Positions 1 to 64,000 of a stretch of 64,000 nucleotides of DNA are shown in pieces. The stretch is from Pseudomonas azotoformans (GTDB lineage Bacteria; Pseudomonadota; Gammaproteobacteria; Pseudomonadales; Pseudomonadaceae). The DNA is taken from the NCBI RefSeq assembly GCF_900103345.1, contig NZ_LT629702.1, positions 868,001-932,000 of the forward strand, written 5' to 3'. Each line of letters begins with the position of its first letter. Positions within the stretch are counted from its first letter, which is position 1. The notes beneath the pieces were generated by a model. The model saw only the letters and a list, made by a program, of their open reading frames with translations. It searched no databases and was not told the DNA's origin. A program made the position numbers and the translations under genes.

Positions 1-643
1 GGTGTTGCTCAGTGGCCGCGTGAACATCGAGGGCGAGGGCTTCAACTGGCAGAACCTGGGCGATCGCCAGTCGGTGTTTGAAGACAAATCACCGTTCTCC
101 GCTTACCTGCCGCCGGGCACCGACGCCCAGGTCACCGCCTTGAGCGATGTGCAGATTGCGGTCTGCGCCGCGCCCGGCGCCGAAGGCTACGAACCGCGGC
201 TGATCCGCCCGGAAACCTGCAAGCGCAGCGTGCGCGGCAAAGGTGCCAACACCCGCTATGTGTGCGACATCCTGCCCGACAGCGAACCGGCCCATTCGCT
301 GCTGGTGGTGGAGGTGCGCACGCCGTCCGGGCATTCGTCGAGCTACCCGCCGCACAAACACGACACCGATGATTTGCCGCACCAGAGCTTCCTGGAAGAG
401 ACCTACTACCACCAGGTCAACCCGCCCCAGGGCTTTGTGTTCCAACGCGTCTACACCGACGACCGCAGCATCGACCAGGCCATGGCCGTGGAAAACAGCG
501 ACCTGGTCGTCGTGCCCAAGGGCTATCACCCGGTCAGCGTGCCCTATGGCTACGAGTCCTATTACCTGAACGTGATGGCCGGCCCCAAGCGCGCCTGGCA
601 TTTCCACAACGACCCGCAGCACAGCTGGCTGCTGGACCTCTAA
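1..643 (+). CDS. iolB: 5-deoxy-glucuronate isomerase IolB (5' end outside window)
   Basis: This is the C-terminal 213 residues of a KduI/IolB-type cupin. In inositol catabolism IolB converts 5-deoxy-glucuronate to 5-dehydro-2-deoxy-gluconate in the cytosol. The frame is open from the first base with no convincing start, so the N-terminus lies outside the window. Recognisable features are the cupin metal ligands (HKHD, then EETYYHQ about 20 residues on), the GYHPV turn and the terminal WHFHNDP..WLLDL block. It is followed 29 bp later by an iolI-like gene and then iolD and iolG in the same direction, which fixes the pathway. Family assignment is firm. Confidence 0.93.
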   Translation, partial: VLLSGRVNIEGEGFNWQNLGDRQSVFEDKSPFSAYLPPGTDAQVTALSDVQIAVCAAPGAEGYEPRLIRPETCKRSVRGKGANTRYVCDILPDSEPAHSLLVVEVRTPSGHSSSYPPHKHDTDDLPHQSFLEETYYHQVNPPQGFVFQRVYTDDRSIDQAMAVENSDLVVVPKGYHPVSVPYGYESYYLNVMAGPKRAWHFHNDPQHSWLLDL

Positions 644-672
644 TCAGCGGTTCTGGACGGAGAACAACAACA

Positions 673-1488
673 ATGAAGTCGCCTCTACGTTTCGCCCTTA
701 ACCGCATGGTCGCGCCCAACCTGTCCCTGCCGGATTTCATCCAGTTGGCGGCGGCGCTCAAGTGCGATGCCATCGAGCTGCGCAATGACCTGGCGGACAA
801 GCAGATCGAGTTCGGCACCCCGGCCAGTCGCGTGCGTGAGTTGTGCGCGGTGCAGGGCATCACGGTGCTGTCCATCAACGCGCTGTACCCCTTTGACGTG
901 TGGAACGACGAGCGTCGTGCCCAGACAATCAAGCTGGCGACCTACGCCCGCGAGTGCGGCGCCCAGGGCCTGGTGATGTGCCCGCTCAACGAGCCGGGCG
1001 ACACGCGCAACGAGGCCCAGCGTGCGGCCGGTTTGCGCACGGCCTTGAGCGAGCTGGCGCCGATCCTGCGCGAGTACGGCATCCTCGGGTTTATCGAACC
1101 CCTGGGCTTTGAAGAGTGTGCGCTGCGGCGCAAGCGTGTGGCGGTGGACGCGATCAAGTCCATCGGCGGCCTGGATGTGTTCCGCCTGGTGCACGACACC
1201 TTCCATCATCACCTGGCCAGCGAGCATGAGTTCTTCCCGGAGTTGACCGGCCTGGTGCATATCTCCGGCGTCGAAGATACCGAGGCGCCGCTGAGTTCGA
1301 TTCGCGACGGCCACCGCGTGCTGGTGGGCGAGGGCGACATCCTCGGCAACGCGGCGCAGATCGACACCTTGCTCAGCACCGGCTACAGCGGCTACCTGTC
1401 GTTCGAGCCGTTTGCCGAGAGCGTGCACGGGCTGGCGGATATCCAGCAGGCCTTGGGCGCAAGCATCGCCCACCTGCAGAAACGATAA
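673..1488 (+). CDS. iolI: IolI-like inosose isomerase (TIM-barrel sugar isomerase/epimerase family)
   Basis: 271 aa, xylose-isomerase-like TIM barrel. The metal ligands known in Bacillus IolI (two Glu, Asp, His) have matching residues at about the same positions: Glu142 in FIEPLGFEE, Asp175 in VHDTFHHH, His196 in [10 protein letters not shown] and Glu245 in SFEPF. IolI interconverts inosose isomers (2-keto-myo-inositol and 1-keto-D-chiro-inositol). The related inosose dehydratase IolE is usually a little longer (about 300 aa), so IolI is preferred, but a dehydratase role cannot be excluded. The ATG has GGAG upstream. iolD starts only 10 bp after its stop codon, indicating one operon. Confidence 0.8.
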
Positions 1489-1498
1489 GGGGCGCGAC

Positions 1499-4460
<2,962 letters not shown>

Positions 4461-4469
4461 TACTCGGGC

Positions 4470-4562
4470 AATGTGGGAGGGGGCTTGCCCCCGATGGCGG
4501 TGGATCAGATAGATATTTATTGACTGACACACTGTAATCGGGGGCAAGCCCCCTCCCACATT
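4470..4562. repeat. REPIN: paired inverted REP, GTGGGAGGGGGC type
   Basis: Perfect 26-bp inverted arms at 4470-4495 and 4537-4562, separated by 41 bp. Each arm is itself a hairpin (GGGGGCTTGCCCCC). It fills the gap between iolG and the next dehydrogenase. Closely related pairs occur at 9606, 15479 and 49072. REPINs of this kind are non-autonomous elements mobilised in trans by RAYT transposases, and no RAYT gene is in the window. Confidence 0.88.
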
Positions 4563-4598
4563 TGAATCGGGTTTTCACTTCAAGCAAGGAGTGTAGGT

Positions 4599-5627
4599 AT
4601 GCGAATCGGACTAGTCGGCTACGGCCACGGAGGGCGCTTCTTTCATGCGCCGCTGATTGCAACATTGGCCGGTGCCACATTTGTCGGCGTGGTCACCCGG
4701 TCTGCGGAACGCCGCCAACAACTGGCAACCGACCACCCAGGCCTCAAGGCCTTCGACTCCATCGGTCAGATTGTCGAAGCCGGCGTCGATGCCTTGGTCA
4801 TCTCCACCACCCTCAAGGGCCGCCCCGCGCTGGTGCTGGAGGCCATCGAACACGGCGTAGCCGTGGTCAGCGACAAACCCTTCGCCGCCAACGCCGAGCA
4901 GGCCCAGGCGCTGATCACCGCCGCCGAACGCCAGGGCTCGCTGCTCAGCGTCTACCAGAACCGGCGCTGGGACTCGGACTACCTGACCCTGCGCAAGCTG
5001 ATCGACGCAGGCGCCCTGGGCACAATCACCCGTTTCGAATCCCGCGTGGAACGCTACAGCCCGCAAGCCGTGGGCAACGCCAGCGGTGGCGGCTGGTTGC
5101 GCGACCTGGGCAGCCACCTGGTCGATCAGGCCCTGCAACTGTTCGGCCCGGTAGACCGAGTGTTCGCCCAACTGCACTACACCGCCGAACACCCCACGGT
5201 GGACCACGGTTTTTTTGTCTCCCTGACCCATGCCAACGGTGTGATCTCGCACCTGTGGGGCAATGCCCTGCAAAACAGCCAGGCGCCACGCTTTCGTGTG
5301 AGCGGCACCTCCGGGTGCTACACCGTCGAAGGCCTGGACGGCCAGGAAGAGGCCTTGATGGCTGGCAAGTCGCCGAAAACCGAAGGCGAGCATTGGGGGG
5401 CGCAAGAGCACCGACGCTGGGGCTGGTTCGAACAAGGCCCGGAACGCGAGCGGGTGCCGTCGGAGAAGGGCTGCTGGACGCAGTTCTATCGGCAGTTGCA
5501 AATGGCTGTGCAAGGGCAGGGACCGCTGCCGGTGGACGCCTATGATGCGCTGGAAACCACCCGTATATTGGACGCCGCACGCCTGAGCGCCGAGCGTCAG
5601 CAGGTGGTTTCAACAAAAATAGAATAA
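4599..5627 (+). CDS. Gfo/Idh/MocA oxidoreductase, IolW-like (scyllo-inositol dehydrogenase candidate)
   Basis: 342 aa. The N-terminal Rossmann fold begins IGLVGYGHGGRFFHAPLI, the KPF motif stands in place of EKP, and SVYQNRRWDSDYLTL follows, a combination typical of the YvaA/IolW/YdgJ branch (NADP-linked scyllo-inositol dehydrogenases). It has its own AAGGAG-like ribosome site (AGCAAGGAG) and lies between iolG and the inositol importer, supporting a role in using a second inositol stereoisomer. Exact substrate is inferred. The REPIN upstream may separate it from the iolBIDG transcript. Confidence 0.72.
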   Translation: MRIGLVGYGHGGRFFHAPLIATLAGATFVGVVTRSAERRQQLATDHPGLKAFDSIGQIVEAGVDALVISTTLKGRPALVLEAIEHGVAVVSDKPFAANAEQAQALITAAERQGSLLSVYQNRRWDSDYLTLRKLIDAGALGTITRFESRVERYSPQAVGNASGGGWLRDLGSHLVDQALQLFGPVDRVFAQLHYTAEHPTVDHGFFVSLTHANGVISHLWGNALQNSQAPRFRVSGTSGCYTVEGLDGQEEALMAGKSPKTEGEHWGAQEHRRWGWFEQGPERERVPSEKGCWTQFYRQLQMAVQGQGPLPVDAYDALETTRILDAARLSAERQQVVSTKIE

Positions 5628-5641
5628 AATTCTAAAACAGG

Positions 5642-5670
5642 TTGATATGGAAATTATTTTCCAATAAAGT
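5642..5670 (+). promoter_or_regulatory. candidate sigma-70 promoter for inositol transport genes
   Basis: TTGATA at 5642-5647 and TAAAGT at 5665-5670, spaced 17 bp, predict a start near 5677 and a 5' leader of about 300 nt before the binding-protein gene. A 16-bp palindrome fills the spacer. The local sequence is AT-rich compared with its surroundings. The promoter is predicted by eye. Confidence 0.5.
5648..5663. promoter_or_regulatory. candidate IolR operator (GGAA-N6-TTCC)
   Basis: TGGAAATTATTTTCCA is a palindrome with perfect 6-bp arms. It matches the GGAA-N6-TTCC motif reported for RpiR-type IolR repressors of inositol genes in proteobacteria. It sits exactly between the putative -35 and -10, where a bound repressor would block polymerase, and a further half-site TTTTCC lies at 5672-5677. 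The iolR gene itself is not in the window. Confidence 0.6.
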
Positions 5671-5754
5671 CTTTTCCAGGTTGCATAAAGTACGTTCGGA
5701 CTCGATCCGTACGACTCAACAAAAACAAGATCAAAAACAACCAGGTACCGTCAG

Positions 5755-5931
5755 ATGAAAATCTTCAACGCTGTACTGCGAGTTTTACGCCCTGCCCACA
5801 CGCCACGCGGTCTGCCCCGCGCCCGGCCGTTCTACTTCTCCTTCCTTAATGTGCTGTGCGTCGAAAACCAGGGCGCGCTGGTCTGCTGTATTCCCGGCGC
5901 ACCGGTCGTGCGGCTGCCTGCCGAGCTCTGA
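5755..5931 (+). CDS. possible small leader ORF, 58 aa (weak)
   Basis: ATG at 5755 to TGA at 5931 inside the 352-bp gap before the binding-protein gene. It would encode a basic, Cys-containing 58-residue peptide beginning MKIFNAVLRVLRP. The ribosome site is weak (CAGG) and no family is recognised. Its position within the predicted leader could mean a regulatory uORF, a remnant, or chance. Apart from this and the promoter region, nothing else is seen in the gap 5628-5979. Confidence 0.25.
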   Translation: MKIFNAVLRVLRPAHTPRGLPRARPFYFSFLNVLCVENQGALVCCIPGAPVVRLPAEL

Positions 5932-5979
5932 TAAACGCAACGTCCAAAAAACCAACAAGAAAGTGGAGACAGACCGTTC

Positions 5980-6909
5980 ATGAAGACCCCGATCCGTTTT
6001 ACCGCGCTGGCCTTGTCCATGCTGCTCGCCAGCGGTGTTGCCGCGGCTGCCGATCTGAAGATAGGCGTGAGTATGTCCGCCTTCGATGACACCTTCCTCA
6101 CCTACCTGCGCGAAGACATGGACAAGCAAGCCAAGTCCTACCCCAAGGGAGACGGCGTGCAGTTGCAGTTCGAAGATGCGCGTGCCGATGTGGTCAAGCA
6201 GTTGAGCCAGGTCGAGAACTTTATCAGCCAGAAAGTCGACGCGATCATCGTCAACCCGGTGGATACCGCCTCGACAGCCAACATCATCAAGGCTGCCACC
6301 GCGGCGAAAATCCCGTTGGTGTTCGTCAACCGCCGCCCCGACAGCCCGACCCTGGCGCCGGGCGTCGCGGCGGTGACCTCCGACGACGTCGAGGCCGGCA
6401 AGCTGCAGATGCAGTACATCGCCGAAAAACTCGGCGGCAAGGGCAACATCGTGATCCTGCTGGGCGACCTGGCGAACAACTCCACCACCAACCGCACCAA
6501 GGGGGTCAAGGAAGTCCTGACCAAATACCCGGGCATCAAGATCGAACAGGAACAGACCGGGATCTGGTTGCGTGACAAGGGCATGACCCTGGTCAACGAC
6601 TGGCTGACCCAGGGCCGTGAGTTCAACGCGGTGTTGGCCAACAACGATGAAATGGCCATCGGCGCGTCCATGGCGCTGAAGTCGGCGGGCAGGAAGGGCG
6701 TGTTGATCGCCGGTGTCGACGGCACGCCAGACGGCTTGAACGCGATCACCAAGGGTGACATGACCGTGTCGGCCTTCCAGGATGCCAAGGGTCAGGCGGA
6801 CAAGTCGGTAGAGACCGCGCGCAAGATGGCCAAGAACGAGCCCATCGAGCAGAACGTGGTGATCCCTTTCCAGCTGATCACCCCGGACAACGTCAAAGAC
6901 TTCAAGTAG
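5980..6909 (+). CDS. inositol/sugar ABC transporter periplasmic binding protein
   Basis: 309 aa type-1 periplasmic binding protein of the RbsB class. The signal peptide is residues 1 to about 24, ending in VAAAA before DLKIGVSMS. The two-lobe Peripla_BP_4 signature is visible (VENFISQKVDAIIVNPVDT, then VLANNDEMAIGASMAL, then IAGVDGTPDGL). The start has GTGGAGACAGACC upstream. It is followed by ATPase and permease genes and lies downstream of iol genes, so myo-inositol is the likely ligand. This is inference from context. Confidence 0.85.
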   Translation: MKTPIRFTALALSMLLASGVAAAADLKIGVSMSAFDDTFLTYLREDMDKQAKSYPKGDGVQLQFEDARADVVKQLSQVENFISQKVDAIIVNPVDTASTANIIKAATAAKIPLVFVNRRPDSPTLAPGVAAVTSDDVEAGKLQMQYIAEKLGGKGNIVILLGDLANNSTTNRTKGVKEVLTKYPGIKIEQEQTGIWLRDKGMTLVNDWLTQGREFNAVLANNDEMAIGASMALKSAGRKGVLIAGVDGTPDGLNAITKGDMTVSAFQDAKGQADKSVETARKMAKNEPIEQNVVIPFQLITPDNVKDFK

Positions 6910-6974
6910 TCCCTACATAACAACAATAAGCCGGCAGGGCGGTCGTGCCCGCCTTGCCGATGGAGTACCTCCCT

Positions 6975-8528
6975 ATGCTCGCTCAAGCCGCTGTCTCGCA
7001 GCCTCCCGGTATCCAGCCGCTGCCGCTGGACGAACCCTACCTGCTGGAAATCGTCAACATCAGCAAAGGCTTTCCCGGCGTCGTGGCCCTGGCCGACGTG
7101 CAATTGCGCGTTCGCCCTGGCACGGTGCTGGCGCTGATGGGCGAGAACGGTGCGGGCAAGTCGACGCTGATGAAAATCATCGCTGGCATCTACCAGCCCG
7201 ATGCAGGCGAGATTCGTCTGCGTGGCAAGCCGATTGTGTTTGAAACCCCCCTGGCGGCCCAGAAGGCCGGGATCGCGATGATCCACCAGGAACTCAACCT
7301 GATGCCGCACATGAGCATCGCCGAGAACATCTGGATTGGCCGCGAGCAGCTCAACAGCCTGCACATGGTCAACCACCGCGAAATGCATCGCTGCACCGCC
7401 GAGTTGCTGGCGCGCCTGCGTATCAACCTGGACCCCGAGGAACACGTGGGCAACCTGAGCATCGCGGAGCGGCAGATGGTCGAGATTGCCAAGGCCGTGT
7501 CCTACGACTCCGACATCCTGATCATGGATGAACCGACCTCGGCCATTACCGAGAAGGAAGTGGCCCATCTGTTTTCGATCATTGCCGACCTCAAGTCCCA
7601 GGGCAAAGGCATCGTCTACATCACGCACAAAATGAACGAAGTGTTCGCCATCGCCGATGAAGTGGCGGTGTTCCGCGACGGCCAGTACATCGGCCTGCAG
7701 CGCGCCGAGAGCATGAACAGCGACAGCCTGATCTCGATGATGGTCGGCCGTGAGCTGAGCCAGCTGTTCCCGGTGCGCGAGACGCCCATCGGCGATCTGC
7801 TGCTGTCGGTGCGCGACCTGAGCCTGGACGGTGTGTTCAAGGACGTGTCCTTCGACCTGCATGCCGGCGAGATCCTCGGCATCGCCGGGTTGATGGGCTC
7901 GGGCCGCACCAACGTGGCCGAAACCATTTTCGGCATCACCCCCAGCAGCAGTGGCCAGATCACCCTGGATGGCAAGGCGGTACGCATTACCGACCCGCAC
8001 ATGGCCATCGAGAAAGGCTTCGCCCTGTTGACCGAGGACCGCAAGCTCAGTGGCCTGTTCCCGTGCCTGTCGGTGCTGGAAAACATGGAGATGGCGGTAC
8101 TGCCGCACTACACCGGCAACGGCTTTATCCAGCAGAAAGCCCTGCGGGCGCTGTGCGAAGACATGTGCAAGAAGCTGCGGGTGAAAACCCCCTCCCTTGA
8201 GCAGTGCATCGATACCTTGTCCGGCGGTAACCAGCAGAAGGCCTTGCTCGCACGCTGGCTGATGACCAACCCGCGCCTGCTGATCCTCGATGAACCGACC
8301 CGGGGCATCGACGTGGGTGCCAAGGCCGAGATCTACCGCCTGATCTCGTTCCTGGCCAGTGAAGGCATGGCGGTGATCATGATTTCCTCCGAGTTGCCTG
8401 AAGTGCTGGGCATGAGCGACCGGGTCATGGTGATGCACGAGGGCGAATTGATGGGCACCCTGGACCGCAGCGATGCAACCCAGGAAAAAGTCATGCAGTT
8501 GGCCTCCGGGATGACCGCAGTCCACTGA
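6975..8528 (+). CDS. sugar ABC transporter ATP-binding protein (two ABC domains, RbsA/MglA type)
   Basis: 517 aa with two ATPase domains. The first has Walker [10 protein letters not shown], the second has signature LSGGNQQKA followed by DEPTRGID, as usual for carbohydrate importers of this class with a degenerate second Walker A. The frame is open from 6945, but GGAG 9 bp before the ATG at 6975 makes that the best start (6960 is the alternative). It energises the importer with the flanking binding protein and permease, probably for inositol. Confidence 0.9.
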
Positions 8529-8554
8529 TGTACAGAATAAAAAGGTGATGGGCT

Positions 8555-9577
8555 ATGAACGCAATAACGGATAACAAACCTGCGACGGTGCCAACCAAAA
8601 GTCGCCGACGCATGCCCACCGAGCTGAGCATCTTCCTGGTGCTGATCGGCATTGGCCTGGTGTTTGAATTGTTCGGCTGGATCGTGCGCGACCAGAGCTT
8701 CCTGATGAACTCCCAGCGCCTGGTGCTGATGATCCTGCAAGTGTCGATCATCGGCTTGCTGGCAATCGGTGTGACCCAGGTGATCATTACCACGGGGATC
8801 GACCTGTCTTCAGGCTCGGTGCTGGCGCTGTCGGCGATGATTGCCGCCAGTTTGGCGCAGACTTCCGACTTTTCCCGGGCGGTGTTCCCCAGCCTGACCG
8901 ACTTGCCGGTGTGGATTCCGGTGGCGATGGGGCTGGGCGTGGGGCTGTTGGCGGGGGCGATCAACGGCAGCATCATTGCTGTCACCGGCATTCCGCCGTT
9001 CATTGCCACCCTGGGCATGATGGTTTCGGCCCGTGGCCTGGCGCGTTACTACACCGAAGGCCAGCCGGTGAGCATGCTCTCGGACTCGTACACGGCCATC
9101 GGCCATGGCGCGATGCCGGTGATCATCTTCCTGGTGGTGGCGGTGATCTTCCACATCGCCCTGCGCTACACCAAGTACGGCAAGTACACCTACGCCATCG
9201 GCGGCAACATGCAGGCGGCGCGCACCTCGGGGATCAACGTCAAGCGGCATCTGATCATTGTCTATAGCATCGCCGGTTTGCTCGCAGGCCTGGCCGGCGT
9301 AGTGGCGTCGGCACGTGCCGCGACCGGGCAGGCGGGCATGGGCATGTCCTATGAACTGGATGCGATTGCCGCTGCGGTCATCGGCGGTACCAGCCTGGCG
9401 GGCGGGGTAGGGCGCATTACCGGCACAGTGATCGGCGCGCTGATCCTCGGGGTGATGGCCAGCGGGTTTACCTTTGTCGGGGTGGATGCGTATATCCAGG
9501 ACATCATCAAGGGCCTGATCATTGTGGTAGCCGTGGTCATCGACCAATACCGCAACAAGCGTAAGCTCAAGCGCTGA
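8555..9577 (+). CDS. sugar ABC transporter permease (RbsC type)
   Basis: 340 aa, about eight to ten hydrophobic segments of the BPD_transp_2 family. It contains the conserved cytoplasmic loop YGKYTYAIGGNMQAARTSGINV that docks the ATPase and the later AAAVIGGTSLAGGVGRI motif. The start follows AAAAAGGTGATGGGCT. It closes the three-gene importer and is followed by a REPIN, so the operon probably ends here. Confidence 0.9.
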   Translation: MNAITDNKPATVPTKSRRRMPTELSIFLVLIGIGLVFELFGWIVRDQSFLMNSQRLVLMILQVSIIGLLAIGVTQVIITTGIDLSSGSVLALSAMIAASLAQTSDFSRAVFPSLTDLPVWIPVAMGLGVGLLAGAINGSIIAVTGIPPFIATLGMMVSARGLARYYTEGQPVSMLSDSYTAIGHGAMPVIIFLVVAVIFHIALRYTKYGKYTYAIGGNMQAARTSGINVKRHLIIVYSIAGLLAGLAGVVASARAATGQAGMGMSYELDAIAAAVIGGTSLAGGVGRITGTVIGALILGVMASGFTFVGVDAYIQDIIKGLIIVVAVVIDQYRNKRKLKR

Positions 9578-9605
9578 TTCAATACCCTGTCGAACACGGG
9601 ATAAA

Positions 9606-9696
9606 ATGTGGGAGCGGGCCTGCTCGCGAAAGCGGTGTATCAGTCAAAGATGTGTTGACTGGCAGACGGCATTCGCGAGCAAGCCCGCTCCCACAT
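9606..9696. repeat. REPIN: paired inverted REP, GTGGGAGCGGGC type
   Basis: 25-bp arms at 9606-9630 and 9672-9696 with one mismatch, 41 bp apart. The arms carry CGCGA in place of the G-run seen at 4470, so this is a different REP subtype. The central part (TATCAG..TTGACT) resembles that of the 15479 element. It lies between the permease gene and the dksA-like leader. Confidence 0.88.
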
Positions 9697-10000
9697 GGGG
9701 TCTATCGCTGACCTGTGCTAACCGTTTGTCTTCTATATAGCTCCACAACACTGAATTTCTTGCTATAAACGCACTCCGATAACCATTCGCCAAGCCCGTC
9801 CTGGTGCCTTTTGGGGTTATCCGGGAAAAAATGCCTGTCATTTCAGTTGCTGCGCCCTCAAGTCGGCCTTAGACTGCCGCCCCTCGTAAATTGAGTGCCG
9901 GGTGGCGCTTGAAATGGACGGCGCCTTTCTGGGACCTGCAGAGGCCTTCCGGAACGCTCCCTTATTCGCCTTAATGCACGTATTTTTTATAGAGAAATCA
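9697..10000. other. intergenic leader region of the dksA-like gene
   Basis: About 300 bp without a supportable gene. AT-rich patches around 9740-9775 and TTTTTTATAGA at 9983-9993 are promoter-like but no clear -35/-10 pair stands out. A GATAACC/GGTTATC inverted repeat spans roughly 9778-9822. I looked for a Zur-type GTTAT-N3-ATAAC box, expected for DksA2-type genes, and did not find one. Confidence 0.4.
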
Positions 10001-10405
10001 ATGACAAAGGAAAAGTTGCTGGCCATGCCGGCGGATGACTACATGAATGCCGAACAGCACGCTTTTTTCGAGAAGTTGCTGCAAGACATGAAAGTGGAAC
10101 ACCACGAGCGCATTGAACAGAACCGTATCGCCATTGAAAGCCTGGATACCCCGGCCGACCCGGCCGACGCCGCTTCCGTGGAAGAAGAGCGTACCTGGCT
10201 GGTCAACGCCATCGACCGCGACCAGCGCATGCTGCCGCAGCTTGAGCGCGCGTTGGAGCGTATCAAGGAAGATTCCTTTGGCTGGTGTGATGACAGCGGT
10301 GAGCCTATCGGCCTCAAGCGCCTACTGATCAGCCCCACCACCAAGTACTGCATCGAAGCGCAAGAGCGCCACGAGCAGATCGACAAGCACCAGCGCCAAG
10401 CCTGA
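10001..10405 (+). CDS. dksA2: DksA2-like TraR/DksA family transcription factor lacking the Cys4 zinc finger
   Basis: 134 aa, the length of P. aeruginosa DksA2. DksA proteins bind the RNA polymerase secondary channel and act with ppGpp. The acidic coiled-coil tip motif DxxDxA is intact (Asp53, Asp56, Ala58 in DPADAA). The zinc-finger region has Cys96, Ser99, Cys117 and Ala120 instead of four cysteines, the C-x2-S/T...C-x2-A pattern of zinc-independent DksA2. The frame is open from 9902, but ATG 10001 gives the expected MTKEKLLAMPADDYMNAEQ start. The symbol is by analogy. Confidence 0.8.
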   Translation: MTKEKLLAMPADDYMNAEQHAFFEKLLQDMKVEHHERIEQNRIAIESLDTPADPADAASVEEERTWLVNAIDRDQRMLPQLERALERIKEDSFGWCDDSGEPIGLKRLLISPTTKYCIEAQERHEQIDKHQRQA

Positions 10406-10415
10406 TGCGGTGAAG

Positions 10416-10442
10416 CTGGGGGACCGCCACGCGGTTCCCCAG
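10416..10442. terminator. hairpin after dksA-like gene
   Basis: 12-bp stem (10416-10427 with 10431-10442, one G-T wobble) and a CAC loop, 10 bp after the stop codon. No T-run follows, so termination is possible but not assured. Confidence 0.4.
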
Positions 10443-10566
10443 GGCAAGACCCGTTACGCCCTGTCTATTGATCTGCTGCAAGCTACCCCACTAAAGGCCC
10501 ATGGATAATGGCCCGATAGTGGCGTTTAATGCAGCGACAATAATGACAAGCAGTGGGGTAACGAAG

Positions 10567-12183
10567 ATGGCTGGAGACGGATCTCTGATGGGCGCAGCTG
10601 TGTCACCGCAACCGGTGGTACGCGGGCTGCCCGGCTGGCTCACGCCGTTGTTGCAGAGCACCGCCCTGGTGCTGGTACTGCTGGGCCTCGTGTTTGCCAA
10701 CTTGCCGCTCTACCTTTGCCTGCCACTGGCCGTGCTGGTGATCTGGCTGCCTCGCCTGAAAAATCGTACGCCGGTTATTGCGCCTTCCGACACCGCCGAT
10801 GCCATTGGCGAGTTGACCCGCGACCTGTCCTATACCACCAGCCATAACGCACTCTCCGCCGCCGGCGTGGCCTATTCGGTCAAGCAACTGGCGGCGCGCC
10901 TGCAGTCGCAGTTGAGTGCGGCCAAGCAGATCGTCAGCAGTGCCGAAGTGATGATCGGCACTGAGAAGGTGACGTCCCAGCTCAGCCGTGAGGCATTGAG
11001 CGCCGCGAGCCAGGCCCATCAGCGCAGCACCGAAGGCCGTGAAGTGCTGGCCCAGTCGATCAGCCGCATGCACCAGCTCAGCCAGCGTGCGAATGCCAGC
11101 CGTGAGCTGATCGAAGCCTTGAGCCAGCGCAGTGAGGAAATCCAGCGCGTGACCCTGGTGATCCAATCCATCGCCAGCCAGACCAACCTGCTGGCGCTGA
11201 ACGCAGCGATTGAAGCGGCGCGGGCCGGTGAACATGGTCGCGGGTTTGCCGTGGTGGCGGATGAAGTGCGCGGGCTGGCCGGGCGTACTGCCACGGCCAC
11301 CGATGAAGTCGGTGTGATGGTGGCGGATATCCAGCAACGCACTGCCCAGGTGGTGGAGCAGATTCGCCAGCTCTCGGCGGACCTGCACACCGGTGTCGAG
11401 CAGGTGGAACACGCGGGCGAACAGCTGCAAAATATCGCCAGCCTGGCGGCGGATGTGGAAGGCCAGGTCAATGAAATTGCCCAGGGCACCGACACCAACC
11501 GCACCCAGCTCGATAGCCTGTTCCATGCCGTGGAACAGATGCGCAGCGACCTCGCCGTCAGCGATCAGCAAACCCGCCAACTGGCCGACGCGGCCGTGCA
11601 GATGGAAGGCCAGGCCGAAACCATCAGTGAGCGCCTGGCGGAAGTCGGCCTGGATGACTACCACCAGCGCATCTATGACCTGGCCCGCGAAGGGGCGAGT
11701 CGGATCGCTGCGCAATTCGAGGCCGATGTGCAGCAGAACCGCATCAGCCTGGATGACCTGTTCGACCGCAGCTACACACCGATCGCCAACACCCGCCCGA
11801 GCAAATACCACACCCGCTTCGACGGCTACACCGACCAAGTGTTGCCGGCGATCCAGGAGGCGCTGTTGCCGCGTCACGAAGGGCTGGTGTTCGCCATTGC
11901 CTGTACGCCCCAGGGCTATGTGCCGACGCACAACAAGGCATTTTCCCAGGCCCTGACCGGCGATGCGCAGGTGGACGCCGTGCAGAACCGTACCAAGCGC
12001 AAGTTCGACGACCGTACCGGAATCCGCTGCGGCAGCCATCAGCAGGCGGTGTTGTTGCAAACCTATACCCGCGACACCGGTGAGCTGATGCACGATCTGT
12101 CGGTGCCGATCATGGTCAAGGGCCGGCACTGGGGCGGTTTGCGCCTGGGTTACAAGCCCGAGGCCGCGAAAGGCGGGCGTTAG
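10567..12183 (+). CDS. methyl-accepting chemotaxis protein with C-terminal sensory domain
   Basis: 538 aa from the ATG at 10567. An upstream in-frame ATG at 10501 would add 22 residues, but 10567 has GGGGTAACGAAG before it. The N-terminus holds one hydrophobic hairpin ([26 protein letters not shown]), there is no periplasmic domain, and the signalling tip [20 protein letters not shown] is intact. About 150 further residues follow the signalling helices, with [39 protein letters not shown] and HWGGLRLGY, a cytoplasmic domain known after MCP modules in proteobacteria. The ligand is unknown; input is probably intracellular. Confidence 0.87.
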
Positions 12184-12297
12184 GATTATTGCGGTTTATG
12201 CAATGAAGCTATTCCGGAGACAGCTTTTTCCAACGGGAGGAAAACCGTAGCATGGCGAACATTGTTAGCCAGCTAACTAATGCTGCGGAGAAGCTCC

Positions 12298-12501
12298 ATG
12301 CAAAACAAAGTCGATGTGGCCGTGATGATTGGCAGTGGCGTACCCCCAACCCTGCGTGCGCTGGGCCAGAAGGCTTGCTGGGTGGTGTTGCTCAACGGTG
12401 AGCAGCGCGGCACGGCGTTCGCCAGTCGCGATGAGGCGGAGGAATGCAGGGCTGCCTGGCAGGCGCTGTTGCGGCTGGAGCAGTCAGACAGCCTGCATTG
12501 A
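12298..12501 (+). CDS. small hypothetical protein, 67 aa
   Basis: Starts MQNKVDVAVMIGSGV and has an excellent ribosome site (GGAG, 7 bp before ATG). The middle (WVVLLNGEQRGTAFASRDEAEECRAAWQAL) reads like a compact beta-hairpin-helix domain. I do not recognise the family. It is convergent with the DUF2789 gene, whose stop lies 8 bp away. Confidence 0.7.
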   Translation: MQNKVDVAVMIGSGVPPTLRALGQKACWVVLLNGEQRGTAFASRDEAEECRAAWQALLRLEQSDSLH

Positions 12502-12508
12502 CGGCTGC

Positions 12509-12757
12509 TTAGTGCGGTTGATGCAGGCGTTGGTTCAGCTCATCCACCGCAATCGCCCATTCGGCGTCGTCACGCAGTTCTTCCTTGAGAAAGCTGGCCT
12601 GTTGTGCGGACCAGAACGGCGCATCGATCAGTTTCACATCTTCGGGCAGAGGATGGGCGACGATAAACGCGTCGATGGCCTCCGGGGTTGAATCCAGGCC
12701 CAATTGTTCAAACAGGGTTTCGAGGGTGGGAATTGGCGCGTCCATTTCGTTCTCCAT
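12509..12757 (-). CDS. DUF2789 family protein
   Basis: 82 aa. The pattern PTLETLFEQLGL, then AIDAFIVAHPLPEDVKL, DAPFW, QASFLKEEL and DAEWAIAVDELNQRL matches DUF2789, a small helical family of unknown function common in gammaproteobacteria. An internal start MDAPIPTL (12745) is also possible. Monocistronic. Confidence 0.85.
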   Translation of the reverse strand: MENEMDAPIPTLETLFEQLGLDSTPEAIDAFIVAHPLPEDVKLIDAPFWSAQQASFLKEELRDDAEWAIAVDELNQRLHQPH

Positions 12758-12813
12758 GCAGGGTGGTCGTTATGCATGGGAGGGTTGTAGCGCAGCGGAG
12801 TTCTATCGAATGT

Positions 12814-13044
12814 TCAGGAATTCAAGGCCCCGGCATCCACAGCCGTCTTTAACGCCTTGGCGGCCTCTTTTGCAGCGGCGGCGGCTGCGTCGACGGTTTT
12901 GAACCAGCGGTCTTTTTCCACTTGGTGCGTGGTCACAGTGGTCAGCGGTGGCTTGGCCCGCATCACGATCACTGCTTGAAACTCACCGTCTACTTCCCTT
13001 GCGTCGCCATGGATGAAAAATTCGCCGATATCAAATTCCGTCAC
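12814..13044 (-). CDS. small hypothetical protein, 76 aa
   Basis: Starts MTEFDIGEFFIHGDAREVDG. A strand-rich first half is followed by an alanine/lysine helix (AAAAAKEAAKALKTAVDAG). The ATG is preceded by AGGGAAGGCTC on its strand. The product looks like a one-domain cytoplasmic protein. The family is not recognised. Confidence 0.65.
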   Translation of the reverse strand: MTEFDIGEFFIHGDAREVDGEFQAVIVMRAKPPLTTVTTHQVEKDRWFKTVDAAAAAAKEAAKALKTAVDAGALNS

Positions 13045-13154
13045 GTAGAGCCTTCCCTTGGAGATAACTGCACTGGAGAAACCTGGCCCGTGGGGCGCAA
13101 ACTTCAGTGGACGGGCCAGTATGGCAGTTGTCGCGGGTCGGCGGCGCAGTAAAG

Positions 13155-13430
13155 TTACCGGGCGGACGAAACGATTGCGCCGTGGGGGGCGTGCAACATC
13201 GCTTCCAGTTTTCTGGCCAGTTCACAGGCCTTGACATGGTCGCTGCGAAAGCCTTTGATGCGGCCACTGAGCACTTCGCGCACGTGGAAGAAGTTCCGGC
13301 CTGCAGGTACGACTTGGTAAAGAACCGCAGCCGGGTACCCCTCGAAGCCGTTGAAGCGGTAGTATTGAGCCTCGTCCTGAAAGGATGAACGGGTTTGCGA
13401 AGACATAGCGCTGTAGGGTGATCGTTGCAT
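13155..13430 (-). CDS. small hypothetical protein, 91 aa
   Basis: The frame is open much further upstream (to 13853), but AAGGAG 6 bp before the ATG at 13430 clearly marks the start, giving MQRSPYSAMSSQTRSSF. The central part (YYRFNGFEGYPAAVLYQV) and the tail (DHVKACELARKLEAML) look like a folded domain. I do not recognise it. Confidence 0.65.
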   Translation of the reverse strand: MQRSPYSAMSSQTRSSFQDEAQYYRFNGFEGYPAAVLYQVVPAGRNFFHVREVLSGRIKGFRSDHVKACELARKLEAMLHAPHGAIVSSAR

Positions 13431-13826
13431 GGCCTGCTCCTTTTCGATCTGGCGGGATGACTGGATTGCAGCGTTTTGAGTGGTCTTGATCCATGCTGCT
13501 GTTTTAGTATTGTCGTCAGCGGTGTGCGTCCGGTTCCATGACAGCGTGTTTATTTGTGTATGCATGTCGGAAAACTGCATTTTTAATCGGGTTATTCTCT
13601 GAAGTTGGTCGACCCGTATTCTCGGGCCGTTGAACCTGTGATCTCCTGTGGCGCCTGATGACCTTGCATAAGGCCCATCGCGCATGTCTGTACTAGTCTT
13701 TTGGTTCGACAGCAGGATTTTCTTCAGTTTTTTAAAAGAATGAGTTGTGTGATCGTGCCGTGATGGCCGTTTTTTTGTGCTGCTCGCTCTGGCGGACAGC
13801 ACTCTTTTCCATGTGGGGGCGTTTCC
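13431..13826. other. 396-bp intergenic region between divergent small genes
   Basis: No gene is supportable. It must hold the promoters of 13155..13430 (minus) and 13827..14297 (plus). An imperfect 11-bp stem at 13777-13802 (GTGCTG...CAGCAC, loop TCTG) sits just upstream of the ribosome site of the next gene and could form a leader hairpin. The stretch 13560-13750 is AT-richer than its surroundings. Confidence 0.4.
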
Positions 13827-14297
13827 TTGGCAGTCAGTAATCTGGATATGCACGCGTTATTCGTGCTGGGTGATTTGCGCGCAAAGTTGGTCAAACAGTT
13901 CCAATCCCGTTTTGTTTACATTACCGAGCAGACGCCGGAAGGCATCTACATCGCCGAAATCGATACCGAGGCGGCGATGGTGGTGGATGACAAACCGCGC
14001 CTTGAGCTCAAGGTCGGCGACCATTTCCGCGCGGCGGTGTTGCCCAGCCGTGAGGGCGGCAAGTTCGAATTGAAGTTTCGCGACATCAAGTTGACGGTCT
14101 ATGGCCTGGGCGACTACGCCTTTGTGTCATCGGCCGAAGGCCAGGGCATCGTGTTCAAGGAAGGCCACAGCGTGATGCTGGTGTTCGCCGCCAACGAGCA
14201 ACTGCAGGAAGGCCTGACCAAAACCCTGAAGGCCGTGACCGGCAAGGCCGCCAAATGGCGCAAGGGCGAACTGGTTACCTTCAAGGCCAGTGAATAA
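13827..14297 (+). CDS. conserved hypothetical protein, 156 aa
   Basis: TTG start at 13827, chosen because GGGGG lies 7 bp upstream; ATG at 13848 is the alternative. The product is soluble and strand-rich (FVYITEQTPEGIYIAEIDTEAAMVV, then LKVGDHFRAAVLP, KFELKFRDIKLTVYG) with a basic C-terminus, a layout that suggests a PilZ- or OB-like barrel. I cannot assign a family. It is monocistronic. Confidence 0.65.
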   Translation: MAVSNLDMHALFVLGDLRAKLVKQFQSRFVYITEQTPEGIYIAEIDTEAAMVVDDKPRLELKVGDHFRAAVLPSREGGKFELKFRDIKLTVYGLGDYAFVSSAEGQGIVFKEGHSVMLVFAANEQLQEGLTKTLKAVTGKAAKWRKGELVTFKASE

Positions 14298-14430
14298 TCA
14301 GCAAAAACCGCGAACACCCGTTATCTCCCGGAACCTCTACTACAGTTGAGTTGACTTAACTATTCAGAGGCTTCGCGCATACGCAGCAAAGCCGTCCGCC
14401 ATTGGCTGCGATATCGCGAGGTGCGAAGGC

Positions 14431-15447
14431 ATGAAAGGATTGAGAACGCTGTTGGCTGCGTCCCTGACGACCCTGGGGCTGTCAGTGGCCACGTTGCCGG
14501 TAAGCGCCGCCGAGGCGCCGGTACATTTTGCCGACCTGAACTGGGAAAGCGGCAGCCTGATCACCGAAGTGCTGCGGGTGATTGTCGAGAAGGGCTACGA
14601 CCTGCCCACCGATACCTTGCCCGGCACCACCATCACCCTGGAAACCGCCCTGGCGAAGAACGACATCCAGGTGATCGGCGAAGAGTGGGCCGGCCGCAGC
14701 CCGGTGTGGGTCAAGGCCGAGGCCGAAGGCAAAGTGGTGGGCCTGGGTGACACGGTCAAGGGTGCGACCGAAGGCTGGTGGGTGCCGGAATACGTGGTCA
14801 AGGGCGACCCCGCCAAAGGTATCAAACCCCTGGCGCCGGACCTCAAGAGCGTGAAGGACCTGGCACGCTACAAGGACGTGTTCAAGGACCCGGAATCCCC
14901 AGGCAAGGGGCGCTTTCTCAACAGCCCCATCGGCTGGACCTCGGAAGTGGTCAACAAACAGAAGCTCAAGGCCTACGGCCTGGATGACAGCTACGTGAAC
15001 TTCCGCAGTGGTTCGGGCGCGGCACTGGATGCCGAGATCGCCTCGTCGATCCGCCGCGGCAAGCCGGTGCTGTTCTATTACTGGTCGCCGACGCCGCTGA
15101 TGGGGCGTTACAAGTTGATCCAGCTGGAAGAGCCGCCGTTTGATGCAGAGGCATGGAAGACCCTGACCGATGCTGATAACCCGGATCCGAAGCCGACCCG
15201 GTCATTGGCGTCGAAGTTGAGTATCGGGGTGTCGACGCCGTTCCAGAAAGAGCATCCGCAGGTTGCGCAGTTTTTCGAGAAGGTCGAGTTTCCGATTGAG
15301 CCGTTGAACAAGGCGTTGGCGACCATGAGTGAGAACCATACGGCGCCACGGGAGGTCGCCCAGGTGTTTCTCAAGGAGCATCCCGAGGTGTGGAAGGCTT
15401 GGTTGACTGAGGATGTGGCGCAGAAGGTCGAGGCGAGCCTGAAATAA
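14431..15447 (+). CDS. orphan glycine betaine/choline-type ABC transporter binding protein
   Basis: 338 aa OpuAC-family periplasmic protein. The signal peptide ends near PVSAAEAP. The two lobes are recognisable (FADLNWESGSLITEVLRVIVEKGYD, then GEEWAGRSPVW, GWWVPEYVVKGD, GRFLNSPIGWTSEVVN and PVLFYYWSPTPLMGRY), and aromatic residues suitable for a quaternary-ammonium cage are present. No permease or ATPase is adjacent. Pseudomonas is known to use several orphan binding proteins (CaiX, BetX) with one core CbcWV transporter, and this is probably one of them. The ligand is not determined. Confidence 0.8.
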   Translation: MKGLRTLLAASLTTLGLSVATLPVSAAEAPVHFADLNWESGSLITEVLRVIVEKGYDLPTDTLPGTTITLETALAKNDIQVIGEEWAGRSPVWVKAEAEGKVVGLGDTVKGATEGWWVPEYVVKGDPAKGIKPLAPDLKSVKDLARYKDVFKDPESPGKGRFLNSPIGWTSEVVNKQKLKAYGLDDSYVNFRSGSGAALDAEIASSIRRGKPVLFYYWSPTPLMGRYKLIQLEEPPFDAEAWKTLTDADNPDPKPTRSLASKLSIGVSTPFQKEHPQVAQFFEKVEFPIEPLNKALATMSENHTAPREVAQVFLKEHPEVWKAWLTEDVAQKVEASLK

Positions 15448-15478
15448 CCACGGATCTTTCAGTTCAATGCAAATCAAG

Positions 15479-15567
15479 TGTGGGAGGGGGCTTGCTCCCG
15501 ATTGCAGCGTGTCAGTCACAGCATGGTTGACTGATTCACCGCTATCGGGAGCAAGCCCCCTCCCACA
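15479..15567. repeat. REPIN: paired inverted REP, GTGGGAGGGGGC type
   Basis: Perfect 24-bp arms at 15479-15502 and 15544-15567, 41 bp apart, with an inner TCAGTCA..TGACTGA inverted repeat. It fills the gap between two convergent genes (betaine binding protein and TonB receptor), where it may also act as a transcription barrier. Confidence 0.88.
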
Positions 15568-15585
15568 TTTAGTTGCATTCCAGGA

Positions 15586-17712
15586 TTAGAACCGGGTCTG
15601 TACCGCCAACTCAAAGGTTCGTGGTGAGCCCAAGTAATACGCCGGCGACACATGGGCAAACTCGGCATACACCTCATTCGTCAAGTTGCGCACACGGCCC
15701 GTCACCGAGGTGTGTGAATCCACCTTATAGCGCAGGAACGTCCCGAACAGCGTGTAGGCCGGCACTGTCTGGGTGTTGGCGTTGTCCGCATACACCTCGG
15801 CTACATATCGCGCGTCCACGCCCCCTTGCCAGTCCTCGGCAAAATCATAGGTCAGCCACAGATTCCCCACGCGCTTGGGCACGTTGGTTGGCGTGTTGCC
15901 CTTGCGCGACACCACGGCGCCACTGGCGATTTTCTCGTTGAAGTCATCGTATTCGGCATCCACCCAGGCGAAATTGCCTTCCGCCAGCAACTTTGGCGTG
16001 ATGCGCAGCGAGCTGGCCAATTCGATCCCCTTGGATGACTGTGCACCGACCGGAATGCTATTGGTGGGATCCTGCGGGTCGGTGACGGCAAAGTCCTTGC
16101 GCTCGATCTTGTACGCGGCAACGGTGGCCGAACCACGGCCGTCCAGGTAGTCGAACTTGCTGCCCACTTCCCACTGCTTGCCCGTCGAGACATCAAACAC
16201 CTGCGTGGTGGTGTTCGGTTGCTCGGCGGCGGTGCTGTATTGCACATACACATTGGCCGTTGGGATGAACTGGTAGGTCAGGCCCACGCGTCCGGTCACC
16301 GGCTCCCAGCTGCGTTTGAAGTGGCGGGGGTTGGTGGCGGTTATTGCGCGATGATTGGTGACGTCCAGGTCGATGGCGTCATAACGCAGGCCGGTCAACA
16401 GCGACAATTTGTCGGTAAGACCCAGGCGATTCTCCACGAACAATGCCTTGGTGGTGACTGCGTTGGTCTTGTCCTTGCCGAAGCTTTCCCGGGTCCGCGG
16501 GAGGTCAAAGAAGTGTCCGGGGTCGAAGTTGTTCGGGTCTACCGTGCCGTTGCCGGGTACGTTCCACGGTGTATTGGTGGTGCTGTTGACCTTGTACTCG
16601 AAGCCGCCGGACCAGGTGGTTGACAGGCCGAAGAGGCTATCGTCGTGGCGCAGCTCGAACTGGTTGCCGTTCTGTTCGCCTTGATGGCGAACCTGGTAGG
16701 CCGTCGAACGGTTTACCGCCGTGTTGTTCGCGTTGTACTGATAGGTTTCAAGGTTGCGGTAATCGCGTTGGCTGTCCAAGTGGTAAAGGGTGTTTTTCAG
16801 GGTGGTGCTGTCGTTGAGGCGGTAGTCGATGATCGAGCGCGCCCAGAGGGTGCGCTGTTCGTAGCGCCCGTCGGCGACGTTGTAGTTGTTGAAGCGGTTG
16901 TGTTTGTCGATCTTCAACTCGCCGGCCTTGGGGTTGAGCACCGGCGTGCCCCAGTAGGGGCTGTCTTCATGCTCATCCTGGTATTCCAGCGCCAGGGTGT
17001 GGGACAGGTTGGGCGTGAGGTCGCTGAGCAGCGAAAACGCCAGGCTCCAGGCGTCGCGCTGGTCTCGGTCGATGTAGCTGTGGTTGGTGTTGCGGCTCAC
17101 ATCCAGGCGGGCGTAATGCTGCACCTCGGCGCCAGGTTCGGTCAGGGCATGGTTGACGCCGAAGGCCATGCCGGCGGTGTCGTAGCTGCCGTAGGTGAGC
17201 TGGCCTTCGGCGGCTTGTTCCTCGCGGGTGGCCAGCTTGGTCACGTAGTTGAGTGAGCCGCCCACGGAGCCTGCGCCGTTGATCAGCGAGGAGGGGCCAC
17301 CCACCAGCTCCACCCGGTCATAGATCCACGCATCCACGGGGCGGGCCAGACCAGTGGCGACATTGATGCCGTTGAACATCTGGGTGATCTGGCTGCTGGT
17401 AAAACCGCGATAGGAAACAAACCCGCCAAACCCCGGCGGGGCGCTGGCGTTGACGCCGGGCAAGGTGTTGGCCGCATCGCGGAAGGTCTTGGCGCCATGG
17501 CGCTCGATGTCATTGCGATTGGCGATGGCTACCGACGCCGGGGTTTCCCGCACACTCAAGCCCAACCGTGACGCCACGCCGCTGGATTGATCCAGGGCCA
17601 GGCCGGGTTCGGCGGTTTGCTCGCCATCGATGGTGGTCGGGGCCAGCTCAAGGGCCCAGCCGCAGACAGGCAGGCAGCCGAACAGGCCTGCCAACAGGGG
17701 TAGATGTTTCAT
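15586..17712 (-). CDS. TonB-dependent outer-membrane receptor (siderophore/metal type, no STN domain)
   Basis: 708 aa. A short signal peptide (MKHLPLLAGLFGCLPVCGWA) is followed by the plug (ETPASVAIANRNDIERHG, RDAANTLPGV, VSYRGF, YDRVELVGGPSSLINGAGSVGGSLNYVTK) and a 22-strand barrel ending in LAVQTRF. The frame is open 11 codons upstream, but AGGA before the ATG at 17712 sets the start. The gene 95 bp upstream on the same strand encodes a DUF2946 protein, a family often found next to copper-linked receptors such as OprC, so a metal rather than a classical siderophore substrate is plausible. The substrate is inferred. Confidence 0.85.
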   Translation of the reverse strand: MKHLPLLAGLFGCLPVCGWALELAPTTIDGEQTAEPGLALDQSSGVASRLGLSVRETPASVAIANRNDIERHGAKTFRDAANTLPGVNASAPPGFGGFVSYRGFTSSQITQMFNGINVATGLARPVDAWIYDRVELVGGPSSLINGAGSVGGSLNYVTKLATREEQAAEGQLTYGSYDTAGMAFGVNHALTEPGAEVQHYARLDVSRNTNHSYIDRDQRDAWSLAFSLLSDLTPNLSHTLALEYQDEHEDSPYWGTPVLNPKAGELKIDKHNRFNNYNVADGRYEQRTLWARSIIDYRLNDSTTLKNTLYHLDSQRDYRNLETYQYNANNTAVNRSTAYQVRHQGEQNGNQFELRHDDSLFGLSTTWSGGFEYKVNSTTNTPWNVPGNGTVDPNNFDPGHFFDLPRTRESFGKDKTNAVTTKALFVENRLGLTDKLSLLTGLRYDAIDLDVTNHRAITATNPRHFKRSWEPVTGRVGLTYQFIPTANVYVQYSTAAEQPNTTTQVFDVSTGKQWEVGSKFDYLDGRGSATVAAYKIERKDFAVTDPQDPTNSIPVGAQSSKGIELASSLRITPKLLAEGNFAWVDAEYDDFNEKIASGAVVSRKGNTPTNVPKRVGNLWLTYDFAEDWQGGVDARYVAEVYADNANTQTVPAYTLFGTFLRYKVDSHTSVTGRVRNLTNEVYAEFAHVSPAYYLGSPRTFELAVQTRF

Positions 17713-17807
17713 GGTTGAATCCTGAAAAACTTGGCTTGAAAACAACGCACAGGCGCCCGTACTTCCTTGCGGAAACGGTACTCAGTGCAGATCGGAAAGC
17801 GAAGGCA

Positions 17808-18197
17808 TCAGGCGAAGGCAGGCGGCGCGCGCGGATTAGCTGCAGGCCAGGTGAAGCGGGCAGGGATGTCGGCAGCCAGGACAATGGCAGGCGGTGGTGC
17901 ATGGGGCTGAGGCAACACCGCCACATTCAGGCTGGAACTCAGCGCCGGGCCCATTCCACCGGTGGAACACAGCGGGCAACCAAACGCCTTGGACAGCGTA
18001 GGCAAATTCTCTTCAGTGGAGTTGGACGGCTGTGGCGCCTGGGTACGCGGGTCCACTGTACAAAACTGACCGCCGATGCCATTGAGCTGCATCCCGACCA
18101 TCTGCCCATGCCCGATACTGCAGGCGAACACATTGAACAGGACGCAGCAGTAGAGCATCCAGGCAATGAGCGAGCGGTCGGCACGGGCAAGTTTCAT
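17808..18197 (-). CDS. DUF2946 family protein
   Basis: 129 aa. An N-terminal membrane segment (LIAWMLYCCVLFNVFACSIGHGQ) precedes a periplasmic part with FGCPLCS, the Cys-x2-Cys pair typical of DUF2946, and a proline-rich tail. DUF2946 proteins co-occur with copper and TonB-receptor genes. The start MKLARADRS is chosen over upstream in-frame codons by homology-like layout; no strong ribosome site is seen. It probably forms an operon with the receptor downstream. Confidence 0.78.
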   Translation of the reverse strand: MKLARADRSLIAWMLYCCVLFNVFACSIGHGQMVGMQLNGIGGQFCTVDPRTQAPQPSNSTEENLPTLSKAFGCPLCSTGGMGPALSSSLNVAVLPQPHAPPPAIVLAADIPARFTWPAANPRAPPAFA

Positions 18198-18290
18198 GGG
18201 GCGGCACTTTACCATCAGCCGCCGACGAAATGCCTGCAAAAAATCTCAGGGCGACTATCCTGTTTCGCACCTTTTCAGGGAGAGCCAGCC

Positions 18291-18728
18291 ATGAGCTTCG
18301 TTGTCGCACGATGGATTGTCGGGGTTTTTACCTGCATCAGCATGGTCCACCTGTACTGGGCGGCCGGCGGCAAACTCGGCTTCCAGGCCGCCATTCCCCA
18401 ACTGCCCGGCGAATTTGCCAACGGACCCAGACCTGCATTCAAGCCCTCGGCACTGGGCACGTTCCTGGTCGCGATGGGGTTGGTGGCCATTGCACTGCTG
18501 GTGTGCCTGCGCGCCGGGTTGTACTTCTCGGCGGTATCCCATGGGGCGTTGCAGTGGGGCATCAGCGCGATTGCCGTACTGATGTTTGCCCGGGCGATTG
18601 GGGATTCGGAGTTGGTGGGGTTCTTCAAGAAGGTCGGTGGGTCGAGGTTTGCGAGGTGGGATACGTATTTTTATTCGCCGTTGTGTCTGGTGTTGGGGGT
18701 GGGGTTGTTGGTGGTGGCGTGGGGGTGA
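18291..18728 (+). CDS. DUF3995 membrane protein
   Basis: 145 aa with four predicted membrane helices. The first carries SMVHLYWAAGGKLGF, the H-x-YWA-x-GG hallmark of DUF3995. AGGGAGA 7 bp before the ATG fixes the start. Its function is unknown. It is divergent from the DUF2946 gene across a 93-bp gap. Confidence 0.82.
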   Translation: MSFVVARWIVGVFTCISMVHLYWAAGGKLGFQAAIPQLPGEFANGPRPAFKPSALGTFLVAMGLVAIALLVCLRAGLYFSAVSHGALQWGISAIAVLMFARAIGDSELVGFFKKVGGSRFARWDTYFYSPLCLVLGVGLLVVAWG

Positions 18729-18737
18729 GAGGTGGAG

Positions 18738-18759
18738 GGCCTGATCATTGGATCAGGCC
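18738..18759. terminator. hairpin between convergent genes
   Basis: Perfect 9-bp stem GGCCTGATC/GATCAGGCC with a 4-nt loop, between the DUF3995 gene and the convergent immunity-like gene. No T-run follows on either strand, so it is a candidate bidirectional terminator only. Confidence 0.45.
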
Positions 18760-18765
18760 ATGCAA

Positions 18766-19176
18766 TCAAGGCTGTATGAAGTACAAGTTGGACATGGATC
18801 CAGAGATTTTCTGAGCTTTGCCCTTTTTCAGGTACTCGCTGAAATCACGCTCAAGCGAGTCTTTATTGGTATATTTCTTGTATCTGCATGGAACCTCGCA
18901 CGCGTACATATATAGTCTCCACGGGTCGAATCCATCGACTCTTTCATTCGGGCCGTAATCAAAGTCGACACAGAGTTCAGATAGATAAACGCTGCATCCA
19001 ATGCCATGCAACTCGTAGGTTACGCCGTCGGTGACAAATCCTCGTCGCGGAATTTTTTTGGAGTGCCACAGCCTGAGAATGTTCTTGGTTCCAAAAGTTT
19101 GTTCAAGCAAGTCAGTCGCTATTTTTACTTGCGTCAAATACTCGGCTATCAAATTTTCCAGGGTCTGATTTTTCAT
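18766..19176 (-). CDS. putative immunity protein of the RHS toxin (possible DUF6896)
   Basis: 136 aa, starting MKNQTLENLIAEYLTQ. Its ATG overlaps the toxin stop codon by 4 bp (ATGA at 19173-19176), so it is translationally coupled. It is small, cytoplasmic (no signal peptide), slightly acidic in the middle (VDFDYGPNERVDGFDPWR) and visibly AT-richer than surrounding genes. The motif YELHGIGCSVYL suggests DUF6896, a family I associate with immunity-type genes, but this is tentative. Position alone makes immunity to the preceding toxin tip the best inference. Confidence 0.7.
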   Translation of the reverse strand: MKNQTLENLIAEYLTQVKIATDLLEQTFGTKNILRLWHSKKIPRRGFVTDGVTYELHGIGCSVYLSELCVDFDYGPNERVDGFDPWRLYMYACEVPCRYKKYTNKDSLERDFSEYLKKGKAQKISGSMSNLYFIQP

Positions 19177-22100
19177 CGTCTTGGCCTATCCAATCTATCG
19201 AGCCCAACCGCATTTGATGCTTCTATCACTTCTTCAATGCTGTTGAACGTGGTTTTGTGGCTATATATATCGGTGATTAACTTTAAGGTGACTGGCGTAT
19301 GTGTTTGTCTTGCTGCCGAGGCACGATGATGCCCGTCAACAATATAGCGCCGTTCGTTGTGTTCGAGTATTTCAATGGGTTCGTTGATTTTGTACCCATC
19401 GCTTCGCATGCTGAGAGCAATTCTCTCAACCCGTTTGGTTGAGCGTTTGCCCTCGATGGTGTGTGTTCGAATCAAGGTTTCCGCATTAACTCCGTGGATG
19501 AGGGGAGGCGATTGAACTCCATCGTCCACATGTGCTTTTTGGGTTGGATCGTCCGCGCCTGGGATTGTCTGTAGTTTGCAGCTGTCCTCCCCGGGACAGG
19601 CACTCAGTCCTAAAGGGTCCACCCATCCCGTCGGATTGGGCACGTACTGGTAAGCATTGATCCCACCCGCCAGCTTCACCGGATCAGGCGTCAGGTAACG
19701 ACCAACATCCGGATTGTAGTAGCGATGGCGGTTGTAGTGCAGCTCGCTTTCCCGATCGAAATACTGACCCTGGAAACGCAGCGGATTGTCGACTTTTCCG
19801 ATGTCGAGGCGGGTGATTTCCCCGTAGGCACGGTAATGCGCCGACCAGACGATTTCGCCATCCGGGGCGGTGAGTTCTTGCGGGGTGCCCAAGTGGTCGA
19901 GCTGGTAGTGGTAGGCCTTGGTTTCCTTGGGGCCGAAGCCTTCCAGCAAGGCTAGCGGATGGAAGCTGTCGGGCTCATAGAGATAGCTGCGATGCCGATC
20001 CGCGTGGTGTTCGGCGATGAGTTTGTCGCCTTGCCAGAAGAACTCGGTGGTGATGCCGTCGACGGTTTTACTGATACGCCGCCCAAACGGGTCGTAGCGG
20101 TAGCTGGCGGTCTGGCCGTTGGGTTTTTTAATACCGATCAGGCGGTGCTGGCAGTCGTAGCGGTATTCGGTGACGAGTTGATGGCCTTTGCCGCGTCGTT
20201 CGCGAATCAGGTTGCCGAAGGCGTCGTAGTCGTAATGATGGTCGCCCTGGATCATCAGGCGGTTGCCGGCGACGATGTCGGGGCCGGGGCGGTTGTGCAT
20301 CAGTAGGTTGCCGGCGGGGTCGTGGCCGAAGCGTTCTTGCTCGCCTTGGGTGTGATCGGCGCGGGTGAGGCGGCTGAGTGGGTCGTAGTGGTAGCGGTGT
20401 TCGCCTTTGCGGGTGTCGAGCAGGCGGGTGAGGTTGCCGGATTTGTCGTAGTCGTAGTGGCGTCGGTAGACCGGGCCTTCGGCATCAACGATGCTCTGGT
20501 TGAACAGGCGTCCCTGGTGGTCGTGTTGGTAGTGGCTTAGCAGTTGGCCTTGTTGGCGTTGCTGTTCGCGGCCGGCCTTGAACAGGTGTGAGGTGAGTAC
20601 CGAGCCATTCAGTTCGACGGTGGCGAGGTGACCGCCTTTGTCGTGATTGAAGGTGAGGCGGTTGTTGTCTGGCAGGCGCAGGTTTTGCAGCTGGCCGCAG
20701 GCGTCGTAGCCGTAGCGCAGGGTGCCCCAGCCTTGGTGTTCGGCGGTGAGGCGGTTTTGGCTGTCGTACTCGTAGGCCAGGGACCAGTGGCCGTCTTCGA
20801 CGCCTAAGAGATTGCCTTGGCGGTCGTAGGTGTAATCGACGGTATTGCCATCGGGTAGGGTTTTTCTGACGAGGCGTCCGGCGTAATCGCGCTCGTAGCG
20901 GGTAACCAACTGACTGCCGTCATCGCCGTGTTCGGTCTTTTCCCGAAGGTTGCCGTTGAGGTCGTACACGTACGCCGTGCGCTGACCGTCAAAGCCGGTT
21001 TCCTGCTGGATCAGGCCGTTGTTGTGGTACTGGAGTCGGTAGGTCTCGCCAACTTCGTTTTCGATTTCAGTCAGCAGTAACCGCGCGTTGTCGTAGCGGT
21101 AGTTGACCTGTGTACCATCGGCATTGATGCGGCGGCTGATCAGGTGCAGGCCGTCGGCGTATTCGTAGCGGGTGACGTGCCCGAGTTCATCGCGTTCGGC
21201 GGTGATTTTTCCGTAGGGGTTGTAGCTGTATTCCCTGAACTCGCCGCCTGGCAGCACAACGCGAGTCAACCGACCCACGCTGTCCCACTGATACTGGGTC
21301 AGCCCGCCGTGTTCATCTTCCCGCGCAATCTGCCGCCCGAGATCGTCATAGCGATAACGCTTGATCCCACCATTGTGCAACTGCTCCTCAAGCAACTGCC
21401 CACGCTCGTTCCACACCAGCCGCTGACAGCTGTGATCCGGGTACCAAACTCCAATCAGCTGCCCATATTTGTTGTAGGTGTAATCGGTAACGTGACCGTC
21501 AGGATCGATCTTGCGAATGACATCGCCCTGGTCATTGCGCTCATACTTCCAAACCGCCTGACCCCGCCTTACAACCCGTACGAACCCATTGTCATGTTCG
21601 TAGGTCTTCGGCTCATCGTCCCCCGGAAACACCGCCACCAAGCGCCCGGCTTCGTCGTACTGATACGCCGTGATCGCTCCTAGCGGATCCTGCTCAACCG
21701 TCAGCCGGCCTTTTTCATCGTAGGATTTGAAATGCTCGGCCCCGTCAGGATCGACCCGCTGCACCAGTCGCGCCCGCTGGTCATGCACGTAGACTTCCTG
21801 GCTACCATCGGCGTTAAACACCGTGACCTGGCCGTTGTCATCCCAGGCATAACGCGTGTCCATCTGCGAGAAGCTGGCCCAATGCCGCACACACCGCGCC
21901 GCCTTGCCAGACCGTTCCCACTCCCAGAAGAAACTCGCCCCACCGGCCAAACCGCGCTCAAGAATGACGTGCTGCTCGTCGTACCGATAAACCTCGCTTT
22001 CACCGACCGCATTGGTCGCTGAAACCAGTCGTCCCAGGTCGTCATAGGTGTAGGAAACAACGGTCTGCTCCGTCACCCAAACAAACGGACCCTCATCCAG

Positions 22101-23798
22101 AACGCGATGAATCTGGTAATCCACCGCCACAATCCGACCCGACGCATACCGCAAGAACAGCGAGCGCCCGACGCCGTTATCCACCCGCTCAACACGCCCC
22201 AGAAAATCCCGGGAAATGCGCAGGCGGTTGTCATACGCGTCGCTGATCGCTGTCAGCACACCGTCGCGGAAGTGGTAGAAACGTGACGCTTGGGCCAGCA
22301 CCAGTTCATCAGGCACAGCACCCAAATAGATTGCGGCTTCGGCCAGACTGTTGGTGATCGCAGGTCGAGAGGCAGTCGGCAAGGGCAGGGTGGTCGACCG
22401 ATTCTCATGATCGGTCCACACCACCGCATCACCCACAACCACCAGCCGATGCGCCAGCGCGTGACTCCAACCAAACCCCAGCCCGACATCCACTTCCACC
22501 GCACTGGTGCGATACAACCGGGTCCACTCAAACGGCAAGATCCCGTCCAGCGTCCCATCGGTGAGGGTCAGCAATTCCTCGCCGGTAACCATCGACACCG
22601 GGCAACCGTTAGTGGCGGTCTTGTCCGCAGGCGCCGCCGCATCCCCATTCGGGTTTCGAGCAGAAGCCGGCACATCATCCACATGTTCTTTCTGCTTCAG
22701 CACCGCGTTCTGCCGCGCCTTCCAGCGTATCTGCATCGTGCCTTGCTTGAGCCCGCCGACTACCCCGCGAACCGCCACCGCCTTGTAGCGATCCACCGCC
22801 TGCATGAACTTGGTCAGAATCGCCAACAGGCCCTTAACAAAACCCACCGCCGCCTCAAGAATCGCCGCTCCATACTTGACCAACCGCAAGCTCAGATACG
22901 CCACACCCGCCGCCGGCAAGGCGATGGTCAACACGGCGCCAATCACCAGGTCAATCAGCAGCGACACCACAAACCCTGCTGCTACCTCGGCCATCTCACC
23001 GGGGGGTAATGCGTCCAGCCAGAGCATTGCCGTACGTACCATCAGGTACAGCGCCGCCTCGTCACTGGCGAGCAACATCGCCTGTTCCATGACCTTCGGC
23101 GTGTCGGTGGCGATTTGCGCCAACCTGGCGGCCTGCTCACCCAACTGCTCAACGAACGCCAACGGGTCTTCAAGAATTGCCTGCACCAGCTTGATGCTGT
23201 CCCACACGTCGCGAATCGCCGCCCAACTGCCCGCCAATAAACCGCTGCCAATTGCACTGGCGGTCGAGCGCTCCCAATGCGGTTTAAAGCCAGACCACTG
23301 CTCCCGAAGCCACTGCTGCAGATCCCCCATCAACCCGTCGTAGGAGGCAAACAACGCGTCGACTTGCTCGCTGGAAACACCGCCCTGCACCCGCACCTGA
23401 TAGCGCCCACCCGCCGCGCAGTGATGTGAGCCCTTACCCTGTTCATCCAGCATGATTACTCTGGAACTGCCGTCATCCAGGCCGATGACCTCAACCGGGA
23501 TATTGCCGATTGGTACGTCATATACCGACTCGAACTTGCTCTCGATCTTCAGTTCACCGCCCATCGGGCAGCGGGTCACGGTCGAAAAGTCAGTGTCGGA
23601 AAGGCTCACCGAACGCTGCGAATCGCCAACCCGCAATACCCGGTCAATCCCCAGCAACGACGGCATGTCAGCCGCATGACTCAGCGAATCCAGCGCACGC
23701 GAATACCAGGCGTTCATCTGCTGGCGATAACTCACCAGGCTCTGATGAAAGCCGTCCAGTTCCATTTCGATCAGGGCAATGTGGGAAGCGTTGGTCAT
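19173..23798 (-). CDS. RHS-repeat polymorphic toxin with C-terminal ParB-like nuclease domain
   Basis: 1541 aa from the ATG at 23798. Layout: an N-terminal domain of about 270 residues; hydrophobic segments (VVSLLIDLVIGAVLTIALPAAGV and following); a DUF6531-like junction (GCPVSMVTGEELLTLTDG..LPFEWTRLYRT); about 800 residues of YD/RHS repeats (many YRYD..GR motifs); the RHS-associated core (RFQGQYFDRESELHYNRHRYYNPDVGRYLTPDP); and the autocleavage motif P-x4-DPLGL. The 143-residue tip (19176-19604) carries INEPIEILEHNERRYIVDGHHRASAA, a ParB/sulfiredoxin-fold signature seen in nuclease toxins. No PAAR motif, VgrG or EagR gene is near, so the delivery system (T6SS is usual) is not shown. The tip is AT-richer than the body. 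Confidence 0.9.
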   Translation of the reverse strand: MTNASHIALIEMELDGFHQSLVSYRQQMNAWYSRALDSLSHAADMPSLLGIDRVLRVGDSQRSVSLSDTDFSTVTRCPMGGELKIESKFESVYDVPIGNIPVEVIGLDDGSSRVIMLDEQGKGSHHCAAGGRYQVRVQGGVSSEQVDALFASYDGLMGDLQQWLREQWSGFKPHWERSTASAIGSGLLAGSWAAIRDVWDSIKLVQAILEDPLAFVEQLGEQAARLAQIATDTPKVMEQAMLLASDEAALYLMVRTAMLWLDALPPGEMAEVAAGFVVSLLIDLVIGAVLTIALPAAGVAYLSLRLVKYGAAILEAAVGFVKGLLAILTKFMQAVDRYKAVAVRGVVGGLKQGTMQIRWKARQNAVLKQKEHVDDVPASARNPNGDAAAPADKTATNGCPVSMVTGEELLTLTDGTLDGILPFEWTRLYRTSAVEVDVGLGFGWSHALAHRLVVVGDAVVWTDHENRSTTLPLPTASRPAITNSLAEAAIYLGAVPDELVLAQASRFYHFRDGVLTAISDAYDNRLRISRDFLGRVERVDNGVGRSLFLRYASGRIVAVDYQIHRVLDEGPFVWVTEQTVVSYTYDDLGRLVSATNAVGESEVYRYDEQHVILERGLAGGASFFWEWERSGKAARCVRHWASFSQMDTRYAWDDNGQVTVFNADGSQEVYVHDQRARLVQRVDPDGAEHFKSYDEKGRLTVEQDPLGAITAYQYDEAGRLVAVFPGDDEPKTYEHDNGFVRVVRRGQAVWKYERNDQGDVIRKIDPDGHVTDYTYNKYGQLIGVWYPDHSCQRLVWNERGQLLEEQLHNGGIKRYRYDDLGRQIAREDEHGGLTQYQWDSVGRLTRVVLPGGEFREYSYNPYGKITAERDELGHVTRYEYADGLHLISRRINADGTQVNYRYDNARLLLTEIENEVGETYRLQYHNNGLIQQETGFDGQRTAYVYDLNGNLREKTEHGDDGSQLVTRYERDYAGRLVRKTLPDGNTVDYTYDRQGNLLGVEDGHWSLAYEYDSQNRLTAEHQGWGTLRYGYDACGQLQNLRLPDNNRLTFNHDKGGHLATVELNGSVLTSHLFKAGREQQRQQGQLLSHYQHDHQGRLFNQSIVDAEGPVYRRHYDYDKSGNLTRLLDTRKGEHRYHYDPLSRLTRADHTQGEQERFGHDPAGNLLMHNRPGPDIVAGNRLMIQGDHHYDYDAFGNLIRERRGKGHQLVTEYRYDCQHRLIGIKKPNGQTASYRYDPFGRRISKTVDGITTEFFWQGDKLIAEHHADRHRSYLYEPDSFHPLALLEGFGPKETKAYHYQLDHLGTPQELTAPDGEIVWSAHYRAYGEITRLDIGKVDNPLRFQGQYFDRESELHYNRHRYYNPDVGRYLTPDPVKLAGGINAYQYVPNPTGWVDPLGLSACPGEDSCKLQTIPGADDPTQKAHVDDGVQSPPLIHGVNAETLIRTHTIEGKRSTKRVERIALSMRSDGYKINEPIEILEHNERRYIVDGHHRASAARQTHTPVTLKLITDIYSHKTTFNSIEEVIEASNAVGLDRLDRPRR

Positions 23799-24051
23799 CC
23801 GTGACGTCTCGGCAAAGGGCAAGGCGTCGGAGCATGCCCCAGCAAAAAGCGGCTGGATGAACGGTTGGAAAATTCAGAAAGAGCCCACTACGCAGGGGAA
23901 AAAACCGCGAAAAGTCAGCCCAAAGTGCTACACGGAAAAGCGATAAACCTGATTGCAGAATTGCCCGCCAAATAAAAATCGCTCGCATCCTTGCCCGATT
24001 CCCCGACATGGCCGTCATGGTTAATAGAACCTCCCTTACGCAGGATTTCCC

Positions 24052-26553
24052 ATGTCGCGCCTTGCTCCTCCCTTGCACCCACTGGCCCTGTCAGTGGCGA
24101 TGGCTTTTGCCGCCGTACCGTTGCTGACCGTCCAGTCCTCCTATGCCGAAGAGAGCAGCAGCGCGTTGCGCCGTTTCTCGATCCCTGCCGGTGACCTGAG
24201 CCAGGCGCTCAACAACCTCGCCGAACAGGCGGGCCTGGTGCTGGCCTTCGATGCAGGCCTGACCCGGGGCAAACGCAGCAAGGGGTTGAGCGGGCAATAC
24301 GACACTGACGTGGCACTGAGCCAATTGCTCGCCGGCAGCGGCCTGCAAGCCTTGAAGATTTCCGCCGACCGCTACCGCCTCGAAGCCATCCCGGATAACG
24401 GTGGGGCCATGGAACTGCAGGCCACCACCATCAGTGGCGCGTATCAGGCCGAAAGCCCGACCGGGCCGGTGGCCGGTTATGTGGCCACGCGCAGTTTGTC
24501 GGGGACCAAGACTGACACCGCGCTGATCGAAACCCCGCAGTCGATTTCCATCGTCACCAAAGACCAGATGCGTGCGCAAAACGCCGAGAGCCTCAACCAG
24601 ATCCTGCGTTACAGCGCCGCCGTCATCCCGGAAACCCGTGGCGCCACTGCGTCGCGCCTTGACCAACTGACTATCCGCGGTTTCTCCCCGGCCACTTACC
24701 TCGATGGCCTGCGCATGCCGTCGAGCCGTGACGCGCTGCCGCAGAAAGACGCCTTTGACCTGGAACGCGTGGAAGTGCTGCGCGGCCCGGCGTCGGTGCT
24801 GTACGGCCAGGGCACGCCGAGCGGGGTGATCAACATGGTCAGCAAGCGCCCGTTGGATACGCCGTTTCATGAAGTCGGCGTGGAATACGGCACCTTCAAC
24901 AAGAAGCGCACCACCTTCGACTTGAGCGGCCCGCTGGATGATCAGGGCGTGTATTCCTACCGCGTGGCCGGGCTTTTCGACGATGCCGATGGGCAAGTGG
25001 AACACACCGAGACGCGCCGTCAGTCATTGTCCAGCGCCTTTACCTGGCGCCCGGACGACACCACTTCGCTGACCCTGCTCGGGCATTTCCAGAAGGACCC
25101 CAAGGGTGCGTCCTATGGCTCGGTGCCGGCCTGGGGCTCGGTACTGCACAGCCCGACCGGGCGCAGCATCGATGTGGATTTCTACGATGGCGAGAAGAAC
25201 TTCGAGAAAAGCGACCGCGAGTACTACTCCATCGGCTGGGCGTTCGAGCATCACTTCGATGACGTCTGGACCGTGCGCCAGAATGCACGTTACCTGCGCA
25301 GTGAAGGCCAGTACCGCAGCCTCTACAGCAACTACCTGATGGCGGATTACCGCACCATCCGCCGCTCGACCATCGCCAGCGATGTCGACCTGGATGCCTA
25401 CACCCTCGACAATCAACTGCAGGCCAAATTCGACACCGGCCCGTTGCAGCACACTTTGTTGATGGGCCTCGACTACCAGAACACCAGCACCGACACCAAG
25501 TCCGGCTCCGGCGTGTACACCGCCGGCCCGACCCTGGATATTTTCAACCCGGTCTATGGCGCGGCTGTCCCGGTGCCGGCCTACACCACCGACGGCACTT
25601 CGCGCAGCGAACAGACCGGGGTGTACCTGCAAGAGCAGATGAAGTGGGATAAGTGGGTGCTGCTGCTGGGCGGTCGCTATGACTGGGCCAGCACCGATAA
25701 CAGTACCCAGACCATCAGCACGGGGGCCAAGAGCAAGTCGTCCCTGGACAGCAAGGCGTTTACCGGTCGTATCGGCCTGGTCTACCTCTTCGACAATGGC
25801 CTTGCGCCGTATGCGAGTTATGCGGAGTCGTTCAACCCGCAATCGGGCACCGGCTACGGCGGTTCGGTGTTCAAGCCGACCGAAGGCAAGCAGTACGAAA
25901 TCGGCATCAAGTACCAGCCGCCGGGCAGCAACAGCTTTATCACCGCGGCTATCTTCGACCTGCGTCAGACCAACGTGCTCACCACCGACCCGGACCCCAC
26001 CCACCTGTGCGGCACCGGGCGCTGCCAGAGCCAGGACGGTGAAGTGCAATCCCGTGGCTTCGAGCTGGAAGGCAAGGCCAGCCTCAACGATAACCTCGAC
26101 ATCACAGCGGCCTACGCATACCTGGACAACCGCATCAGCAAATCCAACAACACTGTGCGCTATGCGCCCATCAGCGATATCGGCGTAGGCCCGGCCATCG
26201 CCGCCGAAGGCACCACCACCTACGGCGTGCCGCGCCACACCGCCTCGGCGTGGGCTGACTACACCTTCCACGACGGCCACCTCAAGGGCTTCGGCGCGGG
26301 TGCGGGCACGCGTTATGTCGGGTCTTCCTGGGGCGATACCGCCAACACCCTCAAGGTGCCGGGCTACACCTTGTTCGATGCGGCGGTGCACTACGACATC
26401 CCCAATATCACCAGCCTCAAGGACAACCTGCGCCTGGCGCTCAATGCCACCAACCTGGCGAATAAAGAGTATGTCGCGTCCTGCTACTCCTATTCGTGGT
26501 GCTGGTATGGCTCGCAGCGCACTGTGCAGGCGAGTGCAACCTACCAGTGGTGA
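24052..26553 (+). CDS. TonB-dependent ferrisiderophore receptor with STN signalling domain (FhuA/FiuA-like)
   Basis: 833 aa. Signal peptide about 1-33; STN domain about 40-110 (RRFSIPAGDLSQALNNLAEQAGLVLAFD); plug with ETPQSISIVTKDQM, TIRGFSPATYLDG and VEVLRGPASVLYGQGTPSGVINMVSK; barrel ending in CYSYSWCWYGSQRTVQASATYQW. The paired Cys near the C-terminus recall hydroxamate receptors of the FhuA/FiuA group. An STN domain normally talks to a FecR-type anti-sigma, but no such gene is adjacent. CAGGA precedes the ATG. No convincing Fur box was found in the 253-bp upstream gap. Ligand is inferred. Confidence 0.88.
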   Translation: MSRLAPPLHPLALSVAMAFAAVPLLTVQSSYAEESSSALRRFSIPAGDLSQALNNLAEQAGLVLAFDAGLTRGKRSKGLSGQYDTDVALSQLLAGSGLQALKISADRYRLEAIPDNGGAMELQATTISGAYQAESPTGPVAGYVATRSLSGTKTDTALIETPQSISIVTKDQMRAQNAESLNQILRYSAAVIPETRGATASRLDQLTIRGFSPATYLDGLRMPSSRDALPQKDAFDLERVEVLRGPASVLYGQGTPSGVINMVSKRPLDTPFHEVGVEYGTFNKKRTTFDLSGPLDDQGVYSYRVAGLFDDADGQVEHTETRRQSLSSAFTWRPDDTTSLTLLGHFQKDPKGASYGSVPAWGSVLHSPTGRSIDVDFYDGEKNFEKSDREYYSIGWAFEHHFDDVWTVRQNARYLRSEGQYRSLYSNYLMADYRTIRRSTIASDVDLDAYTLDNQLQAKFDTGPLQHTLLMGLDYQNTSTDTKSGSGVYTAGPTLDIFNPVYGAAVPVPAYTTDGTSRSEQTGVYLQEQMKWDKWVLLLGGRYDWASTDNSTQTISTGAKSKSSLDSKAFTGRIGLVYLFDNGLAPYASYAESFNPQSGTGYGGSVFKPTEGKQYEIGIKYQPPGSNSFITAAIFDLRQTNVLTTDPDPTHLCGTGRCQSQDGEVQSRGFELEGKASLNDNLDITAAYAYLDNRISKSNNTVRYAPISDIGVGPAIAAEGTTTYGVPRHTASAWADYTFHDGHLKGFGAGAGTRYVGSSWGDTANTLKVPGYTLFDAAVHYDIPNITSLKDNLRLALNATNLANKEYVASCYSYSWCWYGSQRTVQASATYQW

Positions 26554-26633
26554 TAAGGCAATTTAATGGCCCCCTTGTAACCAAATCCTCGCCAGAATCG
26601 CTTTTATTTTCAGGTGGTTAGGTGAGGATGCAA

Positions 26634-26963
26634 ATGCGCACTGTTGGAATCATGCTGATCGTCTGCTCCCTGGCCGGCTGCGCGGCTGCCGTGCAGGCAC
26701 GGGAGCTGCGCGAGGGTGACAAGTATATGTGCAGTTGGGGCGCCGGCACCGCCGCCAGGGCCCAGGAGTTGAAACTGTCGGGGGTGTCGCTGTACGCGGC
26801 GCGGCAGAAGATCCAGAGCATGAAGTTCAACAAGTCCTGGATGCGCATGATGGCCATGGGCATCACCGAACAGACCTACGACAGCCGTTCGCGGCTCAAA
26901 CCCGAGGCGATTCGCCAGGGTTTCTATCAGGATTGCGTGCGCTACAAGGTCGCACGCAAATAA
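26634..26963 (+). CDS. small putative lipoprotein, 109 aa
   Basis: Lipoprotein signal MRTVGIMLIVCSLAGC with lipobox LAGC (Cys16), then a short periplasmic domain with two more Cys (MCSWGAGTAARAQELKL.., QDCVRYKVARK) that could form a disulfide. GAGG 6 bp upstream supports the ATG at 26634; GTG 26622 and ATG 26628 are alternatives. Family not recognised. Confidence 0.7.
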   Translation: MRTVGIMLIVCSLAGCAAAVQARELREGDKYMCSWGAGTAARAQELKLSGVSLYAARQKIQSMKFNKSWMRMMAMGITEQTYDSRSRLKPEAIRQGFYQDCVRYKVARK

Positions 26964-26967
26964 CCCC

Positions 26968-27867
26968 TCAGCGCGACAGTGGCGAGCTGGCGTCCTCCTG
27001 GAAATACATCTTCGCCGTTTCAATAAACCGTCGATTGGCCTGGGATAGGTACTCATTGGCGCGCCAGCACAGGTTGAAGTGCATGAACTGCGCCGGCTCG
27101 AACGACACGCCCACCAACCCGGGCTCCTGCTGCTGAACCGAGCGCAGCAGGGTGGACACGCCCATGCCGCTGCGGGTGGCGGTGATCACCAGCGGAACAA
27201 AGTTGCTTTCGAGGGCAATGTCGAAACGTACGCGGGCGTTGCTGCAAAAGGCCTCCAGCAGGTGGCGTTGCAGGAAGGTGTTGTCGAACACCAGCATCGG
27301 TTCGCCTTGCAGCTGTTGCGCCGGGATGGACGCGGCGCCCGCCAGCGGGTGCTGCTCGGCCATGCACAGCACCATCTCGTCACTGCCGAGCAACACCGAC
27401 TCCCATCCCGGGTCCACCCGCCGCGACTCCAGCAACGCCACGTCGATATCCCGTGTGGCCAGGCGCTCGTTGATGTCGTCGGCGCTGCCTTCCACCACAT
27501 GCATGGCAATGCCGGGGTACTGGGCACGGAACTGCATCAACAGTTCGGGAATATGCCGGATGCCATACATCGGCGGCACGCCGACGCGGATTTCGCCGCT
27601 GTGCAACTGCGTCAGGTCCTGCAGTTCACGTCGGGCACCGGCCAGGCCTTGCAGGCAGGCTTCGGCCCGCGCCAGGAACAGTTGGCCTTCGGCTGTCACG
27701 CTGATTTGCCGCGTGGCGCGGTTGAACAGGGCCACGCCCAATTCATCCTCCAGCCGACTCACTGCCATGCTCAGCGCCGGCTGTGCAACGTGCAACGCCT
27801 GGGCCGCCTTGGTGAAGCTGCCTTGGCGAGCGATCTCGACGCAATACTCCAGCGCTTTCAGGTTCAT
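26968..27867 (-). CDS. LysR-family transcriptional regulator
   Basis: 299 aa. The N-terminal winged helix (LEYCVEIARQGSFTKAAQALHVAQPALSMAVSRLE) and a LysR substrate-binding domain (GEIRVGVPPMYGIRHIPELL..) are complete. The frame is open far upstream, but MNLKALEYC at 27867 gives the canonical LysR N-terminus (27879 is also possible). It is divergent from the AbrB-type transporter gene, its likely target, with about 110 bp between them. Confidence 0.88.
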   Translation of the reverse strand: MNLKALEYCVEIARQGSFTKAAQALHVAQPALSMAVSRLEDELGVALFNRATRQISVTAEGQLFLARAEACLQGLAGARRELQDLTQLHSGEIRVGVPPMYGIRHIPELLMQFRAQYPGIAMHVVEGSADDINERLATRDIDVALLESRRVDPGWESVLLGSDEMVLCMAEQHPLAGAASIPAQQLQGEPMLVFDNTFLQRHLLEAFCSNARVRFDIALESNFVPLVITATRSGMGVSTLLRSVQQQEPGLVGVSFEPAQFMHFNLCWRANEYLSQANRRFIETAKMYFQEDASSPLSR

Positions 27868-27976
27868 ACGATCTCGCATAACAAAGGGTGATGGTTTGCT
27901 TAACAAATGGATATTTTCTGTGATGAAGGCAAGTCTATAACCTGTCGGCATTCTTCTCCATGCCGAGCGCCCCAAG

Positions 27977-29029
27977 ATGCCCAACCTGCGCCAATACTGG
28001 TTCATCACTCTGATCGTCGGTGCTGTGGGTGGCAGCCTTGCCAGTTGGGCGGGATGGCCACTGCCCTGGGTGATCGGTGCGCTGGTCGCCGTGATGCTGA
28101 CCCGTTGCGCCGGTGGTCTTGTGCCGGAAATCCCCCATGGTCGCCAAGCCGGGCAACTCATCGTGGCGGTCGCCATCGGCTGTCATTTCACCCTGCCGGT
28201 GATGCAGCAGGTGGCGGCTCACCTCGGGCTGATCGTCACGGCGGTGCTGCTGACACTGGTGCTGGCGCAGTGTTCGGTACTGATCCTGCACCGCTGGGGT
28301 GTGCCTTTCGGCACGGCGTTCTTTGCCTTGATGCCGGCCAACTCCAGCGAGATGGTGCACCTGGGCCGCGAACGCCAGGCGGACACCAGCTTTATCGCTG
28401 CTGCCCATAGCCTCCGGCTGCTGCTGATTCTGTTGACGGTGCCTGCCGTCGCCACCTTCGGCATGCCCGCGGTGGCGGCCCGTGTGCCATTGCCAGTGAT
28501 CTGGCCGTGGCTGATCTTTATCCTGGCGATGGGCTGGTTGGCGGCTCTGGGTTTCAAACAATGCAAGCTCCCCAACCCCTGGACGTTCGGGCCGTTCCTG
28601 ATCTGCGCGGTGGGGGTGGGCTGTAATCATTTGTCGATGAGCATGCCGGGTTGGCTCAGTGGCAGCGGGCAGGTGTTGATCGGCTGTGCACTGGGCGCCG
28701 GGTTTGACCGCGGTTTCATGCGCCGCGCACCGGGCCTGCTGGGCAAGGTACTGCTGTTATTGAGCGCTTCGCTGATCGCTACGGCGCTGGCCGCCTGGGC
28801 GCTTGGTGCCGGGTTGCGCATGCCCTGGCTGTCCCTGGCGCTGGGCATGATGCCCGGCAGCGCGCCGGAAATGAGCCTCACCGCCGAGGCCCTGGGCCTA
28901 GCCGTGACACTGGTGACGGCGATGCAGGTGATCCGCATGCTGCTGATCCAGGCGGCGTGTTTGCCGCTGTATCGCCTACTGAACCGGGAACCTCAGGCGC
29001 AAGCACCGGCCAGTACAAAATCTGCGTAA
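27977..29029 (+). CDS. AbrB family putative transporter
   Basis: 350 aa integral membrane protein with about ten helices, in two internal repeats (WPLPWVIGALVAVMLTRC and NPWTFGPFLICAVGVG; FFALMPANSSEMVHLG and ALGMMPGSAPEMSLTAEALG). The repeated MPG/MPA-x-SEM motifs identify the AbrB/putative ammonia-monooxygenase family, now regarded as a membrane regulator or transporter of unknown substrate. It is divergent from the LysR gene and followed 65 bp later by an FAH-family enzyme. Confidence 0.85.
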   Translation: MPNLRQYWFITLIVGAVGGSLASWAGWPLPWVIGALVAVMLTRCAGGLVPEIPHGRQAGQLIVAVAIGCHFTLPVMQQVAAHLGLIVTAVLLTLVLAQCSVLILHRWGVPFGTAFFALMPANSSEMVHLGRERQADTSFIAAAHSLRLLLILLTVPAVATFGMPAVAARVPLPVIWPWLIFILAMGWLAALGFKQCKLPNPWTFGPFLICAVGVGCNHLSMSMPGWLSGSGQVLIGCALGAGFDRGFMRRAPGLLGKVLLLLSASLIATALAAWALGAGLRMPWLSLALGMMPGSAPEMSLTAEALGLAVTLVTAMQVIRMLLIQAACLPLYRLLNREPQAQAPASTKSA

Positions 29030-29094
29030 GCCTGTCCAACTTTTCCTCGGCGGCCCTGGCCATACTGGCGCCAGGTAAACTCGAGGCACAGGCC

Positions 29095-29790
29095 ATGACT
29101 GACTACGTATTCACCCCCGCGCCAACCCCATCCCTCGCAGTCCAAGGCAGCGATGCGCGCTTCCCGCTGCGCCGTGTGTTCTGCGTGGGCCGCAACTACA
29201 GTGAGCATGCGCGTGAGATGGGTCACGACCCGGACCGCGAGCCGCCTTTTTTCTTTATGAAACCGGCGGATGCCGTGGTACCCGCCGAAGGGGTGATCGC
29301 CTACCCACCGCTGACCGCCGACCTGCACCATGAAGTGGAACTGGTGGTGGCCATCGGCAAGGACGGAGTGGATATCGCCCCGGAACAGGCGTTTTCCCAC
29401 ATCTGGGGGTATGGCGTCGGCGTCGACCTGACCCGCCGCGACCTGCAAGCGCAGGCGAAAAAACTCTCGCGGCCATGGGAATGGGCCAAGGCGTTCGATG
29501 CGTCTGCGCCGAGCACCGCATTGCGCCCGGTGAGCGCGGTAGGGCATCCGTCCAGCGGCAAGATCTGGCTTGACGTCAATGGCGAACAACGCCAGGTGGG
29601 CGACCTGACCGACCAGATCTGGTCGGTCAGCGAAGTGATCAGCCATGCCTCAAGGTCCGTCGCGCTGAAGGCGGGCGACCTGATCTTCACCGGCACCCCG
29701 GCAGGTGTCGGTGCCTTGCAGCCGGGCGATGTGGTCACGGCGGGCATCGAGGGCATCGGCGAGTTGCAGTTCACCCTCGGCCAGGCTTGA
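29095..29790 (+). CDS. fumarylacetoacetate hydrolase family protein
   Basis: 231 aa, the short FAHD1/YcgM-like form. It has CVGRNYSEHAREMG, the metal ligands in HHEVELVVAIG and the ending ALKAGDLIFTGTPAGVGALQPGDVV. Enzymes of this group hydrolyse acylpyruvates or decarboxylate oxaloacetate, and the real substrate here is unknown. GAGG 8 bp before the ATG at 29095 supports the start; the frame is open upstream into the transporter gene. It is co-directional with transporter and AraC genes. Confidence 0.88.
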   Translation: MTDYVFTPAPTPSLAVQGSDARFPLRRVFCVGRNYSEHAREMGHDPDREPPFFFMKPADAVVPAEGVIAYPPLTADLHHEVELVVAIGKDGVDIAPEQAFSHIWGYGVGVDLTRRDLQAQAKKLSRPWEWAKAFDASAPSTALRPVSAVGHPSSGKIWLDVNGEQRQVGDLTDQIWSVSEVISHASRSVALKAGDLIFTGTPAGVGALQPGDVVTAGIEGIGELQFTLGQA

Positions 29791-29826
29791 GGCTAAAGTG
29801 GTGACCCGGCCACCCGAGAGACCGTT

Positions 29827-30735
29827 ATGCCAGGCACCCGCGTCACCACCTACGGCATGGAACAGCGCAGCGACCGCCCCGACTTCTACATACGCGACAA
29901 ACGCGGGCGGGCGGCGCTGACCAGTCCGCATCGGCATGAATACTTCCAGATCCAGATCAACCTTGGCGGCGACACCGTGCAGCACATCGGCGGCGCGGTG
30001 CGACCGTTTCCGTGCAAGGCCCTGGCCTTTATCCTGCCCCATCGCCTGCATGTGATCCCCCATCCCGAAGACGGCGAGTTCATGCTGATCAACTTCAGCC
30101 AGGGCTTTTTCCTGCCGCAACTGACCTGCGACCCCCTCGACCTGGAAGATATTCCCATCGTTCAGGCGCCAGAGCTTTCACCGTTTCGCTTCCAGGAACA
30201 CCTGGACTTCATCCTCGATGACGCAGCATTTGAGCAGGTGCAACGCTGGCTCGTTCACATGCGCGAACTGGATGCCCACCGCACCTTCGGCACCCGCGAA
30301 CGTCTCAAGGGTTACCTGTTTCAACTGATCGGCCTGGTCTGCGAACAATATGCCGAGCCGTTGCAGGCGTTCGCCGCCGACAATGCCACCCGGCGCGGGC
30401 GCAAGGATGCGTTGGCGCGGGTGCAGCGCTACCTCCGCGAGCATCTGCACGAGCCGACCCTCAACCTTACCGACACGGCAGCGGCGGCGTTTCTGTCACC
30501 CAACTACCTCACGCATCTGTTACGCAAGGAGACCGGCAAACCCTTCTCGCAACTGGTGCTCGACCGCCGCTTGCAGTTGGCGCGCACTTTGTTGCTCAAC
30601 AGTGCGCAGATGATCGGCTCCATTGCACACCGTTGCGGGTTTACCGATGAAGCTTACTTTTCCCGCTGCTTCCGCAAGGCCCATGGCCTGGCGCCAGGGC
30701 AATTCCGTCGCCAGCAGCATGGCGAGTCCTTTTAG
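29827..30735 (+). CDS. AraC-family transcriptional regulator
   Basis: 302 aa. An N-terminal cupin-like sensor (SPHRHEYFQIQINLGGDTVQHIGG..) is followed by two helix-turn-helix motifs at the C-terminus (LNLTDTAAAAFLSPNYLTHLLRKETGKPFSQLVLDRRL and IGSIAHRCGFTDEAYFSRCFRKAHGLAPGQFRR). It starts 36 bp after the FAH-family gene, so it may be co-transcribed and regulate that locus. Effector unknown. Confidence 0.88.
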   Translation: MPGTRVTTYGMEQRSDRPDFYIRDKRGRAALTSPHRHEYFQIQINLGGDTVQHIGGAVRPFPCKALAFILPHRLHVIPHPEDGEFMLINFSQGFFLPQLTCDPLDLEDIPIVQAPELSPFRFQEHLDFILDDAAFEQVQRWLVHMRELDAHRTFGTRERLKGYLFQLIGLVCEQYAEPLQAFAADNATRRGRKDALARVQRYLREHLHEPTLNLTDTAAAAFLSPNYLTHLLRKETGKPFSQLVLDRRLQLARTLLLNSAQMIGSIAHRCGFTDEAYFSRCFRKAHGLAPGQFRRQQHGESF

Positions 30736-30810
30736 GCGGCGGTTTACAAATCCACGACAATCGCTGTGTTTCTATTTGCATACAATTGCGTCCTTCATTG
30801 GGAGGCCAGT

Positions 30811-31257
30811 ATGCAAACGCTTATCCGCGCGGCGACGCAGGACGATGTCGACACGCTCTTCACCCTTCGCACCTCGGTGGTGCAAAACCATCTGAGTGTC
30901 GAGCAGATGGCCGAGCTGGGCATCACCCCAGAGGTGCTGGCCGACAGCATCCGCGAAGCCCCCTGCGTATGGATCGCCGAAGTGGATGGCCGGCCCGTGG
31001 CCTTCAGCATGGTTGACCTGGCAACCGGCGAGGTGTTCGCGATGTTCGTATTGCCGTCCCACGAAAACCTGGGGCTGGGGCGTCGACTGATGGCGGTGGC
31101 CGAAGCCGCGCTGTTTGAACACCATGACAGGTTGTTTCTGATCACGGATGGACGCGACGAAATCCGCGCCAACGGGTTTTACCAACGCCTGGGCTGGACG
31201 CTGACGGCGCAGGTCGAGGATGGCGACGTGCGGTATGAGAAGAGCAGGGCGCAGTGA
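30811..31257 (+). CDS. GNAT-family N-acetyltransferase
   Basis: 148 aa. IRAATQDDVDTLFTLR at the N-terminus, the acetyl-CoA loop in FVLPSHENLGLGRRLMAVAE (Q/R-x2-G-x-G/A variant) and RANGFYQRLGWT at the C-terminus are typical GNAT features. GGAGG 5 bp before the ATG at 30811 rejects the in-frame upstream start. Substrate unknown. The next gene begins 3 bp after the stop codon. Confidence 0.88.
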   Translation: MQTLIRAATQDDVDTLFTLRTSVVQNHLSVEQMAELGITPEVLADSIREAPCVWIAEVDGRPVAFSMVDLATGEVFAMFVLPSHENLGLGRRLMAVAEAALFEHHDRLFLITDGRDEIRANGFYQRLGWTLTAQVEDGDVRYEKSRAQ

Positions 31258-31260
31258 GCC

Positions 31261-31518
31261 ATGAGTCCACCCGAGCCGCCGTCCAACAACTTTCGCTACT
31301 TCGTGTTCGGAGTACTGTGCGCGGCGGTGTTGCTGGGCGGCTATTTTGTGCAACTCAATGCCCAGGTCGACCGCGAGCGGGATGCGACCAATGAGCGCTT
31401 GGCGCTGTGCCGACAGGTGGAAAGTGTGGCGCGCTCGGTGTTGCCCAATAGCCTCGATACACAAGATGCCTGCGAACAGTTGAGCGAGCGTATATCGAAA
31501 AGTGTAACGTCGCCTTAA
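31261..31518 (+). CDS. small single-pass membrane protein, 85 aa
   Basis: Begins MSPPEPPSNNFRYF, then one membrane helix (VFGVLCAAVLLGGYFV), then a short coiled-coil-like periplasmic part with two Cys (ALCRQVESV.. and DACEQLSE). It starts 3 bp after the GNAT stop and is probably co-transcribed. Family not recognised. Confidence 0.65.
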   Translation: MSPPEPPSNNFRYFVFGVLCAAVLLGGYFVQLNAQVDRERDATNERLALCRQVESVARSVLPNSLDTQDACEQLSERISKSVTSP

Positions 31519-31660
31519 CTCAATAACCCTTTTTTATAAGTGGAAATAGCGCCAGTAGTTGCACCAAAAAGTGGCATTTAGATGTTTGGCTACCTTAAAA
31601 AATGTGTGGTTATTGAATGACTTACAGCGCTTTCAATCCGACGAAAGGATTAAAATAATC

Positions 31661-31689
31661 TTGTTACAGCTTTTTACAATCGTTACTAT
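31661..31689 (+). promoter_or_regulatory. candidate promoter of a small RNA
   Basis: TTGTTA at 31661-31666 and TACTAT at 31684-31689 with a 17-bp spacer, in an AT-rich gap without a gene. A start near 31696 is predicted, 30 bp before a strong intrinsic terminator. Confidence 0.45.
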
Positions 31690-31695
31690 AGCCGG

Positions 31696-31763
31696 GCGTT
31701 CACCTCCCACGGTTTATGCATTTTTAAATCCCAAGTTTCCATCAGCTACTTGGGATTTTTTTT
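31696..31763 (+). ncRNA. candidate small RNA, about 68 nt
   Basis: The span between the predicted start of the 31661 promoter and the end of the terminator T-run. Its 5' part contains CACCTCCCAC, complementary to strong Shine-Dalgarno sequences and single-stranded in a simple fold, followed by an A/T-rich linker and the terminator stem, the usual layout of an Hfq-dependent antisense sRNA. I do not recognise it as any named Pseudomonas RNA. It could instead be the 3' UTR of the GNAT transcript. Confidence 0.35.
31726..31763 (+). terminator. strong rho-independent terminator
   Basis: Perfect 11-bp stem (31726-31736 with 31748-31758), 11-nt loop, then an uninterrupted T-run through 31763. The opposite strand has A-residues after the stem, so it works in the plus direction only. 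It can end the GNAT/small-membrane-protein transcript or the candidate sRNA. Confidence 0.85.
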
Positions 31764-31784
31764 GCCCTGGATTTGACCTTCGCG

Positions 31785-32729
31785 TCAACCTTCACCGTCG
31801 GCGAACTCCGCGCGCATTCGTCCATTGCGTTTGGCCTGGTACAGCAATTTGTCGACCTCTTCGACGAACTCCAGCATCGGTGTATCAGGTTTTACGATAC
31901 GTGTACCCACGCCCAGGCTCAGGGTCAGCAGGCTCGATACCGCCGAATAACCATGCTCGATCTGTTGCTGGCGGATCAGGTGCAGACAGCGTTGCGCCAC
32001 CTGCCTGGCCGATTGCGCATCGGTTTCCGGCAGCAACCACACAAACTCCTCGCCGCCGATGCGCGCAATGAAATCCCGTGGCCGATTGGCCGCCTGGGAC
32101 AAGGTGTGCGCCACCTGGCGCAGGCACTCATCGCCTTTGATATGGCCGTAGTGGTCGTTGTACTGCTTGAAAAAATCGATATCCAGAATGATCAACGACA
32201 GTGGCAACTGGCTGCGCTGGGCGCTGGCCCATTCCCGTTCCAGCACGGTGTCGAACATGCGGCGGTTGGCGATGCCGGTCAGGCCATCCTGATAGGAGTA
32301 TTCCTCGAGTTGTTTCTGCAGGCGCACCAGGTGCTCTTCGGTCTTCTTGCGCTCGCTGATATCGAACATGAAACCGATCAGCGCCTCGACCTCGCCGTCC
32401 TTGCGCACCACGTGCACCACATCGCGGATCCACACGTAGTCGCCATTCACCGTCAGCGCCCGGTAATCCGCTTCGTGATCGACCCCGGCGCGGGACTGGG
32501 ATACGCAGAAATTCACCACGTATTCACGGTCGTCCGGGTGCATGCGCTCGACCCAGTCGTCTACGGTGACCCAACTTTGTGGGGTCCATCCGAGCAACCC
32601 CTCGATCTGCGGGCCGATATAGCTGAAGGTCATGCTCTGCCAATCGATACGCCAGGGGATGGCCTTGGTCGACTCCAGCAAGGTTTTGTACACATCGCTG
32701 TCGGGCTGGCTCGGAGGGTCGATGCTCAT
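31785..32729 (-). CDS. PAS-GGDEF diguanylate cyclase
   Basis: 314 aa. The N-terminal PAS domain (PAS_3 type: SYIGPQIEGLLGWTPQSW..HPDDREYV.., ending GFMFDISERKK) leads through a short coiled coil to a GGDEF domain starting DGLTGIANRRMFD. The active site is GGEEF in RIGGEEFVWLL, so c-di-GMP synthesis is expected. An RPRD inhibitory I-site lies exactly five residues upstream. No membrane segment; signal input through PAS is unknown. The start MSIDPPSQP has no strong ribosome site. Confidence 0.9.
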   Translation of the reverse strand: MSIDPPSQPDSDVYKTLLESTKAIPWRIDWQSMTFSYIGPQIEGLLGWTPQSWVTVDDWVERMHPDDREYVVNFCVSQSRAGVDHEADYRALTVNGDYVWIRDVVHVVRKDGEVEALIGFMFDISERKKTEEHLVRLQKQLEEYSYQDGLTGIANRRMFDTVLEREWASAQRSQLPLSLIILDIDFFKQYNDHYGHIKGDECLRQVAHTLSQAANRPRDFIARIGGEEFVWLLPETDAQSARQVAQRCLHLIRQQQIEHGYSAVSSLLTLSLGVGTRIVKPDTPMLEFVEEVDKLLYQAKRNGRMRAEFADGEG

Positions 32730-32976
32730 GGGGCGGTTGCTCTGGATGATGGCGAAAAGCCAAGAGCGTCTTTCGATCGGGGCGCCGAGTCAAGCCTTCG
32801 CCGGCGCAGCAGACGAGAGGTCGCCAAACGGGTTTCTGGCGCCAGCGGGCCGGCGTTTCCACACGGAAATGAGGCATGGCTAACACTTTTGCACGAACCG
32901 CCCCATGCCCCGCAGAACCTCGTCTACTCTGGTTCCATCACAACGACCGGGTGAGGCCCAGGGGTGGGGACTTGTC

Positions 32977-33225
32977 ATGATTTCAATCATTGAATTCAAT
33001 CGCATCATGGCTTCGGGTTTCCTGCCGCTGGCGTGCGATTGCACCTTGAACAGCGACGGTTCGTTGCGCATCACTGTCTTCGAACCGGTGTCCGGCCGGG
33101 TCGACCTGCTGCTGACCGGGGTCTCCCCCGACGGTTTGGACAGCATCCGTTCCATCTCAAACCTGATTGGTGAGTTGCGTACCGAGATCAAGGCCGGGCG
33201 TCGCGGGTTTGCTGCGGTGGGTTAG
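32977..33225 (+). CDS. DUF1652 family protein
   Basis: 82 aa. The order EFNRIMASGFLPLACDCTLN, RVDLLLTGVS, SIRSISNLIGELRTEI is characteristic of DUF1652, a Pseudomonas-enriched family of unknown function. GGGGA precedes the ATG by 6 bp. Its stop overlaps the stop of the convergent lipoprotein gene by 4 bp. Confidence 0.82.
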   Translation: MISIIEFNRIMASGFLPLACDCTLNSDGSLRITVFEPVSGRVDLLLTGVSPDGLDSIRSISNLIGELRTEIKAGRRGFAAVG

Positions 33226-33362
33226 CCGTTGACGGTGTGGGTGGGGGTGTCGAGCGCGCCGTAATAGCGCCAGCAGCAATGGCGATGTTCCGGCACGATC
33301 ACGCAGCCGCTGAGGCTGACGATCAGCAGTGCGGCAACCAGCATGTAAAGTCGGCGGTACAT
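33222..33362 (-). CDS. very small lipoprotein, 46 aa
   Basis: MYRRLYMLVAALLIVSLSGC is a lipoprotein signal with lipobox LSGC (Cys20), so the mature part is only 27 residues with a HRHCCWRYY cluster rich in His, Cys and aromatics, possibly metal-binding. GAGG 7 bp upstream of the ATG supports the short form; the open frame upstream is not coding-like. Family not recognised. Confidence 0.65.
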   Translation of the reverse strand: MYRRLYMLVAALLIVSLSGCVIVPEHRHCCWRYYGALDTPTHTVNG

Positions 33363-33560
33363 GGTGTTTCCTCTTGGGTTGTTCAGCGTTAATCCTTCAA
33401 CGCAGCCACCGGCATAAATCCGTCGCGAAGCTTTCAAACATTTCATCAAGCCCTGCCACCCCCTGCGCAATACTGCTGAAAAACCTGCGACGGATTTTCC
33501 TGCCCCCGCCGTTCAACCCATCAGCACCCGCACTTTCGCGTGTTGCATGAAGGAGTTGCC

Positions 33561-33872
33561 ATGAGATCCCTGGCCAAATTGCGCTATGCCTTGCTTGCTC
33601 CGCTGGCCCTTGCTGCGTTTGTCAGCACCCCTGTGTTTGCCCAGACCGAAATCATCATCCGCCAGGCACCGCCGCCGGAACGTGTGGAAGTGATCCCCGT
33701 GGAACGCCCAGGTTACGCCTGGGACCGCGGCCACTGGCGCTGGGAAGGGCGCGGTTATGGCTGGGTGCCGGGTCACTGGCAGCCGGTGATGCGCAATGCG
33801 CGCTGGGAACCGGGCCATTGGGAGGCCCACGGCCCCAATTGGTACTGGCGCGAAGGGCATTGGATCCGCTGA
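33561..33872 (+). CDS. periplasmic YXWGXW-repeat protein
   Basis: 103 aa. Signal peptide to about residue 28 (AAFVSTPVFAQ), then a tandem of four W-x2-G-x-W-like units (WDRGHW, WVPGHW, WEPGHW, WREGHW), the hallmark of the YXWGXW/BcpO family. AAGGAG 6 bp before the ATG. The sigma-factor gene starts 15 bp after its stop, so it is probably first gene of the sigma/metal-sensor operon. Function unknown. Confidence 0.82.
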   Translation: MRSLAKLRYALLAPLALAAFVSTPVFAQTEIIIRQAPPPERVEVIPVERPGYAWDRGHWRWEGRGYGWVPGHWQPVMRNARWEPGHWEAHGPNWYWREGHWIR

Positions 33873-33887
33873 CCGAGAATTGCCCGA

Positions 33888-34466
33888 TTGAAAGACACTG
33901 ATCCGGACGTGGAACTGCTGGCGCGCATCGGTAACAACGAGCCTGCGGCTGTCAACGAAATGGTGACGCGCAAACTGCCGCGTCTGCTGGCGCTCGCCGG
34001 CCGGATCCTGGGGGATGCCGACGAGGCCAAGGACGTGGCCCAGGAAAGCTTCCTGCGCATCTGGCGCCATGCGGCCAGTTGGCGCAGTGGCGAGGCGCGT
34101 TTCGATACCTGGCTGCACCGTGTGGCATTGAACCTGTGCCACGACCGTTTGCGCCGGCGCAAGGAGCGTCCATTGGAGGACGAGGAGGCGCTGGCGCTGG
34201 CAGACAGCGCACCGCTGCCGGATGAACAGCTGGAAGCCGCCGACGGTAGCGCTCGCATGGCCGCTGCGTTGGCGGCGTTGCCCGAGCGTCAGCGCGAGGC
34301 GATTGTGTTGCAGTACTACCAGGAGCTGTCGAACATCGACGCCGCGGCCCTGATGAATATCAGCGTCGAGGCACTGGAGAGCCTGCTGTCGCGGGCCCGA
34401 CGCCAGTTGCGCAGCCAACTTGCCGATACACCCGGGCTCGCCCGCCCAGGAAGGGGAAAACCATGA
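33888..34466 (+). CDS. ECF RNA polymerase sigma factor
   Basis: 192 aa with region 2 (LLALAGRILGDADEAKDVAQESFLRIWRHA) and region 4 (LAALPERQREAIVLQYYQELSNIDAAALMNISVEALESLLSRARRQLRSQL). TTG start at 33888; no ATG is in a usable place. The stop overlaps the next ATG by 4 bp. The following two genes resemble the membrane anti-sigma and periplasmic sensor of CnrHYX-like systems, so it probably responds to an envelope or metal cue. Confidence 0.88.
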   Translation: MKDTDPDVELLARIGNNEPAAVNEMVTRKLPRLLALAGRILGDADEAKDVAQESFLRIWRHAASWRSGEARFDTWLHRVALNLCHDRLRRRKERPLEDEEALALADSAPLPDEQLEAADGSARMAAALAALPERQREAIVLQYYQELSNIDAAALMNISVEALESLLSRARRQLRSQLADTPGLARPGRGKP

Positions 34467-34894
34467 CACCCGAACGCTTTGCTTACCTGGCCGACGCCTA
34501 TGGCGCCGACCTGCACCGCTGGCCCGGCGCCGAACAGCGTGCAGCCCAGGCATTACTGGACAGCGGCGATGTGCTTGCGCGCGAGGCCCAGCAACAGGCG
34601 CGCTGGCTTGACGGCCAACTGGACAGCCACCAACTGGCGTTCGTCGATCCCTCGCTGGCGCGGAAGATTCGCCTGTCGGCCCCGCGCCGCCGTTCATTCT
34701 GGTCGCGCTATGCCCGCTGGTTGTCGCCCGCCGGCCTGGTGGGCGTGGGCGTCGCGGGCATCGTCACCGGGATGCTGGTGGCATCCCTGAGTGTGCCGCT
34801 GCCGATGCTGTCGTCCGAGGTGCTGCCCAGCGTCTTCGATCAAGGCGACGCGCAAGTCATCTTTACCGTCAATGCCGAGGACACCGAGCAATGA
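34463..34894 (+). CDS. putative membrane anti-sigma factor
   Basis: 143 aa. The soluble N-terminal 80 residues (FAYLADAYGADLHRWPGAEQRAAQALL..) could bind the sigma factor; one membrane helix follows (GLVGVGVAGIVTGMLVASLSVPL) with a short periplasmic tail. It overlaps the sigma gene and the metal-sensor gene by 4 bp each. No sequence family is recognised with certainty, and the role is inferred from topology and coupling. Confidence 0.68.
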   Translation: MTPERFAYLADAYGADLHRWPGAEQRAAQALLDSGDVLAREAQQQARWLDGQLDSHQLAFVDPSLARKIRLSAPRRRSFWSRYARWLSPAGLVGVGVAGIVTGMLVASLSVPLPMLSSEVLPSVFDQGDAQVIFTVNAEDTEQ

Positions 34895-35358
34895 GCCTGA
34901 ACCCCCTGAAACCCTGGCTGCTGGCCTCGGTCTTGCTCAACGTGTTCCTGATCGGTGGCGTCGGCGGTGGCCTCTACCACTGGATGGCCAGTGCCAAGCC
35001 CGTTGAAGCGGTGGTCAACCAGCATGGCTTGCGCCAGGCGATGATCAAGCTGCCGCCGGAGCTGCGCCGGGAACTGCGCCAACTGCTGCGGCACAACCGG
35101 GCCGACAGCCAGCCGCTGATCATGGCCGGGCGTGAAGCGCGCATGGGGGTGATCAAGCAACTGGAGGCGCCGAGCCTGGATCGGGATGTGCTGGTGGCGG
35201 AACTGGCCAAGGCCCGTGAAGCCGATATGGCGCTGCGTGCGTTGGTGGACACGACGTTGGCGCAGTTCGCCAGCACCTTGCCTCGGGAGGAGCGGCAGAA
35301 GTTAGTGGAGGCGTTGTATCTGCGGGGGCAGGCGGCAGGCCGCAAGCCTCAGTCTTGA
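34891..35358 (+). CDS. periplasmic heavy-metal sensor (CnrX/ZraP-like, Metal_resist family)
   Basis: 155 aa. The N-terminal anchor (PWLLASVLLNVFLIGGVGGGLYHW) followed by a helical periplasmic hairpin (KLPPELRRELRQLLRHNR..AREARMGVIKQLEAPSLDRDVLVAELAKAREADMALR) is the layout of periplasmic metal sensors related to CnrX and ZraP. The His/Met metal ligands of CnrX are not obvious, so metal binding is not shown. It is the last gene of the coupled sigma operon. Confidence 0.75.
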   Translation: MSLNPLKPWLLASVLLNVFLIGGVGGGLYHWMASAKPVEAVVNQHGLRQAMIKLPPELRRELRQLLRHNRADSQPLIMAGREARMGVIKQLEAPSLDRDVLVAELAKAREADMALRALVDTTLAQFASTLPREERQKLVEALYLRGQAAGRKPQS

Positions 35359-35394
35359 ACGTGGCGCTTGTAGGTCTGCGCCCAGAGCGCTGAA

Positions 35395-35757
35395 CTACAG
35401 GCGACGCAGGAAGGATTTGACGATGTGGCGGGTGGCATCGGTGGTGTCCAGCGCGTCCATGGCGCCATAGGGGTGCCACTGGCAATCGATTATTTCATTG
35501 CAAGGTTTTGCATCGGCGACGTTCACCACCGACGCTTCGAACACGTGGTGCACGGTGTCGCGGGCTTTGAGCTCCTGCAGGTACAGCAAGCCGTCCACGT
35601 TCAATCCGGTTTCTTCTTCCAACTCACGTTCGGCCGCGCCGACCGGGCGTTCATTGCGTTCGACCTTGCCTCCCGGCAATGCCCACTTGGATCTGGCCTT
35701 GCGCACGAAGAGGATATGCCCCTCGTGTTCGCAAATGACCGTTGCGCGTATCTTCAT
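35395..35757 (-). CDS. NUDIX hydrolase
   Basis: 120 aa from MKIRATVICEHEG (35757); an upstream ATG at 35811 has no ribosome site. The Nudix box is complete: GGKVERNERPVGAAERELEEETGL fits G-x5-E-x7-REUxEExGU. A nucleoside-diphosphate-X pyrophosphatase with unknown substrate. Convergent with the sigma operon. Confidence 0.9.
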   Translation of the reverse strand: MKIRATVICEHEGHILFVRKARSKWALPGGKVERNERPVGAAERELEEETGLNVDGLLYLQELKARDTVHHVFEASVVNVADAKPCNEIIDCQWHPYGAMDALDTTDATRHIVKSFLRRL

Positions 35758-35884
35758 CGTCTGTGCCCCCGCAGCGGGATGATTGTCATAAAAGTGTAAT
35801 GCAATTGTCATGCTAAGTGCTTGTGGCGCTGACGTGTGGGGATGTGGATACTGCCCGATTGATCAAAACGCACGAGGAGAGCAG

Positions 35885-36865
35885 ATGGGCAGCGTACGCT
35901 GGGGCATGATCGGCTGTGGCAGTGTCACTGAGTTGAAGAGTGGACCGGCTTTCTACAAAGCGCCAGGTTCTGCGTTGGTAGCCGTGATGGGGCGCCGCGA
36001 AGTGGCGGTGCGTGATTATGCGGCACGCCATGGCATTGCGCGGTGCTACACCGGCGCCCAGGCGCTGATCAACGACCCCGAGGTGGACGCGGTGTACATC
36101 GCCACTCCCCCGGACAGCCACCTCGAATACAGTCTGATGGTCGCGGCGGCCGGCAAGCATTGCTGCGTCGAGAAGCCCATGTCGCTCAACGCCGAGCAGA
36201 GCGCGTTGATGCAGCGCACCTTCGAACGTGCCAGGCTGCATCTGTTTGTGTCCTATTACCGCCGTTCGCTGCCGCGTTTCCAGCAAGTGCGCGACTGGCT
36301 GCGGGATGGACGCATCGGCGAACTGCGCCAGCTCACCTGGACCCTGTGCAAGCCACCGGGCGCCAATGATGCCAGCGCCGCCAACTGGCGCACCGACCCG
36401 GCCATCGCCGGCGGTGGTTACTTTGCCGACCTGGCCAGCCATGGTTTTGACCTGTTCCAGTACCTGGTCGGGGATATCGTTGAGGTCACAGGCTTTACCG
36501 CGCGACAAGCCGGGGGGTATGCGGCCGAGGATGCGGTGACGGCGTGCTGGACGTTCAGTTCGGGCGCACTCGGCATGGGCTGCTGGAATTTTGTCGCGGA
36601 CCGTCGCGAAGACCAGGTGGAACTGATCGGCAGCCGTGGGCGCATCCGATTCTCGGTCTTCGAAGACCAGCCGCTGCACCTTGAGGGTGAAACCAGCGAA
36701 GTGCTGGAAGTGCCGTGCCACGCGCATATCCAGTGGCACCACGTGCTGGCGATGAATGCGCATATCCGTGGCGAAGCCGAGCACCCATCAATGGGCATCG
36801 ACGCGTTGAAGACCGACCGGATCCTGGACAAGGTGCTACAACGTAACCCCCATCGTCCCGGGTAG
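35885..36865 (+). CDS. Gfo/Idh/MocA family oxidoreductase
   Basis: 326 aa. Rossmann motif (WGMIGCGSVTELK), ATPPDSHLEY, CCVEKPMSLNAEQ with the EKP lysine, and a C-terminal half with SHGFDLFQYLVGD. It is a stand-alone NAD(P)-dependent sugar or polyol dehydrogenase, only distantly similar to the two inositol-type enzymes at the left of the window. GAGGAG before the ATG at 35885 excludes the upstream in-frame codon. Substrate unknown. Confidence 0.87.
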   Translation: MGSVRWGMIGCGSVTELKSGPAFYKAPGSALVAVMGRREVAVRDYAARHGIARCYTGAQALINDPEVDAVYIATPPDSHLEYSLMVAAAGKHCCVEKPMSLNAEQSALMQRTFERARLHLFVSYYRRSLPRFQQVRDWLRDGRIGELRQLTWTLCKPPGANDASAANWRTDPAIAGGGYFADLASHGFDLFQYLVGDIVEVTGFTARQAGGYAAEDAVTACWTFSSGALGMGCWNFVADRREDQVELIGSRGRIRFSVFEDQPLHLEGETSEVLEVPCHAHIQWHHVLAMNAHIRGEAEHPSMGIDALKTDRILDKVLQRNPHRPG

Positions 36866-36902
36866 GCGGCATAGGGTGGTCTTTTTTCCAAGGAACAGAC
36901 AG

Positions 36903-37532
36903 ATGAAATACTGGATGGCGGTATGGCTGGTACTGGCGACAAGTGCGATGGCGGCGCCGCGCAGCCAAGGCACACCGGGGGAGTTTGATTTTTATGTGCT
37001 GTCGTTGTCGTGGTCGCCGACCTTTTGCCAGACGCACCCGGACAACGAGCAATGTTCCGGCAAGGGCTACGGTTTTGTCTTGCATGGCCTGTGGCCGCAG
37101 TACGCGCGTGGTGGCTGGCCGGCCTCTTGTGCGCCACAGTCGCCGTTGAGTCGTGAAGAAATCGAGAAGGGCGCGGCACTGTTCCCGACCCGCTCACTGC
37201 TCAAGCATGAATGGTCCAAGCATGGCACCTGCAGTGGCCTGGAACCCTTGGCCTACCTGGAAAAAACCGACCAGGCGCTGGGGGTAGTGACCATTCCGCA
37301 ACAACTGCAGCCGTTCAATACGCCGCCATCGTTGCAGGCCAGTGAGATCGAGGCGTTGTTCCGTGAAAGCAACCCGCGCATGGGCAATCATGGGCTGGCA
37401 GTCATCTGCAAAGGCAAAGTGCTGTCCGAGGTGCGGGTATGCCTGACCAAGGACCTGGCCTTCGCCGGTTGCCCGCGCAGTGTGAAAACCCAATGCCGCG
37501 ATGGCGACATCCGGATTCCCGCGCAGCGGTGA
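36903..37532 (+). CDS. secreted ribonuclease T2 family enzyme
   Basis: 209 aa. Signal peptide MKYWMAVWLVLATSAMAAP, then both catalytic segments: FVLHGLWPQ (His61) and KHEWSKHGTC (Glu103, His107). Eight cysteines suggest disulfides, consistent with periplasmic or secreted RNase I-like activity that degrades RNA through 2',3'-cyclic phosphates. AAGGAA lies upstream. It follows the oxidoreductase by 37 bp but is functionally unrelated. Confidence 0.92.
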   Translation: MKYWMAVWLVLATSAMAAPRSQGTPGEFDFYVLSLSWSPTFCQTHPDNEQCSGKGYGFVLHGLWPQYARGGWPASCAPQSPLSREEIEKGAALFPTRSLLKHEWSKHGTCSGLEPLAYLEKTDQALGVVTIPQQLQPFNTPPSLQASEIEALFRESNPRMGNHGLAVICKGKVLSEVRVCLTKDLAFAGCPRSVKTQCRDGDIRIPAQR

Positions 37533-37558
37533 TCGGCCGCTGGCGGGCATCGGGTTGA

Positions 37559-38257
37559 TCAGTTGTTGAGGTAAACCGGACTGTCAGTGGACAACGAGGC
37601 CTTCACGGCCAGGGTCATGTCGGTGATCAGCACTTCTTCGCGGTCTTCGCTCAGGGCCTTGAGGGTGATGGCGACCACGTCCTGGGGCGTGCTCTTCGGC
37701 GCCTGCACCTCGGCCACCATGTCGGTGTCGATGTAGGCGGGATGCACGCCGATCACCAGGGTCTTTTGCTCACGCAGTTCGCCGCGCAGTCCATTGGTCA
37801 GGCCCCACTGGGCGGACTTGGAGGCGCTGTAGCCGCCAGTGCCGGGCGGGCTGAGCCAGCTCAATACCGACAGCACATTGATCAGCGCGCCGCCGCCTTG
37901 CCTGGCGAGGATCGGCGCAAAGGCACGGCTGACGCGCAGGGTACCGAAGGTGTTCACGTCAAAGTGCTGTTGCAGGTTCTCGACGCTGTCTTCAGCCAGC
38001 AGCGAGCCGTATTTCAGGAACCCCGCGTTGTTGATCACCACATCTACATCGCTGCACTGCTCCGCGGCGCGCTGCACGCTGGCCTGGTCGGTGATGTCCA
38101 GGGCAATCGGCGTGCTGCCGGGGATGTCCACGCTGCCTGGATCGCGTGCGCCGGCATAGACCTTGGCTGCACCACCTTGCAGCAAGGCGGTGACGAATGC
38201 TTTACCCAGGCCGCGATTGGCGCCGGTGACCAGTACCACTTTTCCACGAATATCCAT
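37559..38257 (-). CDS. SDR-family oxidoreductase
   Basis: 232 aa short-chain dehydrogenase. Cofactor motif VTGANRGLGKA at residues 10-20, NNAG, and catalytic Ser with Y-x3-K (GYSASKSA). GGAG 6 bp before the ATG at 38257; the open frame continues upstream but is not coding. Divergent from an HxlR regulator across about 105 bp, which probably controls it. Substrate unknown. Confidence 0.9.
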   Translation of the reverse strand: MDIRGKVVLVTGANRGLGKAFVTALLQGGAAKVYAGARDPGSVDIPGSTPIALDITDQASVQRAAEQCSDVDVVINNAGFLKYGSLLAEDSVENLQQHFDVNTFGTLRVSRAFAPILARQGGGALINVLSVLSWLSPPGTGGYSASKSAQWGLTNGLRGELREQKTLVIGVHPAYIDTDMVAEVQAPKSTPQDVVAITLKALSEDREEVLITDMTLAVKASLSTDSPVYLNN

Positions 38258-38363
38258 GATGCGCTCCAGACAAGGAATTAGGTTTAATAATGAAACCGTT
38301 TTTATCCTGAGCTTGTTGGTCCTATAATGCAACCTTATTTTGCAAGTGCCCGGAGGGCCGACG

Positions 38364-38798
38364 ATGAAGCGCAAATGCCTGGAAGGCGACGGCTGCCCGG
38401 TGGCCCGTGCCCTGGATGTGGTGGGTGACTGGTGGACGTTGTTGATCATCCGTGACGCCTTTGCCGGAGTAACGCGTTTCGGTGATTTTCAAAAACACTT
38501 GGGCGTGGCGAAAAACATCCTCGCCACACGGCTCAAGGACATGGTCGAGCAAGGCCTGTTGCAGACCAGCGAAGTCGGTGCGCGCAGCGAATACCAGCTC
38601 ACTGACAAGGGCCGTGCGCTGATGCCGGTGCTGGTGACGCTGGCGCAGTGGGGCCAGGCCTATACCGAGCCGGAGGATGTCGGCGCGCAAGTGCTGGATG
38701 CGCGCTTGCTCAAGCCTCTGCGCAAGGTCGAGATCCTCGCCGAGGATGGCCGGGTGCTGGGCATCGGCGACATCGTCACCCAAATGCCCGGGGCTTGA
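38364..38798 (+). CDS. HxlR-family transcriptional regulator
   Basis: 144 aa winged-helix protein. GCPVARALDVVGDWWTLLIIRDAFAGVTRFGDFQKHLGVAKNILATRLKDM is the complete HxlR domain, with the conserved N-terminal Cys (Cys11) that senses electrophiles or oxidants in this family. CGGAGG before the ATG. Divergently paired with the SDR gene, a common arrangement for aldehyde or quinone detoxification. Confidence 0.9.
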   Translation: MKRKCLEGDGCPVARALDVVGDWWTLLIIRDAFAGVTRFGDFQKHLGVAKNILATRLKDMVEQGLLQTSEVGARSEYQLTDKGRALMPVLVTLAQWGQAYTEPEDVGAQVLDARLLKPLRKVEILAEDGRVLGIGDIVTQMPGA

Positions 38799-38806
38799 GG
38801 CTGTGC

Positions 38807-39649
38807 CTATTTGCCGTCGAGGAAGCCCAGCAGTGCCGCATTGAACAACGCCGGGTCTTGCAGGAACGCAAAGTGACTGGTGTTCGGCAGGATCAGCAGG
38901 CCGGCGCCGGGGATGGTTGCGGCCATGTACTCGGTGTGCTCGCGCTTGATCGCTTCGTCATGGTCGCCATCGGCAATCAGGATCGGCGTCTTGATGCTTT
39001 GCAATTGTGCGTCAGTCCAGTTCGGTTGGCTGGCCCACATATGGCTGATCTGCTCGACAAACGCGTCGTACTCTTTCGGCGTCGGCGACAGCCTGGCGTA
39101 CTCCTTGCCGGCGCGCTCGATGAAGGCGGCGAAGGTCGGGTTCTTCTCGACGCCGTCCTTCACCCCGGCGGTCTGGGTGTTGGCGGCGAAGGCGAAGACT
39201 TTGCCGAGGCGGTCCGGGTGACGCAGGGCCAGGTCGATGCCGATGATGGCGCCGTCGCTCCAGCCGACGATATCGGCGCGGGGGATTTTCAGGTGGTCGA
39301 GTACGGCCACCACGTCATCGGCCATCAGGTCATAACCATAGGGTTTTTCATCCCGCGAACTGCGCCCGTGGCCACGGCTATCGATACTGATCACCGTATG
39401 CCTGGCCGCCAAGGCCTTGACCTGGTTACCCCAATAATCGGAGTTGGACAGGCCGCCGTGCAGCAGCACCACCGGCGAGCCATGGCCGGTACGGGTGTAG
39501 TAGACCTTGATGCCGTTGACGGCGGCATAGCCGGTCTGGGCACCGGCCACAGGGGCGGGCGTTGGCGGCAGGGTTTCCCAGCGTTCAGCGGCTTGGGCGG
39601 CGGAAAAACACAGCATCAGGCAGGCGGCTGCCAGCAGGCGACGTGACAT
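38807..39649 (-). CDS. exported alpha/beta hydrolase
   Basis: 280 aa. Signal peptide MSRRLLAAACLMLCFSAAQAAE, oxyanion HGG (VVLLHGGLSNSDYW), nucleophile elbow GWSDGA, acid in ADGDHDE and catalytic His in NTSHFAF. Probably a periplasmic esterase or haloperoxidase-like hydrolase. GAGG lies 7 bp before the ATG. Substrate unknown. Convergent with the HxlR gene, 8 bp apart. Confidence 0.87.
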   Translation of the reverse strand: MSRRLLAAACLMLCFSAAQAAERWETLPPTPAPVAGAQTGYAAVNGIKVYYTRTGHGSPVVLLHGGLSNSDYWGNQVKALAARHTVISIDSRGHGRSSRDEKPYGYDLMADDVVAVLDHLKIPRADIVGWSDGAIIGIDLALRHPDRLGKVFAFAANTQTAGVKDGVEKNPTFAAFIERAGKEYARLSPTPKEYDAFVEQISHMWASQPNWTDAQLQSIKTPILIADGDHDEAIKREHTEYMAATIPGAGLLILPNTSHFAFLQDPALFNAALLGFLDGK

Positions 39650-39875
39650 GGCGGTTCCTCTTTTTGATCAGCAGGGGTTGAACTCTAGCATCGGGCTCCG
39701 CACGGCAAATACGCATTTTTGCCTATCAAAACTGCCTGTGCGAAAGAAAAAAATGCAGTTATATCAATGGAATAAAAGCGTCTAAGCGAGCGAGGGGCAT
39801 TTTCTTCAATACCTCGACCGAGCGGCCCCTTTACCGTGGCTCCGTCGTCATTCGCTCGAATAACAAGGAACTGCA

Positions 39876-40463
39876 ATGAGTCTGATCATTTCCATGGCTG
39901 CCTTCGCACTCGCCACGTCTATCACCCCTGGCCCGGTGAATGTGGTCGCACTGAGTTCGGGGGCGCGTTTCGGTTTTCTCGCCAGCCAGAAACACGTCTT
40001 GGGCGCCGCCGTGGGCTTCACGTTGCTGTTGGTGTTGATTGGCCTGGGGTTGCATGAGGTGCTGATACGTTGGCCGATACTGACCCAGTTGATCCAGTGG
40101 GGCGGGGTGGCCTTTTTGCTGTACATGGCCTGGAAGCTGGCGGTGGACGACGGCCGGCTCGACGCCGATGGCAGTGCCACGGCGCCGTCGATGCTGTATG
40201 GCGCGATCATGCAGTGGCTCAACCCCAAGGCCTGGCTGGCGTGTGTGGCCGGGATGGGGTTGTTCGTGGCCGATGGCGATGCACGGCAGGTGTGGTTGTT
40301 TGCCGGGCTCTACCTGGTGATCTGCTATCTGTCGGTGGCGTGCTGGGCCTATGCCGGCACGTTTTTGCGGCGCTACCTGGGCAACCCCCAGGGCGTGCGC
40401 GTATTCAACCGTTCAATGGCCGCGTTGCTGGTGGCCAGTGTGGGTTATTTGCTGATGGCTTGA
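39876..40463 (+). CDS. LysE-family amino-acid/metabolite exporter
   Basis: 195 aa, about six membrane helices. The N-terminal TSITPGPVNVVALSSGARFG carries the TPGP motif of LysE/RhtB exporters, and QWLNPKAWLA is the matching second-repeat motif. The last 59 bp overlap the 3' end of the convergent AraC-family gene, likely its regulator. Confidence 0.9.
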   Translation: MSLIISMAAFALATSITPGPVNVVALSSGARFGFLASQKHVLGAAVGFTLLLVLIGLGLHEVLIRWPILTQLIQWGGVAFLLYMAWKLAVDDGRLDADGSATAPSMLYGAIMQWLNPKAWLACVAGMGLFVADGDARQVWLFAGLYLVICYLSVACWAYAGTFLRRYLGNPQGVRVFNRSMAALLVASVGYLLMA

Positions 40464-41280
40464 GCACGTCGCGGTATTGCCCCGGCGTTGCGGCGAAATG
40501 CTGTTTGAACGCGCGCTGGAAATGCGCCTGGTCGGCAAACCCCGCCGCCAGCGCCACATCGGCGATCAGCGCACCCTGGCGCAATTGGGCGCGAGCGAAC
40601 TGGATGCGTTGGTTGACCAGGTAAGCATGCGGTGTCAGCCCGTAATACTGCTTGAAGGCGCGGATCAGGTAAGACGGCGACAGTTCGGCCGCCAGGCAGA
40701 TGTCTTCCAGCTTCAACCCTTCGGTGCAGTGCGTGCGGATGTACTCGGCGGCCCGTTCCAGTTTGTGGTTGACCTCGCGCAGCGGGGTGCCGGCAGGGTT
40801 GAGGCGCTGTTGGACGTCGCTGAAGTAACTCACCAGCGCGCCCTGTTTCTGCAGGTGCTCGGCCTGTTCATCGACGAGGATGCGGTACAACTCCAGCAAA
40901 CCACGGTACAGCACGGCGTCCTGGGTATGGGGCGTATTGAACGGCCGGTAACCCTGGTCGGTGCTGAAGCCTAACTGATGCTGCAACTCCGTCAGCCAGG
41001 GCGTGTCGATGTACAGCATCTGATAGGACCACGGCTGATTATCGATGGGGTTGCAGGCATGCACATCGCCGGGGTTCATCAACACCACCGTGCCAGCGCT
41101 GATCTGGAACGTGTCGGTGCCATAGTGGTAGTAGCTGCGCCCGCTGGTGATCGCGCCGATGGAAAAATGCTCATGGGCATGCCGGCTGTAGGTGACCTTG
41201 CGCCCATCAGCGATGGTGCGCGCCTCGATGAAGGCCAACGCGGGGTCACGCCAGAAACACGGAGCAGTGGCAGCAGTCAT
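40405..41280 (-). CDS. AraC-family regulator next to LysE exporter
   Basis: 291 aa. An N-terminal AraC-binding cupin (TYSRHAHEHFSIGAITSGRSYYHYG..) and two C-terminal helix-turn-helix motifs (LKLEDICLAAELSPSYLIRAFKQYYGLTPHAYLVNQR and IADVALAAGFADQAHFQRAFKQHFAATPGQYR). This type is typically paired with LysE exporters, and here the 3' ends overlap tail-to-tail. The inducer is unknown. Confidence 0.88.
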   Translation of the reverse strand: MTAATAPCFWRDPALAFIEARTIADGRKVTYSRHAHEHFSIGAITSGRSYYHYGTDTFQISAGTVVLMNPGDVHACNPIDNQPWSYQMLYIDTPWLTELQHQLGFSTDQGYRPFNTPHTQDAVLYRGLLELYRILVDEQAEHLQKQGALVSYFSDVQQRLNPAGTPLREVNHKLERAAEYIRTHCTEGLKLEDICLAAELSPSYLIRAFKQYYGLTPHAYLVNQRIQFARAQLRQGALIADVALAAGFADQAHFQRAFKQHFAATPGQYRDVLKPSANNPHWPPATRPLNG

Positions 41281-41329
41281 GGGCGGGCGCTTCCTCGCAG
41301 CAGTTGAACGGACAGGGCAGCAGCGTCAG

Positions 41330-44300
41330 CTAAAACCCGCCATTGTTCAAGCCCTGGCGTACCAGTGGTGCATAGCGTCGCAGGTAGTCGGCCCATGGGT
41401 CGTTGCCGCTCACCGCCTCTGCCAGGGTGATCGGCAGCCGCGCTTTTTCACGTAACGCCTCACCGTCATGCAGCAGATGCCGCTCGACGATGACACGGGT
41501 CAATGCGCGGGTGCGTGGTGAGTCGAAGGTACGCGGGACCCGGCGTCCGAAGAGGTCCGGTGCGGGTATTGCGGCGGGCGCCAGGTTGTCGAGTTGACGA
41601 ATGACCAGGGCGTTGTCGGCAGTGGTCAGCGCCACCTCGGCCGGTCGGGTTCCTTGCGCATAGGCCGGCCAGTCGAAACGCATCCAGGCACTGCTGGCGC
41701 CGTTCTCGGCCGCGTGTGTGACCTGTTCATAGTCAAGGTCTGGACGTGGACGAACCAGCAGGTGCCTGGGAAAGATTTCATAGAACTTGCGGTCGCCGTA
41801 GTGCGAGACATACATCAGCACGCCGAATCGGCCGACATCGGCAGCCCGCCGCTGGGCAATACCGAAAAACCCCACCAGGCCGTACTCCAGGGCTTCACGA
41901 CTGGGCAAGGTCAGGTGCGACAACCAATACCGGATGGCAGTCCCATAAGCGTCTTTCAGTTGCCCGAGCTTGCGGTCGAAGGTCTCGAAAAACAGCCGGT
42001 TGATCGGGGTCAGCAAATGGAATTGCCGAGCCATTTCCCGGTATTTGACCGCTGTGTTTGTGGAGTGCCAGCGTGTCGACGTGACATCGAGCGCGCCAGC
42101 ACTGTGCAAGTCGACGAACGAGTACAGTGGGCCGCTGTACACACCTTCGAAACGGCCTTCTTCGGAAAATGGCGAGTTTTCCGGCAGGTACATCAATACT
42201 GGTTGATCCAACAGAGGGGTATTGGGGTAAACCCTGCGCAGATCTTCCAGGGCGGTCTGGCGTACGGTCACCACGGGCTGCGCAAACGTCTCGAGCGCGG
42301 CGGCCAGGCTGGCTCGCTGTTGGTTGAGGCTGTCCAGCGCCGTGTTGATCGCCTGCACATCGTAATGCGGTTGAGGACCCAGTATGCCGTTGACCACGGC
42401 CCACTCCACCACTGGCGGTGCTGCTTCGCGGCTTTCTATGAAGCGCTTCCAGCTGCCCTTTGGCGGTAGTCCGGCCAGGAACATGATCTGGCTGTAGGTC
42501 AATTGGCGGGAAGACCCCGGCATGACCCTTTCCATATACATGACGTACTGACGGTACAGCACCCAGGCCTGGGCACTGAGGCATGGCGTTGCATCGGGTA
42601 TGCCGCGTACGAGCAGGTGCGGGCTTTTTTCACTCAGCAACAGGTGCGCGGCCAGTGCTGCGGTGGCTGCGCCGAGCCCGCTCAGGCTGCTATCGATGCT
42701 CTGGCGTACGAACGGCACGCCTTCGCCCCAAAAGTAATCGGAGTTCCAGTCGGTCAGGTTGATACGGGTGGGGAACGCATCGGGCTCGGGATCCAGGCTC
42801 AGGATCAGGGCGGCCAGTATCAGCGCCGTGCGGCTGCCGCGTTCCGTACGCTCACCCGCGTGGCCGCCATGCCAGTTCAGGGTGTTCGACAAGGCGTCTG
42901 CCAGTTGCTGGGCCAACGGCGTTGCGAGCAGGCGGACCATGAGGAAATCCGCCTGCGCCCTGACATCGGCTATAGACTTGCCGGCGACGATGGGCTGGCC
43001 GAGGTACTCGAACAGGGGCACGTCCTGGTCAGCCATGAAACGCTCAATGATGCGCACAATCTGCGCACGCTCGAGCACCGACAGTTTCCAGGCCGAAGGC
43101 TGTGAGCCGGACAGCGGCTTGAGCGCTCGCCAGTAGTGCCCCTGACGCGCCGGCAGCGGTTGGCTGACCGCCAATTGCTGCAAAGTCAGGCGTGCCTCAT
43201 CCAAGGTCTCGGGGCGTTCAAGGTGGTACAGGCGCAGTGCCTGAGAAAGCGTGACCTTGAAGTGACTGCGCAGGTATCCACCGGTTTTGGCCGCGAGCTG
43301 TTTGAGGGGAGGGACCAGGGCGGCGAGCTCGATATTGCTCATCACCGCGTCGGTCAGGCTTTTCCAGGTGCCATCCAGGCCATTGGCGCCCACGCTGCCG
43401 GTGGCGCTGAGCAACACATGGCTGTCGGGGTCGATACGTTGCTGGGTGCGGATGTCCAGGAAGTCCGGGTGATCGGTCAGCCTGTTGAGCGCCGCGTAGG
43501 CTTTTTTAACGGTCGCCTGGAGAGTGTCCTGGTCGACGTTGCTGCCAATATCGAGCGTGTCGGCATCGCTCAGGTTGCCGCCATCGATCACCGTCGACAA
43601 CGCAGCGCGCAGCGCGTGGCGATCGTTGAGCAGGCCGATGTACTGCCGATAGCGGTAGAGTTCGCCGAACGAGCGGGCGCTGTTCAGTACCACCGGCACC
43701 GCGGGAGCAGGCCAGTTGCGCAGGCGCTCGCTCAGGAAGCTGACCTCCGTCCTGCTCAGTGGACGCTCGATGGCATACGCCTGTAAAACCCCGACAATAC
43801 TGATGCGCCGGTCGGGATAGAGATGACTGCCCAGTTGTTCGCCCAGCGTTCCCAGCCTGTGCCACCGCGCATCGGGCACATTGGGCGCCAGGGTGTTCAT
43901 CTCCAGCCCGCTGTCGGGGCTCAGCACGCACAACACTTGGCGCTGGTAATCGTAGTAAGTGGGCTGCGGTGCGTCGTCTGTTGTGCCCAGGTCTTGATTG
44001 TCGATGATTGCCCGCAACAGGTCGGCCGCTTCTTTGAGGTTTCTGGCCAGTCGCGAGTCGGACTGCAGATACAGTGCGGTGCTGTAGACGTCCAAGGCGT
44101 TAAAGCTGCTCTGGTCTTTGACCAACTGTTGCAGGGCGTCAGCCAGTTGCTGAAAGTCACGCGCCTGCTGGCCCAGTTCGGCGTAGATCATCGACTTGCT
44201 GCGACCGTTGTCATCAAACCCGGGAAAACCCTGCAAGGCCTCGAGTTCTTCGACAATGGTCTGCGCCTGGAGGCGGTTCGCAGGCATTGGCAAACCATGG

Positions 44301-44878
44301 AACGCCAGGGTCAGGTTCAACGGAAAGCTGCGCACGCCGGCGGGAGGTACAGGTGCGATATACGGCATGCCCAGCTCGGTCGGGTCCAGGAGTTGGCTGA
44401 TGTAGATGATCGGGTTGGCCAGTGTCCACCAGGCGGACGAGTCGGCCAGGCAGTAGACCCTGGGCTGCCCGTGAGCCGTCACGCTGAGCCGGCTGTTGTG
44501 CACCCGCAGCGTGGCGAGATCAAAGCCTTGGGCGTTGGCCCAGTCGATGAAATCTTTCTGGTTGATGGCTTTGCAAAAGGCTTCGCACCACTGGCCCAAC
44601 TGTGAATGCTCGATCATTGGTACGGGGTGCGTGGGAAGCGGCAACGCTTGGTTCGAAGCGGTGACCAAGAGACGGGTCAGTTGCGCGATCAGAGGTGGGT
44701 CGCCCTCGTTGCGCAAGGTCTGGCGCTCACTCAGGTAGGCGCTGGAGGGGCTGACACTGAGTGGCAGGGGCGTGTCGCTGGGCAGGTTGTCCCAGGTCAG
44801 GGCGAGGGCGTGAATGTCATCCATGAGGACGGTTCCGGTTGATGAAACCTCGGATGATGCGCCGCGAGGAGGGGGCAT
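41330..44878 (-). CDS. large protein of unknown function, 1182 aa
   Basis: One long uninterrupted frame with good coding character. Start uncertain: ATG 44878 has AGGAAA 12 bp upstream, while ATG 44824 gives MDDIHALALTWDNL but lacks a ribosome site. No signal peptide and no clear membrane helix. It is mostly alpha-helical, with a more ordered C-terminal third (FEGVYSGPLYSFVDLHSAGALD, RLFFETFDRKLGQLKDAYGTAIRYWLSHL, LVGFFGIAQRR). The size and Pseudomonas context recall large toxin-like effectors, but I see no recognised catalytic motif. It is followed on the same strand by an AraC gene and preceded by the iron-receptor operon. Confidence 0.75.
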   Translation of the reverse strand: MPPPRGASSEVSSTGTVLMDDIHALALTWDNLPSDTPLPLSVSPSSAYLSERQTLRNEGDPPLIAQLTRLLVTASNQALPLPTHPVPMIEHSQLGQWCEAFCKAINQKDFIDWANAQGFDLATLRVHNSRLSVTAHGQPRVYCLADSSAWWTLANPIIYISQLLDPTELGMPYIAPVPPAGVRSFPLNLTLAFHGLPMPANRLQAQTIVEELEALQGFPGFDDNGRSKSMIYAELGQQARDFQQLADALQQLVKDQSSFNALDVYSTALYLQSDSRLARNLKEAADLLRAIIDNQDLGTTDDAPQPTYYDYQRQVLCVLSPDSGLEMNTLAPNVPDARWHRLGTLGEQLGSHLYPDRRISIVGVLQAYAIERPLSRTEVSFLSERLRNWPAPAVPVVLNSARSFGELYRYRQYIGLLNDRHALRAALSTVIDGGNLSDADTLDIGSNVDQDTLQATVKKAYAALNRLTDHPDFLDIRTQQRIDPDSHVLLSATGSVGANGLDGTWKSLTDAVMSNIELAALVPPLKQLAAKTGGYLRSHFKVTLSQALRLYHLERPETLDEARLTLQQLAVSQPLPARQGHYWRALKPLSGSQPSAWKLSVLERAQIVRIIERFMADQDVPLFEYLGQPIVAGKSIADVRAQADFLMVRLLATPLAQQLADALSNTLNWHGGHAGERTERGSRTALILAALILSLDPEPDAFPTRINLTDWNSDYFWGEGVPFVRQSIDSSLSGLGAATAALAAHLLLSEKSPHLLVRGIPDATPCLSAQAWVLYRQYVMYMERVMPGSSRQLTYSQIMFLAGLPPKGSWKRFIESREAAPPVVEWAVVNGILGPQPHYDVQAINTALDSLNQQRASLAAALETFAQPVVTVRQTALEDLRRVYPNTPLLDQPVLMYLPENSPFSEEGRFEGVYSGPLYSFVDLHSAGALDVTSTRWHSTNTAVKYREMARQFHLLTPINRLFFETFDRKLGQLKDAYGTAIRYWLSHLTLPSREALEYGLVGFFGIAQRRAADVGRFGVLMYVSHYGDRKFYEIFPRHLLVRPRPDLDYEQVTHAAENGASSAWMRFDWPAYAQGTRPAEVALTTADNALVIRQLDNLAPAAIPAPDLFGRRVPRTFDSPRTRALTRVIVERHLLHDGEALREKARLPITLAEAVSGNDPWADYLRRYAPLVRQGLNNGGF

Positions 44879-44945
44879 CTGTAGCAGGTGTTTCCTGCAA
44901 GGCCGTGGCTTGCGTCAGCCACGGCAGCAAGGTTCAGGCCGGCGC

Positions 44946-47408
44946 TCAGAAGTCCCAGCGCGTCGCCAATTGCAGGCTGCGCGGCTCGCCATAGAACCCG
45001 GTGCCGAAGTTGCCCAGCCCGGTGTAGTACTTTTTGTCGAACAGGTTCTTCACGTTGAGTGTGGTGCTCAAGTGCTCGTTGAAGCGGTAGCGCGCCATCA
45101 GGTCGACCAGGTAGTAGCTGTCCTGGGTGATGCGCGCGTTGTGGCCGAAGTTGACGGTGTCAGTCGGGTCGGGCTGGAACACGTTGCCGAAGAACTCACT
45201 CTGCCAGTTCACCCCACCACCGACGGTGACGTTCTCCAGGGCACCGGGCAGGCGATAGGTGCTGAACAGGCGCACCACCTGCTGCGGTGTGGTGGTTTGC
45301 AGCACCGAGCTGTAGACGTAGTCGTCCTTGGCATCACGGGTGTGCTGGTAGGTGTAGCCGGCGGAGACGTTCCAGCCGTCCAGCACTTCACCCGACAACT
45401 CCGCTTCAAAGCCCTTGGTGGTGGCGCCGGCGATGGGGCGGTACACCGAGTCGGTCTCGAAGCCCGAGACGTACTCGGCCACGTTGTCCTGCTGGATACG
45501 GAACGCGGCAAAGCTGGCGTTCAGGCGCCCTTCGTAGAACGTGGCCTTGAGCCCGGCCTCGGAGGTTTCGCCCTCGATCGGGTCGAGCAGTTTGCGATCG
45601 GCGTCCTTGCTGGTTTGCGGACGGTAGATCTGGGTGTAGCTGGTGTACACCGACCAGGTGTCGTTGAGGTCATAGACGATGCCGGCGTAGGGCGTGACCA
45701 CGCCGCTCTGGTGATAAGTCGTGCGGTTATCGGCCTTGGTCGGGTCGTAGAAATCGGTGGTGTCGGTGCCGCTGAAGGTGCTGACGCGGGTGCCGAGGAT
45801 CACCGACAGGTCATCGGTGGGCTTCAGGCGTGTGGCCAGGTAGGCGCCGGTCTGGCGCTGCACGATATCGTTCTGGCCGCTGCGCGGGATGTCCGGCTTG
45901 GCGTACTCGCCGTGCCAGTCGAAGATACTGCCCCCCACCGCTGGGTAGATCGAGCCGTACACCGGCACGTCCTGTTTCGAGCGGGTGGCCATGAAGCCCA
46001 TGATCAGTTCGTGTTCACGGCCGAGCAGGCTGAACGGCCCGCTGAGGTTGACGTCCAGGGTGTTCTGCACCTGGTCGCCCTTGTACTTGCCCATGAACAT
46101 GTACATGTTCTGGCCGCTGACCGGGTCCGGGTTGCCGCCGCTGGCGGACGCGAGCAGGGTGTCGTGCTGGCTGCGCTTGCGGTCGAGGCTGACTTTGAGT
46201 GACCAGTCGTTCGCCAGCTTCTGCTGCACCGAGGCGAACAGCGTCTGGTTCTGGAAGTCGCGGCGGCTCCAGTCGGCGGCCGGGTTGAACGAACGCGAGA
46301 AGTTCGTGCGCGAGCCGTCGCTGAAGTACATCGGGAACCCGGTCCAGCTGGCACCACGTGAGCGGGTGTTCTGCTGGTCGATGCCGAAGGTCAGCAGGGT
46401 GTCGGGTGTGAGGTCGGCTTCAAGGATGCCGTAAGCGATGTCCTTGGTGTTCTGGTAGTGGTCCAGGTAAGACTGGCGATCCTGGTACACACCGACAAAA
46501 CGCCCGCGCACATTGCCCGACGCCGTCAAGGGGCCGGAGATATCGCCTTCGGTGCGGTAGTTGTCCCAGGAGCCGAAGGTCTGGGTTACTGAAGCCTTGA
46601 ACGCTGCCGTGGGTTTTTTGCGGATCAGGTTGACCGTGGCCGAGGGGTCGCCGGAACCGCTCAGCAGGCCGGCCGAACCCTTGATGATTTCCAGGTGGTC
46701 GTACACCGCCATGTCGGTGCTGGTGGTGCCATAGTCATACACGCCGTCATAGGTGGAATTGACGCCGTCGTACTGGAAATTGGTGATCGGCAGGCCACGG
46801 CTGGAAAACTCCCAGCGCTCGCTGTCGTAGTTCTGCACGCTCACGCCGGGGGCACGGCGCAGGGTGTCGGCGATGCTGTTGGTGCCCTGGTCGTCCATTT
46901 GCTGGCGGGTGATCACCGTGATCGATTGCGGGGTTTCGCGCATCGACAGCGGCAGGCCGGTGGCCGAGGCCATGGAGCCGGTGGTGTACGAATGGGTGTC
47001 TTCCGTGGTGGCGCCCAGGCCCTGGCCGGAGATCGTCGTGGCGCCCAGCTCCAGAGCGCCGGTGTTGGCCGGGATCAGTTCCAGTACGTAGCCGTTATTG
47101 CCCTGGGGCAGGGCCTGCAAACCGCTGCCCTGCAACAGGCGCTGCAAGCCGGCCGCCGGGGTGTAGCTGCCATTCAGGCCGGGGCTGGTTTTGCCGGCGG
47201 CCAGGCTGTTGTGGCCCGCGATGAAAATACCCGACTGCTCGGCGAAGCTGTTGAGCACGCTGACCAGCGGGCCGGCGGCGATGCGATAGCTGCGTGAAGC
47301 TTCCTGGGTCGAGGGCGATTCGGCGGCTTGCAGCGACGGTGCGCCCAGGCAAAACAGCGAGGTGGCCAGCGCCAGTGGGCGCAGCGCGAAGCGGGCAGGT
47401 TGCGACAT
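44946..47408 (-). CDS. TonB-dependent ferrisiderophore receptor with STN domain (FpvA/FhuE-like)
   Basis: 820 aa from the ATG at 47408 (AGGGAAA upstream; the open frame continues but is not coding). Signal peptide to about residue 28, STN domain (YRIAAGPLVSVLNSFAEQSGIFIAG), plug (ETPQSITVITRQQMDDQG, VSVQNYDSERWEFSSRG, LEIIKGSAGLLSGSGDPSATVNLIRKKP) and barrel ending in LQLATRWDF. Similarity is greatest to ferripyoverdine/coprogen-type receptors. Together with the upstream FecR and FecI genes it forms a cell-surface signalling system in which the STN domain contacts FecR. Confidence 0.92.
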   Translation of the reverse strand: MSQPARFALRPLALATSLFCLGAPSLQAAESPSTQEASRSYRIAAGPLVSVLNSFAEQSGIFIAGHNSLAAGKTSPGLNGSYTPAAGLQRLLQGSGLQALPQGNNGYVLELIPANTGALELGATTISGQGLGATTEDTHSYTTGSMASATGLPLSMRETPQSITVITRQQMDDQGTNSIADTLRRAPGVSVQNYDSERWEFSSRGLPITNFQYDGVNSTYDGVYDYGTTSTDMAVYDHLEIIKGSAGLLSGSGDPSATVNLIRKKPTAAFKASVTQTFGSWDNYRTEGDISGPLTASGNVRGRFVGVYQDRQSYLDHYQNTKDIAYGILEADLTPDTLLTFGIDQQNTRSRGASWTGFPMYFSDGSRTNFSRSFNPAADWSRRDFQNQTLFASVQQKLANDWSLKVSLDRKRSQHDTLLASASGGNPDPVSGQNMYMFMGKYKGDQVQNTLDVNLSGPFSLLGREHELIMGFMATRSKQDVPVYGSIYPAVGGSIFDWHGEYAKPDIPRSGQNDIVQRQTGAYLATRLKPTDDLSVILGTRVSTFSGTDTTDFYDPTKADNRTTYHQSGVVTPYAGIVYDLNDTWSVYTSYTQIYRPQTSKDADRKLLDPIEGETSEAGLKATFYEGRLNASFAAFRIQQDNVAEYVSGFETDSVYRPIAGATTKGFEAELSGEVLDGWNVSAGYTYQHTRDAKDDYVYSSVLQTTTPQQVVRLFSTYRLPGALENVTVGGGVNWQSEFFGNVFQPDPTDTVNFGHNARITQDSYYLVDLMARYRFNEHLSTTLNVKNLFDKKYYTGLGNFGTGFYGEPRSLQLATRWDF

Positions 47409-47506
47409 GGATGTTTCCCTTTGGATCAGATCGATCGGCGAATTGAAAGCGTCTGCAGGGTTAACCGAACGAAGGTGGGAAAAGGGAACTGGTGCTGAGC
47501 GTTTTT

Positions 47507-48457
47507 TTACTTTGGACCGACAGTGACCCACCACGGCATCGGTTTATCCACGCGAATCGGCAGCGCCGCCTGCAACAAACCCAGGGCGTGGTCGCTGTCT
47601 TGCAGCGGGAATGAGCCCATCACCGGCAAGTGCGCCACGGCTGGGTCGCAGCCCAGGTGGCCGGGGCGATAGCGATTCAGTTCAGCAATCAATTGGCCGA
47701 GCGGCAGGTTATCCGCCAGCAGCACGCCACGGCTCCAGGCTTCACGGGCCGGGGAGACGGGCAGGGTCGGGTTGAAGCCGTTGGCGGTGTACGACACTTG
47801 TTGGCCGGCTTCGATGATGCGCACGTGCTGGTCGAGGGTGGTGACTTGCACCCGCCCTTCGAACACATTGAGCTGGGTATGGTGTTCGCCGTGCAGCACA
47901 CTGAAACGTGTCCCCAGCGCCTGCAGGCGCCCGTGTTCGGTATCCACCAAAAACGGCCGGTGGGCATCCTTGGCCGTGTCGATCAGCACTTCGCCAAAGC
48001 GCAACTGCAATAACCGCTGCACCGCATCAAAGCGCACGTCCACAGCGCTCAAGGCGTTCAGCCACACATGACTGCCATCGGCCAGCAGGGCGTCGCGCGT
48101 CTCACCGCTACCGGTGGCATAGTCCGCGCTCCAGCCGCCGACCAACCGCGGCAGGGCGGTGTTGCGCCAGGTGCCCCAGGCCAATGTCGAACCCCCGCAC
48201 AGTACCAGCAGCGTCTTGAGGGTTTGCCGGCGCGAGCTGCGCAATGCCCGGCTGGCGCCATGGGGTTGCTCCATCAAGGGCGCGAAGCGCTGGCTGACGC
48301 GCTCCACGTACTGCCACGCGGCCAGGTGCTCGGGGTTCTGCGCGACCCAGGTTTGCCAGCGTTGCTGTTCCTGCGTACCCGCCGGGTCCTGCAGGCGCAC
48401 GTACCACTGCGCGGCCTGTTCCAGGCTGGCGTGGCTGAGCTTGCCGGGGGTGTTCAT
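47507..48457 (-). CDS. FecR-type anti-sigma/sigma regulator
   Basis: 316 aa. The N-terminal DUF4880-like cytoplasmic part (LEQAAQWYVRLQDP..WQTWVAQNPEHLAAWQYVE) is followed by one membrane helix (LKTLLVLCGGSTLAWGTW) and the periplasmic FecR domain (YATGSGETRDALLADGSHVWLNALSAVDVRF..). The ATG at 48457 overlaps the sigma stop codon by 4 bp. It transmits the receptor signal to the upstream sigma factor. Confidence 0.92.
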   Translation of the reverse strand: MNTPGKLSHASLEQAAQWYVRLQDPAGTQEQQRWQTWVAQNPEHLAAWQYVERVSQRFAPLMEQPHGASRALRSSRRQTLKTLLVLCGGSTLAWGTWRNTALPRLVGGWSADYATGSGETRDALLADGSHVWLNALSAVDVRFDAVQRLLQLRFGEVLIDTAKDAHRPFLVDTEHGRLQALGTRFSVLHGEHHTQLNVFEGRVQVTTLDQHVRIIEAGQQVSYTANGFNPTLPVSPAREAWSRGVLLADNLPLGQLIAELNRYRPGHLGCDPAVAHLPVMGSFPLQDSDHALGLLQAALPIRVDKPMPWWVTVGPK

Positions 48458-48975
48458 TGCACCAGCATCCCGTCGAGCTCGGCTTCCAGGATCGCGCAGT
48501 GCAGCAGGGCCTGGGCCAGGTATTTCTTGACCATGCGCTCGCACACGCCCAATTGCAGGCCGATCTGTTTGTAGGGCTGGCCGTGCAGTTGAGCGAGCAG
48601 GAAGGCTTCGCGGACGTTCCTGGGCAGACGCGCGAGCATGGCGTCCACTTCGTAGAGGGTTTCGACGATGATTGCCCGTTGCTCCGGGGAGGGGTGCGTG
48701 TCTTCCGGACGCTGCGCCAGTGACTCCAACCAGGCTTTTTCCAGCTGGCGACGGCGCCAGTGGTCGATGCACAAACCCCGGGCGATGGTCGCCAGGTACG
48801 AGCGCTGGCGCACGTGGTCGGTTTCGGCCAGTGGGCGGTCGAGGATGCGGATAAAGGTGTCGTGGGCCAGGTCGGCGGCATCCCAGCGGTCGTTCAGGCG
48901 TCGGCGCAACAGGCCGAGCAGCCAGCTGTGGTGGGTGCCGTAGAGATGGGTGAAAGAGGTCGACACACTGTCCAT
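48454..48975 (-). CDS. FecI-type ECF sigma factor
   Basis: 173 aa. Region 2 (WLLGLLRRRLNDRWDAADLAHDTFIRIL) and region 4 (LARLPRNVREAFLLAQLHGQPYKQIGLQLGVCERMVKKYLAQAL) are the FecI type. ATG 48975 is taken; TTG 48984 is in frame three codons earlier and neither has a good ribosome site. First gene of sigma-FecR-receptor, the standard iron-starvation signalling order. A possible Fur box lies about 65 bp upstream. Confidence 0.92.
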   Translation of the reverse strand: MDSVSTSFTHLYGTHHSWLLGLLRRRLNDRWDAADLAHDTFIRILDRPLAETDHVRQRSYLATIARGLCIDHWRRRQLEKAWLESLAQRPEDTHPSPEQRAIIVETLYEVDAMLARLPRNVREAFLLAQLHGQPYKQIGLQLGVCERMVKKYLAQALLHCAILEAELDGMLVQ

Positions 48976-49039
48976 CCAGCGCAAAAGGATTGGCGTAAAT
49001 AAGAATTGGTCGCGATTAAAGCAGAGGGAGGGGGCGTGC

Positions 49040-49058
49040 GCAAATGATATTGGATTGC
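49040..49058. promoter_or_regulatory. candidate Fur box upstream of fecI-like gene
   Basis: GCAAATGATATTGGATTGC matches 11 of 19 positions of the classical Fur consensus, including the AATGATA core. The distance to the sigma-factor start and the AT-rich setting suit iron-repressed control of the operon. Weak match; prediction only. Confidence 0.4.
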
Positions 49059-49071
49059 TATGAAGCAGGAG

Positions 49072-49169
49072 GTAGGAGCGAGCTTGCTCGCGAGAAGCCT
49101 GAGAGCAGCGCTGGGTGTCAGGTTTCCCGCGTCAGCGTTGACGACCTTCGCGAGCAAGCTCGCTCCTAC
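49072..49169. repeat. REPIN: paired inverted REP, GTAGGAGCGAGC type
   Basis: Perfect 22-bp arms at 49072-49093 and 49148-49169, 54 bp apart. A third REP subtype in the window (GTAGGAG, CTCGCGA). The right arm runs into the last codon region of the nppD-like gene and supplies its TAG stop (49166-49168). Confidence 0.88.
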
Positions 49170-50779
49170 AAAGTGCTGGCCTCGGGAACCAGGAAAGCCG
49201 CCTCCAGCAGTTGCCGGGTGTAGGCATGTTGTGGGTCGGCAAAGATCGCCTTGGCATCCCCTTGTTCCACCACCTGCCCATGCTTGACCACCATCAACTG
49301 GTGACTCAACGCCTTCACCACCGCCAGGTCATGGCTGATGAACAGGTAGGTCAGGTTGTACTTGGCCTGCAGGCTGCGCAGCAGTTCCACCACCTGGCGT
49401 TGCACCGTGCGGTCGAGGGCCGAGGTTGGCTCGTCGAGCAGGATCAGGCGTGGCTTGAGCACCAGCGCGCGGGCGATGGCGATGCGTTGGCGCTGGCCGC
49501 CGGAGAACTCGTGGGGGTAGCGATGCCGGGACTGCGGGTCCAGGCCCACTTCCTTGAGCGCCGCGATAATCGCTGCTTCCTGTTCTGCCGGCGTGCCCAT
49601 CTTGTGGATGCGCAAGCCTTCACCGACGATCTCACTGACGCACATGCGCGGGCTCAGGCTGCCGAACGGGTCCTGGAACACCACCTGCATTTCCCGGCGC
49701 AACGGGCGCACCTGTTGCTGGCTGAGCGTGTCCAACTGCTGGCCTTCGAAACGAATGCCGCCCTTGCTGGCGATCAACCGCAGGATCGCCAGGCCCAGGG
49801 TGGACTTGCCCGAGCCGCTTTCACCGACGATGCCCAGGGTCTGCCCCTGGGGCAGGCTGAAGTTGATACCGTCCACCGCCTTGACGTAGTCAACCGTATT
49901 GCGCAAAAAGCCTTTCTTGATCGGGAACCACACTTTCAGGTCATCGACCTCCAGCAACGGTGGGCCAACCGCGTTGGTCGCCGGGCCGCCGCTGGGTTCG
50001 GCCGCCAACAACTCCTGGGTGTACGGGTGCTGGGGCGACTGGAACAGCGTCTCGCACTCCGCCTGCTCGACGATGCAACCCTGTTGCATCACGCACACAC
50101 GGTGGGCAATCCGGCGCACCAGGTTAAGGTCATGGCTGATCAGCAACAGCGCCATGCCCAGGCGTGCCTGTAATTCCTTGAGCAATTCCAGGATCTTCAA
50201 TTGCACCGTCACGTCGAGCGCCGTGGTCGGCTCATCGGCGATCAGCAACTCCGGCTCATTGGCCAAGGCCATGGCAATCATCACCCGCTGGCGCTGGCCG
50301 CCGGACAGTTCATGGGGCAGGGCCTTGAGGCGCTTGTGCGGCTCGGGAATACCCACCAGGTCCAGCAGCTCCAGGGTGCGCTGGGTGGCGACCTTGCCTT
50401 GCAGCCCCTTGTGCAGGCCCAGCACTTCGTTGATCTGCTTCTCGATGGTGTGCAGCGGGTTCAAGGAGGTCATCGGCTCCTGGAAGATCATCGCAATGCG
50501 GTTGCCGCGTATGTGGCGGATGGTTTTTTCTTTGAGGGTCAGCAGGTCCTGCCCGGCATACTCGATGGTGCCAGAGGGGTGACGTGCCAGCGGGTAGGGC
50601 AGCAGGCGCAGGATCGAGTGAGCGGTCACCGATTTGCCCGAACCGCTTTCGCCCACCAGCGCGATGGTTTCACCGCGCTTGATATCGAAGCTGACATTTT
50701 TCACCACGCGGTGGTGGTGTTCGCCCGTGACGAACTCGACGGAGAGGTCGCGGATTTCGATCAGATTGTCCTGATTCAT
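49166..50779 (-). CDS. nppD: peptide ABC transporter ATPase NppD/YejF (fused double ATPase)
   Basis: 537 aa with two complete ABC domains: Walker A GESGSGKS twice, SGGQRQR signatures twice, and Walker B DEPTTALD and DEPTSALD. GAGG 7 bp before the ATG at 50779 sets the start. Last gene of the five-gene importer whose P. aeruginosa homologue (NppA1A2BCD) takes up peptidyl-nucleoside antibiotics and peptides; Escherichia YejABEF imports microcin C. Its stop codon lies inside a REP arm. Confidence 0.9.
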   Translation of the reverse strand: MNQDNLIEIRDLSVEFVTGEHHHRVVKNVSFDIKRGETIALVGESGSGKSVTAHSILRLLPYPLARHPSGTIEYAGQDLLTLKEKTIRHIRGNRIAMIFQEPMTSLNPLHTIEKQINEVLGLHKGLQGKVATQRTLELLDLVGIPEPHKRLKALPHELSGGQRQRVMIAMALANEPELLIADEPTTALDVTVQLKILELLKELQARLGMALLLISHDLNLVRRIAHRVCVMQQGCIVEQAECETLFQSPQHPYTQELLAAEPSGGPATNAVGPPLLEVDDLKVWFPIKKGFLRNTVDYVKAVDGINFSLPQGQTLGIVGESGSGKSTLGLAILRLIASKGGIRFEGQQLDTLSQQQVRPLRREMQVVFQDPFGSLSPRMCVSEIVGEGLRIHKMGTPAEQEAAIIAALKEVGLDPQSRHRYPHEFSGGQRQRIAIARALVLKPRLILLDEPTSALDRTVQRQVVELLRSLQAKYNLTYLFISHDLAVVKALSHQLMVVKHGQVVEQGDAKAIFADPQHAYTRQLLEAAFLVPEASTL

Positions 50780-50780
50780 C

Positions 50781-51800
50781 TCATTTCCTCGGGTCGAAGG
50801 CATCGCGAGCGGACTCGCCGATAAACACCAGCAAACTCAACATGATCGCCAGCACGGCAAAGGCACTCATGCCCAGCCACGGCGCTTGCAGATTGGATTT
50901 GCCCTGGGCCACCAGTTCACCCAGCGACGGCGAACCGGCGGGCAAACCGAAGCCGAGGAAGTCCAGGGCGGTCAGCGTACCGATAGCGCCGGTGAGGATG
51001 AACGGCATGAAGGTCATGGTCGACACCATCGCGTTGGGCAAAATGTGGCGGAACATGATCGCGCCGTTCTGCATGCCCAGGGCCCGCGCCGCCCGTACGT
51101 ACTCCAGGTTGCGCCCGCGCAGAAACTCGGCGCGCACCACGTCCACCAGGCTCATCCACGAGAACAGCAGCATGATCCCCAGCAGCCACCAGAAGTTGGG
51201 CTGCACGAAACTGGCGAGGATGATCAGCAGGTACAGCACCGGCAACCCGGACCAGATCTCCAGGAAGCGCTGCCCGGCCAGGTCCACCCAGCCACCGTAG
51301 AAACCCTGCAACGCCCCGGCGATCACGCCGATGATCGAACTGAGCACGGTGAGGGTCAGCGCAAACAGCACCGACACGCGGAAGCCGTAGATGACCCGCG
51401 CCAGCACATCGCGGCCCTGGTCATCGGTGCCCAGCAGGTTGACGCTCGAAGGCGGCGCCGGGGCCGGCACCTTGAGGTCGTAGTTGATGCTCTGGTAGCT
51501 GAACGGGATCGGCGCCCACAAGGTCCAGGCGTCCTTGGCCTTGAGCAGCTCCTGGATATACGGGCTCTTGTAGTTGGCCTCCAGCGGGAATTCGCCGCCG
51601 AATGTGGTCTCTGGGTAGCGCTTGAGCGCTGGGAAGTACCAGCCGCCGTCGTAGTGCACGGCCAGCGGTTTGTCGTTGGCGATCAGCTCGGCGCCCAGGC
51701 TCAGCACGAACAGGATCAGGAACAGCCACAGCGACCACCAGCCACGCTTGTTGGCCTTGAAGCGTTCGAACCGGCGGCGATTGAGGGGGGACAGGTTCAT
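50781..51800 (-). CDS. nppC: peptide ABC transporter permease NppC/YejE
   Basis: 339 aa. One N-terminal helix (WWSLWLFLILFVLSLGAELI), a large periplasmic loop (residues about 40-140) typical of YejE, then five helices with the BPD_transp_1 loop (EFLRGRNLEYVRAARALGMQN). GGGAG before the ATG at 51800. Its stop is 1 bp before the preceding ATPase start region and its start 1 bp after the NppB stop, indicating tight translational coupling. Confidence 0.9.
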   Translation of the reverse strand: MNLSPLNRRRFERFKANKRGWWSLWLFLILFVLSLGAELIANDKPLAVHYDGGWYFPALKRYPETTFGGEFPLEANYKSPYIQELLKAKDAWTLWAPIPFSYQSINYDLKVPAPAPPSSVNLLGTDDQGRDVLARVIYGFRVSVLFALTLTVLSSIIGVIAGALQGFYGGWVDLAGQRFLEIWSGLPVLYLLIILASFVQPNFWWLLGIMLLFSWMSLVDVVRAEFLRGRNLEYVRAARALGMQNGAIMFRHILPNAMVSTMTFMPFILTGAIGTLTALDFLGFGLPAGSPSLGELVAQGKSNLQAPWLGMSAFAVLAIMLSLLVFIGESARDAFDPRK

Positions 51801-51801
51801 C

Positions 51802-52878
51802 TCAATGCTCCCGGCTGGCAAAGTCGATACGCGGATCGACCAGGGTGTAGGTGAGGTCGCCGATCAGTTTCACGATCAGCCCGAGCAAGGTGAAGATGAA
51901 CAGCGTGCCGAACACCACCGGGTAGTCGCGGTTGATCGCCGCTTCAAAGCTCATCAGGCCCAGGCCGTCGAGGGAGAAGATCACCTCCACCAGCAACGAA
52001 CCGGTGAAGAAGATCCCGATGAAGGCCGAGGGGAAACCGGCGATCACCAGCAGCATCGCGTTGCGGAACACATGGCCGTAGAGCACGCGGTGGTTGGTCA
52101 GGCCCTTGGCTTTTGCGGTGACCACATACTGTTTGTTGATCTCGTCAAGGAAGCTGTTCTTGGTCAGCAGAGTCATGGTGGCGAAGTTGCCGATCACCAG
52201 GGCCGTGATGGGCAGCGCGAGGTGCCAGAAGTAATCGAGGATCTTGCCGCCCCAGCTCAGCTCATCGAAGTTGTTGGAGGTGAGCCCACGCAAGGGGAAC
52301 CAGTCCAGGTAACTGCCGCCGGCAAACACCACGATCAGCAGGATCGCGAACAGGAACGCCGGGATCGCGTAGCCGACGATGATCGCCGAGCTGGTCCACA
52401 CGTCGAAATGGCTGCCGTGCCGCGTGGCCTTGGCAATCCCCAGGGGGATCGACACCAGGTACATGATCAGCGTGCTCCATAACCCGAGGGAGATGGACAC
52501 CGGCATCTTTTCCTTGATCAGGTCGATGACCTTGGCGTCGCGGAAGAAACTGTCGCCAAAATCCAGCTGGGCGTAGTTCTTGACCATGATCCACAGGCGT
52601 TCCGGCGCCGACTTGTCGAAGCCGTACATCTTCTCGATTTCCTTGATCAGCGCCGGGTCCAGGCCCTGGGCGCCACGGTAGCTGCTGGAACCGGCCACCG
52701 ACACCTCGGCACCGCCGCCAGCAATGCGGCTGGTGGCTCCTTCAAAACCCTCCAGTTTGGCGATCATCTGCTCTACCGGGCCACCGGGGGCGGCCTGGAT
52801 GATGACGAAGTTGATCAGCAGGATCCCGAACAGCGTGGGGATGATCAGCAACAGGCGGCGAAAGATATAGGCCAGCAT
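51802..52878 (-). CDS. nppB: peptide ABC transporter permease NppB/YejB
   Basis: 358 aa. Starts [34 protein letters not shown], the DppB-like first helix, and ends with the EAA loop ([29 protein letters not shown]) and four further helices. Its ATG directly abuts the stop codon of the second binding-protein gene (TAAATG). Confidence 0.9.
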
Positions 52879-54717
52879 TTAATCGCCTCCACTCGCCGGA
52901 TCGGCGCTGGTGTTGGTGTCTGGGATGACGGCCGGTTTGACGTCGGGCTTGGCCCACCAGGTGGCGGTGCCGACGTCGTAGCGCGGTGGGACCTTCGGGT
53001 GGCCCAGGTGATCCCAGTACGCCACGCGGAAGGTCTTGATGTGCCAGTTGGGGATTACGTAGTAGCCGAACTGCAACACGCGGTCCAGGGCCTTGGCGTG
53101 GGCCACCAGGCTTTTGCGCGAATCGGCGTCGATCAACTCTTCCACCAACTGGTCGATGGCCGGGTCCTTGAGGCCCATGTAGTTGCGGCTGCCGGGTTTG
53201 TCGGCGCTGGAAGACTTCCAGAATTCCCGTTGTTCGTTGCCCGGTGAAGTGGACTGCGGGAAGCTGCCCACCAGCATGTCGAAGTCCCGCGAGCGGATAC
53301 GGTTGATAAACTGCGACACGTCGACCCGGCGGATCACCAGGTTGATGCCCAGGTCGGCCAGGTTGCGCTTGAACGGCAGCAGGATGCGTTCGAACTCGGT
53401 CTGGGCCAGCAGGAATTCGATGGTCACCGGTTTGCCGGTGGTGTCGACCATCTTGTCATCGACGATGCGCCAGCCGGCTTCCTGCAGCAGTTGGTAGGCC
53501 TCGCGCTGCTGGGCGCGGATCATGCCGCTGCCGTCGGTCCTGGAGGGTTCGAAGGCCTGGGTGAAGACTTCGGGCGGGATCTTGTCGCGCAGGGGCTCGA
53601 GAATCGCCAGCTCATCCGGGCCGGGCAGGCCGGTGGCGGCCATTTCCGAGTTTTCGAAATAACTGCGCGTACGGGTATAAGCACCGTTGAACAGCTGTTT
53701 GTTGCTCCATTCGAAATCCAGCAACAGGCTGATGGCCTTGCGCACGCGCACATCCTGGAACATCGGTTTGCGCATGTTGAACACAAAGCCCTGCATCCCG
53801 GTGGGGTTGCCGTTGGGGATTTCTTCCTTGATCAGCCGGCCCTGGGCAACGGCGGGAATGTTGTAGGCATTGGCCCAGTTCTTCGCGCTGAACTCCAGCC
53901 AGTAGTCGAACTGCCCGGCCTTCAAGGCTTCCAGGGACACGGTGCTGTCGCGGTAGTAATCGGTGATGCGGTTGTCGAAGTTGTAGAAACCCTTAGTGAT
54001 GGGCAGGTCCTTGGCCCAGTAATCCTTGACCCGCTCGTAGCGGATCATGCGCCCGGCCTTGACCTCGGCGACCTTGTACGGACCGCTGCCCAGCGGTACT
54101 TCCAGATTGCCCTTGGCAAAGTCGCGGGTGGCCCACCAGTGCTTGGGCAATACCGGCAGTTGCCCGAGGATCAGCGGCAATTCACGGTTGTTGGTGCGCT
54201 TGAACTTGAACAGAACCTTGAGTGGGTCTTCGGCGATCACTTCGTCGACGTCGGCGTAATAGGTGCGGTAGATCGGCGAGCCTTCCTTGATCAGTTCCTG
54301 GAAAGTAAACACCACGTCCTCGGCGCGGATCGGGTGGCCATCATGGAAGCGCGCTTCCGGGCGCAGGTAGAAGCGGACCCAGCTGTTGTCCGGGGCTTTT
54401 TCGATCTTGCCGGCCACCAGGCCGTATTCGGTGATGGGCTCGTCCAGGCTTTGCATGGCCAGGGTGTCGTAGATCAGGCCCAGGTTGTCGGCTGGTACAC
54501 CCTTGCTGATGTAGGGGTTGAGGCTGTCGAAGCCGCCCATGGCCGACTCGCGGAACGTGCCGCCCTTGGGCGCGTCTGGGTTGACGTAGTCGAAGTGCTT
54601 GAAGTCGGCGGGGTATTTCGGCGGTTCGTTGTACAGCGTCAACGCATGTTGCGGGGCGGCTTGGGCCGCAGTGCACAGCAGCAGGCTGCCGAGCAGGACT
54701 GTACGCAAAGATATCAT
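52879..54717 (-). CDS. nppA2: peptide ABC transporter binding protein NppA2/YejA
   Basis: 612 aa SBP_bac_5 protein. Signal peptide MISLRTVLLGSLLLCTAAQAA, then HALTLYNEPPKYPADFKHFDYVNPDAPKGGTFRE and GFDSLNPYISKG, typical of YejA. GGAG precedes the ATG, which overlaps the stop of the first binding protein by 4 bp (ATGA at 54714-54717). One of two binding proteins feeding a single permease pair. Confidence 0.9.
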   Translation of the reverse strand: MISLRTVLLGSLLLCTAAQAAPQHALTLYNEPPKYPADFKHFDYVNPDAPKGGTFRESAMGGFDSLNPYISKGVPADNLGLIYDTLAMQSLDEPITEYGLVAGKIEKAPDNSWVRFYLRPEARFHDGHPIRAEDVVFTFQELIKEGSPIYRTYYADVDEVIAEDPLKVLFKFKRTNNRELPLILGQLPVLPKHWWATRDFAKGNLEVPLGSGPYKVAEVKAGRMIRYERVKDYWAKDLPITKGFYNFDNRITDYYRDSTVSLEALKAGQFDYWLEFSAKNWANAYNIPAVAQGRLIKEEIPNGNPTGMQGFVFNMRKPMFQDVRVRKAISLLLDFEWSNKQLFNGAYTRTRSYFENSEMAATGLPGPDELAILEPLRDKIPPEVFTQAFEPSRTDGSGMIRAQQREAYQLLQEAGWRIVDDKMVDTTGKPVTIEFLLAQTEFERILLPFKRNLADLGINLVIRRVDVSQFINRIRSRDFDMLVGSFPQSTSPGNEQREFWKSSSADKPGSRNYMGLKDPAIDQLVEELIDADSRKSLVAHAKALDRVLQFGYYVIPNWHIKTFRVAYWDHLGHPKVPPRYDVGTATWWAKPDVKPAVIPDTNTSADPASGGD

Positions 54718-56543
54718 TGGGCTTTCTCCGAAGCTTTCAGCCACCACGCGCTCAGGCCCAGGCTGTAGGGCGGCGTGGTGACAAAGGCGAACCGGTTGCG
54801 GTACGCCAGGCGATGATAGTTGAGGTACCAGTTGGGAATGCTGTAGTGCTGCCATAGCAACACCCGGTCGAGGGCACGGCCAGCGGCCAGTTGCTCTTCG
54901 CGGGTCTTGGCGGCCAGCAGTTGTTCCAGCAGGTGATCGATAATCGGATTATTGATGCCTGCGTAGTTCTTGCTGCCCTTGATCGCCGCCTGGCTGGAGT
55001 GGAAGTACTGCCACTGCTCAAGGCCCGGGCTCAAGGTCTGGTTGAGGGTGATCAGGATCATGTCGAAGTCGAACTGATCCAGGCGCTGCTTGTACTGGGC
55101 GCGGTCGACGGTGCGCAGGCGCGCGTCGATGCCGATGCTGATCAGGTTCTCGACATAGGGCTGCAGGATGCGCTCCAGGTTCGGGTTGACCAGCAGGATC
55201 TCGAAGCGCAGCGGCTGGCCATCCTTGTTCACCAGGCGCTGCCCGGACAGCTTCCAGCCGGCGTCGCCGAGCAGGGCCAGCGCGCGGCGCATGGTTTCGC
55301 GGGGGATGCCGCGCCCGTCGGTCTGGGGTAGGCTGAAGGCTTGCGTGAACAGGTTGGCCGGCAGTTGCTCGCGGTACGGCGAAAGCATCAGCCATTCATG
55401 GCCGGTGGGCACGCCGGTGGCGGCGAATTCGCTGTTGGGGTAGTAGCTCAAGGTGCGCTTGTACGCACTGCTGAACAGGGTGCGGTTGGTCCACTCGAAG
55501 TCGAACATCAGCCCGAGGGCTTCACGCACTCTGGTCTGGCTGAAGGTGGGCCGCCGAGTGTTCATGAACAGGCCCTGGCTCTGGGTCGGGATCTGGTGGG
55601 CGATCTGCGCCTTGATCACGTCACCCCGGTTCACCGCCGGGAAGTTGTAGCCGTTGGCCCAGTTCTTGGCCTGGTGCTCGATGTAGATATCGAACTCGCC
55701 GGCCTTGAAGGCTTCGAAGGCCACATCGCTGTCGCGGTAGAACTCCACCTCGACCTTGTCGTAGTTATAGAAGCCCTGGTTCACCGGCAGGTCCTTGCCC
55801 CAGTAATCCTTGACCCGTTCGAACACCAGTTGCCGCCCGGGCGTGACCTTGCTGATGCGGTAGGGGCCGCTGCCCAGGGGCGGTTCGAAGGTGGTGGCCT
55901 TGAAGTCGCGGTTTTTCCAGTAGTGCTGGGGCAATACCGGCAATTCGCCCAGGCGCAGGATCAGCAAGGGGTTGCCGGCACGCTTGAACACAAAGCGGAT
56001 GCGGTGTCGGTTGAGCACATCCACCCGCGCCACTTCCTGCAGGTTGGTGCGGTATTGCGGGTGGCCTTCGGTCAGCAAGGTGCGATAGGAAAACGCCACG
56101 TCATACGCGGTGATCGGCTTGCCATCGTGGAAGCGCGCTTCCGGGCGCAGGTTGAACACTACCCAGCTGCGGTCCTCGCTGTACTCCACCGACTGGGCGA
56201 TCAACCCATAGCTGGAGGTGGGTTCATCGCCGGAGGGCGCATACAGGCCGGTGCCGACCATCAACGGCTCATTCAGCTCATTGACGCCATATTGCAGGAA
56301 GTTCGGCGTGGAAACCGGGCTGGAGCCCTTGAAAGTATAGGGGTTGAGGGTGTCGAAAGTGCCAAAGGCCATGACCCGCAAAGTCCCGCCTTTCGGCGCT
56401 GCAGGGTTTACCCAATCGAAGTGGGTGAATTTGGCCGGGTACTTGAGGCTGCCGAACTGCGCATAACCGTGGCTCTCGGTAATCGTCGCGTTCGCTGCAA
56501 AGCTCAAGGCCAGAGTTATTAGTAGAAGGAGGGGACGCTTCAA
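54714..56543 (-). CDS. nppA1: peptide ABC transporter binding protein NppA1/YejA
   Basis: 609 aa, a close paralogue of the next gene (HGYAQFGSLKYPAKFTHFDWVNPAAPKGGTLRVMAFGTFDTLNPYTFKG). TTG start at 56543 (no nearby ATG) with a signal peptide MKRPLLLLITLALSFAANA. First gene of the operon; a 42-bp inverted repeat and another REP-like unit lie upstream. Ligand range (peptides, peptidyl nucleosides) is known for the P. aeruginosa system, inferred here. Confidence 0.9.
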   Translation of the reverse strand: MKRPLLLLITLALSFAANATITESHGYAQFGSLKYPAKFTHFDWVNPAAPKGGTLRVMAFGTFDTLNPYTFKGSSPVSTPNFLQYGVNELNEPLMVGTGLYAPSGDEPTSSYGLIAQSVEYSEDRSWVVFNLRPEARFHDGKPITAYDVAFSYRTLLTEGHPQYRTNLQEVARVDVLNRHRIRFVFKRAGNPLLILRLGELPVLPQHYWKNRDFKATTFEPPLGSGPYRISKVTPGRQLVFERVKDYWGKDLPVNQGFYNYDKVEVEFYRDSDVAFEAFKAGEFDIYIEHQAKNWANGYNFPAVNRGDVIKAQIAHQIPTQSQGLFMNTRRPTFSQTRVREALGLMFDFEWTNRTLFSSAYKRTLSYYPNSEFAATGVPTGHEWLMLSPYREQLPANLFTQAFSLPQTDGRGIPRETMRRALALLGDAGWKLSGQRLVNKDGQPLRFEILLVNPNLERILQPYVENLISIGIDARLRTVDRAQYKQRLDQFDFDMILITLNQTLSPGLEQWQYFHSSQAAIKGSKNYAGINNPIIDHLLEQLLAAKTREEQLAAGRALDRVLLWQHYSIPNWYLNYHRLAYRNRFAFVTTPPYSLGLSAWWLKASEKAQ

Positions 56544-56653
56544 GTCAGAGATCCGATCCAGGCGGCTTGGGCTTTATGATCGGTACAGTAACAGCTTGTT
56601 CCGGTTGGAAAAAGCCAGTCGGCTGACGGAGATTCCATGTGGCGCTGGCTTGC

Positions 56654-56785
56654 GTGGTGAGCGGGCTTGCCCCGCGCTGGGCTGCGCAGCAGCCCCAGTT
56701 GGCTATACGCATTGTTCCAGACAAAATGCATTGCATGGTTTTAGGGCTGCTGCGCAGCCCAGCGCGGGGCAAGCCCGCTCACCAC
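56654..56785. repeat. perfect 42-bp inverted repeat with REP-like ends
   Basis: Arms 56654-56695 and 56744-56785 are exact reverse complements over 42 bp and enclose 48 bp. Each arm itself contains GCGGGCTTGCCCCGC and a GGGCTGCGCAGCAGCCC palindrome. A further single unit (GCAAGCCCGCTCACAC) follows at 56787-56802. Longer and different from the other REPINs here. It fills the gap 56544-56822 between the diverging ends of nppA1 and mltD. Confidence 0.88.
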
Positions 56786-56822
56786 AGCAAGCCCGCTCAC
56801 ACAAACAAGCTTTGTTTGTCAG

Positions 56823-58238
56823 TCAGCGTGGCCCGGAAACCACCAGCATCTGCCCAGGCTTGAGCGCCTGACCAGTACGCGGGTTCCAGCGCTTGAGATG
56901 TTGCATCTCAACGTTGAAGCGCTTGGCGACGATGTACAGCGAGTCGCCTTTCTTGACCTTGTATTGCACCGGCTTCTTGCTATCAGCCTTGGCCACCAGC
57001 TTGCGCGTGTCCTGCATCACCAGGGTCTGGCCGACCTTGAGCGCCTGGCCGTTGAGTTTGTTCCAGCGCTGCAGGTCATGCACATCGACCTTGTTGGCCT
57101 TGGCGATCAGCGTGAGGTTGTCGCCACTGCGCACTTTGTAGCTGCGGGTACGCCCGGCCACACGCGCGTTTTCGACTTCGTCGAACACCTGCTTTTTCGG
57201 GCGCATCGCCAGCAATTCTTCAGGCTTCATCGTCGAAAGGGTGCTGGTCAGCAGTTGCGCCTTGGAACTGGGCACCAGTAAATGCTGCGGCCCATCCAGG
57301 GTGGTGCGTTGTTTCAGCGCCGGGTTGAGTTGGAACAGTTCGTCTTCGTCGATCTCGGCCAGCGCAGCAACCCGGGACAGGTCCATGCTTTGTTTGACTT
57401 CAACTACTTCAAAGTACGGCGTGTTGGCAATCGGGTTCAGGTTGACACCGTAGGCCTCAGGCGCGAGCACCACTTGGGACAGCGCCAGGAACTTGGGCAC
57501 GTAGTCCTTGGTTTCCTGGGGCAGCGGCAGGTTCCAGTAGTCGGTCGGCAGGCCGAGCTTCTCGTTGCGCTCGATGGCCCGGCTCACTGTGCCTTCGCCG
57601 GCGTTATAGGCGGCCAGGGCCAGCAGCCAGTCGCCGTTGAACATGTCATGCAGGCGGGTCAGGTAGTCGAGGGCGGCGGTAGTGGAAGCGGTGATGTCGC
57701 GACGGCCATCGTAGGCGCGGGTCTGGCGCAGGTTGAAGTAGCGCCCGGTGGAGGGGATGAATTGCCACAGGCCGACCGCATCACTGCGCGAATAGGCCAT
57801 CGGGTTGTAGGCACTTTCAATCACTGGCAGCAGCGCCAGCTCCAGGGGCATGTTGCGTTCTTCAAGACGTTCGACGATGTAGTGAATGTAGAGGCTGCCG
57901 CGTTCTCCGGCGTTCTCCAGGAAGGACGGGTTGCTGGCGAACCACAGGCGCTGTTGCTCGATACGCGGGTTGACGCCTAACCCGTCCTGCAGCTGAAAGC
58001 CCCGGCGCATGCGTTCCCAAACATCCTGGGGCACATCGGGAGTCGGTTTTTCTGAAAGCCAGATGACGGGTTTCTGTTTGATTTTGGCGGTAAGGTTTGG
58101 CTTGGGTTGCACGGTGGATTGTGCGGTGAAATTGCTTGATTGGCAGCCCGCCAGCGTGGCGGACACAGCCACCGCCACAGCTTGAGCCAGGCGGGTCAAT
58201 GCGTCTGAATGGTTGGATTTACGAATAGATGACGACAT
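56823..58238 (-). CDS. mltD: membrane-bound lytic transglycosylase D with two LysM domains
   Basis: 471 aa. Lipoprotein signal with lipobox LAGC, SLT domain with catalytic Glu in LPVIESAYNP, GLWQFIPSTGRYFNL and AAYNAGEGTVSRAI, then two LysM repeats at the C-terminus (YKVRSGDNLTLIAKANKV and YKVKKGDSLYIVAKRFNV). It cleaves murein to 1,6-anhydro-muropeptides at the outer membrane. Start MSSSIRKSN at 58238. Adjacent to gloB as in other pseudomonads. Confidence 0.94.
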   Translation of the reverse strand: MSSSIRKSNHSDALTRLAQAVAVAVSATLAGCQSSNFTAQSTVQPKPNLTAKIKQKPVIWLSEKPTPDVPQDVWERMRRGFQLQDGLGVNPRIEQQRLWFASNPSFLENAGERGSLYIHYIVERLEERNMPLELALLPVIESAYNPMAYSRSDAVGLWQFIPSTGRYFNLRQTRAYDGRRDITASTTAALDYLTRLHDMFNGDWLLALAAYNAGEGTVSRAIERNEKLGLPTDYWNLPLPQETKDYVPKFLALSQVVLAPEAYGVNLNPIANTPYFEVVEVKQSMDLSRVAALAEIDEDELFQLNPALKQRTTLDGPQHLLVPSSKAQLLTSTLSTMKPEELLAMRPKKQVFDEVENARVAGRTRSYKVRSGDNLTLIAKANKVDVHDLQRWNKLNGQALKVGQTLVMQDTRKLVAKADSKKPVQYKVKKGDSLYIVAKRFNVEMQHLKRWNPRTGQALKPGQMLVVSGPR

Positions 58239-58336
58239 TGGCTGGAAGTAAGTTCCGGGCAAAAATGTCGGGCGATTCTAGAAACCCGCTGGGTTCCGGT
58301 CAACCATTCAGAAATTAGGTATCAGATTGCTTCCCG

Positions 58337-59104
58337 TTAGAACTTATCTTTCCAGGCCCTCAAGCTAGCAAACACCTCGGCCCCAGAGCGGTTGTCGCGG
58401 CCATTCCGTTCGTCTGCTTTTTGTTTAACGGATGTTTCAGAGGTACGCAGAAAGGGGTTGGTCAGCTTTTCCAGGGCCAGGTTGGAAGGCAGCGTGATCT
58501 CGCCACGGGCCCGCAGTTGGCGTACGTTTTCCACTCGTTCGGCTATCTCTGTGTTATCCGGTTCCACAGCCTGGGCGAACTTGAGGTTGCTTTGTGTGTA
58601 TTCGTGGGTGCAGTACACCAGGGTATCGGCAGGCAGGGCGGCCAAACGCTCGAGGGAGGTGTACATCTGTTCCGGCGTGCCTTCGAACAGACGCCCGCAA
58701 CCGGCGGCGAACAGGGTGTCGCCACACAACAGCACGCCCGGGTGATAAAAGGCGATATGGCCCAGGGTATGGCCGGGCACGCCATAGATGTCGAAGTCCC
58801 AGCCGAGTACCGTGATGCGGTCGTTATCGTGCAGCGCCACGTCACGCGCCGGGATCTTCTCGTTGGCCGGGCCGTAGACCTTGGCGTCGGTCTCACGCTT
58901 GAGTTGTTCGACACCGCCGACGTGATCGTGGTGATGGTGGGTGATCAGGATGTCGCTGAGGCTCCAGCCAGGGTTCTGCTCGAGCCAGGCCAGCACCGGC
59001 GCGGCATCGCCGGGGTCGACTACGGCGCAGCGTTGGGTGCGAGGGTCCTGTAACAACCAGATGTAGTTATCGGTAAAGGCGGGCAGGGCACTGATCTGTA
59101 TCAT
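58337..59104 (-). CDS. gloB: hydroxyacylglutathione hydrolase (glyoxalase II)
   Basis: 255 aa metallo-beta-lactamase fold. Metal motif THHHHDH near residues 55-61, [19 protein letters not shown] and THEYT, and the C-terminal glutathione-binding Lys/Arg (FLRTSE). Hydrolyses S-lactoylglutathione in methylglyoxal detoxification. Divergent from the methyltransferase gene, as in P. aeruginosa. Confidence 0.96.
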
Positions 59105-59169
59105 TCTTCGATTCGCCAAGCTGAACACATTGGTGCATCTTAGAACGTCTAGGCGAGTTGGAGAATGCA

Positions 59170-59928
59170 ATGACTGATAAAGCGTTCGCCCAGGCCGATC
59201 CTGAGTGGCTGGCCCTGATCGGCGCAGCCCGCGAGTGGCTGTCCGGCCCCATCGGGCAATTTCTGCTGGACGAAGAACGGCGCATGCTTGAAGACGAGCT
59301 GGGCCGGTTCTTCGGTGGCTATCTGGTGCACTACGGCCCTTCGGCCGAGACGCCGCCGTGTGCGCCCCAGGTGCAACGTAATGTTCGCCTGGGGGCACCG
59401 TTGCCTGGCGTGGAGATTGTGTGCGAGGAACAGGCCTGGCCGTTGAGCGAACATGCTGCCGATGTGGTGGTGTTGCAGCACGGGCTGGATTTCTGCCTGT
59501 CGCCCCATGGCTTGCTGCGCGAGGCGGCGAGCAGCGTACGGCCCGGCGGCCATTTGCTGATCGTGGGAATCAACCCCTGGAGCAGTTGGGGCCTGCGCCA
59601 TGTGTTTGCCCATGACGGCCTGCGCCAGGCGCGCTGCATCTCGCCGCAACGAGTGGGCGACTGGCTGAACCTGCTGGGCTTCGCGCTGGAGAAACGCCGC
59701 TTCGGGTGCTATCGTCCGCCGCTTGCGTCGACCAAGTGGCAGGGCCGCCTGGCCGGCTGGGAGCGCCGCGCAGGTGCCTGGCAGTTGTCCGGTGGCGGCT
59801 TTTATCTGCTGGTGGCGCGCAAGATCGTGGTCGGGCTGCGCCCCGTGCAACAGGTGCGGCGTGAGCCGATGGGCAAGCTGGTGCCGATGCCGATGGCCAA
59901 GGTCAACCGCAAGCAAAGCGATGCGTAA
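59170..59928 (+). CDS. class I SAM-dependent methyltransferase (PA1814-like)
   Basis: 252 aa. The Methyltransf_11-type core is recognisable ([45 protein letters not shown]), although the N-terminal glycine loop is poorly conserved. GGAG before the ATG at 59170. Lies between gloB and rnhA, conserved neighbours in Pseudomonas. Substrate unknown. Confidence 0.8.
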
Positions 59929-59958
59929 CCCTCTTTTTGAATTGATACCGAGCAACCG

Positions 59959-60411
59959 ATGACCGATAGCGTAGAACTCTTCACCGATGGCGCCTGCAAG
60001 GGCAACCCGGGCCCTGGCGGCTGGGGCGCGTTGCTGGTGTGCAAAGGCGTGGAGAAGGAGTTGTGGGGCGGTGAGGCCAACACCACCAACAACCGCATGG
60101 AGCTGATGGGCGCCATTCGTGGCCTGGAAGAACTCAAGCGCCGCTGCAATGTGCTGCTGGTGACCGACTCGCAATACGTGATGAAGGGCATCAACGAGTG
60201 GATGGTCAACTGGAAGAAGCGCGGGTGGAAAACCGCCGCCAAGGAACCGGTGAAAAACGCCGACCTGTGGCAACTGCTCGATGAGCAATGCAATCGCCAT
60301 GACATCACCTGGAAATGGGTACGCGGCCACATCGGCCACCCCGGCAACGAACGTGCCGACCAGTTGGCCAACCGTGGCGTGGACGAAGTGCGGGGCTACA
60401 AGCAGAGCTGA
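59959..60411 (+). CDS. rnhA: ribonuclease HI
   Basis: 150 aa. Catalytic carboxylates Asp10 ([14 protein letters not shown]), Glu48 (NNRMELM), Asp70 (VTDSQYV) and Asp134 (NERADQLA) with His124 (GHPGNE region) are all present at standard positions. Degrades RNA in RNA-DNA hybrids. Starts 30 bp after the methyltransferase and precedes dnaQ, the usual pair. Confidence 0.97.
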
Positions 60412-60475
60412 TGCTGACTCACGTGTTAACATCGCGCCCTTTGATTCACACCACACCGTTGAGAGCTGAACCCTG

Positions 60476-61222
60476 ATGGCCATCCGATCTGTTGTACTCG
60501 ATACCGAAACCACCGGCATGCCGGTGACCGACGGCCACCGGATCATTGAAATCGGCTGTGTCGAATTGATGGGGCGTCGCCTGACGGGTCGTCACTTCCA
60601 CGTCTACCTGCAACCGGATCGTGACAGTGACGAGGGCGCGATCGGCGTCCACGGTATCACTGACGAATTCCTCAAGGGCAAGCCGCGTTTTGCCGAAGTC
60701 GCCGATGAGTTCTTCGAATTCATCAACGGCGCCCAGCTGATCATCCATAACGCAGCGTTTGACGTTGGCTTCATCAATAACGAGTTTGCCCTGATGGGGC
60801 AGACTGATCGCGCGGACATTTCCCAGCACTGCTCGATCCTCGATACCTTGATGATGGCCCGTGAGCGCCACCCGGGTCAGCGCAACAGCCTTGATGCCTT
60901 GTGCAAGCGCTACGGCGTGGACAACTCCGGCCGTGAACTCCACGGCGCCTTGCTCGACTCCGAGATTCTCGCCGACGTCTACCTGACCATGACCGGCGGG
61001 CAGACCAGCCTGTCCCTGGCGGGCAACGCCTCCGATGGCAGCGGTTCGGCGGAAGGCTCGGGCAACCGTCCTTCGGAAATCCGCCGTTTGCCGGCTGATC
61101 GCAAACCCACGACGATCATCCGCGCCAGCGAACAGGATCTCGCGGAACACGCGGCCCGGCTGGAAGCGATCGCCAAGTCGGCGGGTGCCCCGGCATTGTG
61201 GACCCAACTGACCCAGCAATAA
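60476..61222 (+). CDS. dnaQ: DNA polymerase III epsilon subunit (3'-5' exonuclease)
   Basis: 248 aa. Exo I DTETTG (Asp9, Glu11), Exo II HNAAFDVGFINNEF and Exo III HGALLDSEILADVYL are intact. The C-terminal segment after about 190 binds the polymerase alpha subunit. Proofreading component of Pol III. Followed by a solitary REP. Confidence 0.97.
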   Translation: MAIRSVVLDTETTGMPVTDGHRIIEIGCVELMGRRLTGRHFHVYLQPDRDSDEGAIGVHGITDEFLKGKPRFAEVADEFFEFINGAQLIIHNAAFDVGFINNEFALMGQTDRADISQHCSILDTLMMARERHPGQRNSLDALCKRYGVDNSGRELHGALLDSEILADVYLTMTGGQTSLSLAGNASDGSGSAEGSGNRPSEIRRLPADRKPTTIIRASEQDLAEHAARLEAIAKSAGAPALWTQLTQQ

Positions 61223-61246
61223 CCCCTGGCTGAACTCGATTAAAAA

Positions 61247-61274
61247 TGTGGGAGGGGGCTTGCCCCCTCCCACA
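61247..61274. repeat. solitary REP palindrome
   Basis: TGTGGGAGGGGGC/GCCCCCTCCCACA, a single 28-bp palindrome 25 bp after dnaQ, without a partner. On RNA it forms a strong hairpin and could act as a terminator for dnaQ, although no T-run follows. Confidence 0.82.
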
Positions 61275-61364
61275 ACTGATTTCAATTGCCTGTAAATCTT
61301 CATTCGCGTCATGGTCCCCCAGCTTCTACCCTTGAGTGCATAGCCCTCAGGACGACAAGCACCC

Positions 61365-63620
61365 ATGTACAAAGACCTGAAGTTCCCCGTCCTGATCGTG
61401 CACCGCGACATCAAGGCCGACACCGTTGCTGGTGACCGGGTCCGAGGCATCGCCCGGGAGTTGGAGCAAGAGGGCTTCAGTATTTTCTCTGCAGTGGACT
61501 ACGCCGAAGGACGACTGGTGGCGTCGACCCATCATGGCCTGGCGTGCATGTTGATCGCCGCCGAAGGCGCTGGCGAAAACACCCACCTGCTGCAGAACAT
61601 GGTCGAGCTGATCCGCCTGGCGCGGCTGCGGGCGCCTAACCTGCCGATCTTCGCCCTGGGTGAGCAAGTCACCTTGGAAAACGCGCCCGCCGACGCCATG
61701 AGCGAACTCAACCAGTTGCGCGGCATCCTGTATCTGTTCGAAGACACCGTGCCTTTTCTTGCCAGGCAAGTCGCCCGTGCGGCCCGAACTTATTTGGACG
61801 GACTGTTGCCGCCGTTCTTCAAGGCGCTGGTGCAGCACACGGCGGATTCGAACTATTCCTGGCACACGCCAGGCCATGGCGGCGGCGTGGCCTATCGCAA
61901 GAGCCCAGTGGGGCAGGCGTTTCATCAGTTCTTCGGGGAAAATACCCTGCGCTCGGACTTGTCGGTCTCGGTGCCCGAGCTGGGTTCGCTGCTGGATCAC
62001 ACCGGGCCGCTGGCCGAAGCTGAAGCCCGTGCCGCGCGCAACTTTGGCGCCGACCACACCTTCTTCGTGATCAATGGCACCTCCACCGCCAACAAGATCG
62101 TCTGGCATTCCATGGTTGGGCGCGATGACCTGGTGCTGGTGGACCGTAATTGTCACAAGTCGGTGCTGCATTCGATCATCATGACCGGCGCCATCCCGCT
62201 GTACTTGTGCCCGGAGCGCAACGAACTGGGGATCATCGGCCCGATTCCCCTGAGCGAGTTCAGTCCCGAGTCGATCCGCGCCAAGATCGACGCCAGCCCC
62301 TTGACCCGTGGCCGTCCGCCGAATGTGAAGATGGCGGTGGTCACCAATTCCACCTATGACGGCCTGTGCTACAACGCCGAGTTGATCAAGCAGCAATTGG
62401 GCAACAGTGTCGAGGTGCTGCATTTTGACGAAGCGTGGTATGCCTACGCGGCGTTTCATGAGTTCTTCGCCGGGCGCTACGGCATGGGCACCTCGCGCAC
62501 GCCGGACAGCCCACTGGTGTTCACCACTCACTCGACCCATAAACTGCTGGCAGCCTTCAGCCAGGCTTCGATGATCCATGTGCAGGACGGTGGCGCACGC
62601 CAGCTCGACCGTGACCGTTTCAACGAAGCCTTCATGATGCATATCTCCACGTCGCCTCAATACAGCATCATTGCCTCCCTGGACGTGGCATCGGCGATGA
62701 TGGAAGGCCCGGCCGGGCGTTCACTGTTGCAGGAAATGTTCGACGAAGCCCTGAGCTTTCGTCGCGCCCTGGCCAACCTGCGCCAGCATATCGCCGCCGA
62801 GGACTGGTGGTTTTCCATCTGGCAGCCACCTTCGGTTGCGGGGATCGACAAGGTCGTCACCGCTGATTGGTTATTGCATCCCCAGGATGACTGGCATGGC
62901 TTCGGTGATGTAGCCGAAGACTACGTGCTGCTGGACCCGATCAAGGTGACGCTGGTGATGCCCGGTCTCAATGCCGGTGGTGCCTTGAGCGATTGCGGGA
63001 TCCCGGCGGCGGTGGTGAGCAAATTCCTCTGGGAGCGTGGCCTGGTGGTGGAGAAGACCGGGCTGTATTCCTTCCTTGTGCTGTTCTCCATGGGCATTAC
63101 CAAAGGTAAATGGAGTACCTTGCTCACCGAGCTGCTGGAATTCAAGCGTAGTTACGACGCCAATATCAGCCTGGCCAGTTGTTTGCCATCGGTGTTTGCT
63201 CAAGGGCCGACGCGCTATCAAGGCCTGGGCCTGCGCGACCTGTGTGACCAATTGCATGGCTGTTATCGCAGCAACGCCACGGCCAAGCATCTGAAGCGCA
63301 TGTACACCGTATTGCCGGAAATCGCGATGAAGCCTGCCGATGCCTACGACCAATTGGTGAGGGGCGAAGTGGAGGCGGTTTCCATCGACGCCTTGCCAGG
63401 ACGCATCGCAGCCGTGATGCTGGTGCCTTATCCGCCCGGCATTCCATTGATCATGCCGGGCGAGCGCTTTACCGAGTCGACGCGCTCGATCATCGACTAC
63501 CTGGCGTTTGCCCGGACGTTCGATAGCAGTTTCCCCGGTTTTGTCGCCGATGTTCATGGGTTGCAACACGAAGATGACGGCAGTGGTCGTTGTTACACCG
63601 TCGATTGCATCAAGGGTTGA
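61365..63620 (+). CDS. ldcA: Orn/Lys/Arg decarboxylase, LdcA-like lysine decarboxylase
   Basis: 751 aa, the same length as P. aeruginosa PA1818 (LdcA). An N-terminal wing domain (residues about 1-135) and a PLP fold with Lys393 in HSTHK, HTPGHGGGVAY and NGTSTANKIV. Fold-type I decarboxylase that makes cadaverine from lysine (arginine or ornithine cannot be excluded from sequence alone). In the same relative position as ldcA after dnaQ. Closely followed by a GNAT gene. Confidence 0.88.
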   Translation: MYKDLKFPVLIVHRDIKADTVAGDRVRGIARELEQEGFSIFSAVDYAEGRLVASTHHGLACMLIAAEGAGENTHLLQNMVELIRLARLRAPNLPIFALGEQVTLENAPADAMSELNQLRGILYLFEDTVPFLARQVARAARTYLDGLLPPFFKALVQHTADSNYSWHTPGHGGGVAYRKSPVGQAFHQFFGENTLRSDLSVSVPELGSLLDHTGPLAEAEARAARNFGADHTFFVINGTSTANKIVWHSMVGRDDLVLVDRNCHKSVLHSIIMTGAIPLYLCPERNELGIIGPIPLSEFSPESIRAKIDASPLTRGRPPNVKMAVVTNSTYDGLCYNAELIKQQLGNSVEVLHFDEAWYAYAAFHEFFAGRYGMGTSRTPDSPLVFTTHSTHKLLAAFSQASMIHVQDGGARQLDRDRFNEAFMMHISTSPQYSIIASLDVASAMMEGPAGRSLLQEMFDEALSFRRALANLRQHIAAEDWWFSIWQPPSVAGIDKVVTADWLLHPQDDWHGFGDVAEDYVLLDPIKVTLVMPGLNAGGALSDCGIPAAVVSKFLWERGLVVEKTGLYSFLVLFSMGITKGKWSTLLTELLEFKRSYDANISLASCLPSVFAQGPTRYQGLGLRDLCDQLHGCYRSNATAKHLKRMYTVLPEIAMKPADAYDQLVRGEVEAVSIDALPGRIAAVMLVPYPPGIPLIMPGERFTESTRSIIDYLAFARTFDSSFPGFVADVHGLQHEDDGSGRCYTVDCIKG

Positions 63621-63628
63621 GGATGGTT

Positions 63629-64000
63629 ATGCAAGCTGTAATGAACCCGAAGTATCCGGGGCTCAGTGTACGGGTCGCCGACGAGGGCTTTGATGCCTAC
63701 GTGTGGGGTAATGACTTCAGCTTTGAAGTCAGCGCCTACGGTGAGCCGCAAATGGGCAGGCGGGTCGACCAGTGGCCCGTGGAGCGTATCTTGCCGTACC
63801 GCAAGTGCTACGGCATTGACCCTGAGGAGTTCGCCAGTTTCCGTGACGCGCCCGACAGTGCGATCTTCATGGCTTACCTGGACGACCGTGCGGTGGGGCA
63901 CATCGTGGTCAGCACCAATTGGAACGGCTTTGCCCATGTCGACGAGTTGGCGGTGGCCCTGCCTGCGCGACGCCATGGGGTGGCCAAGGCACTGCTGGAT
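63629..64000 (+). CDS. GNAT-family N-acetyltransferase (3' end outside window)
   Basis: 124 residues to the window edge in an open frame. GAGG 6 bp before the ATG at 63629 favours this start over 63623. The order MAYLDDRAVGHIVVSTNWNGFAHVDELAVALPARRHGVAKALL is the GNAT core up to the acetyl-CoA loop. It begins 8 bp after the decarboxylase stop, so it is probably co-transcribed; a polyamine or amino-acid substrate is a reasonable guess only. Confidence 0.82.
   Translation, partial: MQAVMNPKYPGLSVRVADEGFDAYVWGNDFSFEVSAYGEPQMGRRVDQWPVERILPYRKCYGIDPEEFASFRDAPDSAIFMAYLDDRAVGHIVVSTNWNGFAHVDELAVALPARRHGVAKALLD

Follow-up and report, generated by a model that had tools for sequence, protein, structure and literature searches.

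A probable RHS toxin and immunity pair with a ParB-fold tip and a DUF6896 partner in Pseudomonas azotoformans

The RHS gene analysed here and the small gene that overlaps its end most probably encode an antibacterial RHS polymorphic toxin and its immunity protein. They lie in a 64,000-nucleotide stretch of the Pseudomonas azotoformans genome (contig NZ_LT629702.1, positions 868,001 to 932,000; hereafter the window). We give this reading a probability of about 80%, a figure that covers the toxin and immunity roles and not the chemistry of the toxin. The architecture of the locus, the predicted fold of the C-terminal tip, the pairing of tip and partner and the modular exchange of tips can all be seen directly in the data (Table 1). 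From these we infer that the tip would be toxic, that the partner would confer immunity and what chemistry the tip may carry out.

Table 1. Features of the RHS locus, in window positions.
Feature	Position	Strand	Basis or remark
RHS open reading frame, 1541 aa	19173-23798	-	ATG at 23798, stop codon 19173-19175
N-terminal region, residues 1-397	22608..23798	-	Presumed delivery/docking part
RHS cage, residues 398-1398	19605..22607	-	Pfam/NCBIfam; solved Rhs cages align
DUF6531 plug, residues 398-470	22389-22607	-	Pfam
Asp1372, partner Asp of the DPLGL motif	19683-19685	-	Sequence reading
Putative DPLGL self-cleavage motif, residues 1394-1398	19605..19619	-	Sequence reading, analogy with Tse5
C-terminal tip, 143 aa, predicted ParB/sulfiredoxin/SerK fold	19176..19604	-	AlphaFold2 model and PDB matches
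R46-T47-H48 of the tip	19461..19469	-	H48 aligns weakly with Glu30 of SerK
VDGHHR motif, tip residues 89-94	19323..19340	-	Same-genus alignment; identical in SerK
DUF6896 partner gene, 136 aa, presumed immunity	18766..19176	-	PF21837 match, adjacency in relatives

The RHS protein of 1541 aa named in the original prediction corresponds to an open reading frame of exactly that length. Pfam and NCBIfam resolve it into a DUF6531 plug (6.5e-20), 18 RHS-repeat stretches (RHS_repeat, 1.7e-72) and an RHS-associated core, with a further Pfam match to RHS (8.5e-15), that is, the RHS/YD-repeat cage and core of an RHS polymorphic toxin. Two solved type VI Rhs cages align to it, 7q97 over residues 398-1399 (3.9e-124) and 8h8a over residues 394-1397 (5e-117). 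The C-terminal part of the cage reads PDPVKLAGGINAYQYVPNPTGWVDPLGL. The P-x4-DPLGL motif that had been described before the tip is present as PTGWVDPLGL, directly ahead of the 143 tip residues, and reading upstream gives a pair of aspartates, Asp1372 and Asp1394, at a spacing of 22. In Tse5 the catalytic pair is D1141/D1164 (spacing 23) and the cut falls after L1168 (PMC10684867). By analogy, Asp1372 and Asp1394 may correspond to this pair, and the protein would cut itself after DPLGL. The locus resembles RhsA and Tse5, two Rhs effectors of type VI secretion (PMC8765631, PMC10684867), in its RHS cage, its DUF6531 plug and its putative paired Asp self-cleavage site before the tip, but differs from them in that neither a PAAR domain nor an adjacent VgrG or Eag gene is found.

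A tip of 143 residues with a DGHHRASAA signature had been proposed, and VDGHHRASAA is indeed found in it. The folded part of the tip spans about residues 32-143 and is basic (pI 9.5); in the AlphaFold2 model there are blocks at pLDDT 93-96 across residues 41-110. The original prediction had staked itself beforehand on a ParB-like fold, and here the model and the PDB searches agree, both pointing to a ParB/sulfiredoxin/SerK fold. The best VIA match is the Pyrococcus furiosus structure 1vk1, which we take to be the protein PF0380. The motif is strongly conserved: GHHR is present in 25/25 and the preceding D in 24/25 of the same-genus tips that could be aligned, which represent 25 of 34 places and were found without a motif filter. 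In the set of 79 contig loci described below, conservation of DGHHR is partly built in, because the motif was one of the two scan patterns. A contig of P. extremorientalis has a tip that is 100% identical. The C-terminus of the closer DUF6896-linked tips bears a second signature, VGxD[RK]L...R, whose G134 is found in 40/41 of them and in only 1/37 other DGHHR loci, many of whose rows are gapped in the alignment. Since five of these 37 loci are distant but DUF6896-linked (L106, L107, L124, L127 and L130), the signature marks a subset of the linked tips and not all of them.

The partner gene was said to start inside the toxin stop codon, and its ATG does overlap the toxin TGA as ATGA. The hint that its product belongs to DUF6896 proved right as well: PF21837 matches at 8.6e-31 with 107.1 bits (curated cut-off 27) and is the sole Pfam match at E ≤ 1. 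Less fortunate was the remark that the protein has the charge of an immunity protein, as it is slightly basic (pI 8.3; 19 K+R, 17 D+E). We therefore reject an acidic, DNA-mimicking mode of immunity. The AlphaFold2 model of the partner is confident (pLDDT 94.4) and has no fold match in the PDB (best E 0.96), nor does the sequence have a relative there at E ≤ 1. A protein search returned 104 relatives, and those with a named organism are nearly all from Pseudomonas. A role in anti-phage defence was also considered and rejected, as PADLOC models match neither tip nor partner at E ≤ 0.1.

Tip and partner tend to occur together in relatives. Among 298 same-genus genomes, 32 have tip matches, at 34 places in all, and 46 have partner matches, which make up 59 rows. 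When the coordinates are compared by hand, 32 of the 34 tip matches adjoin a DUF6896 match; 27 of these tips align over most of their length and five are remnants. The two tips without a neighbouring DUF6896 match (G029 and G194) are both distant ones. From genome contigs 79 tip-related loci were kept. Searched with tip and partner models that contain some of these loci, 46 of them have a DUF6896 match that starts within 300 nt after the tip match; one more (L104) has it slightly beyond that distance, which brings the linked loci to 47. Outside Pseudomonas, linked loci occur in Pseudoalteromonas, Parabeggiatoa, a Pseudomonadota MAG, Leucothrix, Bacteriovoracaceae, Streptomyces (2), Clostridiales, Planctomycetota, Alkanindiges and Aquimarina, and all six distant DUF6896 partners that were checked exceed the Pfam cut-off. 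In L104 and L109 the linked tips sit behind PT-HINT domains and not behind RHS. Hence the presence of the 136-aa family beside the same tip elsewhere, another point on which the original prediction was to stand or fall, holds both within and beyond the genus. In the remaining 32 loci the available stretch shows no match to DUF6896. Among 14 of them read by eye, six have one common downstream gene type and four another, and all four of the downstream genes that were scanned lack a Pfam family. DGHHR clades thus appear to differ in their partners.

Tip and partner also diverge together. Their pairwise distances correlate with r = 0.94 (34 pairs; 0 of 2000 Mantel permutations as high), while tip and body distances correlate with r = 0.74 (29 loci; again 0 of 2000). 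Both coefficients include shared ancestry, and the one for tip and partner is the higher.

Tips are exchanged as modules. As had been noted, tip and partner are AT-richer than the RHS body: their GC contents are 49.3% and 44.3%, compared to 59.8% for the body, 55.9-63.2% for tip-sized windows within the body and 61.2% for the whole window. The genome, which is complete (6.73 Mb, one contig), contains at least six RHS open reading frames, with 150 of 179 candidate places scored. In all three close paralogs residues 401-1400 are 91-100% identical to the RHS protein of the window, while the tips are merely 9-22% identical and residues 1-400 are 21-43% identical. The swapping of tips suggested earlier is therefore visible within a single genome, as different tips on nearly the same cage, and a variable tip on a conserved body is what characterizes RHS polymorphic toxins. 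Directly 3' of one paralog tip (L156) lies an Imm50 gene; the open reading frame in the same position behind a second (L155) has no Pfam match, and the third (L154) has a CdiI_2 gene farther downstream, not directly behind the tip. Related N-termini (43-55% identical where long frames follow) occur at 24 other places, 13 of which have long frames that were read at their 3' ends; all 13 carry other tips. One of these 13, L172, reads by eye like a different ParB-related tip, perhaps Tox-ParBL1. Spread by plasmids was rejected: there are matches in only 2 of 72,556 records, both about 30% identical.

What happens to DUF6896 where the intact toxin is missing is informative too. Of the partner matches, 17 stand neither beside a tip of this class nor in the solitary subfamily described below, and we read 11 by eye. 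Eight sit behind another tip (five with a visible RHS core), two behind other small open reading frames and one (G100) beside an RHS N-terminal remnant, with flanks 83-88% identical to those of the window. Behind the five tip remnants the DUF6896 frame is open in three (G018, G285, G295) and broken in two (G030, G182). In G285, with window-like flanks (85-88% identical), most of the RHS gene is lost and DUF6896 is full length (84%). In G295 the RHS body bears another tip with what may be a partner; DUF6896 and 54 aa left over from the present tip class follow downstream. Judging from these sequences, the retention of DUF6896 behind other tips and after decay of the RHS gene is the pattern one would expect of protective immunity genes. 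Immunity is not all there is to the family, though. A subfamily of distant, solitary genes in the same genus (L183-L191; 30-35% identical) has no nearby tip in any of the nine cases examined, so we reject DUF6896 as a purely immunity family, and this counts against the toxin and immunity reading. So do the window tip, which scores below every Pfam and NCBIfam cut-off (no NCBIfam match at E ≤ 0.01), the lack of a delivery partner beside a gene whose N-terminal region has no recognised domain, the two broken DUF6896 frames and the partner in G100, which aligns from residue 18 only.

The locus was originally called an orphan. This is accurate for the window, which contains no VgrG, PAAR or EagR, and no longer accurate for the genome, where VgrG domains are found at three places, PAAR at two and DcrB/EagR at one. 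An island at 4.59 Mb combines a ClpB/ClpV-type ATPase, VgrG, EagR and two PAAR-RHS genes. In the RHS protein itself, residues 1-390 match no Pfam family at E ≤ 0.001 and contain no PAAR domain. We propose the following course of events. By analogy with the Rhs cage homologues, the RHS part would fold into a cage enclosing the tip and free it by cutting after DPLGL. The cage would be delivered into neighbouring cells, and the homologues and this island point to type VI secretion, with its genes at another site in the genome, as the most likely route. The released Tox-ParB tip would then poison the recipient. In the producer and its kin the DUF6896 protein, whose translation would begin at the overlapping ATG, would bind and block the tip.

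One could also argue that the toxin is parked, a displaced gene whose product is not secreted, and that the locus either acts inside the cell as a toxin-antitoxin pair or stores tips for recombination. The lack of VgrG, PAAR and EagR genes nearby would fit, and so would the displaced tip remnants that relatives keep together with their partners. We consider this improbable, since the frame, the cleavage motif and the cage are intact over 1541 aa and since tips 91-100% identical to this one are part of a full 1541-aa protein in 5 of the 17 database RHS proteins listed. Still less credible is that DUF6896 is transferred with the toxin but serves another purpose, such as that of a chaperone or a regulator. 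The tipless subfamily and the partner's lack of a known fold would be compatible with it, but the position of the gene, its overlap with the toxin, its co-divergence with the tip, its retention after toxin loss and the Imm50 gene in the same position behind a paralog tip all speak for an antidote.

The chemistry of the tip is where we are least certain. Zhang et al. (2012) predicted in their account of Tox-ParB that DGHHR contributes to an active site which binds metal and probably belongs to nucleases, arguing that nucleases dominate among polymorphic toxins; the same paper regards the assumptions behind the founding study of ParB as a nuclease as erroneous (PMC3482391). Pfam describes ParBc_2 as a "putative ParB-like nuclease", and the nuclease activity implied in the original prediction is an inherited label. 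The VDGHHR motif is identical in SerK, an ADP-dependent free-serine kinase of Thermococcus (PMC5120207), so that the motif alone is no pointer to a nuclease. An alignment of SerK, in which IVDGHHR also occurs, with a profile built from 22 diverse DGHHR proteins places the His48 column opposite SerK residue 30 (Glu in the wild type) at low posterior, which weakens the case for phosphoryl transfer. Glu30 is presumably the catalytic base of SerK. Among the SerK structures (PDB 5x0b-5x0k) there are, by title, E30A and E30Q variants, 5x0j being E30Q. A profile of tips only, compared to two Thermococcus SerK homologues, places R46-T47-H48 opposite P-H-E at a relaxed alignment threshold only; the alignment as a whole has a probability of 76% and E = 2.3e-5. 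The position of His48 is Glu in two Streptomyces tips and several relatives, and Gln or Asp in others. The serine kinase family NF053625 (curated cut-off 380 bits) has no match in the window tip at E ≤ 0.01 and weak matches in 8/48 relatives. The tip also differs from SerK in having His at the position of Glu30, by the low-posterior alignment, and in being a toxin domain, whereas SerK works in metabolism and is about 240 aa long.

Taking these points together, the tip might carry out a SerK-like, nucleotide-dependent phosphoryl transfer with His48 as a possible general base, a suggestion we hold only tentatively. Somewhat less probable is that, within the same toxin and immunity system, the tip acts instead as a metal-dependent nuclease on the DNA or RNA of the target cell. 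The many nucleases among toxin domains favour the 2012 prediction, as do the Pfam name, the basic folded part and the best VIA match, 1vk1. Nuclease activity had been reported for PF0380, a SerK homologue from Pyrococcus, when SerK was not yet established as a kinase (PMC5120207), a report that cuts both ways. Against a nuclease stand the criticised founding assumptions, the kinase with the identical motif and a partner that is not acidic. Given the likeness to SerK and this conflicting record, we rate phosphoryl transfer slightly above nuclease action, with low confidence in either. A tip that merely binds nucleotides, and poisons by sequestration, hydrolysis or nucleotide-dependent binding, seems unlikely to us. 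Binding of CTP, ATP or GTP is described for ParB-fold proteins in several contexts, and CTP binding for one protein resembling SerK, in the main text of a 2025 survey of the fold (PMC12704722). The tip shares this fold with the CTPase clamps ParB and Noc, but is a single 143-aa domain that lacks their HTH and dimerisation parts and has GHHR where ParB has the nucleotide motif GERR, and we reject a ParB clamp on the latter ground. We likewise reject a sulfiredoxin-like reductase, because His replaces the presumably catalytic Cys of the GCHR motif.

How much of this is new? The original prediction held that the combination of tip and immunity protein may not be known. With DGHHR as its signature the tip class has been known by prediction since 2012, and the window tip shares with Tox-ParB, as defined there, the predicted ParB fold, the conserved DGHHR, a C-terminal position behind RHS and a downstream immunity gene (PMC3482391). 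It differs in that the closer tips also end in the VGxD[RK]L...R signature, and in its partner: DUF6896 is not among the immunities Imm20, Imm27 and Imm-SuFu named in the main text of that paper, which reports observations of 2012 and not a definition (PMC3482391). In the main texts of the open-licence literature we found no paper with the term DUF6896, and "Tox-ParB" and "DGHHR" in the 2012 paper only; among papers with phrases on ParB toxins, that paper alone has toxins as its topic, judging by title, and the main text of the 2025 survey contains neither "toxin" nor "RHS" (PMC12704722). Hence the pairing with DUF6896 looks new, and neither it nor the kinase-like reading was found in print within that literature.

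It is a rather speculative extension that DUF6896-paired Tox-ParB tips in general could be toxic phosphotransferases of small molecules (or proteins), related to SerK and not nucleases, with DUF6896 as an antidote family across several phyla. On the toxin and immunity reading, DUF6896, a Pfam family of unknown function, can be tested for a role as antidote to a single clade of toxins with the ParB fold. The question of what ParB-fold toxin domains do would then become a test of nuclease versus phosphotransferase activity with named residues, H48 and D90-R94.

Three more RHS genes lie in the same genome as the RHS pair, outside the window. The tips at L154 and L155 are similar to each other, as are the ORFs directly behind these two tips. 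Further downstream at L154 there is a CdiI_2 gene, which is perhaps a retained orphan immunity gene. The RHS fragment that closes the PAAR-RHS island extends past the end of the sequence examined. At L172, a locus compared with the RHS pair, an RHS gene has a related N-terminus; its tip looks like another ParB-related class, the second one here, and may be Tox-ParBL1.

DUF6896 genes can also stand alone. A solitary subfamily in the same genus (L183–L191) shares 30–35% identity with the DUF6896 partner in the window, and no toxin tip was seen near these genes.

Features of the RHS pair's flanks and of the compared loci
Feature	Locus	Position	Remark
TonB-dependent receptor gene, one side of RHS pair	window	24052-26553	Pfam barrel and plug
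TonB-dependent receptor gene, other side	window	15586-17745	Pfam barrel and plug
RHS genes	L154, L155, L156		near-identical cages, different tips
RHS C-terminal fragment	L157	15420-16004	HNH-like tip start
140-aa Thermococcus protein	L129	1859-2278	YILDGHHR
140-aa Thermococcus protein	L134	9797-10216	YILDGHHR
370-371-aa frames, DGHHR ParB-like part	L138, L143, L144, L147		Desulfobulbaceae and related MAGs
First downstream gene type	L111, L115, L119, L120, L122, L136		begins about MA[IL]WQY...
Second downstream gene type	L112, L116, L118, L121		begins about M.TRQPIAEGLISCRNILLG...

The short Thermococcus proteins differ from the SerK (free-serine kinase) genes present in the same genomes. The L138 frame additionally contains an Lrp/AsnC ligand-binding domain, and this protein is not toxin-like.

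Downstream of other DGHHR-tip proteins, two gene types recur. No Pfam family was found in the four downstream genes tested. We regard both types as candidates for unnamed immunity families.
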